Virus record (IMG/VR): IMGVR_UViG_3300027857_000036
Coordinates: 1-42,200 of that record
Origin: a virus
Strand: one strand, 5' to 3'
Length of the DNA: 42,200 nt
Positions 1 through 42,200 of this stretch are shown here, one piece after another. The translations under genes and the position numbers were made by a program. Position 1 is the stretch's first letter, and every line of letters starts with the position of its first letter. Below the pieces are notes generated by a model, which worked only from the letters and a program-made list of their open reading frames with translations, searched no databases and was not told the DNA's origin.

Positions 1-4
1 AAAC

Positions 5-130
5 AGAGTTAATCATGGCTGATCAAATACCTATTAGTGGATTGCCCGCTATTGTAACACCCGCTACGACAGATATATTTCCAGTAGTTCAAGCGGGTAC
101 TACTTATAAAGAATCTATTGCTCAGTTATT
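5..130. repeat. Terminal direct repeat, left copy
   Basis: These 126 bases are identical to 42075-42200, an offset of 42,070. The match stops sharply at position 4. The three preceding codons also differ (AAA CAG here, ACG GAG at the right copy), and the GGAG ribosome binding site seen at the right copy is missing here. The simplest reading is a circular or circularly permuted genome of about 42,070 bp with a few wrong bases at the contig tip. A true duplicated fibre gene is the alternative. Confidence 0.9.
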
Positions 131-1517
131 AAATTTAGTCGGCACAAGTTTAGTGGCTGTTTATGTGGATGGAAATTTAGGATCGGATACGACAGGTTCA
201 GGATCGGCAATTAATCCATATGCTACCGTTGGTAAAGCTTTATCAACCATAACAACCGCATCAAATACCCAGCGTTATTCTATTATGGTTAGCGGGATAA
301 CTACAGAATCAGCGACAGTTACATTGAAACCGTGGGTAAATATTATAGGTACAGGATTTGTAGCAACGAGGCTTTTAGGCGTTACTACCTTTACTTTTGG
401 AACTAATTTTAATAATACAGCGAGCGCTAATGTCGTTATAAAATCCTTATCTACAAATGGAAATTGGAGTCTTGCACCAACAGGGACGGGAACTAATTTT
501 GTTTATTTTGATGATGTATTATTAGGTGGGACTATATCTTATACAGGTCGAACATCTGTTGCTAATAGTGATAATATTATTTTCGCTAATTCAACGCCTG
601 GCGGTGCTGTTACTATATCAGATGTGAATGTTACCTCTTTTAATTCTGAATATGGTGGTGATATTACTTCTACAATATCAGGCACGCATACGATAACTTA
701 TCTTTCACAAGCTGATTCGCTTAATAATATTAATATTACGACTGCAGGTGGTGTATTAAATACTTTCTTAGCTGCAGCAGATGTTATTCTAGGCACTGTA
801 ACGGTAACAGGGACAGGTGCAAAATTTAGTTATGATCCTGTAAGCTATCCTCAAACTGCTATAAGTCTTATAACGGGTGGTACAGCTGTCACTCCTAATA
901 CTATTCAAAATACACCAATAGGTTCAGTTACCCCAAATACAGGTGTATTCACAAGTTCAACTTATAATGGCGTTATTACTACTGTTAATAGATCGAATAA
1001 TTCCGCTACTGCGAATCAAACATTAACGTCTGCTACAACAAATGTGCCTTTCCTTTCAGGCAATATGAATGAAGTAGTATTTAATAGCGTCGTTGTTGGT
1101 AGTTCTGTTGGAACTGGTTTTACTACTAATAGCACACTTGCAGTAAATAGTTTTTTCGGAAATCTGGCGATTCAGACGCTGAGTACAAATGGAGCTTATA
1201 TTGATTTTGTAACACCTGCTAATTTAGCGGTCGGTGTTTATATGCTTGAATATGCGTTTATATTTGGAAATGTAAGCCCTATTTTCGATTTAACCTTTAA
1301 AGCAAATGGCGCAGGTAGTTATAGTAATTTACGTACCGGCAATGATGCATATACAAATCAAGGTGATGGATTATCTATTTTTTATCGTGAATTCATTACA
1401 ATTACGACGGCTGGCAATCTAGCTAATTTTCGCTGGACGGCTAATGGTAAAAATGCAAGTTCAACCGGATTTTTTGTAAGAATTGGTGCGCCGCTAAGAT
1501 TGACAAAATTGGGATAA
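15..1517 (+). CDS. Modular tail fibre / receptor-binding-type protein
   Basis: A 500-residue protein that is rich in Ser, Thr, Asn and Gly and poor in Cys, with short beta-strand-like periodicity, as in trimeric phage fibres. Residues 1-46 form a small module (pattern IS-LP, DI-P-VQ-GTT, LVGT-LV) that recurs at the N-terminus of the protein at 39903-40613, so it is probably the virion attachment domain. The middle resembles a beta-helix. The C-terminal 130 residues look like a compact beta-sandwich tip. On the circular map it follows the small gene at 41906-42082 with a 2-base gap, where a GGAGA site sits 8 bases before the ATG. Receptor binding is inferred from position and composition. Confidence 0.75.
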   Translation: MADQIPISGLPAIVTPATTDIFPVVQAGTTYKESIAQLLNLVGTSLVAVYVDGNLGSDTTGSGSAINPYATVGKALSTITTASNTQRYSIMVSGITTESATVTLKPWVNIIGTGFVATRLLGVTTFTFGTNFNNTASANVVIKSLSTNGNWSLAPTGTGTNFVYFDDVLLGGTISYTGRTSVANSDNIIFANSTPGGAVTISDVNVTSFNSEYGGDITSTISGTHTITYLSQADSLNNINITTAGGVLNTFLAAADVILGTVTVTGTGAKFSYDPVSYPQTAISLITGGTAVTPNTIQNTPIGSVTPNTGVFTSSTYNGVITTVNRSNNSATANQTLTSATTNVPFLSGNMNEVVFNSVVVGSSVGTGFTTNSTLAVNSFFGNLAIQTLSTNGAYIDFVTPANLAVGVYMLEYAFIFGNVSPIFDLTFKANGAGSYSNLRTGNDAYTNQGDGLSIFYREFITITTAGNLANFRWTANGKNASSTGFFVRIGAPLRLTKLG

Positions 1518-1553
1518 GATGGAGTTTATTGGAGAAAATTTTTTTTAATTGTC

Positions 1554-1584
1554 AAAGGCACTTTATAAATAAAAGTGCCTTTTT
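1554..1584 (+). terminator. Rho-independent terminator between convergent fibre genes
   Basis: An 11-bp perfect stem (AAAGGCACTTT at 1554-1564 with AAAGTGCCTTT at 1572-1582) is followed by a T run. It sits between the stops of two convergent genes and so can end the late + transcript. The same hairpin read on - has a shorter T stretch. Confidence 0.85.
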
Positions 1585-1594
1585 ACAGCCAGAA

Positions 1595-2515
1595 TTAAGA
1601 ATGTGCCACAATCATTACTTGTAATTGAGCTGCTGCTCCTGGATCTCCTGTAAATGTTACAGTTACTTGCCCAGCTACACCTCCACCTATATTAGATACA
1701 GCTACAGGATTTGAAGAAGATAATAATTGTCCAAAAGCGTAGCCAACTGGAGAGCCGGTTGTAGATATGGTAAACGGCCCTTGTCCTGAACCACCAGCAG
1801 CAACTTGGGCAAAGAATAAAGTTTTACCGACTACGGAATTAAGTAAATTACCAGCAGCTCCTCCAATATCTTGTATGGAATAAGTAGTCGCTTGCCCATG
1901 AGCAGCATTAGAAATAGTTATATTAGTATTTCCTGTATTGGCTACTGCTGCTACAACTAACGAACCTTTAGAAGCCGTGCCTGGAAAAGAAGCTAATGTA
2001 CCGGCTGTACCTGACAAACCAGCTTGGATATTGCCGCCATTAATTGCAGTAGCAGCATCTATACCAGCGGTTCCGGCGATATCTGTATATACAGCTATGT
2101 GGTTTGCAATAGTTGCGCCATTTGCCATTACTACATTGGTTTTGGCAGCATTAGAAGGTAAATAACCCGCATCTTTGATTTGGCCAGAAGTCCCATTAAA
2201 TACAGCGAAGTCACCGGAAGTAACAGGTAATAATACGTTACCAACAGATACGAAAGCGGTTAAAGTAATTACACTATTACTAATTGATATAGTGAACATT
2301 TCGTATGTTCCGCTATTACTCTGTACAGAGTAAGAATAGATCATGTCGATAATATCAGTAGGGTAGAAACTAAAACCTTGAAGAACTTGACCTTGTTTAT
2401 TGAGATATCCTGCGGCAGTTACTGTAGAGAGATTATCTGTCGTGACAATTTTAACTCTGCGGGGATTTTGACCAATTTGACCTGCTTCATCCGTTGTAAA
2501 TTGCAATATACCCAT
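1595..2515 (-). CDS. Fibre-like structural protein on the opposite strand
   Basis: A 306-residue, Gly/Ala/Thr/Asn-rich protein. Its segments (near residues 100-120, F-V-F-N-G-T-S-G-Q-I-K-D-A-G) look like the repeated shaft segments of phage tail fibre proteins. The C-terminal 100 residues are glycine-rich and beta-like. The ATG has an AAGGA site 9 bases upstream. It points against the late genes, has its own promoter just upstream and ends at a shared terminator, so it behaves as a single-gene unit. It could be an accessory fibre, a decoration protein or a moron-like gene; there is no decisive motif. Confidence 0.6.
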   Translation of the reverse strand: MGILQFTTDEAGQIGQNPRRVKIVTTDNLSTVTAAGYLNKQGQVLQGFSFYPTDIIDMIYSYSVQSNSGTYEMFTISISNSVITLTAFVSVGNVLLPVTSGDFAVFNGTSGQIKDAGYLPSNAAKTNVVMANGATIANHIAVYTDIAGTAGIDAATAINGGNIQAGLSGTAGTLASFPGTASKGSLVVAAVANTGNTNITISNAAHGQATTYSIQDIGGAAGNLLNSVVGKTLFFAQVAAGGSGQGPFTISTTGSPVGYAFGQLLSSSNPVAVSNIGGGVAGQVTVTFTGDPGAAAQLQVMIVAHS

Positions 2516-2562
2516 GATTAGATATCCTTATCTAATTAGTGTTAGTAAAACTCCGTTGAGAT

Positions 2563-2591
2563 ATTGTACTGAGAGAAGTGGTTTGTGTCAG
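2563..2591 (-). promoter_or_regulatory. Sigma70-type promoter for the - strand fibre-like gene
   Basis: On the - strand, CTGACA (2591-2586) and TACAAT (2568-2563) are separated by exactly 17 bases, about 50 bases before the ATG at 2515. It lies downstream of the early operon terminator, so the gene is transcribed independently. Confidence 0.65.
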
Positions 2592-2639
2592 CAGAGAAAA
2601 AAATACTTTAAAGCAGTATAAAGACGGGTAAGCACGGGT

Positions 2640-2678
2640 AAAAAAGAGACCACTTTAATGAGAGTGAGGAAGTGGTCT
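2640..2678 (-). terminator. Terminator of the early - strand operon
   Basis: On the - strand a 9-bp stem (AGACCACTT with AAGTGGTCT, + coordinates 2647-2655 and 2670-2678) is followed by CTTTTTTA. It lies about 320 bases after the last protein gene of the operon, so the stretch in between is transcribed. Confidence 0.85.
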
Positions 2679-3001
2679 TGCAGGAAAAGGTGATAGCCTA
2701 GTCTATGGGTTGGTTAGTCGGAATAAGACTAATCGGGCTTCGTATGTTAGAACAATCGGTTAATTGGGTTTTCTCAGTTCTAAGTTCTCTTATTAGGAGT
2801 TCATAGAATAAATCGCCCCCAAGGCAATTGTGATCGGAATCGAACCGACAACATCAAGAACCAACATCTTGTGCTCTACCAATTGAGCTACACATATAAA
2901 TTCACCTTTACAGTGGTGAGCTGGCAACGTTATAGGCCTATAACTTAGGATTGAGGCTCCTAGCGGCCTTTCCCATAACGCCCTAGACTATCATTTAAAC
3001 T
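2679..3001 (-). ncRNA. Structured untranslated 3' segment of the early operon
   Basis: There is no coding frame here, but local helices are dense: a 16-bp perfect palindrome GTTATAGGCCTATAAC (2929-2944), TAGGA/TCCTA with a 7-base loop, TCACC/GGTGA, TTAGTC/GACTAA around 2713-2731, and the tRNA-like fold at 2825-2897. Near the two ends GATAGTCTA and TAGACTA..CTATC could close the whole domain. It is transcribed if the terminator at 2640-2678 is the operon end. It may be a 3' untranslated region that matures into a tRNA-like RNA. Confidence 0.45.
2825..2897 (-). tRNA. Degenerate tRNA-like gene (anticodon position reads UUG)
   Basis: The D-arm (GCTC/GAGC), anticodon stem (CAAGA/TCTTG, perfect), 5-base variable loop and T-arm (GTCGG, TTCGATT, CCGAT) are canonical in length and spacing. 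The defects are two mismatches in the acceptor stem (ATATGTG against CACAATT), a G where U33 is expected in the anticodon loop TGTTGGT, and no encoded CCA. By position the anticodon would be UUG (Gln). It is either a decayed tRNA or a tRNA mimic; a functional elongator is doubtful. Confidence 0.55.
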
Positions 3002-3322
3002 CTATTTGTATTGTTGTATTGCACGAGTAGGTACATAGTCTCCCATACTCGCTGGATCTAATTCTAATTCAGTCTGCCAATTAGCTTGCTGGATAGCTGC
3101 ATCAACTAATCTTAATTGACGAGCATGCCAATCATATTCTTCGGTAACTTGAGAGACGTAAAGTTTAGGAACTTGCAAAACTATATCATCAACGCTATCA
3201 GTGACTTTAGTGCGTTGGCCTTTCATTTCGAATAAGTTTGATTGTTTAATATTTTTAAGGACGTCTACTTTTTGCTGTAACTCTTTCCTACGTAATAATG
3301 CTTCGGCTAATTTTACTTTCAT
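3002..3322 (-). CDS. DIP1984-like small protein
   Basis: A 106-residue protein starting at the ATG that follows AAGGAAATAACA; a longer in-frame start at 3361 lacks a site. The N-terminus (KLAEALLRRKELQQKV) and the C-terminal pattern ending QANWQTEL resemble the DIP1984 family, small helical proteins of unknown role found in bacteria and phages. It is shorter than usual in the middle. It is the last protein gene of the early operon, behind a hairpin at 3342-3368. Confidence 0.6.
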   Translation of the reverse strand: MKVKLAEALLRRKELQQKVDVLKNIKQSNLFEMKGQRTKVTDSVDDIVLQVPKLYVSQVTEEYDWHARQLRLVDAAIQQANWQTELELDPASMGDYVPTRAIQQYK

Positions 3323-3341
3323 TGTTATTTCCTTACGAGAT

Positions 3342-3368
3342 AAAGGCGGTAATATTATCACCGCCTTT
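3342..3368 (-). terminator. Intercistronic hairpin, possible attenuator
   Basis: A 9-bp stem (AAAGGCGGT / ACCGCCTTT) lies between the DUF669-type gene and the DIP1984-like gene. On - it is followed by only a short T stretch, so partial termination or mRNA protection is more likely than a full stop. Confidence 0.5.
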
Positions 3369-3382
3369 AGAAGATAGCTAGA

Positions 3383-3835
3383 CTAGAAAGGTATTTTATC
3401 GTCTAACTTTTCTGTAATAGTTTCCACTTTGTCAGATTTCACATAATCCTTAACAACATTCTTATCAGGATAGAAAGAACCATCATCTTTGCGCGCACCC
3501 TTCTGAACGCCTATTTGTGCATGGCCTATTTTATGAAGTAAGCACTTCGGATCAAATTCACCTTTAGCATAGGTTTCTTCTAACCCAACTGATTCACAGA
3601 GATGCTTAATTTTAAAGACCATTCTATCCATTGAAACTAAGTAATCAAATATATTTCTTTCCCAACCTTGGCCATCAGCAATACCAAGTAAGAGTTCTAA
3701 CATTGCATTACCAGATTTAGAAGTGCTTTGTTTAACGTCTTTGATGATAAATTTATAGACGCCATCGGGCAGTAAGCCTTTATGACTTAAACCGTCTATC
3801 TGCTCTTGGGACAATGGATTAAAACGAAATGACAT
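3383..3835 (-). CDS. DUF669-type single-strand DNA-binding-like protein
   Basis: A 150-residue protein that resembles the DUF669 phage family, found beside Sak4-like ATPases and Gp157 proteins in recombination/replication modules. The N-terminal core (about 15-75) has the G-L-L-P-D-G-V-Y and SGNAMLEL signatures. The last residues, LDDKIPF, closely match the acidic-hydrophobic tip of bacterial SSB (DDDIPF), which recruits host repair and replication proteins. The inferred job is coating phage ssDNA. The ATG follows GGAGAGAGA. Upstream is Gp157, downstream the DIP1984-like gene. Confidence 0.75.
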   Translation of the reverse strand: MSFRFNPLSQEQIDGLSHKGLLPDGVYKFIIKDVKQSTSKSGNAMLELLLGIADGQGWERNIFDYLVSMDRMVFKIKHLCESVGLEETYAKGEFDPKCLLHKIGHAQIGVQKGARKDDGSFYPDKNVVKDYVKSDKVETITEKLDDKIPF

Positions 3836-3909
3836 ATCTCTCTCCTTGAGTTATTGAAATCTTCCGTGAAATAGGGCTGCTCGTCATGAACAGCCCATTT
3901 ATAACAATC

Positions 3910-4398
3910 TTATCTAATAGTTAAATAAGGTTTGTATTGTAACCTAGCGCCAGGTATTACCACACCATTCATCATGTGTGTTAACATAGTCCTTTTGTCT
4001 AGTTTGTATTCTAATTTCTTGTACTCTTCACTTACCGCATTTTCGTCATATATATCAACAGAAGCTTTATCTTCCTTGAACTTAATAACAAACTCAGGGG
4101 ATTTGACTTCTTGAAGTTGAGCGTTTTTCATGTTCATTAGCAAATAGTCTTTCAAAGAATCAACTTGCTTATTGAATGAGGATTCTCGTTTAGCCAGGCG
4201 TTGTTTTTCAGCATTAATTGCTTCTGCTTCAGCTTCAAGACCTTTGAAGAACTTAACTAAATTAATGCATTTTCTTTCCATTGGATCTTTAATCTCGTTA
4301 ACCAAAGCTAAGGCATTTTCATTAATCTCACCTGTCTCCGGGTCATACAAATCACGGAGAGCGAGTTGATATTGTTCGGCTATTTCATAGAGTTTCAT
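3910..4398 (-). CDS. Siphovirus Gp157-like protein
   Basis: A 162-residue protein with the Gp157 family layout: an N-terminal helix starting MKLYEIAEQY, DPETGEI near residues 20-26, a long central coiled coil (about 45-100), and a C-terminal beta part ending in a conserved hydrophobic stretch. The family is common in phage early operons and has been linked to host resistance and recombination modules, but its biochemistry is unclear. Its ATG overlaps the stop of the ATPase gene by 4 bases (ATGA), so the two are translationally coupled. Confidence 0.8.
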   Translation of the reverse strand: MKLYEIAEQYQLALRDLYDPETGEINENALALVNEIKDPMERKCINLVKFFKGLEAEAEAINAEKQRLAKRESSFNKQVDSLKDYLLMNMKNAQLQEVKSPEFVIKFKEDKASVDIYDENAVSEEYKKLEYKLDKRTMLTHMMNGVVIPGARLQYKPYLTIR

Positions 4399-5066
4399 AT
4401 GGCAATATCCTCATGATAATAATGATCCATTTTGTCTTTTACAAATGCGAGATCATTGGCAATATATTTATCTTCAAACATTCCTCTTGGAGATTTTGCT
4501 ATATGAGCACCATCATTCTGAGTTAAAAAACGATAAGCGCCATCCATTATTTGAGTATGAAGGACTATAGTAAACATACCCTCAATAGTTATCTTTTCAT
4601 CCAGCATTTTGCCTATTGATTTACATTTATATTTGCCATTTGCATCAGTATCACTATGAGATAAAACAAAACAATATAAATCTTCTCTACAGCCTACTAA
4701 TTCGCGGATAATTGACCATGCATGCTGCCCAATTTCAGTGAATTTGGTAAATCCTGTTTCTGTCGCACGACGCATAAATTCATTACACATCGTATATTGC
4801 CAATCATCAATAACTAAATTTTTAATTTCCGGCCGTTTATTGTTAATATTTCTAATGCAACGAATAAGAGAGCTGTAATCATCAGAAGCATAGTAATTGC
4901 CTTGCGATCCGTCCGGTGAAAGTTTAGTGTAGTTTTTCTTATAACCACGAAAAGGCAATGGTTTATCAAGAACATTGATAATAAAAGTTTCTTTAGGATT
5001 CAAATGTTCTAAAGAAGTGCTTTTGCCTGTACCAGATTCACCTATAATTAAACTAGTATTACTCAT
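4395..5066 (-). CDS. Sak4-like RecA-fold ATPase (single-strand annealing)
   Basis: A 223-residue P-loop protein. Walker A GESGTGKST is at residues 9-17 and Walker B LVIDD at about 93-97, with a polar sensor region (VLSHSD) near 148. The size and the neighbours (Gp157, DUF669) fit the Sak4-like ATPases of phages, which act with an SSB in recombination. Other AAA/RecA-like packaging or loading ATPases cannot be fully excluded. It starts at an ATG behind AGGAGATAA and is coupled to Gp157 downstream. Confidence 0.75.
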   Translation of the reverse strand: MSNTSLIIGESGTGKSTSLEHLNPKETFIINVLDKPLPFRGYKKNYTKLSPDGSQGNYYASDDYSSLIRCIRNINNKRPEIKNLVIDDWQYTMCNEFMRRATETGFTKFTEIGQHAWSIIRELVGCREDLYCFVLSHSDTDANGKYKCKSIGKMLDEKITIEGMFTIVLHTQIMDGAYRFLTQNDGAHIAKSPRGMFEDKYIANDLAFVKDKMDHYYHEDIAI

Positions 5067-5076
5067 AATTTATCTC

Positions 5077-5562
5077 CTATAAACCATTAATCATACGATC
5101 ATAACAATCATCTGGATCAGTACCTTTCGCAACTCTTTCGCTCCATTGCTCTCTTTCATAATGGAACTCTTCTAAAGCAGTATTAAAGAGATATTCCATA
5201 CGTTTATCATAGTAATTAACTATGTCTGTTTTAATAGAAGTAACAAAGGATTCATTATCTTCTTTCAAACCAGTGCAAAGAGATTTCTTGAGAAAAGCTA
5301 AAGTACGATCAAAACCAGGAGATTCAACAATACAGCAGTGTTCATCTAACTTCGGTGTGGCATCCATCATATAAGATGCAAACTCTGCTTTCTCATCGAA
5401 AGGAAGGTCATCATAGGAGGAATAATTATAATAAGTAATAAGATCGCTGATATAATTCAGGATCTTCTTAGTTCTATAGCAAGGGTCAATCCAACAGAGC
5501 ACTTCCATGTTCTCCTTCGGACATAATATAGCATTTAAAGCACGTTTTTGTAACTGTTTCAT
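5077..5562 (-). CDS. Unknown early protein, first gene of the - operon
   Basis: A 161-residue acidic, helical protein with no motif I recognise. The ATG at 5562 is preceded by AAAGG. An upstream in-frame TTG at 5601 falls inside the -10 element and is not a plausible start. It contains paired Cys residues (C-C near 89-90) and a long C-terminal helix rich in Tyr, Glu and Arg. As the first gene after the promoter it is made earliest; it might be a regulator or host take-over protein, but nothing in it proves that. Confidence 0.6.
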   Translation of the reverse strand: MKQLQKRALNAILCPKENMEVLCWIDPCYRTKKILNYISDLITYYNYSSYDDLPFDEKAEFASYMMDATPKLDEHCCIVESPGFDRTLAFLKKSLCTGLKEDNESFVTSIKTDIVNYYDKRMEYLFNTALEEFHYEREQWSERVAKGTDPDDCYDRMINGL

Positions 5563-5577
5563 AGTAGTAGTACCTTT

Positions 5578-5629
5578 GTTAGTAGTAGTTAACGTAATCA
5601 AGTGTAATAGACAAATTTTCTTTTGTCAA
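5578..5629 (-). promoter_or_regulatory. Early - strand promoter with GTTA-N8-TAAC motif
   Basis: On -, TTGACA (5629-5624), a 17-base spacer, TACACT (5606-5601), 7 bases, then GTTAACTACTACTAAC (5593-5578). The last element lies at or just after the expected start point. The same arrangement with the same spacings occurs at 14991-15042. GTTA-N8-TAAC is a dyad and could be an operator for the adjacent XRE protein, or an RNA element at the 5' end. Confidence 0.8.
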
Positions 5630-5633
5630 CACC

Positions 5634-5663
5634 TTGTAATTAAAAGTATTGATATGGTATAAA
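5634..5663 (+). promoter_or_regulatory. Promoter for the XRE regulator operon
   Basis: TTGTAA (5634-5639) and TATAAA (5658-5663) lie 18 bases apart, about 25 bases before the regulator's ATG. Its -35 side overlaps the divergent - promoter region, the usual layout for a lysis/lysogeny or early switch. Confidence 0.55.
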
Positions 5664-5686
5664 GGCAATTAAATGGAGGAAGAAAA

Positions 5687-5893
5687 ATGAATGTACAAGA
5701 AAATGTTAAAAAAATGAGATTGCATTTATGTGTAAATCAACGAGAATTTGCTAGTTTACTTGATATATCGCAGTGTGCAATTAGCCATTATGAAATTGGT
5801 CATCGCAAACCCAGTCTAAAAACAATTAGAAAGTTTGTGAAGCTCGCAAAAAAGCATAAAATGAAAGTGAAAGTAGAAGATTTTTTGGAATAA
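5687..5893 (+). CDS. XRE-family helix-turn-helix regulator
   Basis: A 68-residue protein that is essentially one Cro/C1-type HTH domain: helix 2 to helix 3 with the signature REFASLLDISQCAISHYE at about residues 23-40 and the family's RKPSLKTI motif after it. The start follows GGAGGAAG. It is divergent from the early - operon, which suggests control of both promoters. There is no dimerisation or cleavage domain, so it is more Cro-like than a LexA-like repressor. Confidence 0.85.
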   Translation: MNVQENVKKMRLHLCVNQREFASLLDISQCAISHYEIGHRKPSLKTIRKFVKLAKKHKMKVKVEDFLE

Positions 5894-5911
5894 ACATAAG
5901 GATGTATAACA

Positions 5912-6247
5912 ATGACAGCACAGAGAGTAGAACCTATGAAGTTAAATAATCATGAAACTAGAATAGCGTTATTAGAGCAATCAGTTGGACATATAAGCGA
6001 AACTTTGAGACGATTAGAACAAAAAATGGATGATGGGTTTAAGGATGTGAATATGAAAATACATAGTTTCCAAGAAGATTCTAAGCAAGGTTATAGAGAT
6101 TTTGAAACAAAATTTCTTCATTTCGATAATAAATTAACTAATCTTGACAACAAAATAACTACCCAACTTTATTGGGTAATGGGAACAATATTCACCGTAG
6201 GTGCTTCATTAGGTGGATTAATGGCACATGGTTTTAATTGGTTTTAA
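5912..6247 (+). CDS. Coiled-coil protein with one C-terminal membrane segment
   Basis: A 111-residue protein. Residues 15-85 carry heptad-like coiled-coil repeats (H-E-T-R-I-A-L-L-E-Q; R-L-E-Q-K-M-D-D-G-F), and residues 90-107 form a hydrophobic membrane segment. This layout resembles XhlA-type phage proteins and tail-anchored coiled-coil phage proteins. It follows the regulator by 18 bases with an AAGGA site and is probably in its operon. The role is unknown; membrane or superinfection functions are possible. Confidence 0.6.
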   Translation: MTAQRVEPMKLNNHETRIALLEQSVGHISETLRRLEQKMDDGFKDVNMKIHSFQEDSKQGYRDFETKFLHFDNKLTNLDNKITTQLYWVMGTIFTVGASLGGLMAHGFNWF

Positions 6248-6283
6248 AAAAAAAGATTTTTTATTAACTTAAGGAAAGCACTA

Positions 6284-6724
6284 ATGAGCACAAAAACATC
6301 TTTGTTATCTCTATTTGATAGAATTGATTGGCAGATGATAGAACCATCTCGTACTTGGCATAATGCTTTACGATGTGATCAAGTTTCTGTAGGATTTTTA
6401 CCTGCAAAGATTACTGATGTTAAATTAATTAAGAAAGTAAAAATTAGAGTTGGAAAAGAAGTTTGGCAAACTTTGGGATGGAAAAAAGGAGATAAAATTC
6501 ATGTTTCCTATGATCCTGATGATGTTTTTCATTATTTATTTGCGAAAAGCGATAGCGGGGCAGGTTTTGCTTTAACAAATGAAAATAAAACAAATATTTT
6601 AAGTTTTACTTTTAATTGGTTGCATACAGTAAGTCCTACCTTTATTAAAGCTAGAAAAGTAAAGTTTGAAACTTCAAAAGGAAGAATGATTTTACGTTTT
6701 CAAGATAATGTAGAGAGTAATTAA
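6284..6724 (+). CDS. Unknown protein with AbrB-like middle segment
   Basis: A 146-residue basic protein. Residues 48-70 (K-V-K-I-R-V-G-K-E-V-W, L-G-W, K-K-G-D-K-I) resemble the swapped-hairpin DNA-binding motif of AbrB/MazE-like proteins, followed by a D-P-D-D acidic stretch. The resemblance is weak and not proof. AAGGAAAG lies 9 bases before the ATG. Neighbours are the coiled-coil gene and a zinc-ribbon protein. Confidence 0.5.
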   Translation: MSTKTSLLSLFDRIDWQMIEPSRTWHNALRCDQVSVGFLPAKITDVKLIKKVKIRVGKEVWQTLGWKKGDKIHVSYDPDDVFHYLFAKSDSGAGFALTNENKTNILSFTFNWLHTVSPTFIKARKVKFETSKGRMILRFQDNVESN

Positions 6725-6726
6725 TA

Positions 6727-7659
6727 ATGCAAGAGAATTTCTTTGCAGAAGTAACCCCGGACATTACTGATAAGAAGAAATTCTGTCGTTATCACAAATG
6801 GGTACGCGATGAAGACTTTATTAAAGTGACTGCTAAATCGTCAGGTAAAGAATATGATCGGTGCCCAGTTTGTGAGCGAGTTAAATTAGAGAATAAGAAA
6901 ATTCATTTAGCAGATTGGGAAAAAGAGAAGAAAGAAGTTAGTGATTATTATGTCCGTACAGTTTTAAAAAAAGAAAAAAGAACTAAATTAAAGATGGATG
7001 AGTTTCCCTATGAAATGATACAAGCTAAAAAAGCAGCATTAATGATTAGACAAGCTGTTAAGGAATTACAGAAACCATTAAAGAAATGTATACGTCATGG
7101 TGATTTATATGAGAAGGATTGTATTAAATCTGGCAAAACGAAAGAAGGTGTGCAGCTTTGGAAATGTAAAGAGTGTATGAAAGAGTATCATGCTATTCAT
7201 TATGATAAGAATAAAGAAAAAATTAATGCTAAAACTAAAAAATATTTCGCTGATAGACCGGGATTAAAAACATCTTTAAATAAAGCACAAAGATTACGAA
7301 TCAGATTAGATCCTGAGAAATATGAGATATATAAGACTAAAACAAGAGAAAGATTTAAGAAATGGGAAGAAGCCAAACCTGAATTCGCTTTACATAGAAA
7401 TAAAAGATATAAGAGATTAGCTAGAGCAAATTTAAAACATTCTTATGTGAGAAATATTTTAGCTAAAGATACTAATTTAAGAGCAGCTGATTTTCCTATC
7501 TCTTTAGTAGAAACGAAAAGAGTTTGTTTGCAATTAAAACGCGGCATAAAAGCAAATAAAAATCCTTTTTCAAAACAAGATAATGATGTAGAAAAGATTA
7601 CCAAAGAATTAGATGAACAGAAAGAATTAATAACTAAACTTAAGGAGATTAGTAAATGA
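6727..7659 (+). CDS. Zinc-ribbon protein with an internal duplication
   Basis: A 310-residue, very basic protein. Two Cys-pair regions (C-R-Y-H ... C-P-V-C near 21-49; C-I-R-H ... C-K-E-C near 119-147) suggest two zinc ribbons. A 40-residue unit with the pattern YVR-x-L-K ... DFP ... K-R/K ... K occurs at about 73-115 and again at 238-278. The middle is a Lys/Tyr-rich helix. It is probably nucleic-acid binding; an HNH-like nuclease ancestry is possible but I see no HNH core. No clear ribosome binding site. Confidence 0.55.
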   Translation: MQENFFAEVTPDITDKKKFCRYHKWVRDEDFIKVTAKSSGKEYDRCPVCERVKLENKKIHLADWEKEKKEVSDYYVRTVLKKEKRTKLKMDEFPYEMIQAKKAALMIRQAVKELQKPLKKCIRHGDLYEKDCIKSGKTKEGVQLWKCKECMKEYHAIHYDKNKEKINAKTKKYFADRPGLKTSLNKAQRLRIRLDPEKYEIYKTKTRERFKKWEEAKPEFALHRNKRYKRLARANLKHSYVRNILAKDTNLRAADFPISLVETKRVCLQLKRGIKANKNPFSKQDNDVEKITKELDEQKELITKLKEISK

Positions 7660-7940
7660 AAGAAGAAGTAAATGATATACGTAATATGAATGATTTACGT
7701 GAAGCTGGAATTGATGTACTCCAGAAATTACGTAGGAAGGAAATTGATGTGGCTGAGGCTGTGGCTGCTGAAAAAGTAATAGGACAGATTATTAGTTCTG
7801 TTAAATCACAAATGGAATATGGGAAATATTTAGACGAAATTCCGGAGATAGATTTCATGCAAGACGCTCATAGACCGCAATCCAAAAACTATATTGAAGG
7901 TGAAAGAAGTGCAAGAGAACTGCCCCACAAAAAGCAATGA
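7656..7940 (+). CDS. Small helical protein, unknown
   Basis: 94 residues, starting at an ATG that overlaps the previous stop by 4 bases and is preceded by AAGGAG. Residues 10-60 are amphipathic helix (LREAGIDVLQKL, AAEKVIGQII) and the C-terminus is basic and disordered. It resembles short phage proteins that precede zinc-ribbon genes. No function assigned. Confidence 0.6.
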   Translation: MKEEVNDIRNMNDLREAGIDVLQKLRRKEIDVAEAVAAEKVIGQIISSVKSQMEYGKYLDEIPEIDFMQDAHRPQSKNYIEGERSARELPHKKQ

Positions 7941-8133
7941 AAATTATAATTTGCGCTGTGGTTTTTGTAGAAAGTTTGTGTACTTAGGTGACAAGGAAAT
8001 AATTCAATATTGTTTTGAAGATGAATGGGAATATACGTGTAAACAATGTAATGACCAAGTGCAAAGAAGGTTTGAAGCATTAATAATATCAAAATACTTA
8101 AAACAACAGAAAAAAAGGGGCGGAGTAAGGTGA
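7909..8133 (+). CDS. Small zinc-ribbon protein
   Basis: Four Cys in two pairs (C-G-F-C near residues 17-20 and C-K-Q-C near 44-47) with a basic C-terminal helix. The GTG at 7909 was chosen because AGGTGA lies 5 bases before it; GTG 7900 or TTG 7894 in the same frame are alternatives. It overlaps the upstream gene by 32 bases. A GGGCGG/CCGCCC hairpin spans its stop codon. Confidence 0.55.
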   Translation: MQENCPTKSNENYNLRCGFCRKFVYLGDKEIIQYCFEDEWEYTCKQCNDQVQRRFEALIISKYLKQQKKRGGVR

Positions 8134-8391
8134 CCGCCCTTAATGATGTGAAGTTACTTAAGGAAATAACAATCGCTTTTCAGCATAGCAGTTAAGTAGA
8201 TATGTGTTAAGCGATTTGTATTTAGTAGTTAAGTAGATTTTAAAGAATGACAAGCGTAAAGTGGATAAACCGCCTCTTGCGAGGAGGCGGCAAAAAGAAT
8301 TGGTCACCGGTCGAGGTTCCCGTTTCCGTCTAACAACCGCAGTTTACCGGGTTGCTATGGAAGAGGCAACTGTTAATGAAATGGAGATTTT
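8134..8391 (+). other. Non-coding segment with hairpins and short repeats
   Basis: No credible gene. It contains a hairpin CCGCCTC/GAGGCGG (8270-8290), a long-range pair AATCGCTT ... AAGCGATT spanning about 8170-8217, a repeated AGTTAAGTAGAT (about 8189 and 8227) and a G+C-rich stretch at 8300-8360 with CAACC/GGTTG pairing. There is no T run for a clear terminator on +. It could be an untranslated leader of the helicase operon. Confidence 0.4.
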
Positions 8392-8529
8392 ATGAGTCCT
8401 CGTATATCTCATTATGGCTATAAAGATTATAGCGCTATTAAATTATTAGTTGATCAATATTTCAATCTTAAAGAAGGTGAATCTTATGATGCCTTCATCC
8501 AGAAACTTACCAGAATATTAAGAGTTTAA
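8392..8529 (+). CDS. 45-residue unknown protein
   Basis: A short frame from an ATG with GGAG 5 bases upstream. It stops 1 base before the next gene's ATG, which suggests coupled translation. The protein starts MSPRISHYGYKDYS and ends in an amphipathic helix. No family recognised. Confidence 0.5.
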   Translation: MSPRISHYGYKDYSAIKLLVDQYFNLKEGESYDAFIQKLTRILRV

Positions 8530-8530
8530 T

Positions 8531-8869
8531 ATGAGTAAATTACCGCCATTTGGTAAGTACTTATATTGTTTATTAAGTGAAGATAAGTCCCCTGTGAATG
8601 ATGTTTATATTTTTATTGGTAATAAAGCCTGGGAAAAAGCAAAAGGATTTCAAGTTATTAGGCCAACGACTATGTGTTTGCCGATTACAAATGAACCAGA
8701 CGACTTTCAATGGCCAGTGATTAATTGTGATGTATTACTTTTCGATACTTCCCTATCTTCTGAAAAAAGAATAGAAAAATTAGCTGCTTGTCTTTTTAGA
8801 GATCGAGCAAATATTGTTCGGTATATATCTGTCGATTATCAATTAAACGTTTTCAATAAGGATTTTTGA
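8531..8869 (+). CDS. Unknown protein preceding the helicase
   Basis: A 112-residue alpha/beta-looking protein with strands such as VYIFIG and CDVLLFDTS and no catalytic motif I can name. It lies directly between the 45-residue gene (1-base gap) and the helicase gene (2-base gap), so it belongs to that replication operon. The AT-rich upstream region has no strong ribosome binding site, which supports coupling. Confidence 0.55.
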   Translation: MSKLPPFGKYLYCLLSEDKSPVNDVYIFIGNKAWEKAKGFQVIRPTTMCLPITNEPDDFQWPVINCDVLLFDTSLSSEKRIEKLAACLFRDRANIVRYISVDYQLNVFNKDF

Positions 8870-8871
8870 AT

Positions 8872-9984
8872 ATGAAAGACAAATCAGCATCACAATTATT
8901 AGCGGAGAATAATATCAAACAGTTTCCAGGGGTAGAAGAAATACAGATTGTGACTGAGAATTTGTCTACTATTAAACCAGAAAAGGTGGAATGGATATGG
9001 CAAGACATTTTAGCCAAAGGAAAAATTACTCTCTTTGCTGGAGAGCCAGGGGTAGGTAAGTCTCAATTATTACTCTATATTGCTTCAGTTTTAAGCAATG
9101 GAGGAAAGTTTCACTTTGCTAAGACGAATGTTCCGGTATCCAAGGTATTACTCATTGCGGGAGAGGATAAAATGAGTGATACCGTAATTCCCCGCTTAAA
9201 GGCATTAGGAGCTGATATAGGCAACATTGAGCATATCAAGGGTATCCGTAGGGTAGATAAGAATAAACGTGACTATTACGAGCCTATTTCGTTAGACAGC
9301 CATATAGCGGACTTAGAGGATATAATCATCAAAGGCGGATATAGTGCAGTTATTATTGATCCTATTTCAAGTTACCTAGGTTCAGCAGATGAAAGTCGGA
9401 ACAAAGAGATTCGGGCTATTCTCGCTCAGATTACGGCTGTCTGTGAAAGGAACAATTTAATCGCTATTCTTAACAGCCATTTTAACAAACCTTCAGGCAA
9501 TATGGCGAAAGGTGCCATTTATCGTGTCATGGGAAGCATTGGGTTCGCTGCTGCTGCACGAATTGTTTATGCCGTGGTAAAAGATCCAGACGAAAAATCG
9601 AGGCGCTTATTGATTCCTATTAAGAATAATATAGCTCAAGATGAGAACGGATTTGCCTATAATATCAAACTTACTAATGTTCAATGTGAAGATTTTGAAA
9701 TTTCTATCGGTAAGGTCGAATGGTTGAATGAAATAGTAACCCGGTCTGCCAATGAAATCCTTAATACTACCCTCGAATCAGTTCCAGCCAAGCTAAATGA
9801 AGCCCAAGATTTCCTTTTGACCCTTTTGAAAGAAGGTTCCGTCCCAGTTTCAAAAATTAGACAACTCGCAGAAGAGCAAGGAATCTCAATCGGGAGATTA
9901 TACGCCGCGAAGGATGCTCTAAAAATCTACGAGGACTCAAATCCTGTCTCCAAAAGAGGCAAGCTTTGGATGCTTCCAGCCTAA
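8872..9984 (+). CDS. RepA/DnaB-like replicative helicase-type ATPase
   Basis: A 370-residue RecA-fold ATPase. Walker A (AGEPGVGKS) lies near residue 57-65 and Walker B (AVIIDPIS) near 164-171. A following NSHFNK segment matches the sensor region of hexameric RepA-type (AAA_25) helicases. The C-terminal 65 residues look like a winged-helix domain (KEGSVPVSKIRQLAEEQG). The ATG at 8872 follows AAGGA; an upstream TTG is less likely. The iteron-like region downstream supports a role in phage DNA replication. Confidence 0.8.
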   Translation: MKDKSASQLLAENNIKQFPGVEEIQIVTENLSTIKPEKVEWIWQDILAKGKITLFAGEPGVGKSQLLLYIASVLSNGGKFHFAKTNVPVSKVLLIAGEDKMSDTVIPRLKALGADIGNIEHIKGIRRVDKNKRDYYEPISLDSHIADLEDIIIKGGYSAVIIDPISSYLGSADESRNKEIRAILAQITAVCERNNLIAILNSHFNKPSGNMAKGAIYRVMGSIGFAAAARIVYAVVKDPDEKSRRLLIPIKNNIAQDENGFAYNIKLTNVQCEDFEISIGKVEWLNEIVTRSANEILNTTLESVPAKLNEAQDFLLTLLKEGSVPVSKIRQLAEEQGISIGRLYAAKDALKIYEDSNPVSKRGKLWMLPA

Positions 9985-10057
9985 AACACCAAACAGACAG
10001 ACAAACAGACAAACGCAGACAAACCGCGCCACGCCTACGTTTCGCTTTGTCCGCCAC

Positions 10058-10132
10058 AGACGGACAGACAGACACAAGTGATCAAAACTTGAACTGGTAA
10101 TATTTTAGACACTTCTGTCTGTCTGTCCGTCT
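10058..10132. repeat. 17-bp perfect inverted repeat
   Basis: AGACGGACAGACAGACA at 10058-10074 is the exact reverse complement of 10116-10132, with a 41-base spacer. The spacer itself holds a small hairpin CAAGT/ACTTG. It could extrude as a cruciform or bind an initiator. Confidence 0.9.
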
Positions 10133-10150
10133 TAGAGCCTATAGACAGAC

Positions 10151-10185
<35 letters not shown>

Positions 10186-10342
10186 TATAGTTAGGTAGTC
10201 CCTCTGTCTCATTTGTCCGTTTGTCTGCGTGTTTACCTATGCCAGGGACGGACAAAAGAAATTGCGCATTTTCTGACATTGAATAGTGGGAATATTTACT
10301 ATTTAATTGACTTATTGGGTTTCATAATTTATATTTTAGATC

Positions 10343-10714
10343 ATGACTTACTCAAGGAAGGGGAAGGCAAATCTACTACCGACAGAAGAACAGGAACAAA
10401 GAGCCTTAGTGCAGTGGTTAGAAATGCGGGGTATATTGTTCTATCATGTTCCAAATGGGGGTATGAGAGATGCAAGAGAAGGACGAAAGTTCAAATTGCT
10501 TGGTGTTAAGCCGGGGGTTCCGGATATTTGTATTCCTATTGGGTGTTTTGGGTATCACGCTCTCTATGTTGAGCTTAAGCGGCGGGTGGGCGGAAGTTTA
10601 TCTGCATGGCAAGAACTATGGATACAAGCCTTACGCAGCCGAGGAAATAAAGCGGAAGTAGCAAATGGTTGTGAGGAAGCAATTAGCATTATTTCAGAAT
10701 ATCTAGGGATTTAA
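10343..10714 (+). CDS. VRR-NUC domain nuclease
   Basis: A 123-residue stand-alone VRR-NUC (PD-D/E-x-K superfamily) protein. The signature parts are in order: Q-x-x-L-V-Q-W near 20-27, PNGG then R at about 37-41, G-V-K-P-G-V-P-D at about 54-61 (catalytic Asp), Y-V-E-L-K-R at about 74-79 (catalytic Glu and Lys) and S-x-x-Q near 85-88. Phage members resolve or cut branched DNA. There is no clear ribosome binding site, and a start further in would lose the conserved Q-rich helix. Confidence 0.88.
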   Translation: MTYSRKGKANLLPTEEQEQRALVQWLEMRGILFYHVPNGGMRDAREGRKFKLLGVKPGVPDICIPIGCFGYHALYVELKRRVGGSLSAWQELWIQALRSRGNKAEVANGCEEAISIISEYLGI

Positions 10715-10766
10715 GTAGTAATTATTAGTAATTCTAGGAATTTAAATCAGTTAAGGAAAACTAAAA

Positions 10767-10904
10767 ATGTTATCACTTTGTTGTCGAGCGCTTTTGCGTA
10801 TGGCGAGTAATTTTTTTTATGTTGAAGAGGATTATTATTTATGTTCATTTTGTCATTTGCCTTGTGTTAAGGTAATTGAATATAAACAAATGGATGATAA
10901 ATAA
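10767..10904 (+). CDS. Small Cys-rich protein before the endolysin
   Basis: 45 residues from an ATG with AAGGAAAA upstream. The stop is immediately followed by the endolysin ATG. C-x2-C-type pairs (C-C near 5-6; C-S-F-C and C-V near 26-33) suggest a metal site. Function unknown. Confidence 0.5.
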   Translation: MLSLCCRALLRMASNFFYVEEDYYLCSFCHLPCVKVIEYKQMDDK

Positions 10905-11459
10905 ATGTCTCTTTTTGATGAAGCTATTAAATATGTTTTATCGAATGAAGGTGAACTACAAGAAAATGCAAATGATCCAGGTGGAATTACGAATTTAGGT
11001 ATTTCACTGAGGTTTTTAAAGAATATTCCAGAGGAGAGATTACGTGGGTATGGTTGTATTTGTCTTAGTGATGATGATTTTATTACCTGTATTAGAAAGC
11101 TTACTATAGAACAAGCGAAAGCAATTTACTTAGGAGAATTTTGGACGCAAGCCCCTTTTGCTAAGATACAGTTTCAAGATCAAGCTAATTATATTTTTGA
11201 TATGGCTGTAAATATGGGAATTTCTCCAGCTATTAAGTGTGTTCAGCGTGCAATATGGGCAGTCACCAAGATATGGAATGTATTAGTTGATGATGGTGTG
11301 TTAGGTGACCAAACATTATTAAGAATTGCTACATCTGGAATTTTTCTTATGCCAGCTTTAAGAGCTGAAAGAGGTTGTTATTATAGAGAGTTAATTGAAA
11401 GATATCCTGACAAAAGGGATTTTTTGAAAGGTTGGTTGAATAGGACATATAGAGAGTAG
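10905..11459 (+). CDS. GH108-type endolysin (muramidase)
   Basis: A 184-residue phage lysin. The N-terminal part has the GH108 signature NEG...NDPGGITNLGIS (about 14-35), where the Glu after Asn is the expected catalytic residue. The usual EGG reads EGE here. The second half (F-D-M-A-V-N-M-G, then V-D-D-G-V-L-G-D-Q-T near 130) matches the peptidoglycan-binding part of this family. No signal peptide is visible, so export depends on the holin encoded next. Confidence 0.88.
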   Translation: MSLFDEAIKYVLSNEGELQENANDPGGITNLGISLRFLKNIPEERLRGYGCICLSDDDFITCIRKLTIEQAKAIYLGEFWTQAPFAKIQFQDQANYIFDMAVNMGISPAIKCVQRAIWAVTKIWNVLVDDGVLGDQTLLRIATSGIFLMPALRAERGCYYRELIERYPDKRDFLKGWLNRTYRE

Positions 11460-11537
11460 GTAAAAATGTTATTAATAATGTTTTGCTTGTTTTTATGCTT
11501 GGTGGAGTTTTAGCGCAATGATGTAAGGAGATTATGA

Positions 11538-12032
11538 ATGGATGCTATGTTAGAGAAATTGATTTCCGTTGTAACTGCCTCGGCGCCTTTATTGGGTTCT
11601 GTATTAGGCTCGCCAATGGCGGGTATTGCTATTTCTTTGTTAAGTAGTCATTTTGGGGTATTTCCCGATGTAGCTAATATTTTAAGTAAAATTACTTCAG
11701 TTGGAGATGTAGCAAATACATTAAAGCAATTAGAAGATCAAAATAAATTAGCTTTACAACAATTAAACTTACAAGCTTATCAAACAGAAGTAAGTGATAG
11801 ACAAAACGCTAGAGAAACTGAGGTACAATTATCTCAAGGTGGTAATAAAGATTTTGTACCTCATTTAATAGCAATATCTTTTCTAATTACTTATGTAATG
11901 GTTCAGGGATATGTTGTACTTTATCCTTCAGCAGGAGCGGATTTGATTTCGGCTCGTGTTCAGGATATTTTTTTAATGATTGCTGCATATTACTTTGGCT
12001 CGTCACACCGGGGTATACTGCCCCCGTCTTGA
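11538..12032 (+). CDS. Holin-like membrane protein
   Basis: 164 residues. A hydrophobic N-terminal segment (about 13-40) is followed by an amphipathic/coiled central region with the D-R-Q-N-A-R-E motif (about 95-101) and two C-terminal hydrophobic segments (about 115-133 and 140-158). The layout matches the three-segment holin family of gene transfer agents and phages. It follows the endolysin by 78 bases and has GGAG near the start. The inferred role is opening the inner membrane for the lysin. Confidence 0.7.
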   Translation: MDAMLEKLISVVTASAPLLGSVLGSPMAGIAISLLSSHFGVFPDVANILSKITSVGDVANTLKQLEDQNKLALQQLNLQAYQTEVSDRQNARETEVQLSQGGNKDFVPHLIAISFLITYVMVQGYVVLYPSAGADLISARVQDIFLMIAAYYFGSSHRGILPPS

Positions 12033-12225
12033 TGTAATTGTTTATGAAGAAAAGAACTATTATATTTTCTTCGTAACCATTAGTAACAATATACTCAATT
12101 ATTACTTTTGTAGAGATATTACTTTTTTTAAGTTCTTCAATTACTTCACTAATATCAATCCAATCACCAAACATTAATATAGTTTTATCATTTTCTTTTA
12201 CGAGTATTATTTCCTTGATTGACAT
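11887..12225 (-). CDS. Small protein convergent with and overlapping the holin
   Basis: Starts at an ATG behind AAGGATCTTTAT, so the N-terminal 65 residues (MSIKEIILVKENDK, then an acidic helix) look real. The frame then runs 146 bases into the antisense of the holin gene, and that C-terminal part is compositionally odd (Pro/Lys/His). A lost stop codon or a genuine overlap are both possible. It is the last gene of the small-gene - operon. Confidence 0.45.
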   Translation of the reverse strand: MSIKEIILVKENDKTILMFGDWIDISEVIEELKKSNISTKVIIEYIVTNGYEENIIVLFFINNYIKTGAVYPGVTSQSNMQQSLKKYPEHEPKSNPLLLKDKVQHIPEPLHK

Positions 12226-12235
12226 ATAAAGATCC

Positions 12236-12409
12236 TTATTTTTTTAAGAGTAGATTTAAATCGTTTTTACTAAAGTACTCAATCATTAAACCAATTAATT
12301 CACTTCTGCCGAGATGTATTCCCGTTATTGATCTTGAATTATTTTTTAAATTATCAAGTTTTTTTAACTCTTCTTTATAGAATGCAATACTACGTTTAAT
12401 TTTATCCAT
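12236..12409 (-). CDS. Small RHH/helical protein, paralogue A
   Basis: 57 residues from an ATG behind GAGGAAAAA. The C-terminal half (IHLGRSELIGLMIEYF, then S-K-N-D-L-N-L-L-L-K-K) matches the next gene upstream almost residue for residue, so the two are tandem paralogues of identical length. The L-R-x-E-L-I-x-x-x-I pattern is reminiscent of ribbon-helix-helix proteins. DNA binding is only a guess. Confidence 0.6.
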   Translation of the reverse strand: MDKIKRSIAFYKEELKKLDNLKNNSRSITGIHLGRSELIGLMIEYFSKNDLNLLLKK

Positions 12410-12416
12410 TTTTTCC

Positions 12417-12590
12417 TCACTTTTTTAATAAAATGTTTAAGTCATTCTTACTAAAGTACTCAATCATTAATTCTAATAACTGACCCATGGATAAATGCAC
12501 GCCCAGAGCAGTTTTAGAGTTAAGTGAAAGCTCTTCAAGTATTTTAAGTATATTTTCACTAAAGTAATGTGTGCGTCTTATTTTAGTCAT
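12417..12590 (-). CDS. Small RHH/helical protein, paralogue B
   Basis: 57 residues, the same length as the neighbour at 12236-12409, sharing the C-terminal pattern L-x-x-L-M-I-E-Y-F-S-K-N-D-L-N-x-L-L-K-K. The N-terminus (MTKIRRTHYFSENI) is basic and strand-like. The GAGGAAAAA site is reused in front of the paralogue, as expected from a tandem gene duplication. Confidence 0.6.
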   Translation of the reverse strand: MTKIRRTHYFSENILKILEELSLNSKTALGVHLSMGQLLELMIEYFSKNDLNILLKK

Positions 12591-12602
12591 TTTTTTTCCT
12601 CT

Positions 12603-12785
12603 TTATTTTATTACAATAAAATCAATATCTTTGATTTTAGTGGTAATATTATAAAATCCCATAGAACCATCAGGAAAGTGCCATATATATTTTTTTTGTG
12701 ATGAATTAAATTTATATTCAGCTTTCATCATTTCTAATTGATCGGTACTAAAATGAGCTAATTTACAAGCTTCGGCGAGCGTCAT
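12603..12785 (-). CDS. Small unknown protein
   Basis: 60 residues; the ATG overlaps the upstream stop by 4 bases and follows GAGGAAAA. A short N-terminal helix (LAEACKLAHFS) is followed by beta-like, aromatic-rich sequence. No family recognised. Confidence 0.5.
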   Translation of the reverse strand: MTLAEACKLAHFSTDQLEMMKAEYKFNSSQKKYIWHFPDGSMGFYNITTKIKDIDFIVIK

Positions 12786-12994
12786 AATTTTTCCTCTGTT
12801 TTGTTAGTATTAGCTAAATAATCTATGCCTTCTAATATATAATTACGTGCTTTGATAAATGCCATAATACTCTCATGTAGTAAGTCTTGATTGACATTAT
12901 CAATTTTGCGTAACGCACGACAGTTATCTATTAGTTCATCTAGTCTGTCTTGAATTATTTTAAGAGGATTAGTAGCCAGAATTTTAGTGCGCAT
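12782..12994 (-). CDS. Small helical protein
   Basis: 70 residues, almost all helical by composition (LKIIQDRLDELIDNC). ATG behind GAGGAAAAG, coupled to both neighbours by overlaps of 11 and 4 bases. Function unknown. Confidence 0.5.
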   Translation of the reverse strand: MRTKILATNPLKIIQDRLDELIDNCRALRKIDNVNQDLLHESIMAFIKARNYILEGIDYLANTNKTEEKL

Positions 12995-13262
12995 GTTTCT
13001 TTTCCTCTTTTGTGGTTATATTTTCTTTTAAAAAGAATTCTACCGCCGTTTTAAATAAACGAAATATTTCAGGTCTGCTCATTGAAGTACTTTTTTCTGT
13101 GGCATGAATATGTGCAGCGACGAAACCTGCATATATATTCATGAGTATTTCAAAGACTATCTTAGAATCTTTTATATTCCCTAAATATTTTTCTGCTATT
13201 TTCATTTGTTCTCTACGAATATTGTTTGTGATATCTGCTTTTTCTTGTTCTGAAAGTTGCAT
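12984..13262 (-). CDS. Small helical protein
   Basis: 92 residues, charged N-terminal helices and a hydrophobic middle (VFEILMNIYAGFVAAHIHA, about 37-55), His-rich C-terminus. AAGGA site present. It overlaps the downstream gene by 11 bases. Unknown role. Confidence 0.5.
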   Translation of the reverse strand: MQLSEQEKADITNNIRREQMKIAEKYLGNIKDSKIVFEILMNIYAGFVAAHIHATEKSTSMSRPEIFRLFKTAVEFFLKENITTKEEKKHAH

Positions 13263-13272
13263 TATTATTTCC

Positions 13273-13425
13273 TTATGAGAATAACAAAATTAATAAACCA
13301 CCTATAAATAAATTCAGAGAAGTTATTCCTAGGCATATTTTAGTAAAGAAATGTTTTTCTTGTTGCATACAGTGAATCAGGATAGCGCCTGCGATATAAA
13401 ATAATGGTGCGTTAATATTAATCAT
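13273..13425 (-). CDS. 50-residue two-segment membrane peptide
   Basis: ATG behind AAGGAAATA. Two hydrophobic segments (about 6-18 and 32-49) are separated by a charged turn (QQEKHFF). A minimal membrane protein in the early small-gene operon; it could be an accessory lysis or superinfection-exclusion peptide, but this is not shown. Confidence 0.5.
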   Translation of the reverse strand: MININAPLFYIAGAILIHCMQQEKHFFTKICLGITSLNLFIGGLLILLFS

Positions 13426-13435
13426 ATGTATTTCC

Positions 13436-13681
13436 TTAAATATTAGTTACGTGATTTTCATGTTTGTTCGCATTAAATCCACACCAACTACATAAACCAT
13501 CCATCACATTAAGTGCATAGTTTTCATTGTGACAGAGAGGACATTTAAGTAAGCCTATTCTTTTATCTTCTCCTTTACTGATAAAGCCTAATCCTGAGAT
13601 TTTATTATCATTCGATTGCCAGCGGACATTGAGTTCGTCATAAGCTGGAGAGATGTTGTAAGTAATTAATTTGAGTTTCAT
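13436..13681 (-). CDS. Small zinc-ribbon protein
   Basis: 81 residues from the ATG behind AAAGGA; a longer frame upstream lacks a site. The C-terminus has C-P-L-C and C-S-W-C pairs 16 residues apart, a classic zinc ribbon. The N-terminus is beta-like. It is probably a nucleic-acid-contact or regulatory protein. Confidence 0.55.
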   Translation of the reverse strand: MKLKLITYNISPAYDELNVRWQSNDNKISGLGFISKGEDKRIGLLKCPLCHNENYALNVMDGLCSWCGFNANKHENHVTNI

Positions 13682-13683
13682 TG

Positions 13684-13767
13684 TTAATCCTTTAAGATAA
13701 AAATAATTAATATCGCTGCAACACATAACCAACTAACACTATAGTAAATACATTCTTGCCAAGACAT
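13684..13767 (-). CDS. 27-residue membrane peptide
   Basis: Short, but it has a strong AAGGAGATA site before the ATG and encodes one hydrophobic helix (VAAILIIFIL near the C-terminus). It ends 2 bases before the next gene's start. Likely translated; function unknown. Confidence 0.4.
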   Translation of the reverse strand: MSWQECIYYSVSWLCVAAILIIFILKD

Positions 13768-13794
13768 ACTTATCTCCTTACATTTAGGGGTAGG

Positions 13795-13813
13795 TGGCTA
13801 CTCTGACTAGCCA
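13795..13813 (-). other. Intercistronic hairpin
   Basis: TGGCTA/TAGCCA with a 7-base loop in the gap between the DUF1640-like gene and the 27-residue membrane peptide gene. There is no T run. It may stabilise or separate segments of the operon mRNA. Confidence 0.4.
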
Positions 13814-13825
13814 AGCCTAGTAATT

Positions 13826-14062
13826 TTAATGTTTTAATATAAAACTTAATGCACCGATGACTAAGCCACTACAAGCAATCATCATTGCGCCAAGTTTAAT
13901 TATTAATTCTTGTTTTAATGCTGATAAATCTTTTTTAGTAGCGAGAGTGTCATCTATCATTTTAGCCATACATTCTGCATGATATTCAGCATGTTCTCTT
14001 TTAATACCAATAGCCTCAGCGCCTTTAACATATTGCAGTGTATCGAATGGTATAGTAGTCAT
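13826..14062 (-). CDS. DUF1640-like coiled-coil protein with membrane anchor
   Basis: 78 residues starting at the ATG behind AAGGAGAAATAA. The N-terminal FDTLQYVKGAEAIGIKREHAE pattern matches the DUF1640 (CCDC90-like) family. A short coiled coil is followed by a C-terminal membrane helix (about 57-75). The layout parallels the coiled-coil/membrane protein at 5912-6247. Confidence 0.65.
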   Translation of the reverse strand: MTTIPFDTLQYVKGAEAIGIKREHAEYHAECMAKMIDDTLATKKDLSALKQELIIKLGAMMIACSGLVIGALSFILKH

Positions 14063-14064
14063 AA

Positions 14065-14292
14065 TTATTTCTCCTTCGGTATGAAATTTTCTTCTAGTGT
14101 ATATTTTAAATCTTCTATTAACTGTCTTAAATCCCATTTATCCCATGCTTCAAATGGCTCCCAGATAGTAATACATTCTTCTTCATCTTCTATCTCTCCT
14201 GTAATCAGATTAAGAATAGTGATATAGCATTTATCTTGTGGGATATTACAGAGATATTGTGCTAAGGCTGTGTATTCATATGGTGTTAGCAT
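14065..14292 (-). CDS. Small acidic protein
   Basis: 75 residues, strongly acidic (EIEDEEE near 33-39) with Trp-rich C-terminal half. AAGGA site, 2 bases from the downstream gene. No family recognised. Acidic DNA-mimic behaviour is conceivable but unproven. Confidence 0.5.
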   Translation of the reverse strand: MLTPYEYTALAQYLCNIPQDKCYITILNLITGEIEDEEECITIWEPFEAWDKWDLRQLIEDLKYTLEENFIPKEK

Positions 14293-14296
14293 TCTG

Positions 14297-14479
14297 TTAT
14301 TCCTTGATAGTTGATTGTCTGTAATTACTTAACTCTTCTAGCTCTTGTTCAATAAAGTTAAATGCATTATCAATATGGTCACATTCATTTCTATAATGTT
14401 GAGAAGGCGAGCATTTAGCTAAAATTTCTTTATAAGAAATTAAAACTAACCATATCTTTTCTAATTGAGAATCTCGCAT
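14297..14479 (-). CDS. Small helical protein
   Basis: 60 residues, two helices with a His/Cys-containing turn (KCSPSQHYRNECDH). The ATG lies directly after the stop of the upstream gene and uses an AAGGAG inside that gene. Function unknown. Confidence 0.5.
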   Translation of the reverse strand: MRDSQLEKIWLVLISYKEILAKCSPSQHYRNECDHIDNAFNFIEQELEELSNYRQSTIKE

Positions 14480-14794
14480 TTACATTTCTCCTTCTATAAT
14501 TTTTCTAGCTACTGACTCAACAGCATACCAACACAGTAAATTTTTGAGTTGTTCCATTGAACCTACATTTTTCTGACCATTAAAGCTTGCTATTAACTGC
14601 ATTATCGTTAAACCTTGATCTTCTGCGTCCTCATACAACATATCCCATATTTCTGTTTCGAATTGGTCATGAAAGGCTGTTGTTTCCGTATAGTAAATCA
14701 ATCCATTTACTCCTCCTGAGCAGCCATGGTTAACGATATCTTGTAATTGGTCGGTACTGTATTGATCTAATAAATATTGTTTAATTGATTGCAT
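14480..14794 (-). CDS. Phage protein with HGCSGGVNG motif, unknown
   Basis: 104 residues. The stretch HGCSGGVNGLIYY followed by acidic/aromatic helices (FETEIWDMLYEDAEDQG) is a pattern I recognise from uncharacterised proteins in many phage early regions; no function is established. AAGGA site. The leader holds the second copy of the TAACTACTACTAAC motif. Confidence 0.6.
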   Translation of the reverse strand: MQSIKQYLLDQYSTDQLQDIVNHGCSGGVNGLIYYTETTAFHDQFETEIWDMLYEDAEDQGLTIMQLIASFNGQKNVGSMEQLKNLLCWYAVESVARKIIEGEM

Positions 14795-14823
14795 TGTTAT
14801 ATTCCTTAAGTTAGTAGTAGTTA

Positions 14824-14976
14824 TTAAATATTGAATTTATTATGTATATCTATTCTATATCCTAACCAGCATAATGCAGTTAATCCGTGTCTATAGTTAA
14901 ACCAAAATCCTTGAATATAAGGACACCATGGAAACAAGCCTTTTGCATATTCTCTCTTGCGAATTGTTATCTTCAT
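14824..14976 (-). CDS. 50-residue protein, first gene of the small-gene operon
   Basis: ATG behind AAGGTGATAT. The sequence begins MKITIRKREYAKGLFPWC and is aromatic-rich with several Trp, Tyr and Cys residues. The stop codon merges into the next copy of the leader motif. No family recognised. Being first after the promoter, it should be expressed strongly. Confidence 0.5.
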   Translation of the reverse strand: MKITIRKREYAKGLFPWCPYIQGFWFNYRHGLTALCWLGYRIDIHNKFNI

Positions 14977-14990
14977 ATATCACCTTATTA

Positions 14991-15042
14991 GTTAGTAGTA
15001 GTTAACGAAAAGGAGTTTATCCTCATAACAATACAATGTCAA
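14991..15042 (-). promoter_or_regulatory. Promoter of the small-gene operon, twin of the early promoter
   Basis: On -, TTGACA (15042-15037), 17 bases, TAAACT (15019-15014), 7 bases, GTTAACTACTACTAAC (15006-14991). All elements and spacings equal those at 5578-5629, so both - operons are probably co-regulated. Confidence 0.8.
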
Positions 15043-15082
15043 TACTATTTATTACATTTATTTAAAATATTTACTTACTTAA

Positions 15083-15111
15083 TTGACTAAGCATATATAT
15101 AGAGTAATAAT
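15083..15111 (+). promoter_or_regulatory. Promoter for the 15118 gene
   Basis: TTGACT (15083-15088), a 17-base spacer and AATAAT (15106-15111). The predicted start point falls at or within a base or two of the ATG at 15118, which would give a leaderless message. Confidence 0.55.
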
Positions 15112-15117
15112 ATCTTA

Positions 15118-15357
15118 ATGAACACAAAGCTTGTTAAATGTACACAATGTAATGGAATGAAACAATTATCTTCTCTCGGTGGGATGTATCATGATTGCTC
15201 TTTGTGTAAAGGTACAGGATTTAATCACATACAATTACTTGACCCTGAATTAGTCAATGAGATGCACATTGCTAGAATGGAACACAATAGTAAGTATGAA
15301 GGGGTAATGAAGCGTAGAGAATTAAAGCAAAGGTTAAAGAAAGAGGGGAAATTGTAG
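15118..15357 (+). CDS. DnaJ-type zinc-finger-like small protein
   Basis: 79 residues. C-T-Q-C-N-G and C-S-L-C-K-G-T-G-F (about 8-36) form a half DnaJ-type zinc finger. The rest is a charged helix. No ribosome binding site is present and the promoter abuts the ATG. Similar C-x2-C-x-G-x-G proteins recur at 20435 and 26722. It may be a small RNA- or protein-binding adaptor. Confidence 0.6.
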   Translation: MNTKLVKCTQCNGMKQLSSLGGMYHDCSLCKGTGFNHIQLLDPELVNEMHIARMEHNSKYEGVMKRRELKQRLKKEGKL

Positions 15358-15408
15358 GAGGAAGGTGAAGGAAAGGTGAAACTTTAACGAACTCTCTTAG
15401 GGCACACA

Positions 15409-15846
15409 ATGAAAAATGATAAACTTACGCAGAAACAGTACAATTTTGTTACAAATTACATTAAGAATGGATTTAATGCTCGTCAAGCTGCACTTAGTGC
15501 GGGTTATTCTGAAAGTTTTTCAACATCTGGTTCAGTTACTCAACTCATTGCATTGCCACAAATCAAAGAACGTATCTTATCAGCCTATCAGACAGTCGAG
15601 TTAGCGAGACAGCAAGAGTTATGTTTAGCTATCTCTGAGAAAGCAACTATCTTAAAGCAAATCATCTATGACATTGTTCCTAAGCAAGGCGAACCTAAGC
15701 GAGACTTATATCCTGTTGCTATCAAAGCTATTGCAGAGCTAAACAAGATGCAAGGAGATTACGCGCCTGAGAAACGATTAGCTGTAACAGTCGATGCAAC
15801 CAAAGACAAGCTCAAAGACATTTCTAAACTTTATAAAGAGTATTAG
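15409..15846 (+). CDS. Terminase small subunit
   Basis: 145 residues of the Terminase_2 type. The N-terminal L-T-x-K-Q-Y-N-F-V-x-x-Y and N-A-R-Q-A-A-L-S-A-G-Y-S motifs (about 6-35) form the DNA-binding helices. A coiled-coil middle and a short C-terminal tail follow. It recognises the packaging site and loads the large subunit. The large subunit gene lies unusually far away (21969). No strong ribosome binding site before the ATG. Confidence 0.85.
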   Translation: MKNDKLTQKQYNFVTNYIKNGFNARQAALSAGYSESFSTSGSVTQLIALPQIKERILSAYQTVELARQQELCLAISEKATILKQIIYDIVPKQGEPKRDLYPVAIKAIAELNKMQGDYAPEKRLAVTVDATKDKLKDISKLYKEY

Positions 15847-16685
15847 CGTAACAGTACATCATTATATCATTGTAACAGTACAATCACTCAAGTACCCCTA
15901 CGCCTACACCCATTGCATCTGTAAAACTACCGAGGGTCAATGGCGAGAGTGAAGGGGTTATATACACCAATACACATACCCACATCACCAATTTAACCCC
16001 ATACATACTGCCTTAAAATAACCTTGCCTTGCAAAACAATACTATACTACACACCAGAGAACCTTAGAGAACAATAATGATTACATTTGAATACAGTAAG
16101 AGAGTTTAGCACTTAGAACGTGCTTTCCTTTAACTTTCTTAATAGCTAACTTACCAAACTCCTTTAATCTCACTCCCCTTACACTAACTCGAGAAAACAA
16201 TATCAAGGTTTATGGTATAGGAACGGGTCTTGGGAACATATTCGTTAGATAAGCGTAATAGAGCATTTTCTCTGTGTCAAGTACTTTCGTGTAGGATATT
16301 TGCTATACTTTAATATTAGTAATAGTATTAAGTACTTAAGAGAGTAGTAATTTCTTTGTTAGAGGGCTTTACTCTAGGAATAGTATAGTATAATATGCCT
16401 TTCGTTAGTACTTAGTTAACAATTATTATTAATAATAGTAATTAGTAATAATGTTGGTAATTGCAATATGGCCTTAGGAGAGGATTAGTAGCCTCTCCTG
16501 GGGAAGTATAATGTAGTGTGCGGTAGTGTATAGCCAATTAATGCAGAGTAAAGTAAGGTTAATTATAGTGTCTAGTGAAGTATTGTTTAGTTCTGTAATC
16601 AACAGAATGGTAAGGTGAGGTTAATGAATTTAGTAGCGTACTGTATGGTAAAGCCAAGTGTTGTTTTGTAGGGTGGTCTAATCTA
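15847..16685. other. Long non-coding region between terminase genes
   Basis: 839 bases with no convincing gene. Up to about 16100 the + strand is CA-rich; its - strand carries GCAAGGCAAGGTTATTTTAA, similar to the + strand repeats further right. From about 16300 the + strand becomes GT-rich. Hairpins: AGCAC/GTGCT near 16112-16128 and AGGAGAGG/CCTCTCCT near 16474-16499. TA-rich promoter-like sequence lies at 16300-16440. Being next to the small terminase, it could contain the packaging site. Confidence 0.5.
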
Positions 16686-16895
16686 ATGTTTATATACTTT
16701 GGTGAAGCTTATATACAAGTAGAGAATATTGAGAGTATTAGAAAGCTTAATACTAGAGGAGTTGGTAGTTCCTATATATTACAAATAACAGTAAGTAGTG
16801 GTAATCGCCTGGAGTATTTTACTACAGAAGAAGATAGAAATGAGAGGTTAAAGGAACTCTCTGATGAAATAGGATTTGAGTTAGAGGAGGATTAG
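16686..16895 (+). CDS. Small acidic unknown protein
   Basis: 69 residues with beta-like N-terminal half (MFIYFGEAYIQVENIESI) and an acidic C-terminus (EIGFELEED). AGGGTGG lies about 14 bases before the ATG. The pattern resembles short PH-like proteins seen in many phages, but I cannot name a family. Confidence 0.5.
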   Translation: MFIYFGEAYIQVENIESIRKLNTRGVGSSYILQITVSSGNRLEYFTTEEDRNERLKELSDEIGFELEED

Positions 16896-17175
16896 ACTTA
16901 GTACAGTAGTGTGTTGTTCTGTATTATACAGTTTAGTAAGGTAAGGTTTTAAATACTGTTGAGTAAAGTTCAGTATTGAGAAGTCCTGTGCGGTTCTGTT
17001 TAGTAAGGTAAGGTTTTTAATAGTGTTCTGTTGTGTGAAGTGATGTGTTTTGATGTAAAGTAAAGTGAAGTGAGGTTTTTAGAAAATATAGTATCTTGTA
17101 GTGTGAAGTAATGTATCGCGATGTTTGGTTAAGTAAACTATAGTAAGGTAAGGTTAATAATTTAAGGTAGTAACA
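16896..17175 (+). repeat. GT-rich degenerate repeats, block 1
   Basis: Four units of about 55-90 bases, each ending in a version of AGTAAGGTAAGGTTTTTAAT (near 16935, 17007, 17064 and 17143). The + strand is nearly free of C. The last unit runs into the ATG of the next gene. Confidence 0.8.
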
Positions 17176-17721
17176 ATGAAAATAAACATAGAAATAACAG
17201 GTACAACCCCCCTCTTGATGAACCGATTTAACATTGAAGAGTCTAAGATTAAAGAGAAGAACTTAACCCCTAGAGAAGCAGCTCAGAAGGTATGTTACCT
17301 AGATGAGAAGGGTTATCTCTTCTACCCAGCAATGAATATCTATGCTTGTATTATTGAAGCTGGTAAGTTCCACAAGGATGGTAAGGTGAAGATTACCACT
17401 GCCAGAAGTTCTCTTATCCCTGCTTATGTCATGATTGAAGGAGAGTACTTATACTTTCCTGATGACACTACCTGGGAGGTGGACTCTAGGGCTGTTGTAG
17501 TGCCTTCGACTGGTGGGAGGATAGTCTGCCATAGGCCTAGGTTAGATAATTGGTCCTTGGAGTTTGTATTGAGTGTAGATGCCAAGTCTTTCCCTCCTCG
17601 TCTGGTGAGACAGATTATAGATGATGCTGGGAGTAAGGTGGGATTAGGAGATTACAGACCTGCGAGGAAGGGGATATATGGAAGGTTTGTAGTGAGTAGT
17701 TGGAAGGAAGTGTTGGAGTAG
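17176..17721 (+). CDS. RAMP/Cas7-like phage protein
   Basis: 181 residues. The start (ITGTTPLLMNRF, about 7-18), the repeated A-V-V-V-P / G-R-I-V-C-H-R-P-R-L-D-W pattern (about 105-128) and the G-L-G-D-Y-R-P ... G-R-F C-terminus (about 158-173) resemble a family of phage and metagenome proteins with a ferredoxin-like look similar to Cas7/RAMP proteins. There is no Cas operon nearby. An RNA-binding role is inference. It is more G+C-rich than its flanks. Confidence 0.5.
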   Translation: MKINIEITGTTPLLMNRFNIEESKIKEKNLTPREAAQKVCYLDEKGYLFYPAMNIYACIIEAGKFHKDGKVKITTARSSLIPAYVMIEGEYLYFPDDTTWEVDSRAVVVPSTGGRIVCHRPRLDNWSLEFVLSVDAKSFPPRLVRQIIDDAGSKVGLGDYRPARKGIYGRFVVSSWKEVLE

Positions 17722-18058
17722 AATGTTATATAGTTCTGTTTGGTGAAGTTGTGTGCCGCGATGCATTGTGATGTTTAGTAAGGTAAGGTTTTTAATAGTG
17801 TTCTGTATAGTGGTGTATAGCATTGTTTAGTGGCGTCAAGTAAGGTAAGGTTTTTAATAGCTTAATTTTTATACTGTTGTGTATTCTTAGGCTGTGTACT
17901 CTTTTGTTTAGTGAAGTAAGGTTTTTGTGAATAGTGTTCTGTGATGTAATGTGGAGTCCGGTTTTCCTCAGTGTTGTATAGCAGGGCTTGGTAAGGGTTT
18001 TTAATAGTGTGATGTGTCGCATAGTACAGCGAAGCGTTGTTATTTAAGGTAAGGTTTT
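17722..18058 (+). repeat. GT-rich degenerate repeats, block 2
   Basis: Five units ending in AAGGTAAGGTTTTTAAT-like blocks, three of them followed by ATAGTGT(TCTGT). The last ends AAGGTAAGGTTTT directly before an ATG, so the conserved block acts there as a ribosome binding site. The - strand frame across this block is a low-complexity shadow. Confidence 0.85.
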
Positions 18059-18211
18059 ATGACTAAAGTAATAGAATGTAAGAGCTGCAAACCTCATGCT
18101 TATCAAGACAAGCAGTATGGAAATAAGATGAGAGTACATAATTCTTTCTCTGAGAAGAATGAAGTTAAGTATAGATGTACAGTTTGTTTGAATGAGAAGA
18201 ATAAAACTTAG
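18059..18211 (+). CDS. 50-residue zinc-ribbon protein in the repeat region
   Basis: Two Cys pairs (C-K-S-C near 7-10; C-T-V-C near 41-44) with a basic linker. The start codon directly follows the repeat block AAGGTAAGGTTTT. A probable metal-binding, nucleic-acid-contact mini-protein. Confidence 0.55.
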   Translation: MTKVIECKSCKPHAYQDKQYGNKMRVHNSFSEKNEVKYRCTVCLNEKNKT

Positions 18212-18445
18212 GTAGTGCATAGTATTCTACGGAGAGGTTAGGTAAGGGATTTATTGCTCGGTTTTGCGATGTTAAGTTTAGTTTAGTGATGTAAAGCAAG
18301 GTAAGGGATTTATTATTTAGTGGAGTCAAGTTCAGTATTGTGAAGTGAAGTAATCTTGGGCAACGCAAGGTAAGGGATTTTTAATACTTGGTAAGCTGGT
18401 GTTTAGTTGGGTGAAGTGGTGTGTTGTGAAGCAAGGTGAGGTTTT
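18212..18445 (+). repeat. GT-rich degenerate repeats, block 3
   Basis: Four units; the first three end in AAGGTAAGGGATTTATT or AAGGTAAGGGATTTTTAAT, a local variant with GGGA, and the last in AAGGTGAGGTTTT before the next ATG. The shared variant suggests recent duplication inside this block. Confidence 0.8.
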
Positions 18446-18649
18446 ATGATGCAGGGAAATATTGTATCAGGTAATTATTGCATGATTTGTAATTCTTATT
18501 GCTGTGGTCATATATTTGGTAGCGCAACTGTTAACCAAATTCAGAATATGATGGGTAATGCAGGATTGATTGGTATTCCAGGACAATTAGCACAGATAGT
18601 TACAATAACTGGAAACAAGAACCGTAAACTTTTATTACTAAGGAGATAG
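18446..18649 (+). CDS. Small protein with Cys-rich N-terminus
   Basis: 67 residues beginning MMQGN, with C-M-I-C and C-C-G-H (about 12-21) and then an Asn/Ile/Gly-rich hydrophobic part. The GAGG of the preceding repeat serves as the ribosome binding site. Its end carries AAGGAG for the next gene. Function unknown. Confidence 0.5.
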   Translation: MMQGNIVSGNYCMICNSYCCGHIFGSATVNQIQNMMGNAGLIGIPGQLAQIVTITGNKNRKLLLLRR

Positions 18650-18651
18650 TG

Positions 18652-18927
18652 ATGGCTTTAATGAAATACACAGAAGTACTTGCTCTAGCTAAAGACAAGA
18701 TTAAAGAAGTAATGGCTCCTCTTCGTGCAAGAGAGATGAAGAAGAAAGCTGAGTTAGAGATTGCTAAGTTAGAAGGATTTATTGCTGAAAAAGAACAGAA
18801 GATACAAGAGTATGCATCTACTTATCCTGTAGACTTTGATAGGATGATAGATGCTTTAGATGATCTTGAGTTAACGAAGAGAAGAATGGAACAGTTTGAG
18901 AAGATCATTAAAGAGATGTTTGATTAA
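18652..18927 (+). CDS. Coiled-coil protein, paralogue 1
   Basis: 91 residues, helical throughout; Lys/Glu-rich heptads from about 20 to 60, then D-x-x-I-D-A-L-D-D-L-E-L. It aligns over its C-terminal 60 residues with the product of 19161-19433. AAGGAG lies before the ATG. Unknown role. Confidence 0.6.
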   Translation: MALMKYTEVLALAKDKIKEVMAPLRAREMKKKAELEIAKLEGFIAEKEQKIQEYASTYPVDFDRMIDALDDLELTKRRMEQFEKIIKEMFD

Positions 18928-19160
18928 CACTAGTATAACGCTGTGAAGTTGTGTCGGGTATTGTCCAACGCAGTGAAGTAAAGTGAGGTGAGGTTTAAAT
19001 TTAAAAGCAGTACTGCGCAGTAATGTCGAGTATTGTCTAGCACTGAAAAGTAATGTAAAGTTTTTAATTTGGTCAGGTGTGGTGTAGTAGAGTAGGGTTA
19101 TGTAATGCCATGCTTGCTAAGGTAAGCTAAGGATTTTTAATCAACTAAGTGAGGTGTAAT
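18928..19160 (+). repeat. GT-rich degenerate repeats, block 4
   Basis: Three units with endings such as GTGAGGTGAGGTTTAAAT, AATGTAAAGTTTTTAAT and TAAGGATTTTTAAT. They separate two coiled-coil paralogues, so gene and repeat may have been duplicated together. Confidence 0.75.
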
Positions 19161-19433
19161 ATGGAGTTCAAGAAGTACGAAGCATCAGTAAGTTTAACTC
19201 AAGATGAGAAAGTAAAGGAACTAGCGGCTGGAAGAACCAAGGTAGCTAAAGAAAAAGCTAATTTTGAATTAATACGAATTAATTCATCTATTACTGAAAA
19301 ACAAGAAAGTCTAAATAGATATTTGACGGAATTTAATATTTGTTTTGATTCTGTATTGGATCATCTTCTAGATATTAAACAATTAGAAAAAAAGAAAGGA
19401 TTGTTAACTGATCTAATGAAGCAGTTATTCTAA
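19161..19433 (+). CDS. Coiled-coil protein, paralogue 2
   Basis: 90 residues, start at the ATG behind GTGAGGTGTAAT. It shares the layout basic helix, I-x-E-K-Q-E/S, F-x-x-x-F/V-D-x-x-x-D-x-L, K-K-x ... L-x-K-x-x-F with 18652-18927. It ends 7 bases before tRNA-Asn. Confidence 0.6.
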   Translation: MEFKKYEASVSLTQDEKVKELAAGRTKVAKEKANFELIRINSSITEKQESLNRYLTEFNICFDSVLDHLLDIKQLEKKKGLLTDLMKQLF

Positions 19434-19440
19434 TACTAGC

Positions 19441-19512
19441 TGGGACGTAGTTCAGCGGTAGAACACTTCCCTGTTAAGGAAGCTGTCCCTGGTTCGATCC
19501 CAGGCGTTCCAG
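19441..19512 (+). tRNA. tRNA-Asn (GUU)
   Basis: A full cloverleaf: acceptor TGGGACG/CGTTCCA with one G-T pair, D-arm GTTC/GAAC with a 7-base loop, anticodon stem CTTCC/GGAAG, loop CTGTTAA with GTT at 34-36, variable loop CTGTC, T-arm CCTGG TTCGATC CCAGG. CCA is not encoded. It lies upstream of two structured RNA segments. Confidence 0.95.
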
Positions 19513-19532
19513 AATGATATATGAAAGTTTAT

Positions 19533-19616
19533 GTAGGTAAGGACTTGTGGCCACGCACATTAATGTCGAGACTTATAGGTAGTGGTTATACGCTGAAATG
19601 GGACAGTCTTACCTAC
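19533..19616 (+). ncRNA. Structured RNA segment after tRNA-Asn
   Basis: Its two ends pair over 12 bp with one bulged G (GTAGGTAAGGACT with AGTCTTACCTAC). Inside are TGTG/CACA and ATA/TAT-type small hairpins. The 3' end reads TACCTAC-C-CCA, which superficially resembles a tRNA acceptor end, but there is no T-arm. It may be a separate small RNA or a domain of the large RNA that follows. Confidence 0.55.
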
Positions 19617-19620
19617 CCCA

Positions 19621-19755
19621 ATTAAATGCTGTAGTGTTCTGTGGGGTATAGTAATGTTAAGTTAGGTGAACTAAGGTAAAGTTAATGCTGTAATGTGATG
19701 TCGGCTTTTGTTATGTGATGCGCTGATAGGTAAAGTAAGGTTTAATAATTTAATG
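19621..19755 (+). repeat. GT-rich degenerate repeats, block 5
   Basis: Two units containing AACTAAGGTAAAGTTAAT and GGTAAAGTAAGGTTTAATAATTTAA, between the tRNA-side hairpin and the large RNA. Confidence 0.65.
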
Positions 19756-20360
19756 CTTACAGAAGAGAACGTGTAGTGCGATCGACTACAGGGTTTCACT
19801 CCTTATTTTGATTTCCCTAAGGCCGCTTCTTCTGTGAGCGCCAATGCAAATACGACAACAGCAGGCGGACAGTGACGCCGGTGTGAGCAGTGAGAGGGGA
19901 AGCGTGGGATAAACCTCTATAGTGAGCGGATAAGTGACCACAATCGCGAAAGACTTCCAAGCTCAGCATTAGGATAATACGTGGTGACTATATTCCTAAC
20001 TCGTAGCATGCTAATACCAAGTGAGTGCAATTCTCACCTGTTGTCACTAAAATAGTTTACGGTCACATGAACGTGTCGGACGAACGCCGACGGGGTACCT
20101 GATAGATACTAATCCTTTATTGTCCTCCCTAAAGCCGTATGTGACCACCAGTTTGAGGTGGAGTAAAGCGACTGAACAGGGCGCTAACGGGTTGCTAGTC
20201 AACCTAATGTCGGGAGTCCGAAGGGAGAATTACCCCTACTCTGCCTCCAAGTTTATGGTACTCATTAACGTTGAGGGTGGCGTCAATCCTCGTATTAGGT
20301 AAAGAAATCCTGCCGCGGCAAAAGGATGTTCTGGACTAATATAAAAATCCAGTGAGTACC
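19756..20360 (+). ncRNA. Large ornate non-coding RNA candidate (GOLLD/ROOL-like by context)
   Basis: About 600 bases with no credible gene, visibly richer in G+C than its flanks, and packed with complementary segments: 19756-19766 with 19828-19838 (11 bp), 19772-19777 with 19785-19790, 19969-19974 with 19994-19999, 20021-20025 with 20033-20037, 20061-20068 with 20139-20146 (8 bp), 20075-20079 with 20087-20091, 20190-20194 with 20200-20204, 20257-20266 with 20351-20360 (10 bp) and 20307-20311 with 20323-20327. The length and the position near a tRNA in a phage match the known GOLLD and ROOL RNAs, which form large multimeric RNA assemblies. Membership in either family, or a new one, is unproven. 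Confidence 0.7.
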
Positions 20361-20434
20361 TCCAAGTTTTTGTGCAGTATAGTGTCGTGTACTTTTGTTT
20401 AGTCCAGTGTAGTAATGTAATGTAAGGGTTTTAA
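20361..20434 (+). repeat. GT-rich degenerate repeat, block 6
   Basis: One unit (AGTGTCGTGT, AGTGTAGTAATGTAATG) ending GTAAGGGTTTTAA directly before the ATG at 20435, again supplying the ribosome binding site. Confidence 0.7.
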
Positions 20435-20581
20435 ATGATTGAACATGAAATAGAAGAATGTAATTCATGCGCTGGTGAAGGAATGATATATATTCCAAGA
20501 TCAGACAGAACTTGCCGATGTTGTCATATGGAAGAGAAGATAAAACAATGCAAGCAATGTCATGGTAAGGGTTTTGTATGA
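20435..20581 (+). CDS. DnaJ-type zinc-finger mini-protein
   Basis: 48 residues with C-N-S-C-A-G-E-G, C-R-C-C and C-K-Q-C-H-G-K-G-F, the C-x2-C-x-G-x-G pattern of DnaJ zinc fingers without any J domain. It is first in a chain of overlapping small genes; its TGA overlaps the next ATG. Confidence 0.6.
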   Translation: MIEHEIEECNSCAGEGMIYIPRSDRTCRCCHMEEKIKQCKQCHGKGFV

Positions 20582-20748
20582 ATCTTCCCAGAGATTTAAA
20601 TTTTCCTATGCCTACAGGATGGCAATGTCCTGTTTGTTTTGCTGTTATGTCACCTTCAATACCAAGCTGTTTTCATTGTGTTCCTTTGAAAGAAGGTGAA
20701 TTTAGAGGAAGAGTTTGCATGAAAAAAGATGTGGATGAAGATGTATGA
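20578..20748 (+). CDS. Zinc-ribbon mini-protein
   Basis: 56 residues, coupled to the gene before by ATGA. C-P-V-C and C-F-H-C lie 11 residues apart, as in rubredoxin-like ribbons, followed by an acidic tail (KKDVDEDV). Confidence 0.55.
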   Translation: MNLPRDLNFPMPTGWQCPVCFAVMSPSIPSCFHCVPLKEGEFRGRVCMKKDVDEDV

Positions 20749-20912
20749 CAATAGGTGATTCTAAATATTATTGCCCTAAACATGGTAAAGATATTGGAGT
20801 AATTACTAGTACAATGTCTATTATTCCTGGTATATGGTGTGGAGCTTGTTGGATTGAATCAATTGATAAAACTTGTGAGAAAGTTATTGAAATAACCGAA
20901 GAGAATGATTAA
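20745..20912 (+). CDS. Zinc-ribbon mini-protein
   Basis: 55 residues, again coupled by a 4-base ATGA overlap. C-P-K-H and C-G-A-C-W suggest a Cys3His or Cys4 metal site; the pattern resembles small phage proteins beginning YYCPKHG. Acidic C-terminus. Confidence 0.55.
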   Translation: MTIGDSKYYCPKHGKDIGVITSTMSIIPGIWCGACWIESIDKTCEKVIEITEEND

Positions 20913-21172
20913 TGGAATATATTTATCTTTTTGAAGCGCATGATAATGGATATGGAATTAATTGTGATAGAACCTATTTTTCATCAGACAAACCACTGAC
21001 TCAAGAATTGGTTGATGAATTAATTAAAAACACTAATCCTATTGCTGGTAGGGTAGGTTCTAATTTCGAAGATTTGGTAGAAGGAGCGGCATGGAAATTA
21101 ATTACAATTAGACCATTGAAAGGCCAGCATAAGGTCGAAAATACATTTCATAACATAATAGGAAATTATTAA
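20912..21172 (+). CDS. Unknown 86-residue protein
   Basis: Starts at the A shared with the previous stop (TAATG). N-terminal strand MEYIYLFEAHDNG, then S-S-D-K-P-L-T-Q-E-L-V-D-E-L-I helix and a second strand/loop half. It belongs to the chain of coupled small genes. No recognised family. Confidence 0.5.
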   Translation: MEYIYLFEAHDNGYGINCDRTYFSSDKPLTQELVDELIKNTNPIAGRVGSNFEDLVEGAAWKLITIRPLKGQHKVENTFHNIIGNY

Positions 21173-21309
21173 TGGAGGATGGCATCTATCAAGTGACAAC
21201 TCCTTATCTCTGCGCTGGTTTTATTGTTAAGAATGGTAAGGTGGTTCGCCGTGCTCCGATATTAAAGAATATGTTTTACTGGATGGCTAAAGCAGTGAGA
21301 ATAGGATGA
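21172..21309 (+). CDS. Widespread small phage protein (YQVTTPYLCAGF type)
   Basis: 45 residues, starting at the A of the previous stop. Y-Q-V-T-T-P-Y-L-C-A-G-F followed by V-K-N-G-K-V-V-R-R-A-P-I-L is a pattern I know from many prophages and phages, without known function. Confidence 0.6.
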   Translation: MEDGIYQVTTPYLCAGFIVKNGKVVRRAPILKNMFYWMAKAVRIG

Positions 21310-21392
21310 GTGCTTGTTATTGGTTTCATGTTAATACTGAAAAATGTCCTTACTGTGGATGGAAGCTAGGAATGAGATGGCCTTATGCCTGA
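21306..21392 (+). CDS. 28-residue half zinc ribbon
   Basis: Coupled to the previous gene by ATGA and overlapping the phosphoesterase start by 8 bases. Contains C-P-Y-C-G-W. Very short, but the tight overlaps on both sides support translation. Confidence 0.4.
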   Translation: MSACYWFHVNTEKCPYCGWKLGMRWPYA

Positions 21393-21939
21393 AACTTGGT
21401 TTACTTCTGATACTCACTTCGGTCATAAGAATATTCTTCTCTATGAACCTGAAGCTCGTCCTTTTAAAACTATAGAGGAAATGCATGAGAAAATCATTGC
21501 TAATTGGAACAGTGTTATTGGACCATCTGATCTTGTTTATCATCTCGGTGATTTTTGTTTTGGCAAAAACTGGTTACCCATTGCAGGGCGTCTTAACGGT
21601 AGAAAAAAATTGGTTTTGGGTAATCATGATACTTATGCAACTAAGAGCTACTTACAGTTCTTTGAGAAGCTATATGGTTTATGCTTCCTGGAAAGATGCA
21701 TTCTTAGTCATGCGCCAGTCCATCCAAATGGTCTCGGAGGAAGATGGTTGTTGAATGTGCATGGTCATTTGCATAGTAAGTTAGTAATGAGTAATGAAAT
21801 AATTGCTCCTGAAAAAGAATACCCCATGAATTGGTGTATGGTGCCAGATGAAAACTATTTCAACGTCTCTATCGAACAAAACAACTTAACTCCTTTTCAT
21901 AGAGATGTTATTATGGAGCGCTTGAAACAATTAAAATAA
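21385..21939 (+). CDS. Calcineurin-like metallophosphoesterase
   Basis: 184 residues with all family motifs: SDTHFGH (8-14), G-D-F (about 56-58), G-N-H-D (about 79-82), S-H-A-P-V-H (about 108-113) and N-V-H-G-H-L-H (about 123-129), which bind two metals. The type (D-T-H-F-G-H-x-N) is common in phages next to replication or packaging genes. The substrate is unknown; phosphodiester or nucleotide cleavage is likely. Confidence 0.88.
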   Translation: MPETWFTSDTHFGHKNILLYEPEARPFKTIEEMHEKIIANWNSVIGPSDLVYHLGDFCFGKNWLPIAGRLNGRKKLVLGNHDTYATKSYLQFFEKLYGLCFLERCILSHAPVHPNGLGGRWLLNVHGHLHSKLVMSNEIIAPEKEYPMNWCMVPDENYFNVSIEQNNLTPFHRDVIMERLKQLK

Positions 21940-21968
21940 TGTAACAAACAACTTACAAGGATGTAAGC

Positions 21969-23492
21969 TTGGCTGAACGTAACTTGCTCGAGGAACGAGC
22001 ACAACTTTATTCTTCTCTACTCGAGTTTACTAATTATTTCTTCGCCATTCGCACTGGTCGTAAATTCGAATTATCCCAACCTGAAGGACGTGAATCTCAT
22101 TACATAACTATCTGTCGCGCTTTAATGAAAGTAATGAAAGGCGAGACAAAGCGCCTGATAATTAACGTACCTCCTCGCTATGGCAAAACAGAATTACTCA
22201 TACACTTCGTAGCTTGGGCTTTGTCTCAATATCCAGATTCTAATTTCTTATATGTTTCTTACTCTCTAGGTTTGGCTAAGAAACAGACAAAGACAATTCG
22301 TTCAATTGTCAGTACTAAAGAATATAGAGATATATTCGAAGTAGGTATATCAGGTGAAACATCCGCACAGGGAAACTTTGAAACAACTAATGGAGGAACA
22401 GTATATGCTGCCGGAGCCGACGGGGAAATTACAGGTCGTGGGGCTGGTATTAAGGGTAGTAAGCGTTTTGGTGGGTGTATCGTTATTGATGACATCCATA
22501 AGCCTTCTGAAGTCAGTTCAGATACTATTAGACAGTCCGTTAATGATTGGTATTTCAACACCCTGCAATCCAGATTAAATGATCCGGAGAAAACTCCAAT
22601 TATCATGATTGGACAGCGCCTTCATGAAGATGATCTTTGCGCTAACTTAATTAAATCAGGTGATTGGGAGACAGTAATTATTCCGGCGTTAGATGTCGCT
22701 GGAAATGTACTTCACCCAAAAATGCATAGTCGAGAAGCTTTGGCCAAGATGCAAAATACAATGCCTTATGTGTTTTCATCTCAATACCAGCAAGATCCAA
22801 TGCCAGCAGGTGGTGGTATATTCAAGACTGACTGGTTCTATATAGCTGAAGAAGAACCGAATATCCTCACTACTTTCATAACTGCTGATACCGCTGAAAC
22901 AGATAAGAGTTATAACGACGCTACTGTCTTTTCATTCTTCGGTTTGTACAGATTAATGCAAGGTGATATTGAAACTGATATTACTGGATTGCATTGGATT
23001 GATTGTGCTGAATTACGAATAGAACCAAAAGACCTTGAGACTGAGTTTTTGAAGTTTTATCAAGGATGTATGCGTTATAAAGTTAAGCCAAGAGTTGTTG
23101 CTATTGAGAAGAAGAGTACTGGTGTCACACTTCTATCTGCACTAAAGAACATTAGAGGCCTGCAAGTTTTTGATGTTGAACGTACTAAAGCTTCTGGTAA
23201 TAAGACAACTCGATTTTTAGAGATTCAACCCTATATAGCAAGTAAGCAGGTCTCTTTACCAAAAGAAGGTAAACATACATCTTTTGTTGTAGAGCATATG
23301 AGAAAGATCACCGCTAATGACTCGCACCGACATGATGATATTGCAGACACCTTGTATGACGGAATTAAATTAGGCATTATAGACAATGTTATTATGTCTT
23401 ATAATCCAGAACGTATAGCCGCTGATGAGAAAGTTGCTCGCGGTGTGATGGGTAGTTTTCAGAAATTGCTGATGTTACGAAGTCAGCGTTAG
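21969..23492 (+). CDS. Terminase large subunit
   Basis: 507 residues. ATPase part: V-P-P-R-Y-G-K-T (67-74, Walker A), C-I-V-I-D-D (about 170-175, Walker B). Nuclease part: I-T-A-D-T-A (about 302), A-I-E-K-K (about 379) and a C-terminal D-D-I-A-D-T (about 457), the RNase H-like catalytic acids. The start is a TTG with AAGGA 8 bases before; no ATG nearby is in frame. It drives DNA into the prohead. Confidence 0.93.
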   Translation: MAERNLLEERAQLYSSLLEFTNYFFAIRTGRKFELSQPEGRESHYITICRALMKVMKGETKRLIINVPPRYGKTELLIHFVAWALSQYPDSNFLYVSYSLGLAKKQTKTIRSIVSTKEYRDIFEVGISGETSAQGNFETTNGGTVYAAGADGEITGRGAGIKGSKRFGGCIVIDDIHKPSEVSSDTIRQSVNDWYFNTLQSRLNDPEKTPIIMIGQRLHEDDLCANLIKSGDWETVIIPALDVAGNVLHPKMHSREALAKMQNTMPYVFSSQYQQDPMPAGGGIFKTDWFYIAEEEPNILTTFITADTAETDKSYNDATVFSFFGLYRLMQGDIETDITGLHWIDCAELRIEPKDLETEFLKFYQGCMRYKVKPRVVAIEKKSTGVTLLSALKNIRGLQVFDVERTKASGNKTTRFLEIQPYIASKQVSLPKEGKHTSFVVEHMRKITANDSHRHDDIADTLYDGIKLGIIDNVIMSYNPERIAADEKVARGVMGSFQKLLMLRSQR

Positions 23493-23522
23493 ACACAGGA
23501 AGTGTCACCTAGGAGCAGCAAC

Positions 23523-25670
23523 ATGGATGTTGCTAAGAAATACGAAGATGAACTTAACCGTTTAAAGAAAAACGTAAAGAATTCTTACGTTTACTTCCAA
23601 CCTAATTATAAACGTTTCAATGATTTTCGTCGTTTTGTTTTTGATTCTAGTTTAACTGATGATGATAAGATGGTTCTTGATGCACTCAAGAAACCAAAGA
23701 TAGAATTTAATATTGGTGAAGCTTTCATTTCCCGTTTGCGCGGTGAGTTCTCTAAACAACAGCCCTCTATTAAAGTAACTGCCGATGATGGTTCGGAAGT
23801 CTCGTCTCAACTAATTCAATTAATTGAGGATCACTTACGCCACATTCTTTTTGAAGCAAATGAGAATGGATGTGAGTATAACGTCTATACTGACATTCTT
23901 AGCGGTGGTTTCTCTGCAATAAAGATTACTACTGAATATGCGAATCCAATGTCATTTCAGCAAGTAATCAAGTTCGATAGAGTATATGACCCAACTCTCG
24001 TAGGCTTCGATCCTTTGGCAAGACTTCCGCATAAAGGTGATGGAAGATTCTGTTTTGAATTATTCCCTAAGTCCAAAGAAGAATTTGAACATGATTACCC
24101 GGATGTAGATTTGCATGGCATAGACTTTACTCGCAATGTTGATGGATTTAGTTGGTCGTATTCTAATAATCAAGAAGATGTACTTTTAATTTGTGACTTC
24201 TATGAAAAGAAGAAAAAGAAGAAACGTATTGTTCAGTTAGTTAATGGCTATGTCATGCCATTAGAAGATTACGAACTCTTCGAACAGAAATGGAATGAAT
24301 CTGGAATTATCGAACAAGTTCCTGCAATTAAAGGTAAGCCAAGAACAACTGAAATAGAGACAATAGTTCGTTATCGCTTTGTAGAAAATAAAATGCTGGA
24401 ATACAAAGAAACTTCTTATCCAGCTCTTCCGATAGTTTTTGTTGATGGCAATTCAATTGTTATTCGTGAAGGTACTAATCAAGGTGCTTTCATTCAAATG
24501 ACGCGCCCGTATATTTATCATTTGAAAGGTTTGCAACAACTGAAGAACTTCGCTGGTCAAACGCTTGCGAATGAGTTGGAAAATTTAGTTCAGCACAAAT
24601 TTAAAGTTGCTAAAGAATCATTACCTGATGAACAATCTTATTTAGATGCTTATACTAATATTCAAATAGCAAATACTCTTGTCTATAAAGCATTTAAAGA
24701 TAATGATCCCAAGCAAGCTGTTCCACCACCAATGGAGATACAACGTGTTCCGCCGCCTTCAGAAGTTATTAGCACGTTCACCCTTGTTGACCAGATGGCT
24801 CAATCAATTCTTGGTTCCTATGATGCTAGCCTTGGGATTAATGACAATCAGTTATCGGGTACTGCTATTGTCGAAGGAGCAACTCAATCCAATGCCGCAG
24901 CTATGCCTTATATTGTTGGATTTCTCCAAGCATTAAGTCAAGTTGCTAATATTGTTGTGCAGATGATTCCGAAATATTACAAAACTCCAAGAACAATTCC
25001 TACAGTAAATGGAGATGGTCAGCGTTCTTATCAGGATATAAATAAACCTGGACAAGTTTCTTTTAATTACAATGAGAATGTTCTTTCAGTAAAAGTAGAA
25101 GCCGGTGTTAATTTCGCAATTCAGAAAGCACGTACATGGAATCAGATTGTAATGATGAGCCAATCAATGCCAGTGTTCGGTCAATTCATGAATGCTAAAG
25201 GATTAAAATTTATTGTCAATTTAATGGAAGTCGATAATCAACAAGAACTCAAAGAACTTGCGGATCAATTCATGCAAGAGATGGCACAACAACAACAAAT
25301 GCAAATGAAGATGCAACAACAGCAAATGCAAAACAATCCTGCTGTTCTCAAACAAAAAAATGAAGCGATGAAAATGCAACTTGATGCGCAACTTGGCCGA
25401 GCAGAATTGCAAGTCAAAGGTGCGAAATTAGCTGTTGACAAACAACAAGCTGATACAGATTTCATGAAAGTTTTGGCAGAAATGCACAATGCTAAAGCTC
25501 AACTTGTAGCACAATCAGAAAAAGCACATGCTGAAGAAACTCGTGCTGCGGTTGATCTTGCTATCAAGCATACAGATATGAAACATTCTCATGTAATAGA
25601 TCACTTGAGCTTAATGCATGAAATTGAAAAATCAAAAAGGGAAGCGAAGAATGCAAGGTCCAACATTTGA
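23523..25670 (+). CDS. P22-like portal protein
   Basis: 715 residues, the P22-type portal length class. The ATG at 23523 has AGGAG upstream; an in-frame GTG at 23502 is less likely. The N-terminal W/F-x-F-rich and K-P-K-I-E-F-N-I motif (about 56-66), the long central region, and a C-terminal Gln/Met-rich coiled coil (about 590-630) fit the barrel of P22-like portals. It forms the ring through which DNA passes. Confidence 0.85.
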   Translation: MDVAKKYEDELNRLKKNVKNSYVYFQPNYKRFNDFRRFVFDSSLTDDDKMVLDALKKPKIEFNIGEAFISRLRGEFSKQQPSIKVTADDGSEVSSQLIQLIEDHLRHILFEANENGCEYNVYTDILSGGFSAIKITTEYANPMSFQQVIKFDRVYDPTLVGFDPLARLPHKGDGRFCFELFPKSKEEFEHDYPDVDLHGIDFTRNVDGFSWSYSNNQEDVLLICDFYEKKKKKKRIVQLVNGYVMPLEDYELFEQKWNESGIIEQVPAIKGKPRTTEIETIVRYRFVENKMLEYKETSYPALPIVFVDGNSIVIREGTNQGAFIQMTRPYIYHLKGLQQLKNFAGQTLANELENLVQHKFKVAKESLPDEQSYLDAYTNIQIANTLVYKAFKDNDPKQAVPPPMEIQRVPPPSEVISTFTLVDQMAQSILGSYDASLGINDNQLSGTAIVEGATQSNAAAMPYIVGFLQALSQVANIVVQMIPKYYKTPRTIPTVNGDGQRSYQDINKPGQVSFNYNENVLSVKVEAGVNFAIQKARTWNQIVMMSQSMPVFGQFMNAKGLKFIVNLMEVDNQQELKELADQFMQEMAQQQQMQMKMQQQQMQNNPAVLKQKNEAMKMQLDAQLGRAELQVKGAKLAVDKQQADTDFMKVLAEMHNAKAQLVAQSEKAHAEETRAAVDLAIKHTDMKHSHVIDHLSLMHEIEKSKREAKNARSNI

Positions 25671-25809
25671 AGAACTTAAAGCAGCAATTGAAGTATTCAA
25701 GAGATATGGTGTTACTGCTAAAGAACTTTATGAATGTTTGAGTAAAAGAGTGAAAGATTTAGATGAGGATTTTGAAGATGAAGAAACAGAATTGCGCAAA
25801 GAAATCTGA
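25651..25809 (+). CDS. Small acidic protein after portal
   Basis: 52 residues; the ATG lies inside the portal gene (20-base overlap), behind GAAGCGAAGA. Helix F-E-E-L-K-A-A-I-E-V-F-K-R-Y-G, then a strongly acidic C-terminus (DLDEDFEDEE). Unknown. Confidence 0.5.
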   Translation: MQGPTFEELKAAIEVFKRYGVTAKELYECLSKRVKDLDEDFEDEETELRKEI

Positions 25810-25903
25810 TTTAGTTAAGATGAAAAAACAGATTCTTAAAGAAGATCATAAAGAAGATGATAAGAAGTACGTTAAGAAATCAGATAAACGCAGAAAGAAG
25901 TAA
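25778..25903 (+). CDS. 41-residue Lys-rich peptide
   Basis: Overlaps the acidic gene by 32 bases in another frame, with GAGG 10 bases upstream. Almost half of its residues are Lys or Arg. It may bind nucleic acid or pair with the acidic neighbour. Confidence 0.4.
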   Translation: MKKQNCAKKSDLVKMKKQILKEDHKEDDKKYVKKSDKRRKK

Positions 25904-25926
25904 TCAACCTAAAGGAGTACATTAAC

Positions 25927-26124
25927 ATGGCAAATATATCAATGCACGATCATCCAATGCATAAAGGTCCGCATCATGATAAATACATTCACGAACACAA
26001 TCGTGGTTCGGGTTCTTTCGGTGGTGCTAAACATGAAACTTCTATGGAAAAATTAGAAGGTCATCTTAAGTCAGAAGATGTTGTGGGCCATCAAGGGAAG
26101 ATGAGTAATAAAGGATCTTATTAA
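25927..26124 (+). CDS. His-rich small protein
   Basis: 65 residues with ten or more His in the N-terminal half ([11 protein letters not shown]), Gly/Ser in the middle. A strong AAAGGAG site. Possibly metal-binding or a minor virion protein; no family known to me. Confidence 0.55.
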
Positions 26125-26126
26125 TT

Positions 26127-26282
26127 ATGCCTTTGAAGAAAGGAAAGGGTAAGAAAGTCATTAGCGAAAATATTCGCGAAATGGTGAATGCGGGGCATCC
26201 TCAAAAACAGGCTGTTGCAGCTGCATTAAGTACTGCAAGGAAATCTGGAAAAAAGATTCCCCGCAAATCTTCTAAAAAATAA
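26127..26282 (+). CDS. DUF6496-like small basic protein
   Basis: 51 residues: [16 protein letters not shown], then [15 protein letters not shown]. This pattern is frequent in phage genomes near portal genes and resembles DUF6496-type proteins. It has a basic tail. Function unknown. Confidence 0.6.
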
Positions 26283-26299
26283 AGTTAAAGGATAGCTTT

Positions 26300-26527
26300 A
26301 TGTTCTCAAAATATTTCACCAATCCTACAGGTTGGTATGAATATGAAAAAGGAACATTTGGTTGGTCATTAGAATTATTTAAAAAGGATGAACAAATGAA
26401 ACCAAAGAAAAAATCTGCTCCATCAAAAGGAAAAATGATTCCCGATAAAAAACCAGAAAATTCCTATCAGAAGGGTGCTAAGCGCGCAGTAAAATCTCGC
26501 AATGCTGGTAAACGAGAAGGTTGTTAA
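26300..26527 (+). CDS. Small basic protein
   Basis: 75 residues, aromatic N-terminus (MFSKYFTNPTGWYEYEKG) and Lys-rich C-terminus. AAAGGA site. Unknown; may be a minor DNA-associated virion protein. Confidence 0.5.
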   Translation: MFSKYFTNPTGWYEYEKGTFGWSLELFKKDEQMKPKKKSAPSKGKMIPDKKPENSYQKGAKRAVKSRNAGKREGC

Positions 26528-26531
26528 AGTA

Positions 26532-26720
26532 ATGCTTCAGCTTAATCCGCCATTGCCTATGCAAACTCCAAAAGGTTCTGGATTGGCTTGGGTTTTATTA
26601 GATTATGGTGCTGAACATGATCTAATGTGGGTTGTTGTTATTGATGAAACAAGAGAGATCTGGACATTCAGAAATCCAGAGATTCGTGCATGTAAAAATA
26701 TTACAATGGGAAGAAAATAA
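26532..26720 (+). CDS. Widespread small phage protein (LQLNPPLP type)
   Basis: 62 residues from the ATG at 26532. The sequence MLQLNPPLPMQTPKG, then H-D-L-M-W-V, T-F-R-N-P-E-I-R and N-I-T-M-G-R, matches a small beta-rich protein found in a great many phages. No established function. Confidence 0.7.
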   Translation: MLQLNPPLPMQTPKGSGLAWVLLDYGAEHDLMWVVVIDETREIWTFRNPEIRACKNITMGRK

Positions 26721-26721
26721 A

Positions 26722-27117
26722 ATGAGCGGCTGTCATGTTCCAACTTCAATCAGTACTATCGGTAACATTGCTTATTGCCATACTTATTCTGGTGGTGGCT
26801 GCGGTTGTCCCTGTCACAATGGCCTCATCTCTAATCCGAAATGCTGGTGTACTTGTAACAAAATTGCGGCAAATTTAACGATATCTACTGATCCTAAATT
26901 ACTCAAACTTGAAGAAGATCTTAATGTTCTACGTAGAACATTTAGGGATTTTTTCGAGGATAACAAAGACAGAATGGTACAAATTTTGTCTAAATTAGAG
27001 ATCTTTCTGAAGACTGAACGTCCAAAAAAACCACATACTTGTCCTGTCTGCCAAGGTAAATCTAGTCAAATAATTAAATGTCTTCCGTGTGATGGCAAAG
27101 GAATTGTATGGGGATGA
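26722..27117 (+). CDS. Cys-rich protein with DnaJ-type zinc finger
   Basis: 131 residues. An N-terminal Cys cluster (C-G-C-P-C-H ... C-W-C-T-C, about 26-47), a central helix, and a C-terminal C-P-V-C-Q-G-K ... C-L-P-C-D-G-K-G (about 110-128), the DnaJ zinc-finger pattern. It is the third such protein in the window. The start was chosen at the ATG after GGGAAGAAAATAA. Confidence 0.6.
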   Translation: MSGCHVPTSISTIGNIAYCHTYSGGGCGCPCHNGLISNPKCWCTCNKIAANLTISTDPKLLKLEEDLNVLRRTFRDFFEDNKDRMVQILSKLEIFLKTERPKKPHTCPVCQGKSSQIIKCLPCDGKGIVWG

Positions 27118-27368
27118 AGGAATCTTTTTCTTATTATGGTCGAATGGATGAGTTGCAGTTTCCTCCTAAACATTCAATTGCAGATGATTTACTTAAAGAA
27201 AGGAAAAAAAAACAAATGGAAGATGCAAAAGAAATGGAAGAGCGCATTAAACGTCATATCACAGAATGCAAACGTGAAGTAATCAAACGTATTGATAATT
27301 TATTTAAATCTAAAGGAGATACAAATGGAAACAGTAAAACAAGTGAGCGAGATTCCGGCATTAAATGA
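27108..27368 (+). CDS. Small coiled-coil protein
   Basis: 86 residues. The ATG at 27108 overlaps the previous gene by 10 bases (27114 is an alternative). A long Lys/Glu-rich helix follows from about residue 28 to 70. It overlaps the next gene by 44 bases. Unknown. Confidence 0.5.
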   Translation: MGMKESFSYYGRMDELQFPPKHSIADDLLKERKKKQMEDAKEMEERIKRHITECKREVIKRIDNLFKSKGDTNGNSKTSERDSGIK

Positions 27369-27573
27369 AATTGTTCAGAACATTGAAAATGTTTTTAAAA
27401 TAATTGATCGATACCAAAATTCACGACCCGGTTCAATTGCTTTTACTAAATTAGAAGAAGCAATTCTTTGGTTGCAAGTGATGGTACATAATATTCCTGT
27501 TAAAGAAAATGTTGCTGAACCACTAGCCGTAGAAACAAATTTACCACCAATTGTAGATGCAGTTGCAGCATAA
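27325..27573 (+). CDS. Acb2/Tad1-like helical hairpin candidate
   Basis: 82 residues from the ATG behind AAAGGAG. The middle, R-P-G-S-I-A-F-T-K-L-E-E-A-I-L-W-L (about 34-50), strongly resembles the S-x-A-x-T-K-L-E-E-A-x-M-W-L core of the small Acb2/Tad1-domain family, known as sponges for cyclic nucleotide signals of CBASS or Thoeris defence. Helices flank it. Binding is inferred only from the motif. Confidence 0.55.
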   Translation: METVKQVSEIPALNEIVQNIENVFKIIDRYQNSRPGSIAFTKLEEAILWLQVMVHNIPVKENVAEPLAVETNLPPIVDAVAA

Positions 27574-27584
27574 GAAAAACACTA

Positions 27585-27676
27585 TTGACACAGAAGAAAT
27601 TCTGGGCGTAGGCTGATTGTACGGAACTATCCGGTAAAATAGTCGCTTACTCGAAGTGCGGATCGAGGCAATACGC
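27585..27676 (+). promoter_or_regulatory. Structured leader of the capsid genes
   Basis: A TTGACA at 27585-27590 (weak -10, TAGGCT) precedes a compact fold at 27606-27676: GCGTA/TACGC closes two hairpins, CGGA-ACTA-TCCG (27622-27633) and CTCGA/TCGAG (27650-27667). The stretch is G+C-richer than its surroundings and lies about 40 bases before the scaffold ATG. It looks like a cis-acting RNA, perhaps setting coat/scaffold expression. Confidence 0.45.
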
Positions 27677-27715
27677 TGACAACGGCAACAGTCAATGTAA
27701 GAGGGACACGGGCTT

Positions 27716-28414
27716 ATGGATCAAGCCGAAGGGATGCAACATCAGAATATAGCTCCTGTTGTACCACCTGAAGTTGCGCAAGAAGCGCAAGAGAAGGTGT
27801 TGAAGCAAAGTGAAGTCAATGAGCTGGTAGGCCGAATTAAACATGAAGCTTATCAGAAAGGATTGCGAGAAGGCTCTTCTCAACAGCCTGCACAGCCAAT
27901 GCAACCCGGACAATCTACGCAAATTGGCGGTGGCTTAGGTGGAATGCCTTCGATCACGGAAGATCAAGTCCGGCAATTAATTGCGGATGAATCGCAGAAG
28001 CAAGCTCAGATGGCAGCAGCACATAACACTTTGAATTCTTTCGTACAGCAAATGGGTGCAGGGAAAGGTAAATATTCTGATTTTGACGAGACTGTCGCAA
28101 AGTTAGGTGATCTAAAACATTACCCGCACATTGTGCAACTAGCGGCAGGCGAAGGAAATGCTGGGGATATAATGTATGAACTGGGACGGAACCCAGGCAA
28201 AGTTGCCTCGCTAACAACACTTGCTTACATCAATCCCGATCTCGCCAAACTTGAAATGAAAAAGCTTGCTGATTCAATTCGAACAAATGAACAGCAATCT
28301 AAATCACCTTCTGTAGATGAACCATTAAGTCAAGTCAAGCCCTCCACGGTTGGCGCAGATAATGGTTCGAATACTGTTCGTGATTTAAGACGTAAATCTT
28401 GGGCGAGAGCTTAA
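27716..28414 (+). CDS. Scaffolding protein
   Basis: 232 residues, low-complexity and charged: a Gln/Pro-rich N-terminal part, a helical middle with Y-S-D-F-D-E-T-V, and a basic C-terminus ending RDLRRKSWARA. Position between portal and coat and the basic tail (coat-binding in P22 scaffold) support the call. AAGAGGG precedes the ATG. Confidence 0.75.
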   Translation: MDQAEGMQHQNIAPVVPPEVAQEAQEKVLKQSEVNELVGRIKHEAYQKGLREGSSQQPAQPMQPGQSTQIGGGLGGMPSITEDQVRQLIADESQKQAQMAAAHNTLNSFVQQMGAGKGKYSDFDETVAKLGDLKHYPHIVQLAAGEGNAGDIMYELGRNPGKVASLTTLAYINPDLAKLEMKKLADSIRTNEQQSKSPSVDEPLSQVKPSTVGADNGSNTVRDLRRKSWARA

Positions 28415-28474
28415 GAAACAGTAAGGCCGTTATCTCCAATTAAGAAATGGATTTTTTAACTTGGAGTAATAGAC

Positions 28475-29803
28475 ATGGCTCTACCTACTAATGTACTTCA
28501 ACAAGTACAAACGTATCAACGTTCTAACTTAGCGTTATTGGAAAACTTAAATTGTTTTTTAAATATCGCGAATACTCGATTTAAAGACTTCGAAAAAATT
28601 ACTGCAAACTTGGGAAGCACTGTCACGTTTGATTTGCCTCCACGTTTTCAGACTGCGCAAGGTTTAGTTGCTTCATTCCAACCTGCAGTTCAACGTGTTC
28701 AAAATCTTGTTTGCGACCAAGCTAATAACACTTCTTATGCTTTCACTGCACAAGAAAGAATTTTCAATGTTGAGAAAGATACTGAATCTTACATGGAAAT
28801 GTTTGGTCGATCTGCTGTTGCTGAAATGGGTGCTTTCATTGAATCGAATTTAGCATTGAATGCACATAGTGCTGTTCCAGTTAATACCATTGTAAATGCT
28901 CAAACTGTTCCGACTGGTGCATTACATACTGAATCAGGTCCTTTCCGTTTCTTTGGTGACGGTGTAACAGCAATTAATTCTTATCAGCAATTAGCGCAGA
29001 TGATTGCGAACTTTAAAAACTTTGGCAGCGTTAATCAAGGCATTAAAGTTATTCTGCCTGATGTCAACATTCCACCGATTGTTGGTACTGGGTTAAATCA
29101 ATTTGCACCTACTCGTAACAATGACATTGCAATGTCTTGGGAAGTTGGTGAGTTTGGTACTCCACCAGTAATGTATTATCAATCTAACTTATTGCCGACT
29201 CACGTGTCTGGTAATGTTGGTGTAAATGGCACGACTTTAACTGTGTTATCTACCAATGATCCTACTGGCGCTGCAATCTCTCAAATTACTTTTAGTGGCG
29301 CTGGAACAAGTGATGCAAATGCAATTTTCTCCGGAGACTTATTGCAATTCCAAGATAATGTTTCTGGCCAACCAAATATGCGTTATCTCACTTTCATCGG
29401 ACATGTTATTTCTAACCAACCTGTGCAAGTCAGAGCTTTAGCAAATGCTGCTTCGGATAGTTCTGGTCATGTTGTAGTGAATATTACCCCAACTCTCCAA
29501 TCAACTCCGGGTGGAACACAAAACATTAACAACAATATTGTTGCTGGCATGCAAGTTAAAGCATTGCCATCACATCGTTGCGGTTTAGTAATTGGTGGTG
29601 ATGCGCTTTATATCGCAATGCCAAAATTACCAGATCAATATCCATTCCCGACCGCAGCTGAATATGATCCAGATAGCGGTGTATCCATGCGTATGACTTA
29701 TGGTTCGCTCTTCGGTCAGAACCAAATGGGTATGATTCATGACGCGACATGGGGTTCGGTCTTGGTGCCAGAATATTCCATGCGTATTGCATTCCCGATG
29801 TAA
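28475..29803 (+). CDS. Major capsid protein, P22 coat-like
   Basis: 442 residues, close to P22 gp5 length. It begins MALPTNVL with N-terminal helices, then G-S-T-V-T-F-D-L-P-P-R-F (about 48-59), and an expanded domain typical of P22-like coat folds (HK97 fold with an insertion). TTGGAG lies before the ATG. The product of the scaffold gene just upstream assembles it into proheads. Confidence 0.85.
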   Translation: MALPTNVLQQVQTYQRSNLALLENLNCFLNIANTRFKDFEKITANLGSTVTFDLPPRFQTAQGLVASFQPAVQRVQNLVCDQANNTSYAFTAQERIFNVEKDTESYMEMFGRSAVAEMGAFIESNLALNAHSAVPVNTIVNAQTVPTGALHTESGPFRFFGDGVTAINSYQQLAQMIANFKNFGSVNQGIKVILPDVNIPPIVGTGLNQFAPTRNNDIAMSWEVGEFGTPPVMYYQSNLLPTHVSGNVGVNGTTLTVLSTNDPTGAAISQITFSGAGTSDANAIFSGDLLQFQDNVSGQPNMRYLTFIGHVISNQPVQVRALANAASDSSGHVVVNITPTLQSTPGGTQNINNNIVAGMQVKALPSHRCGLVIGGDALYIAMPKLPDQYPFPTAAEYDPDSGVSMRMTYGSLFGQNQMGMIHDATWGSVLVPEYSMRIAFPM

Positions 29804-29858
29804 TGGAATGGGGAGAGAAATCTCCCCTTATTGAAACGAATTTTAAGGATGAAATTAT

Positions 29859-30656
29859 ATGTCTCAATTAGACCCAATTGTTAATCAACCCTCATTTTAT
29901 ATTAATGGTTTGCAAATCTCTAATGATGCTACTACCCCAAATAGCGTAATTGATATTGCAGCAGGTCAATGTAGAGATTCAAATAATATTATTGATATGG
30001 TATTGGGAGATTTTTTAAATGAAGGAGCGGGAACGGCAAACTCTAGCACCTCCCTCAATGCAGCTATTAATGGTGTTAATGGGTTGGATACTGGTTCTCT
30101 TGCAGCAAGCAAAGTTTATGCGGTATATGTAATCGGCGATTCCAGCAATAAACAGCCAGTTGGCACAATTTTATCTTTGAATCAAAGTGTCCCTGCGCTT
30201 CCTTTTGGATATGATTCTTATCGAAAGATTGGATACATGACTACTGATTCCAGTTCGCATTTCTTAGTTGGTTATTGGTCAGCTTCCGCTATTGGTGTAA
30301 GAACTTTCTATTATGATATTCCAATTTCAGTTGGAACTACTGCTAGTTCTGGTACGTTAGCTCAAGTTGATTTAACTAAATTTGTACCTTTAGTTAATAA
30401 TATCCCAGTATGGTTGCAAGTTAGTTTATCAGGGACGGCAAATGATACTTTAACTATTCAGCCAGGAAATGCTTCTGCTAGTGGTGTCACTGTATTACTT
30501 ACGGCGCAAGTAACTAGCCAAGCATTCACTGATAATGTAAAAGTATTGGCGCAAACAGTTGCCATCTCTACAGTGCCTTCTCCTACTATTAACTACAAGA
30601 ATAGTGGTACTGATACTATTACTATGAAAGTAGTAGGTTATGACGTTTCATTATAA
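29859..30656 (+). CDS. Virion structural protein after coat
   Basis: 265 residues, beta-rich; Ser/Thr/Val-rich with segments such as AASKVYAVYVIGDSSNKQP and a C-terminal Ig-like half (about 150-265). It occupies the place of a decoration or neck protein. AAGGATG site. The role is inferred from position. Confidence 0.6.
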   Translation: MSQLDPIVNQPSFYINGLQISNDATTPNSVIDIAAGQCRDSNNIIDMVLGDFLNEGAGTANSSTSLNAAINGVNGLDTGSLAASKVYAVYVIGDSSNKQPVGTILSLNQSVPALPFGYDSYRKIGYMTTDSSSHFLVGYWSASAIGVRTFYYDIPISVGTTASSGTLAQVDLTKFVPLVNNIPVWLQVSLSGTANDTLTIQPGNASASGVTVLLTAQVTSQAFTDNVKVLAQTVAISTVPSPTINYKNSGTDTITMKVVGYDVSL

Positions 30657-30679
30657 AGCTATGAATCAGGGATTGATAT

Positions 30680-31387
30680 ATGGCTTATACGGTAACGGAG
30701 CTGATTAATCGTGCGTATAATTTATCACAAGTTGTTTCTCGCGAACTTGAAATAGTAAGCGGTCAGCAGACTAGTGATGGATTAACTTGGTTAAATGCTC
30801 TGTTATCGTTGAAATCAGCACACTCAAGATTGATTCCTTATTATCAGCAATATCAGTTTAATGCAGTCATAGGACAGGAAGAATATTTCGTACCTGAATT
30901 GGTACAGCCAGAAACTCTTACATTTAATATTGGTCCGGTGCGTTATTCAACGCAGCCAGTTTCACGTCGTCCTTACTTTGGCGCAGGTCGTGTGGATAAT
31001 ATCACCTCTCTTCCTTTCAATTGGCATTTTGAAAGAGTATTGGGTGGAAGCAATATTTTCCTCTACTTCATTCCAGATCAAAATTACCCGATAAAGATTT
31101 GGGGGAAATTTGGATTTGATAATGTCACTTTAGAACAAGATTTACTTCTTACTTATGATGAATATTACATTGATTATCTTCGCTATCGTTTAGCACTTCG
31201 TATTTGTTCTGAATACGGCATTCCAATGCAGCCACAAGCAATGGATGAACTCAGAGAACTCGAAGAAGCAATGACTGATGTAAGTCCGCCAGATATGACA
31301 TTGACTAAGTATTCTAATCTTGGTGGAGAGACTGGAATTAATTGGGGCGATATCAATATTGGTCGTGGGTGGAGGCCTGGAAATTGA
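30680..31387 (+). CDS. gp4-like head-tail adaptor
   Basis: 235 residues. The start Y-T-V-T-E-L-I-N-R-A-Y (about 3-13) and helix-strand pattern with W-L-N-A-L-L resemble packaged-DNA stabilization gp4 family proteins. It sits between the coat cluster and the gp10-like gene exactly as in P22-like phages. The stop overlaps the next start. Confidence 0.6.
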   Translation: MAYTVTELINRAYNLSQVVSRELEIVSGQQTSDGLTWLNALLSLKSAHSRLIPYYQQYQFNAVIGQEEYFVPELVQPETLTFNIGPVRYSTQPVSRRPYFGAGRVDNITSLPFNWHFERVLGGSNIFLYFIPDQNYPIKIWGKFGFDNVTLEQDLLLTYDEYYIDYLRYRLALRICSEYGIPMQPQAMDELRELEEAMTDVSPPDMTLTKYSNLGGETGINWGDINIGRGWRPGN

Positions 31388-33021
31388 AAGGGCGCTCTCC
31401 TACATTTACTCAAGTTCCTCTTGATATTGTCGGCTCAACTGTCTTTGGTCGCTATCCTAAGATCTCAGTTGAGCAGACATTCAATATGATTATCTCAGAT
31501 GGTTTTCTTGTTCCTTATGCGGGACATATGGAAGTTGCTGAAATCATTCCCGCTGGTCAAGGAAGAGCACTGTTTGCGAGTACTATCTTCAATCACATGA
31601 TTGCTGTGATTGATAATGGTGTCTATGTTATCTCGCCTAATTTAGCTGTGAATAGAGTAGGTACAATTTCTACTTTCAAGGGAGATGTTTTCATAGATGA
31701 GAATGTCTCGAGTCAAATTGCTATTTGTGATCAGCAGGCAATTTATATTTACAATACAGTAACCGGTGCATTCACTAAACCAAATTTACCAGATAATGTT
31801 TCCTTTGGCGGATCTACTTTCATCCCTGGATATATTTCCTATCAGAATAATAGATTTGTAGCTGCTTCTATTGGCCAACCAATATGGAGATTATCAGCTG
31901 TCAATGATGGAACTTCATGGCCTGCCGATGCTCAACATGAAGGGACATTGCAAACCAAACCTGATAATGTAGTAGCAGCGCAGCGTTTTCCTGGAAGGGG
32001 GAATTTACTTTATGTCTTTGGTAAAACTGTTACTGAACCTTGGCAAGACGTTGGTTTACAGTTATTTCCTTATCAGCGGAATTCTTCTGTTAATATTGAT
32101 TATGGTTGTCTTAATCCAGCTACGATAGCTTATAACGAAAATATCATGGTCTGGCTTGCTGCTAATGAAAAGTCAGGGCCAGTGATTGCATATTCGACCG
32201 GCGGAGATATTAATCGTATTTCCACAGATGGAATAGATTTTAAATTTACTACATTAACTAATCCTGGTAATTCATATGGATTTCTATTCCGGCAAGATGG
32301 TCATCTCATTTATCAATTGACTTTTCCGGATGATAATTTAACCTATATCTATGACTTCAATACTAAGAAATTTTTTACGTTATGTGACGAAAATGCGAAT
32401 GCGCATATCGCAAAGCGTATTGCATTTTTTAATGACAAGTATTACTTTGTTAGCTTCATTGATGGCAACCTTTATCAAATTAGTACACAATTTACTACTT
32501 ACAATGGAAAGGAAATTCCCAGGGTTAGGGTGTGCCGTAATATTCGTCTTCCTGATGGTTCTCGTTTTGCAATTAATAATCTTACATTTACTTTAGAACA
32601 AGGTACGCAAGAAAATGTATTTCTTTCTGATAATCTTTTAACAGAAGATGATCAGATTATTATGACGCAAGCTGGAGAGAATATAACTGTTGGTGTAGGC
32701 GGATTAAGAACTTTTATTGATGAACCTTTGCAAACTCAATCTGGATTAGATCTCTTAACAGAAATAAATGAAAATATTTTTGCTACGGTAGTAAGTAATT
32801 TTCCTCAACCGATTCCTCAATCAGTACATTTATCTGTTTCTAAAAACGGTGGTGAAAGTTTTGGTACTATATGGTCTAAGAATCTTAATCCGCCAGGGTT
32901 GTTTAGAAACCGATTGATTTACTGGCAACTTGGTGCAGCCAATGATTTTGTTCCGCAGTTTAGGTTCTGGGGTTTGGGAAGATTCGTTGCTACGGATGGA
33001 ATAGTGAGTATCTATCAATGA
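31384..33021 (+). CDS. gp10-like packaged DNA stabilization protein
   Basis: 545 residues from a TTG at 31384, with GGAGG 8 bases upstream; the TTG overlaps the previous TGA. The N-terminus (Y-P-K-I-S-V-E-Q-T-F-N-M) and the beta-propeller-like repeats with Y-x-x-D-x-N-T-K and F-F-T-L match P22 gp10-type plugs that close the portal and bind the tail. An upstream start would lie inside the adaptor gene without a site. Confidence 0.7.
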   Translation: MKGRSPTFTQVPLDIVGSTVFGRYPKISVEQTFNMIISDGFLVPYAGHMEVAEIIPAGQGRALFASTIFNHMIAVIDNGVYVISPNLAVNRVGTISTFKGDVFIDENVSSQIAICDQQAIYIYNTVTGAFTKPNLPDNVSFGGSTFIPGYISYQNNRFVAASIGQPIWRLSAVNDGTSWPADAQHEGTLQTKPDNVVAAQRFPGRGNLLYVFGKTVTEPWQDVGLQLFPYQRNSSVNIDYGCLNPATIAYNENIMVWLAANEKSGPVIAYSTGGDINRISTDGIDFKFTTLTNPGNSYGFLFRQDGHLIYQLTFPDDNLTYIYDFNTKKFFTLCDENANAHIAKRIAFFNDKYYFVSFIDGNLYQISTQFTTYNGKEIPRVRVCRNIRLPDGSRFAINNLTFTLEQGTQENVFLSDNLLTEDDQIIMTQAGENITVGVGGLRTFIDEPLQTQSGLDLLTEINENIFATVVSNFPQPIPQSVHLSVSKNGGESFGTIWSKNLNPPGLFRNRLIYWQLGAANDFVPQFRFWGLGRFVATDGIVSIYQ

Positions 33022-33308
33022 ACATACCTAATTTTGAGAATGTACAGTTTGTTGATAGGAATGGTTATCTTACTGAAAAGTGGGCTTTGATCATGCAGCA
33101 GTTGATTACTGCTTTGCAGACGAATTTATCGAATGAAGGTTATATTGTCCCTAGTCAAACCGCAGCTAATATAACTCAGATACAAACCAATGTTGCGGCT
33201 TCATCAAATCCAGCTGCGTATAATGGCGATCTATTGTATGATAGTACGAATAATAAATTAAAAGTAAATCTCAATGGAGCTTTCAAAGAGATTGTAACGT
33301 TACCCTAA
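33018..33308 (+). CDS. Small tail-associated phage protein
   Basis: 96 residues, coupled by an ATGA overlap. F-E-N-V-Q-F-V-D-R-N-G-Y-L-T-E-K-W (about 6-22) and V-P-S-Q-T-A-A-N-I (about 44-52), then N-G-D-L-L-Y-D and K-E-I-V-T-L-P, form a pattern common in podovirus tail regions. Function unknown. Confidence 0.6.
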   Translation: MNIPNFENVQFVDRNGYLTEKWALIMQQLITALQTNLSNEGYIVPSQTAANITQIQTNVAASSNPAAYNGDLLYDSTNNKLKVNLNGAFKEIVTLP

Positions 33309-33323
33309 GTCTAAGGATGGGCT

Positions 33324-34037
33324 ATGGATGATATAAGCAGAGCAGGATTAGTTGGCGGTGGCTTGAGCTTGGGTGCAGGCTTAGGCAGTCTTTTTGGTGG
33401 TGGCGGCAGCGATCCTTATAAAGCTGCAGCTCCTTTTTTGAATAAAATTCCTGGCGCAACACACCCTTATTATGATCAATATATTAGAGCAGGAAATCAA
33501 GCCTTATGGCAGCAGTACGGTAATTATAACAACCTTCTTAATAATCCTGGACAAATGCTTTCTCAATGGGGACAGGGCTATCAACAGTCTCCAGGTTACC
33601 AATGGCAATTAAATCAAGGTGAGCAAGCAATTAATAATGCTGCGGCAGCCGGCGGGATGGCTGGTACTCCACAACATCAACAATATGCAGGTCAACTCGC
33701 TTCTAACTTGGCTAACCAAGATTATTATAACTATCTAGGTCATGTGCAAGGATTATATGGTGCTGGTCTACAAGGATTGAGCGGAATAAATCAAATGGGT
33801 TTTAATGCTAATGATCAGATGGCAAGAATTATGGCTGATCTATTATCTCAACAAGGACAGTTACAATTCGCTGGTCAAGCAGCAAAGAACCAATCAGAAG
33901 GACAAGGTGCTGGAGATATTTTAGGTGGAATTGGAGCAATAGCTGGATCTGTTTTAGGAGGTCCGCTTGGCAGTGCTGGCGGTGGTATCGCAGGAAGCGC
34001 TGTTGGAAATGCTGTGAGCCATATGTTTGGAGGTTAA
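33324..34037 (+). CDS. Glycine-rich ejection protein 1 (gp7-like)
   Basis: 237 residues, Gly/Ala/Gln-rich, with glycine-zipper membrane-like segments at both ends (about 8-30 and 195-225) and a Q/N/Y-rich middle. These are typical of P22 DNA ejection proteins, which enter the host envelope. It is the first of three such genes. Confidence 0.65.
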   Translation: MDDISRAGLVGGGLSLGAGLGSLFGGGGSDPYKAAAPFLNKIPGATHPYYDQYIRAGNQALWQQYGNYNNLLNNPGQMLSQWGQGYQQSPGYQWQLNQGEQAINNAAAAGGMAGTPQHQQYAGQLASNLANQDYYNYLGHVQGLYGAGLQGLSGINQMGFNANDQMARIMADLLSQQGQLQFAGQAAKNQSEGQGAGDILGGIGAIAGSVLGGPLGSAGGGIAGSAVGNAVSHMFGG

Positions 34038-34040
34038 TTT

Positions 34041-35540
34041 ATGGCATGGGGTTTAGCTCAAAGAGATTTTCCAGTACTGACTCCAGGTCAGATGAATCCT
34101 TTTAATCAGGCTTTTCCAGCAGCAATGCAAGCTTATGGCGATATCCAAAGAAACGCATATCTTCCATCACAATTGCAAGCTGATATTTTATCTAAATCAG
34201 CCTATGCAACTTATGCACCATATTCTTATATTATTAAAGGATTGACAGATCCAATGATTTTAGCAAATATGACACCTGACCAGATTAACAAACAGGTTCA
34301 AAGTTTAGCTAATATTCCTTCTAATCCTTTAGATGCAATGCGTAATAATTTTAGAAATAACCAACCAGGACCTTTATCTCAATTATGGCATTCGATATTT
34401 GGAGAAGGTTCGCAATCTCCTCAAGCCCAAACTTATAATAGCGTACCGCAAGCTTTGGCAGCCAATCCTGGAGCCAAACAACAATTAAAACAGACAGGAC
34501 AATATACTCTTCCTGGACCATCTTCGGTTACTCCGCAACTAATTAATGCAACTTCAAATCAACCACCTACATCTTCTAATTATAAAGGTTCTAGTAATGG
34601 AGTTGATTATTCTGATCCTATGATGAATGCTAATCATAAAGATTATAGTGAAGGTGGAAAATATCCCGCAAGAAATGTTGCAATGGCATTAAAACTTCCC
34701 TCCGCAGAAAAAAAAGCAGCTGATGAAGCGGCACTTAAAGGAGCAGGTGAAGGTGCTAAAGTTGATATTGATGAAATGAATAAATTAAGTAAAGAAGCTG
34801 CTACTAATAGTACAAGTGGATTTAATTTATTATTAAATGCAACGAAATTTAAAGATGCTTATGATAAAGCATGGGCAACAGGTCCTCTTTTTGATCTACC
34901 TATTTTTGATAAAATATCTACATTCGATCCTAAAGCAGTTGAAGCTGCTAATTATTCTAATAATGCTGGCGTAGAAATGGCCTCAAAATTATTTGGAAAC
35001 AAAATTTCTGATTATCGGGAAAAACTAGGACAGCAAATTAAATTTCAACCTAAGATGCCTAAAGAAGCAGTGCATGATGTTTTTGAAGGAATACAAGCAG
35101 AATCACAGAGATTGGAAGAAAATTCTGATTTTGTTGATTATGCACAAAATACTTTAGGAATAAATGATCCTAAAAAAATAAGAAATGCATGGTTTGATTA
35201 TAATCGAGACGTCCCATTTTGGGACATCAAAACACAAAAACCAATTCCTTCAACTCCAGGACAATATAAAGATTATCTAAACAATAAATTAGGTAATAAA
35301 TATAATAATCAAAATGCCAATACCCAAATAAATATTAATCAACAATATTCATCTGAAGTAGGTAATCAAAAAACTAATTTATCTGGTAGTGCATTATCTT
35401 TAGTAAAAGATTTTGAAAAAAACGGATTACCTAGTTTTGATTCTCCTCAACATTATAAGGCTTGGTTTAATAGACAGCCTCAATTAACTAAAGATGCTAT
35501 AAGAGAATATCTGCGTCGCAAAGAATCGCGAGGTGGCTGA
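34041..35540 (+). CDS. Ejection / internal virion protein 2
   Basis: 499 residues, Gln/Asn/Pro-rich N-terminal half and helical C-terminal half. GGAGG before the ATG. Position between ejection proteins 1 and 3 is the reason for the call; no motif is diagnostic. The stop overlaps the next ATG by one base (TGATG). Confidence 0.55.
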   Translation: MAWGLAQRDFPVLTPGQMNPFNQAFPAAMQAYGDIQRNAYLPSQLQADILSKSAYATYAPYSYIIKGLTDPMILANMTPDQINKQVQSLANIPSNPLDAMRNNFRNNQPGPLSQLWHSIFGEGSQSPQAQTYNSVPQALAANPGAKQQLKQTGQYTLPGPSSVTPQLINATSNQPPTSSNYKGSSNGVDYSDPMMNANHKDYSEGGKYPARNVAMALKLPSAEKKAADEAALKGAGEGAKVDIDEMNKLSKEAATNSTSGFNLLLNATKFKDAYDKAWATGPLFDLPIFDKISTFDPKAVEAANYSNNAGVEMASKLFGNKISDYREKLGQQIKFQPKMPKEAVHDVFEGIQAESQRLEENSDFVDYAQNTLGINDPKKIRNAWFDYNRDVPFWDIKTQKPIPSTPGQYKDYLNNKLGNKYNNQNANTQININQQYSSEVGNQKTNLSGSALSLVKDFEKNGLPSFDSPQHYKAWFNRQPQLTKDAIREYLRRKESRGG

Positions 35541-37513
35541 TGTCATATCAACCTACTTTAGCAGATACACCTTCTTCTGGATATGTTCCTAAACTTTCTG
35601 ATACGCCAGAAAAATCTGCCGTTGAAAATTTATTATCACAATTGCCTGATCGTTCTGAAAAAAAATCTCAGCTACAACAATTAGATGAGTTTCTTGTTCG
35701 CCCTGAAGATCGTCCTAGTGTTAGAAGAGCTGCTGGTTATGGAATAATGATGGGCGGTCCAGAATTAAAAATACTTTCTAAAATTCCTTATGCTAGTTCT
35801 CTATTGCCAGCAAAAGGTGCAGGAAAAATTTTAACTGACTATCTATCCAATATTGGTAAAGTCGGCACTTCAGCTGCTCTTGGAAGTAAAGTAATGGGAT
35901 TGGATAATACTCAATCTGCAATGAGTGGTTTATCTGGCGCAGGAATTTCAGCTATTACAACGCTTTTATCGATGGCAACATCTTCGTTGAATCCTTTAGT
36001 TAGATTAGTTGCCGGAACTGGATTAGGAAGTTTGGCTGGTTATGGAATAGGCCAAATTACTGGCGGCTCTCCTTATACAACTGCGGGCGGTGGTATTGCT
36101 GGCGGTTTATTAGGATTGCGTGGAGGAGGAGCTGCAGAATTAGCTGCGAGAAATGCAGCGGAATCTTTAACGCCCGAACAAGTTTCTACTGCTATCAAAA
36201 GAGAAAATGCTGGTGCCCAGATAGGAATTCCTCTTACTTTAGCTGAAAAAACAGGAAGTCCTGTAATTGGTGCAATGCAACAAGAAGCTGCTATGAGTGG
36301 CCCTGGTAGTAAGATTCTTTATCCTTTTGGATTGCGAAGACAGGGGCAAGAAGAAAAAGCTTATCAAGATTTGTTGGATAAAATTTCTCCCAAAAATGCT
36401 AAAGCAACAATTGAAGATAAGGCTTATCAAGCCGCTAGAAATAGCAATGCTATTGTTAATGTTAATCCTGTCATTAAACATATTGATCAAGAACTTCCTA
36501 AATATGAAGAAGGAAGCAAAATAGCTAAAGCACTTAAATTGGCTAAAGATAGATTAAGTCTAACTCCAGAAACTTCTAAAAAATTTCAACAACAACTGGA
36601 ACCTTTTAACAATCTTGAACAAGGTCTCCAACAAAATGCATTAGGCTTGCAGAATAAATTAGAGGAGTTAAATGCTAATCCTCCTAATTCTTATTTAGGT
36701 GGCATGAGTAATCATCAACAACAAGTTGATCAATTGCAACAAAATCTGGCTAAACATCAGCAAGTTTTATCTGATCTTCAATTAATGAAACATGATTTTA
36801 TGCAAAAAAGCGGTATTAGTCCTTACGAAAATACTGTGGAAGGTTTGCATAATGCCAAATTAGGAATACAAGGATTAATTGAAGGGCAAGGTGAAAATGC
36901 TATTGGTAATACTGCAGCTGGAAAACTTAAACAAGTAAATAAAATTCTCACAAAACAAATTAAGCAAGCAAGCCCTGAATATGCCGCTGCTTCACATATT
37001 TCTAATTTACGTCAAACAAGAGAAACTATTGAAGATGCAATGGCATCAAGTAGTTTGTCTGGATCGAATTTCTACGACAAAATTTTAACAAATCGAAACA
37101 ATTATAATGATTTTTATAGAAGATTAGGCGATCCCTCAAATCCAAAAAAAGTTACTGCAGCTCAAAGTAATCTGGCCGCAATGAAAGAAGCTTTTCCTGA
37201 TTTAATAGATAATTTAACTGCAAAGTCAGGGAAAGCTTTAGCTGAAAAAGCTGGTGAAATCCATGTAAGTTTAGGTGGTTTAGCAAAAAGTTTTTTAAAT
37301 AAAATTTATATGGACAGATATAACAAAGCAGTTGCAGAATTAATGATTAACCCCAAATGGGCTGATGAGTTACATGCTATAGCAAAAATGAAATCTGGAG
37401 AAGATCGAGGTATTCGTCTTGGAAGACTAATATCTAAAGCTGCCATCACAGGAGGTGTTGGCGCTTATAATGATTATCAACAAGGAAGTAGTAATAATGG
37501 CACTCAACTCTGA
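35540..37513 (+). CDS. Ejection / internal virion protein 3
   Basis: 657 residues. A glycine-zipper region (about 105-200) with repeated G-x-x-x-G suggests membrane insertion during infection. A long coiled coil (about 270-430) and a basic C-terminus follow. It resembles large P22-like ejection proteins (gp16/gp20 type) by layout. The fibre gene after it starts 17 bases before its stop. Confidence 0.6.
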   Translation: MSYQPTLADTPSSGYVPKLSDTPEKSAVENLLSQLPDRSEKKSQLQQLDEFLVRPEDRPSVRRAAGYGIMMGGPELKILSKIPYASSLLPAKGAGKILTDYLSNIGKVGTSAALGSKVMGLDNTQSAMSGLSGAGISAITTLLSMATSSLNPLVRLVAGTGLGSLAGYGIGQITGGSPYTTAGGGIAGGLLGLRGGGAAELAARNAAESLTPEQVSTAIKRENAGAQIGIPLTLAEKTGSPVIGAMQQEAAMSGPGSKILYPFGLRRQGQEEKAYQDLLDKISPKNAKATIEDKAYQAARNSNAIVNVNPVIKHIDQELPKYEEGSKIAKALKLAKDRLSLTPETSKKFQQQLEPFNNLEQGLQQNALGLQNKLEELNANPPNSYLGGMSNHQQQVDQLQQNLAKHQQVLSDLQLMKHDFMQKSGISPYENTVEGLHNAKLGIQGLIEGQGENAIGNTAAGKLKQVNKILTKQIKQASPEYAAASHISNLRQTRETIEDAMASSSLSGSNFYDKILTNRNNYNDFYRRLGDPSNPKKVTAAQSNLAAMKEAFPDLIDNLTAKSGKALAEKAGEIHVSLGGLAKSFLNKIYMDRYNKAVAELMINPKWADELHAIAKMKSGEDRGIRLGRLISKAAITGGVGAYNDYQQGSSNNGTQL

Positions 37514-39890
37514 TTACATGATAGCTCCTTCATTGGAGATGTACTTCGTCGATAAAGACACTGGTCTTCCTTTGGCGAATGGAAAGGTTTTTTTCTTTCA
37601 AGATAGAGCGCGTACTTTACCTCAGCCAGTATTTGAATTGAGCGGAACCGAACCAAATTATACTTATACTGAATTACCAAATCCTGTAATTTTAAGCTCA
37701 GTCGGAACATTTCAAGATGACAGTGGTAACGATATCATTCCTTATTACTTCCCTTTTATTAATGATGTAATAACTGGCACCCAGATTATCTCTCTTTATT
37801 ACATTGAAGTTTATAATTCTGATGGCGTACTTCAGTTTACTCGTCAAGCTTGGCCTAATTTTATAGATCAGACTGTTCTATCAAATAATGACATAACTAA
37901 CTTCATCCCTAATGGACAATTCCTATTTCATACTAATGTACCAGCTTCAACAGCAAATAGTTTTGTCGCTGGAAAAATTTCTTCAACCAGTACGAACGTA
38001 GCGCCTGGTGGATGGTATTATGAAAATACTAGCGGATTATCAGCTAATGACTTTGTAACTTTCACAGCATTAGGAACATCTACTAATTTTTCAGATAATC
38101 CAGTTTATGCGATTATTGTTCAAACAGGATCTAGTTCTGATAGTTTAAAATGTTTAGCTCTTCGTTTTCCTGGGGTAAGTACATTCGCCAGTGATGTTCT
38201 CCCTCTTAATTTTTATTTTGAAGGGATGTCTAATAGTGCAGCGAGTGTTACAGTAAATATTGTTATTAAAAAATTCTTTGGCTCTGGTGGAAGTGCAACA
38301 CAATTAAGCAGCCCTATTCCGGTTACTTTAACTTTAAATACAGCTAAATTTAATACTACTTTATTATTCGGTTCTAATGCTGGCGATATGATTGGTCCCA
38401 ACGGTGATGATTATGTTGAAATACAGTTACAGCTTCCGCCAACAGCTGCTAATACAGTTGAGTTAAGTAACTTTGCTTTAACTTTAAATGATACAAATTT
38501 AACTGAATTCCCAACGCAAGACTCTTATCAACAGACTGCAGAATTAAGTGCAGGTTCTTTACCGCAGCCTGCCGCAGATGGCAGTGATTTATATTTACCG
38601 ATTGTCTACACGCCAAATGGATTTGGATATGATCTTACTCCTATTGGTAAAATATTCGGCTCGATGAATAATACTCCAGGTATTGGAGAATTAATCTGTG
38701 ATGGATCTGTATTTTTAACTAATGATTATTCCAGTGATGGTATTCCATATTCAAGATTGCAAGCAAAAATATTTAATAATAGCTTAAACGTTCCTATATT
38801 TGGTAATGGTTCAACTTTCTCAATTGCTTATATTAATAGTCAATCATTATCTCAAATAATTCTAAATGCTAATGCTGTAACTGCTAATGCAACGCCGGCA
38901 AATGTAAGTGGCACTCCTATTAATGGAACAGTTGGAACTCCAGTTGCGGGAGCTGCCACCACTAATTACAAAGCCTATGCAAATGGCAATGGTGTGGTAA
39001 CTGGAATATCAACATTTACTAATGGAACACATAACGGCAATCAATGCGTCGATAATAATACAGGGATGACTTTTGTTAGTACGCATACTACGAATGGATC
39101 AGTAGGAACTTATTATGAATTCTATATTACCGCTTTACCAGCAGCTAATTTAGCAGGCGGAGGAACAGGACTTTATTTTACTTACAGTAACAATACTGTT
39201 GATTATAAAGTTTGGTTTAAAATTACCGCAGAAGGACCGCCAGCCGCAGGGGGCGCAACTTTAATTGAAGTTGACTTAACTACTTGTCCGACTGCTTCTG
39301 CAGTTGAAGTTGCCAATGCTATTGCACAAGCAATTAATTCTTTCCAAGTAAATACTATTACTATGAGCGCTGCTTCAGGAATAACTTCCGGGAATTATTT
39401 TTCATTTCAGACCAATTCTGCCGGAACAACCTATAACGTCTGGTTTAAAAAAGATGGTACAGGAACTGCACCCGCTGTAAGCAATTTAATAGAAGTTGAT
39501 ATAGCAACTGGCGACACGGCTGCCAATGTTGCAACAAAAACTCAAAAAGCAATTAACTCTTATAAATTCGCATTACCTGATTTGCGTGGAATGTTCTTAC
39601 GTGGAACAGATGCAACTCATATTTGGGATTTGGATGTAAATAATCGTTATGGAATAGCAAGCGCTATTCTGGGTTCAAATGTAGGTAGTTTTGAATTAGA
39701 TCAAATCTATTCTCATAAACATAATAATACGGTTCAATTAAGAGGTAGTCAGCCAGCCGCTCAGATAATCGACGCATCTTCAGCAGCAGCTGCATCTGGT
39801 CCTAATAGCACTGTTATTACTATCAATGAATTTGGCGGAACAGAATCTCGACCTGTTAATGCTTTTGTGACATGGATGATAAAATATTAA
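37497..39890 (+). CDS. Tail fibre with collar-type C-terminal domain
   Basis: 797 residues from the ATG behind AAGGAAG; an upstream ATG at 37455 is inside the previous gene. The N-terminus (Y-M-I-A-P-S-L-E-M-Y-F-V-D) resembles a virion attachment domain. The Thr/Asn/Gly-rich shaft includes two similar halves (V-N-I/T-I-x-M-S, F-Q-T-N-S-A-G-T-T-Y-N-V-W-F-K). The C-terminus (D-L-R-G-M-F-L-R-G, S-H-K-H-N-N-T) is a phage tail collar domain. A host adhesion role is inferred. Confidence 0.8.
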   Translation: MALNSDYMIAPSLEMYFVDKDTGLPLANGKVFFFQDRARTLPQPVFELSGTEPNYTYTELPNPVILSSVGTFQDDSGNDIIPYYFPFINDVITGTQIISLYYIEVYNSDGVLQFTRQAWPNFIDQTVLSNNDITNFIPNGQFLFHTNVPASTANSFVAGKISSTSTNVAPGGWYYENTSGLSANDFVTFTALGTSTNFSDNPVYAIIVQTGSSSDSLKCLALRFPGVSTFASDVLPLNFYFEGMSNSAASVTVNIVIKKFFGSGGSATQLSSPIPVTLTLNTAKFNTTLLFGSNAGDMIGPNGDDYVEIQLQLPPTAANTVELSNFALTLNDTNLTEFPTQDSYQQTAELSAGSLPQPAADGSDLYLPIVYTPNGFGYDLTPIGKIFGSMNNTPGIGELICDGSVFLTNDYSSDGIPYSRLQAKIFNNSLNVPIFGNGSTFSIAYINSQSLSQIILNANAVTANATPANVSGTPINGTVGTPVAGAATTNYKAYANGNGVVTGISTFTNGTHNGNQCVDNNTGMTFVSTHTTNGSVGTYYEFYITALPAANLAGGGTGLYFTYSNNTVDYKVWFKITAEGPPAAGGATLIEVDLTTCPTASAVEVANAIAQAINSFQVNTITMSAASGITSGNYFSFQTNSAGTTYNVWFKKDGTGTAPAVSNLIEVDIATGDTAANVATKTQKAINSYKFALPDLRGMFLRGTDATHIWDLDVNNRYGIASAILGSNVGSFELDQIYSHKHNNTVQLRGSQPAAQIIDASSAAAASGPNSTVITINEFGGTESRPVNAFVTWMIKY

Positions 39891-39902
39891 GGATAATTAA
39901 TT

Positions 39903-40613
39903 ATGCCAGAGATAAGTCAATTACCTGTAGCAACGCAAGTTAATAGCGCTGATATATTACCTATTGTTCAGACAGGCACTACAAAACAAGCTACTTTTTC
40001 TTTAGTTACTACTTTAGTTGGAACAGGTTTAGTTATTAGCGAATCACAAGTTACTAATCTAACTTCTGATCTCGCAGCAAGAATGTTAAAAGCGAACAAC
40101 TTATCAGATGTGACTAGTGTTCCAACATCCAGACAGAACTTAGGAATTGGTCCGCTATTAAATGGGCAATTAATTATTGGTAGTACTGGTTTAAATCCTG
40201 TTTTAACAACACTTACTGGTGGAAGCGGTGTATCTATTTCTAATGGCGCTGGATCAATCACTATTTCAGCCTCCGGTGGCGGTATTGGTTGGACAGATGT
40301 AACGGGAACGTCAGCAACAATGAATGTTAATTCTGGCTACATTGCTGACAATGCTGGTTTAGTTACTCTAACAATGCCAGCGACGGCAAGTTTAGGGGAT
40401 GCAATTAATGTCATGGGAAAAGGCTCAGGCGGTTGGACAATAGCACAACCAGCGGGCGTTACTATTCATGTGGGAAGCTCAGCAACAACTACAGGAATCA
40501 CTGGAAGTATTTCTTCAACTAATCAATGGGATTCAATTGAATTAGTTTGCGTAACTGCTAATACAACCTGGGCTGCATTAAGTGGTCCTCAAGGCGTTTT
40601 AACAATAGCTTAA
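39903..40613 (+). CDS. Small fibre protein sharing the N-terminal anchor module
   Basis: 236 residues. Residues 1-46 (M-P-E-I-S-Q-L-P, D-I-L-P-I-V-Q-T-G-T-T, L-V-G-T-G-L-V) match the start of the fibre at 15-1517. A repeat-like middle (L-S-D-V-T-S-V-P-T-S-R-Q-N-L-G) is a known fibre shaft pattern. It carries its own beta-rich tip. Confidence 0.7.
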   Translation: MPEISQLPVATQVNSADILPIVQTGTTKQATFSLVTTLVGTGLVISESQVTNLTSDLAARMLKANNLSDVTSVPTSRQNLGIGPLLNGQLIIGSTGLNPVLTTLTGGSGVSISNGAGSITISASGGGIGWTDVTGTSATMNVNSGYIADNAGLVTLTMPATASLGDAINVMGKGSGGWTIAQPAGVTIHVGSSATTTGITGSISSTNQWDSIELVCVTANTTWAALSGPQGVLTIA

Positions 40614-40661
40614 AAGGGTAATAGTTAATAATTAATAGTTAATAGTTTAAAGGAATAAACT

Positions 40662-41450
40662 ATGGCAACGAATAATGCAATTAATGTAAATTCATCTTCA
40701 CCATTAGCCGCTACTAGCGGTGGAACAGGAGTAAGTAACTCGAATACGATTACTCTTGGTGGAAATATATCAACAGCTAATAGCTTTACAACTTCCGGTA
40801 ATTTCGCGCTTACTTTAACTCAAACTGGCGCAACAAATGTAACGCTTCCGACTTCCGGCACATTATCCACTACCGCAACAACCGGAAGATTCTTAGGCTT
40901 TCTGATTTTTAATTCTTCCGGAACTTACACTCCTTCGGCAGGAGCCGCCAAAGCATTAGTTCAATGTTGGGGAGGTGGCGCTTCGGGCGGCGGTAGTATG
41001 GCTGGCGGCTCTGGCGGTGGAGGCGGCGGTGGTGCTTATGCAGAAGGTTATGTTACAGCAAGCTCTCAAACAGTCACTATTGGTGCTGGCGGAACTGGAA
41101 TTGCAGCCAATACAGCAACCAATGGAAATGCTGGCGGCGACACTTCAGTTGGTTCTCTTGTTATTGCAAAAGGAGGATCGGCTGGGATTGCTACTAACGG
41201 CGCAGGTGGTGCTGGCGGAAGCGCTGGTTCATCCACTGGTACGCTAACAATTTCAGGTGGAACAGGAGGAGCTGGTTTTGCAGTAATTTCAGGAGCAGGT
41301 GGTGGTGCTCCAATAATGGGAATTAGTGGCTTTTTGAGTGCAGGCGCTAACATGCCAGCCAATAGCGGAGCTGGCTCAGCTGGAGGAACTTCTGCTGTTG
41401 CATCAGGAAATGGTGGTTCTGGGTTAGTGAGAATATACGAGTTTACTTAA
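40662..41450 (+). CDS. Glycine-rich adhesin-type fibre protein
   Basis: 262 residues. The N-terminal shaft (S-G-G-T-G-V-S, T-S-G-N-F-A-L-T-L-T, T-L-P-T-S-G-T-L-S-T) precedes a Gly-rich C-terminal half (about 110-255) with long G/A/S runs (GGSGGGGGGGAYAEG, GAGGAGGSAGSS). This is like the polyglycine II-type adhesin domains at T-even long tail fibre tips. Receptor binding is inferred. Confidence 0.7.
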   Translation: MATNNAINVNSSSPLAATSGGTGVSNSNTITLGGNISTANSFTTSGNFALTLTQTGATNVTLPTSGTLSTTATTGRFLGFLIFNSSGTYTPSAGAAKALVQCWGGGASGGGSMAGGSGGGGGGGAYAEGYVTASSQTVTIGAGGTGIAANTATNGNAGGDTSVGSLVIAKGGSAGIATNGAGGAGGSAGSSTGTLTISGGTGGAGFAVISGAGGGAPIMGISGFLSAGANMPANSGAGSAGGTSAVASGNGGSGLVRIYEFT

Positions 41451-41547
41451 TTCTTTGCCTAACGGCTTGGAACGTACAGAGGCTTCGGTCGCTGAGCCAG
41501 CATAGCAAATCAGCGTTCTATAATCTGATAACAACATGGAGGTTGTT

Positions 41548-41919
41548 ATGACTACAAAGTTTAATATGACGCGTGACATTAATGGCTACAATGGATTTGG
41601 CCTTGTATTTAGTGACACTAATTACAAAACAACTCTTTCTACTGGCGTAGCTCAGTCTCTTACTGTACCAAATTCAATACCTTTGGGCGGTGCTCCTACT
41701 TCAGCTAATTTACATTTAATCGCTGTTTTTTCTTTTGAACCAGGAACTCGTGTGTGGGTTGCTAATGGAGCAACTGCCGTAGTTCCTACCGGCTCTTTTG
41801 TAGCAACAGCTTCCCAATTAAATCCGGCAGCAAGAGATGTTCAGGCTGGAGATGTATTGAGTTTTATTACTAATGATACAACTGCCGATGTGAGCGTGGC
41901 CTTTTATGCGATTCAGTAA
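41548..41919 (+). CDS. Small tail/virion beta-rich protein
   Basis: 123 residues starting at the second ATG, because GGAGG fits it; the first ATG at 41536 is part of that site. The sequence is beta-rich with V-W-V-A-N-G-A-T-A-V-V-P-T-G. The 97-base gap upstream has a GGCT/AGCC hairpin (41481-41498). Possibly a chaperone or tip component of the adhesin before it. Confidence 0.55.
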   Translation: MTTKFNMTRDINGYNGFGLVFSDTNYKTTLSTGVAQSLTVPNSIPLGGAPTSANLHLIAVFSFEPGTRVWVANGATAVVPTGSFVATASQLNPAARDVQAGDVLSFITNDTTADVSVAFYAIQ

Positions 41920-42082
41920 TCATGCTCTAGATGATTTAGTTCATTCGCCATTAGTATTTTCGCCATTCGATGCTGATTTGAATAATCAGGCAGGTGCACC
42001 AGGAATTAAAAAATTAATTGCAACAGAAAGTTTTACTAATATTTCTACTGAAGATGGAAAGCTTCTTGAAACGGAGAGTTAA
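41906..42082 (+). CDS. Small protein between fibre genes
   Basis: 58 residues, overlapping the previous gene by 14 bases in another frame and ending 2 bases before the next fibre ATG. Begins MRFSNHALDDLVHSPLVF and ends acidic. No obvious ribosome binding site, so it is likely coupled. The last codons differ at the other copy of this junction (positions 1-9). Confidence 0.5.
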   Translation: MRFSNHALDDLVHSPLVFSPFDADLNNQAGAPGIKKLIATESFTNISTEDGKLLETES

Positions 42083-42200
42083 TCATGGCTGATCAAATAC
42101 CTATTAGTGGATTGCCCGCTATTGTAACACCCGCTACGACAGATATATTTCCAGTAGTTCAAGCGGGTACTACTTATAAAGAATCTATTGCTCAGTTATT
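42075..42200. repeat. Terminal direct repeat, right copy
   Basis: 126 bases identical to 5-130. See the left copy. Confidence 0.9.
42085..42200 (+). CDS. Start of the tail fibre gene, second copy (partial)
   Basis: Identical to the start of the gene at 15-1517 up to the end of the window, with a GGAGA site 8 bases before the ATG. It is almost certainly the same gene re-read after closing the circle. Confidence 0.9.
   Translation, partial: MADQIPISGLPAIVTPATTDIFPVVQAGTTYKESIAQL

Follow-up and report, generated by a model that had tools for sequence, protein, structure and literature searches.

A row of putative tRNA-shaped small RNAs beside a phage tRNA-Asn gene and an apparently new family of tRNA-like RNAs in environmental viruses

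The tRNA region of phage T4 gives rise to two stable RNAs of unknown role, RNAs C and D (species 1 and 2) (PMC3014915, PMC9697503, PMC12685909). Other phage RNAs of unknown function, GOLLD and ROOL, lie near tRNA islands, and GOLLD can carry tRNAs in its linker (PMC12286853). To these we compared a tRNA-associated locus and the RNA family found through it, defined below as class A. In RNAC (139 nt; our locus L035) the T-arm adjoins the 3' end and a long middle departs from the tRNA plan, and in class A, too, a long middle is followed by a T-arm close to the 3' terminus, with members beside phage tRNA genes. RNAC differs from class A in its canonical T-loop UUCGAAU, in the lack of the D-loop GACAGUGA and in the imperfect acceptor-like pairing of its ends. 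T4 has only two such RNAs, in a single phage group. Inspection revealed no sequence kinship of RNAC with class A, and no sequence or structural homology of RNAC or RNAD to it (T-loop and D-arm differ). By analogy, RNAs C and D are the closest precedent, and class A resembles RNAC in plan, which does not make them one family.

The locus lies in a 42.2-kb stretch of an IMG/VR virus record (the window, meaning the whole stretch analysed), which encodes a P22-type portal and terminase. The first-pass annotation had described positions 19756-20360 as a gene-free, G+C-rich segment with many self-complementary pairs downstream of a tRNA-Asn gene, and had read it as one ornate non-coding RNA of about 600 nt, either a GOLLD or ROOL member or a new class. 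The coordinates were borne out, as was the tRNA-Asn gene upstream. Between 19514 and 20435 we found no convincing gene, the only frames being a 60-aa frame starting with TTG and an overlapping 67-aa antisense frame, neither credible, and the G+C content was 0.43-0.48 versus ~0.30-0.39 across most of the flanks. The inverted repeats were also real, including the 10-bp pairing that joins 20257 to 20360 (one G-U). However, the element exceeds the limits first given to it, since its first unit starts at 19533 and its last ends at 20364. A structured non-coding RNA element in a phage setting and associated with a tRNA is therefore retained, whereas the single RNA of ~600 nt is not, as the helices fall into six separate units; "new class" proved right in spirit, but not for one large RNA.

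Six tandem units, each closed by an acceptor-like stem of 7-12 bp, span 19533-20364 (Table 1). An encoded NCCA stands directly 3' of the stem in five units, and ACTA in the sixth. The unit f repeat 20257-64/20353-60 lengthens to the 10-bp pairing mentioned above, which is the acceptor-like stem of that unit. A perfect or near-perfect 8-bp stem followed by NCCA occurred four times in the 922 nt of the region, versus nine times in the remaining 41 kb of the window. Part of unit b (19767-19825) recurs in unit d (20069-20137), with 28 nt matching at 75% and a further co-linear match of 12 nt. Of 500 shuffles, 4 reached this alignment score, and a 5-bp hairpin stem within the duplication is changed on both sides, from GTAGT/ACTAC to GTCGG/CCGAC. 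These data suggest that the region probably encodes about six distinct small RNAs of tRNA shape, lined up next to a genuine tRNA gene. For units a, b, d, e and f no homologues were found in the loci searched, which makes them less secure; their status rests on the stems, the NCCA ends and the b/d duplication. Patterns built on the motif common to b and d returned three matches in unrelated sequence, which we judged to be chance. The C-poor, GTAATG-rich linkers at 19622-19754 and 20365-20435, which flank tRNA-like units, resemble each other.

Table 1. Features of the tRNA-Asn region of the window; units a to f are candidate tRNA-like RNAs
Feature	Position	Strand	Inverted repeat	3' stem strand and end	Details and evidence
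tRNA-Asn (GTT)	19440-19513	+			Canonical, head of the array; ARAGORN; Rfam RF00005, 64.8 bits
Unit a, tRNA-like	19533-19620	+	19533-41/19608-16	19608-19616+CCCA	Stem GTAGGTAAG/CTTACCTAC; leader AAGTTTAT; inverted repeat, stem+NCCA scans
C-poor linker, units a-b	19622-19754	+			No unit recognised in sequence
Unit b, tRNA-like, paralogue of unit d	19755-19843	+	19755-66/19828-39	19828-19839+GCCA	Stem GCTTACAGAAGA/TCTTCTGTGAGC; repeats, shuffle test, stem+NCCA scan
Unit c, class A tRNA-like	19854-20049	+	19854-61/20038-45	20038-20045+ACTA	Acceptor GACAACAG/CTGTTGTC; family covariation; full-length homologues in L150, L151 and L146
Unit d, tRNA-like, paralogue of unit b	20061-20150	+	20061-68/20139-46	20139-20146+ACCA	Stem GGTCACAT/ATGTGACC; leader AGTTTAC; repeats, shuffle test, stem+NCCA scans
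Unit e, tRNA-like, weaker than the others	20157-20249	+		20239-20245+TCCA	Stem GGTGGAG/CTCTGCC (two G-U); sequence, fold
Unit f, tRNA-like	20257-20364	+	20257-64/20353-60	20353-20360+TCCA	Stem GGTACTCA/TGAGTACC; leader AAGTTTAT; inverted repeat, stem+NCCA scans

A leader (A)GTTTA(T/C) stands directly before the G of several units. The same word, AGTTTATG, was found 3' of real tRNA-Asn genes in two relatives (L002 and L014), and it punctuates similar arrays in three further loci (L120, L064 and L053), so that the common leader word looks like a processing context used by units and tRNA genes alike. A scan for leader, stem and NCCA together gave a mild overall enrichment (25 versus 3-15 in controls) and serves as a list of candidates, not as proof by itself. 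No outstanding promoter or terminator signal was seen.

The same region could instead be a single ornate RNA of ~600 nt, be it a GOLLD or ROOL that has diverged or an RNA of a new nanocage type whose subdomains resemble tRNA, an explanation to which we assign little probability. Its size, phage setting and closeness to a tRNA would fit (PMC12286853), and the six units are contiguous. However, a search of the window and the region against Rfam 15 with E values up to 10 gave tRNA as the sole credible match: GOLLD and ROOL had no covariance-model match either at the gathering score or at E up to 10, and the GOLLD, ROOL, OLE and HEARO models proposed in the first-pass annotation as a check gave zero matches in all. 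On loci carrying family members, only tRNAs reached the Rfam cut-offs. Folding stability gives no support, because the energies were unremarkable against shuffles (z = -1.1 for 19756-20375; z = +1.35 for the wider 922 nt), and unlike folding energy, the arrangement of stems and NCCA exceeds chance. GOLLD is one RNA of ~800 nt with a conserved 3' half and ROOL, typified by a homo-oligomeric RNA cage, belongs to the same 600-800 nt size range, whereas many small independent units are seen here, most with an NCCA end of their own. Full-length homologues of unit c stand alone, without the flanking 400 nt, which argues against a single large RNA, and none of the homologues found keeps the whole 600 nt. 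Relatives found through their terminase (L002 and L003) had no 600-nt homologue, yet they carried single tRNA-like units. In phage isolates and plasmids, similarity searches with the region or with class A pieces returned only tRNA-Asn and chance matches.

Class A was first seen among the terminase-found relatives, which were scanned for a T-arm plus acceptor. We define it by a 7-8 bp acceptor, a 2-nt link, a D-loop GAYAGNGR and a T-loop T[GT]YRANY abutting the acceptor. Unit c fits this definition and is the only unit of the window in which acceptor, D-arm and T-arm were found in order with a consensus T-loop. Its T-loop TGCAATT recurs in L003, L013 (twice) and L014, and its D-loop GACAGTGA in the same three loci; the stems of acceptor, D-arm and T-arm carry compensatory differences among these RNAs. 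When IMG/VR was scanned for exact copies of the D-arm 18-mer, 80 stretches were found versus about two expected by chance (our estimate), and pattern scans with D-loop plus T-loop found 37 and 22 stretches. We then asked for a 7-bp acceptor exactly 2 bases 5' of the D-stem and a 5-bp T-stem abutting the acceptor. Both were in exact register at 56 of the 77 D-arm sites whose downstream sequence was long enough, compared to none of 3850 shuffles, and all T-loops at the 56 sites followed the tRNA consensus (canonical TTCGACT included), although the loop was not required by the test.

In a 32-sequence alignment built from the two flanking halves, with the inner domain left out, 99.5% of the cells were paired, and of the 18 pairs 15 had double changes. 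The covariation score was 0.76, compared to 0.18 for shuffled and at most 0.13 for slid alignments; because the search partly fixes the D-arm sequence and membership demands pairing, the shuffle and control counts are the fair measures. The first-pass annotation had held that a lack of compensatory changes would count against a structured RNA, and for the central unit c the family covariation is very strong. A scan with the T-arm only gave 106 stretches; among them the D-arm turned up again, independently, at new loci, with the D-loop variants GACAGCGA, GACAGTGG, GACAGAGA, GATAGTGA and GATAGCGA, and other hits were ordinary tRNA genes with an identical T-loop. In L180 and L174, the T-loop of seemingly ordinary tRNA genes is TGCAATT or TGCAACT, with a G at position 55; loops of this type are therefore not exclusive to class A.

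Altogether we collected 99 distinct strict class A members from ~95 IMG/VR loci, compared to none for five control D-loop motifs. The D-arm 18-mer gave 13 matches in a genome scan, of which about four had the full architecture, all in metagenome-assembled genomes. The contigs with class A-like RNAs (L139, L140, L143 and L144, assigned to Desulfarculus, Planctomycetota, Chloroflexi and Legionella) are probably prophages or misbinned phages. No convincing class A match was found in 50,697 phage records. Rfam likewise gave no convincing match to class A, and neither Rfam nor ARAGORN called the window units or made a call that overlapped any class A member in 20 further loci. A literature search conducted mostly outside subscription journals turned up no account of a family of this kind. 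Judging by these scans, class A is widespread in environmental phages and apparently an RNA family new to science.

The acceptor of class A (7-8 bp, free in sequence) is followed by the linker CG, a D-stem of 4-6 bp that covaries and bears the loop GACAGUGA, an inner domain of 29-254 nt in the place of the anticodon arm, one A, a 5-bp T-stem with the loop UGCAAUU, the acceptor strand and a variable tail. NCCA is encoded by some members only. We hold this anatomy with high confidence. The inner domains have no common arm and are of very different kinds, and subfamilies of them are shared while the acceptors differ. The inner domain of unit c measures 141 nt. Full-length homologues of unit c (E = 5e-17 to 1e-14) share CGUGGGAUAA and ACCACA with it, and an inner hairpin stem is kept in the four RNAs with both strands changed (AGAGG/CCUCU, UGCGU/ACGCA, GGCGG/CCGUC and GAUGA/UCAUC). 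This stem was read by hand, as the automatic four-member alignment shifts it by one column in two rows. The loop GUGG and a downstream CCAC, whose pairing bases are invariant, could form a pseudoknot.

These data bear on the idea that the units are decayed tRNA genes, functionless remnants of ordinary tRNAs, which we consider very unlikely. Decay would suit the position in a tRNA array, the acceptor-like stems and NCCA ends that have been kept, and the five units without detected homologues. Across its 99 distinct sequences, however, class A shows loops that do not vary and stems that change in a compensatory way, and the doubly changed inner-domain stem has been kept between distant phages; the covariation already refutes decay for class A.

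Class A shares with tRNA (RF00005) the acceptor, the 2-nt link, the D-arm, the T-arm with its 5-bp stem and 7-nt loop, in part the 3' NCCA, and the location in tRNA arrays. It differs from tRNA in having no evident anticodon arm (5 bp with a 7-nt loop), none being seen by inspection and folding in the members inspected, and in escaping both ARAGORN and Rfam. The members might nonetheless be working tRNAs whose long middle, as an intron or insertion, is cut out to give a tRNA able to decode, and the tRNA order of their arms, together with some canonical T-loops (TTCGACT), speaks for this. We give it only a slight chance: the shortest members, with a middle of 29-44 nt, still have no evident anticodon arm, the inner domains differ widely in kind, the usual GG is missing from the D-loop, and Rfam shows no group I or II intron. 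A tRNA-like end of acceptor and T-arm that encloses a long non-tRNA region is also the plan of tmRNA. However, tmRNA is not known to have a paired D-arm, whereas the D-stem of class A is paired and covaries, and neither ARAGORN nor Rfam called a tmRNA. The class A T-arm also recalls a hairpin of twister-sister (RF02681; GCCGGUGCAA..CCGGC), a candidate rejected at 14.2 bits, far below the cut-off of 34, with the rest of the motif absent.

Within 300 nt of class A members we counted 25 tRNAs, compared to 3.4 expected, and nine members had a tRNA on the same strand within 40 nt. The member in L131 lies 8 nt 3' of a tRNA-Pro and 7 nt 5' of a tRNA-Met, and the member in L148 has a tRNA no more than 7 nt downstream. 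Members occur in tRNA arrays or alone between genes; many have no tRNA called nearby, and those of L146, L150 and L151 stand alone between protein genes. The neighbouring genes are diverse, with no conserved partner that would point to a function. A single-strand DNA-binding protein (SSB) gene, the nearest upstream gene in 7 of 73 cases, is the sole mild recurrence. A packaging or virion RNA like phi29 pRNA, suggested by the closeness of several members to terminase or portal genes (terminase in the window, L146, L151 and the terminase-seeded loci), is the least likely reading, since that association is largely due to terminase seeding, and where the RNA alone led to the locus, a terminase gene came first downstream in only 3 of 71 cases, among diverse neighbours.

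The explanation that we favour, as a fairly probable one, is a tandem array processed by tRNA maturation. About six tRNA-like RNAs would be co-transcribed with tRNA-Asn and cut apart by the host tRNA maturation machinery. RNase E prefers A/U-rich single strands, and RNase P favours a U before G. Cleavage of the RNase E type may thus fall within the AGUUUAU leaders, RNase P would act at the 5' G, and the 3' CCA would be encoded or added. The products would be stable and accumulate as RNAs of tRNA shape whose inner domains vary; in class A, to which unit c belongs, a tRNA shell (acceptor, 2-base link, D-arm, T-arm and invariant loops) bears a variable inner domain with a structure of its own.

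We tentatively suggest that the shell may serve as a processing and stability tag for a stable, trans-acting small RNA, which would act either as a scaffold that presents its inner domain to a target or as a decoy for host factors that bind or cut tRNAs. Since the inner domains are structured and conserved in their own right, we incline to the scaffold, whether or not the RNA is also a decoy. A role in decoding is unlikely: the acceptor stems have no sequence in common, and there is no evident canonical anticodon arm. It is conceivable, though doubtful, that phages possess a general natural tRNA-scaffold platform, in which a conserved shell matured by the host would carry swappable inner domains. 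Such RNAs, arrayed with real tRNAs and spread among unrelated phages, would act in trans in regulation or against host defence.

A structured RNA family present in ~95 environmental virus loci, and absent from Rfam and from the isolates searched, would be a common component of phage tRNA regions that has escaped notice because it is passed over by tRNA finders. The orphan RNAs C and D of T4 may gain a wider context from it, and the question of function becomes testable. If the shell is a maturation tag for swappable domains, it would be a natural counterpart of the tRNA scaffold of biotechnology and a place to seek phage regulatory or anti-defence RNAs.

Further tRNA-like RNAs were seen in the same loci. 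A "class B" at four loci (L013 1032-1149; L015 9623-9733; L053 minus strand 7372-7481, reverse-complement coordinates; L055 11271-11386) has an acceptor with ACCA or GCCA and a D-arm-like hairpin; at three of these loci, GATGTAG precedes the 3' strand of the acceptor. A possible third class (L120 ~189-252 and L015 ~9537-9619) has GGCCGACGATAC at the 5' end; its 3' end is of the GCC type, with GGGAAAATA ahead of it and ACCA or GCCA after it. Long tRNA-like genes with the canonical T-loop TTCAAAT, missed by ARAGORN, lie at L012 5189-5309 and L014 9768-9956 and are perhaps tRNAs with inserts. Additional single units with 7-8 bp stems, most with NCCA and unlike any class named here, were observed at L002 9880-9965, at L152 3683-3743 and, on the minus strand (reverse-complement coordinates), at L114 5042-5124 and 5561-5644 and at L064 ~2034-2147.
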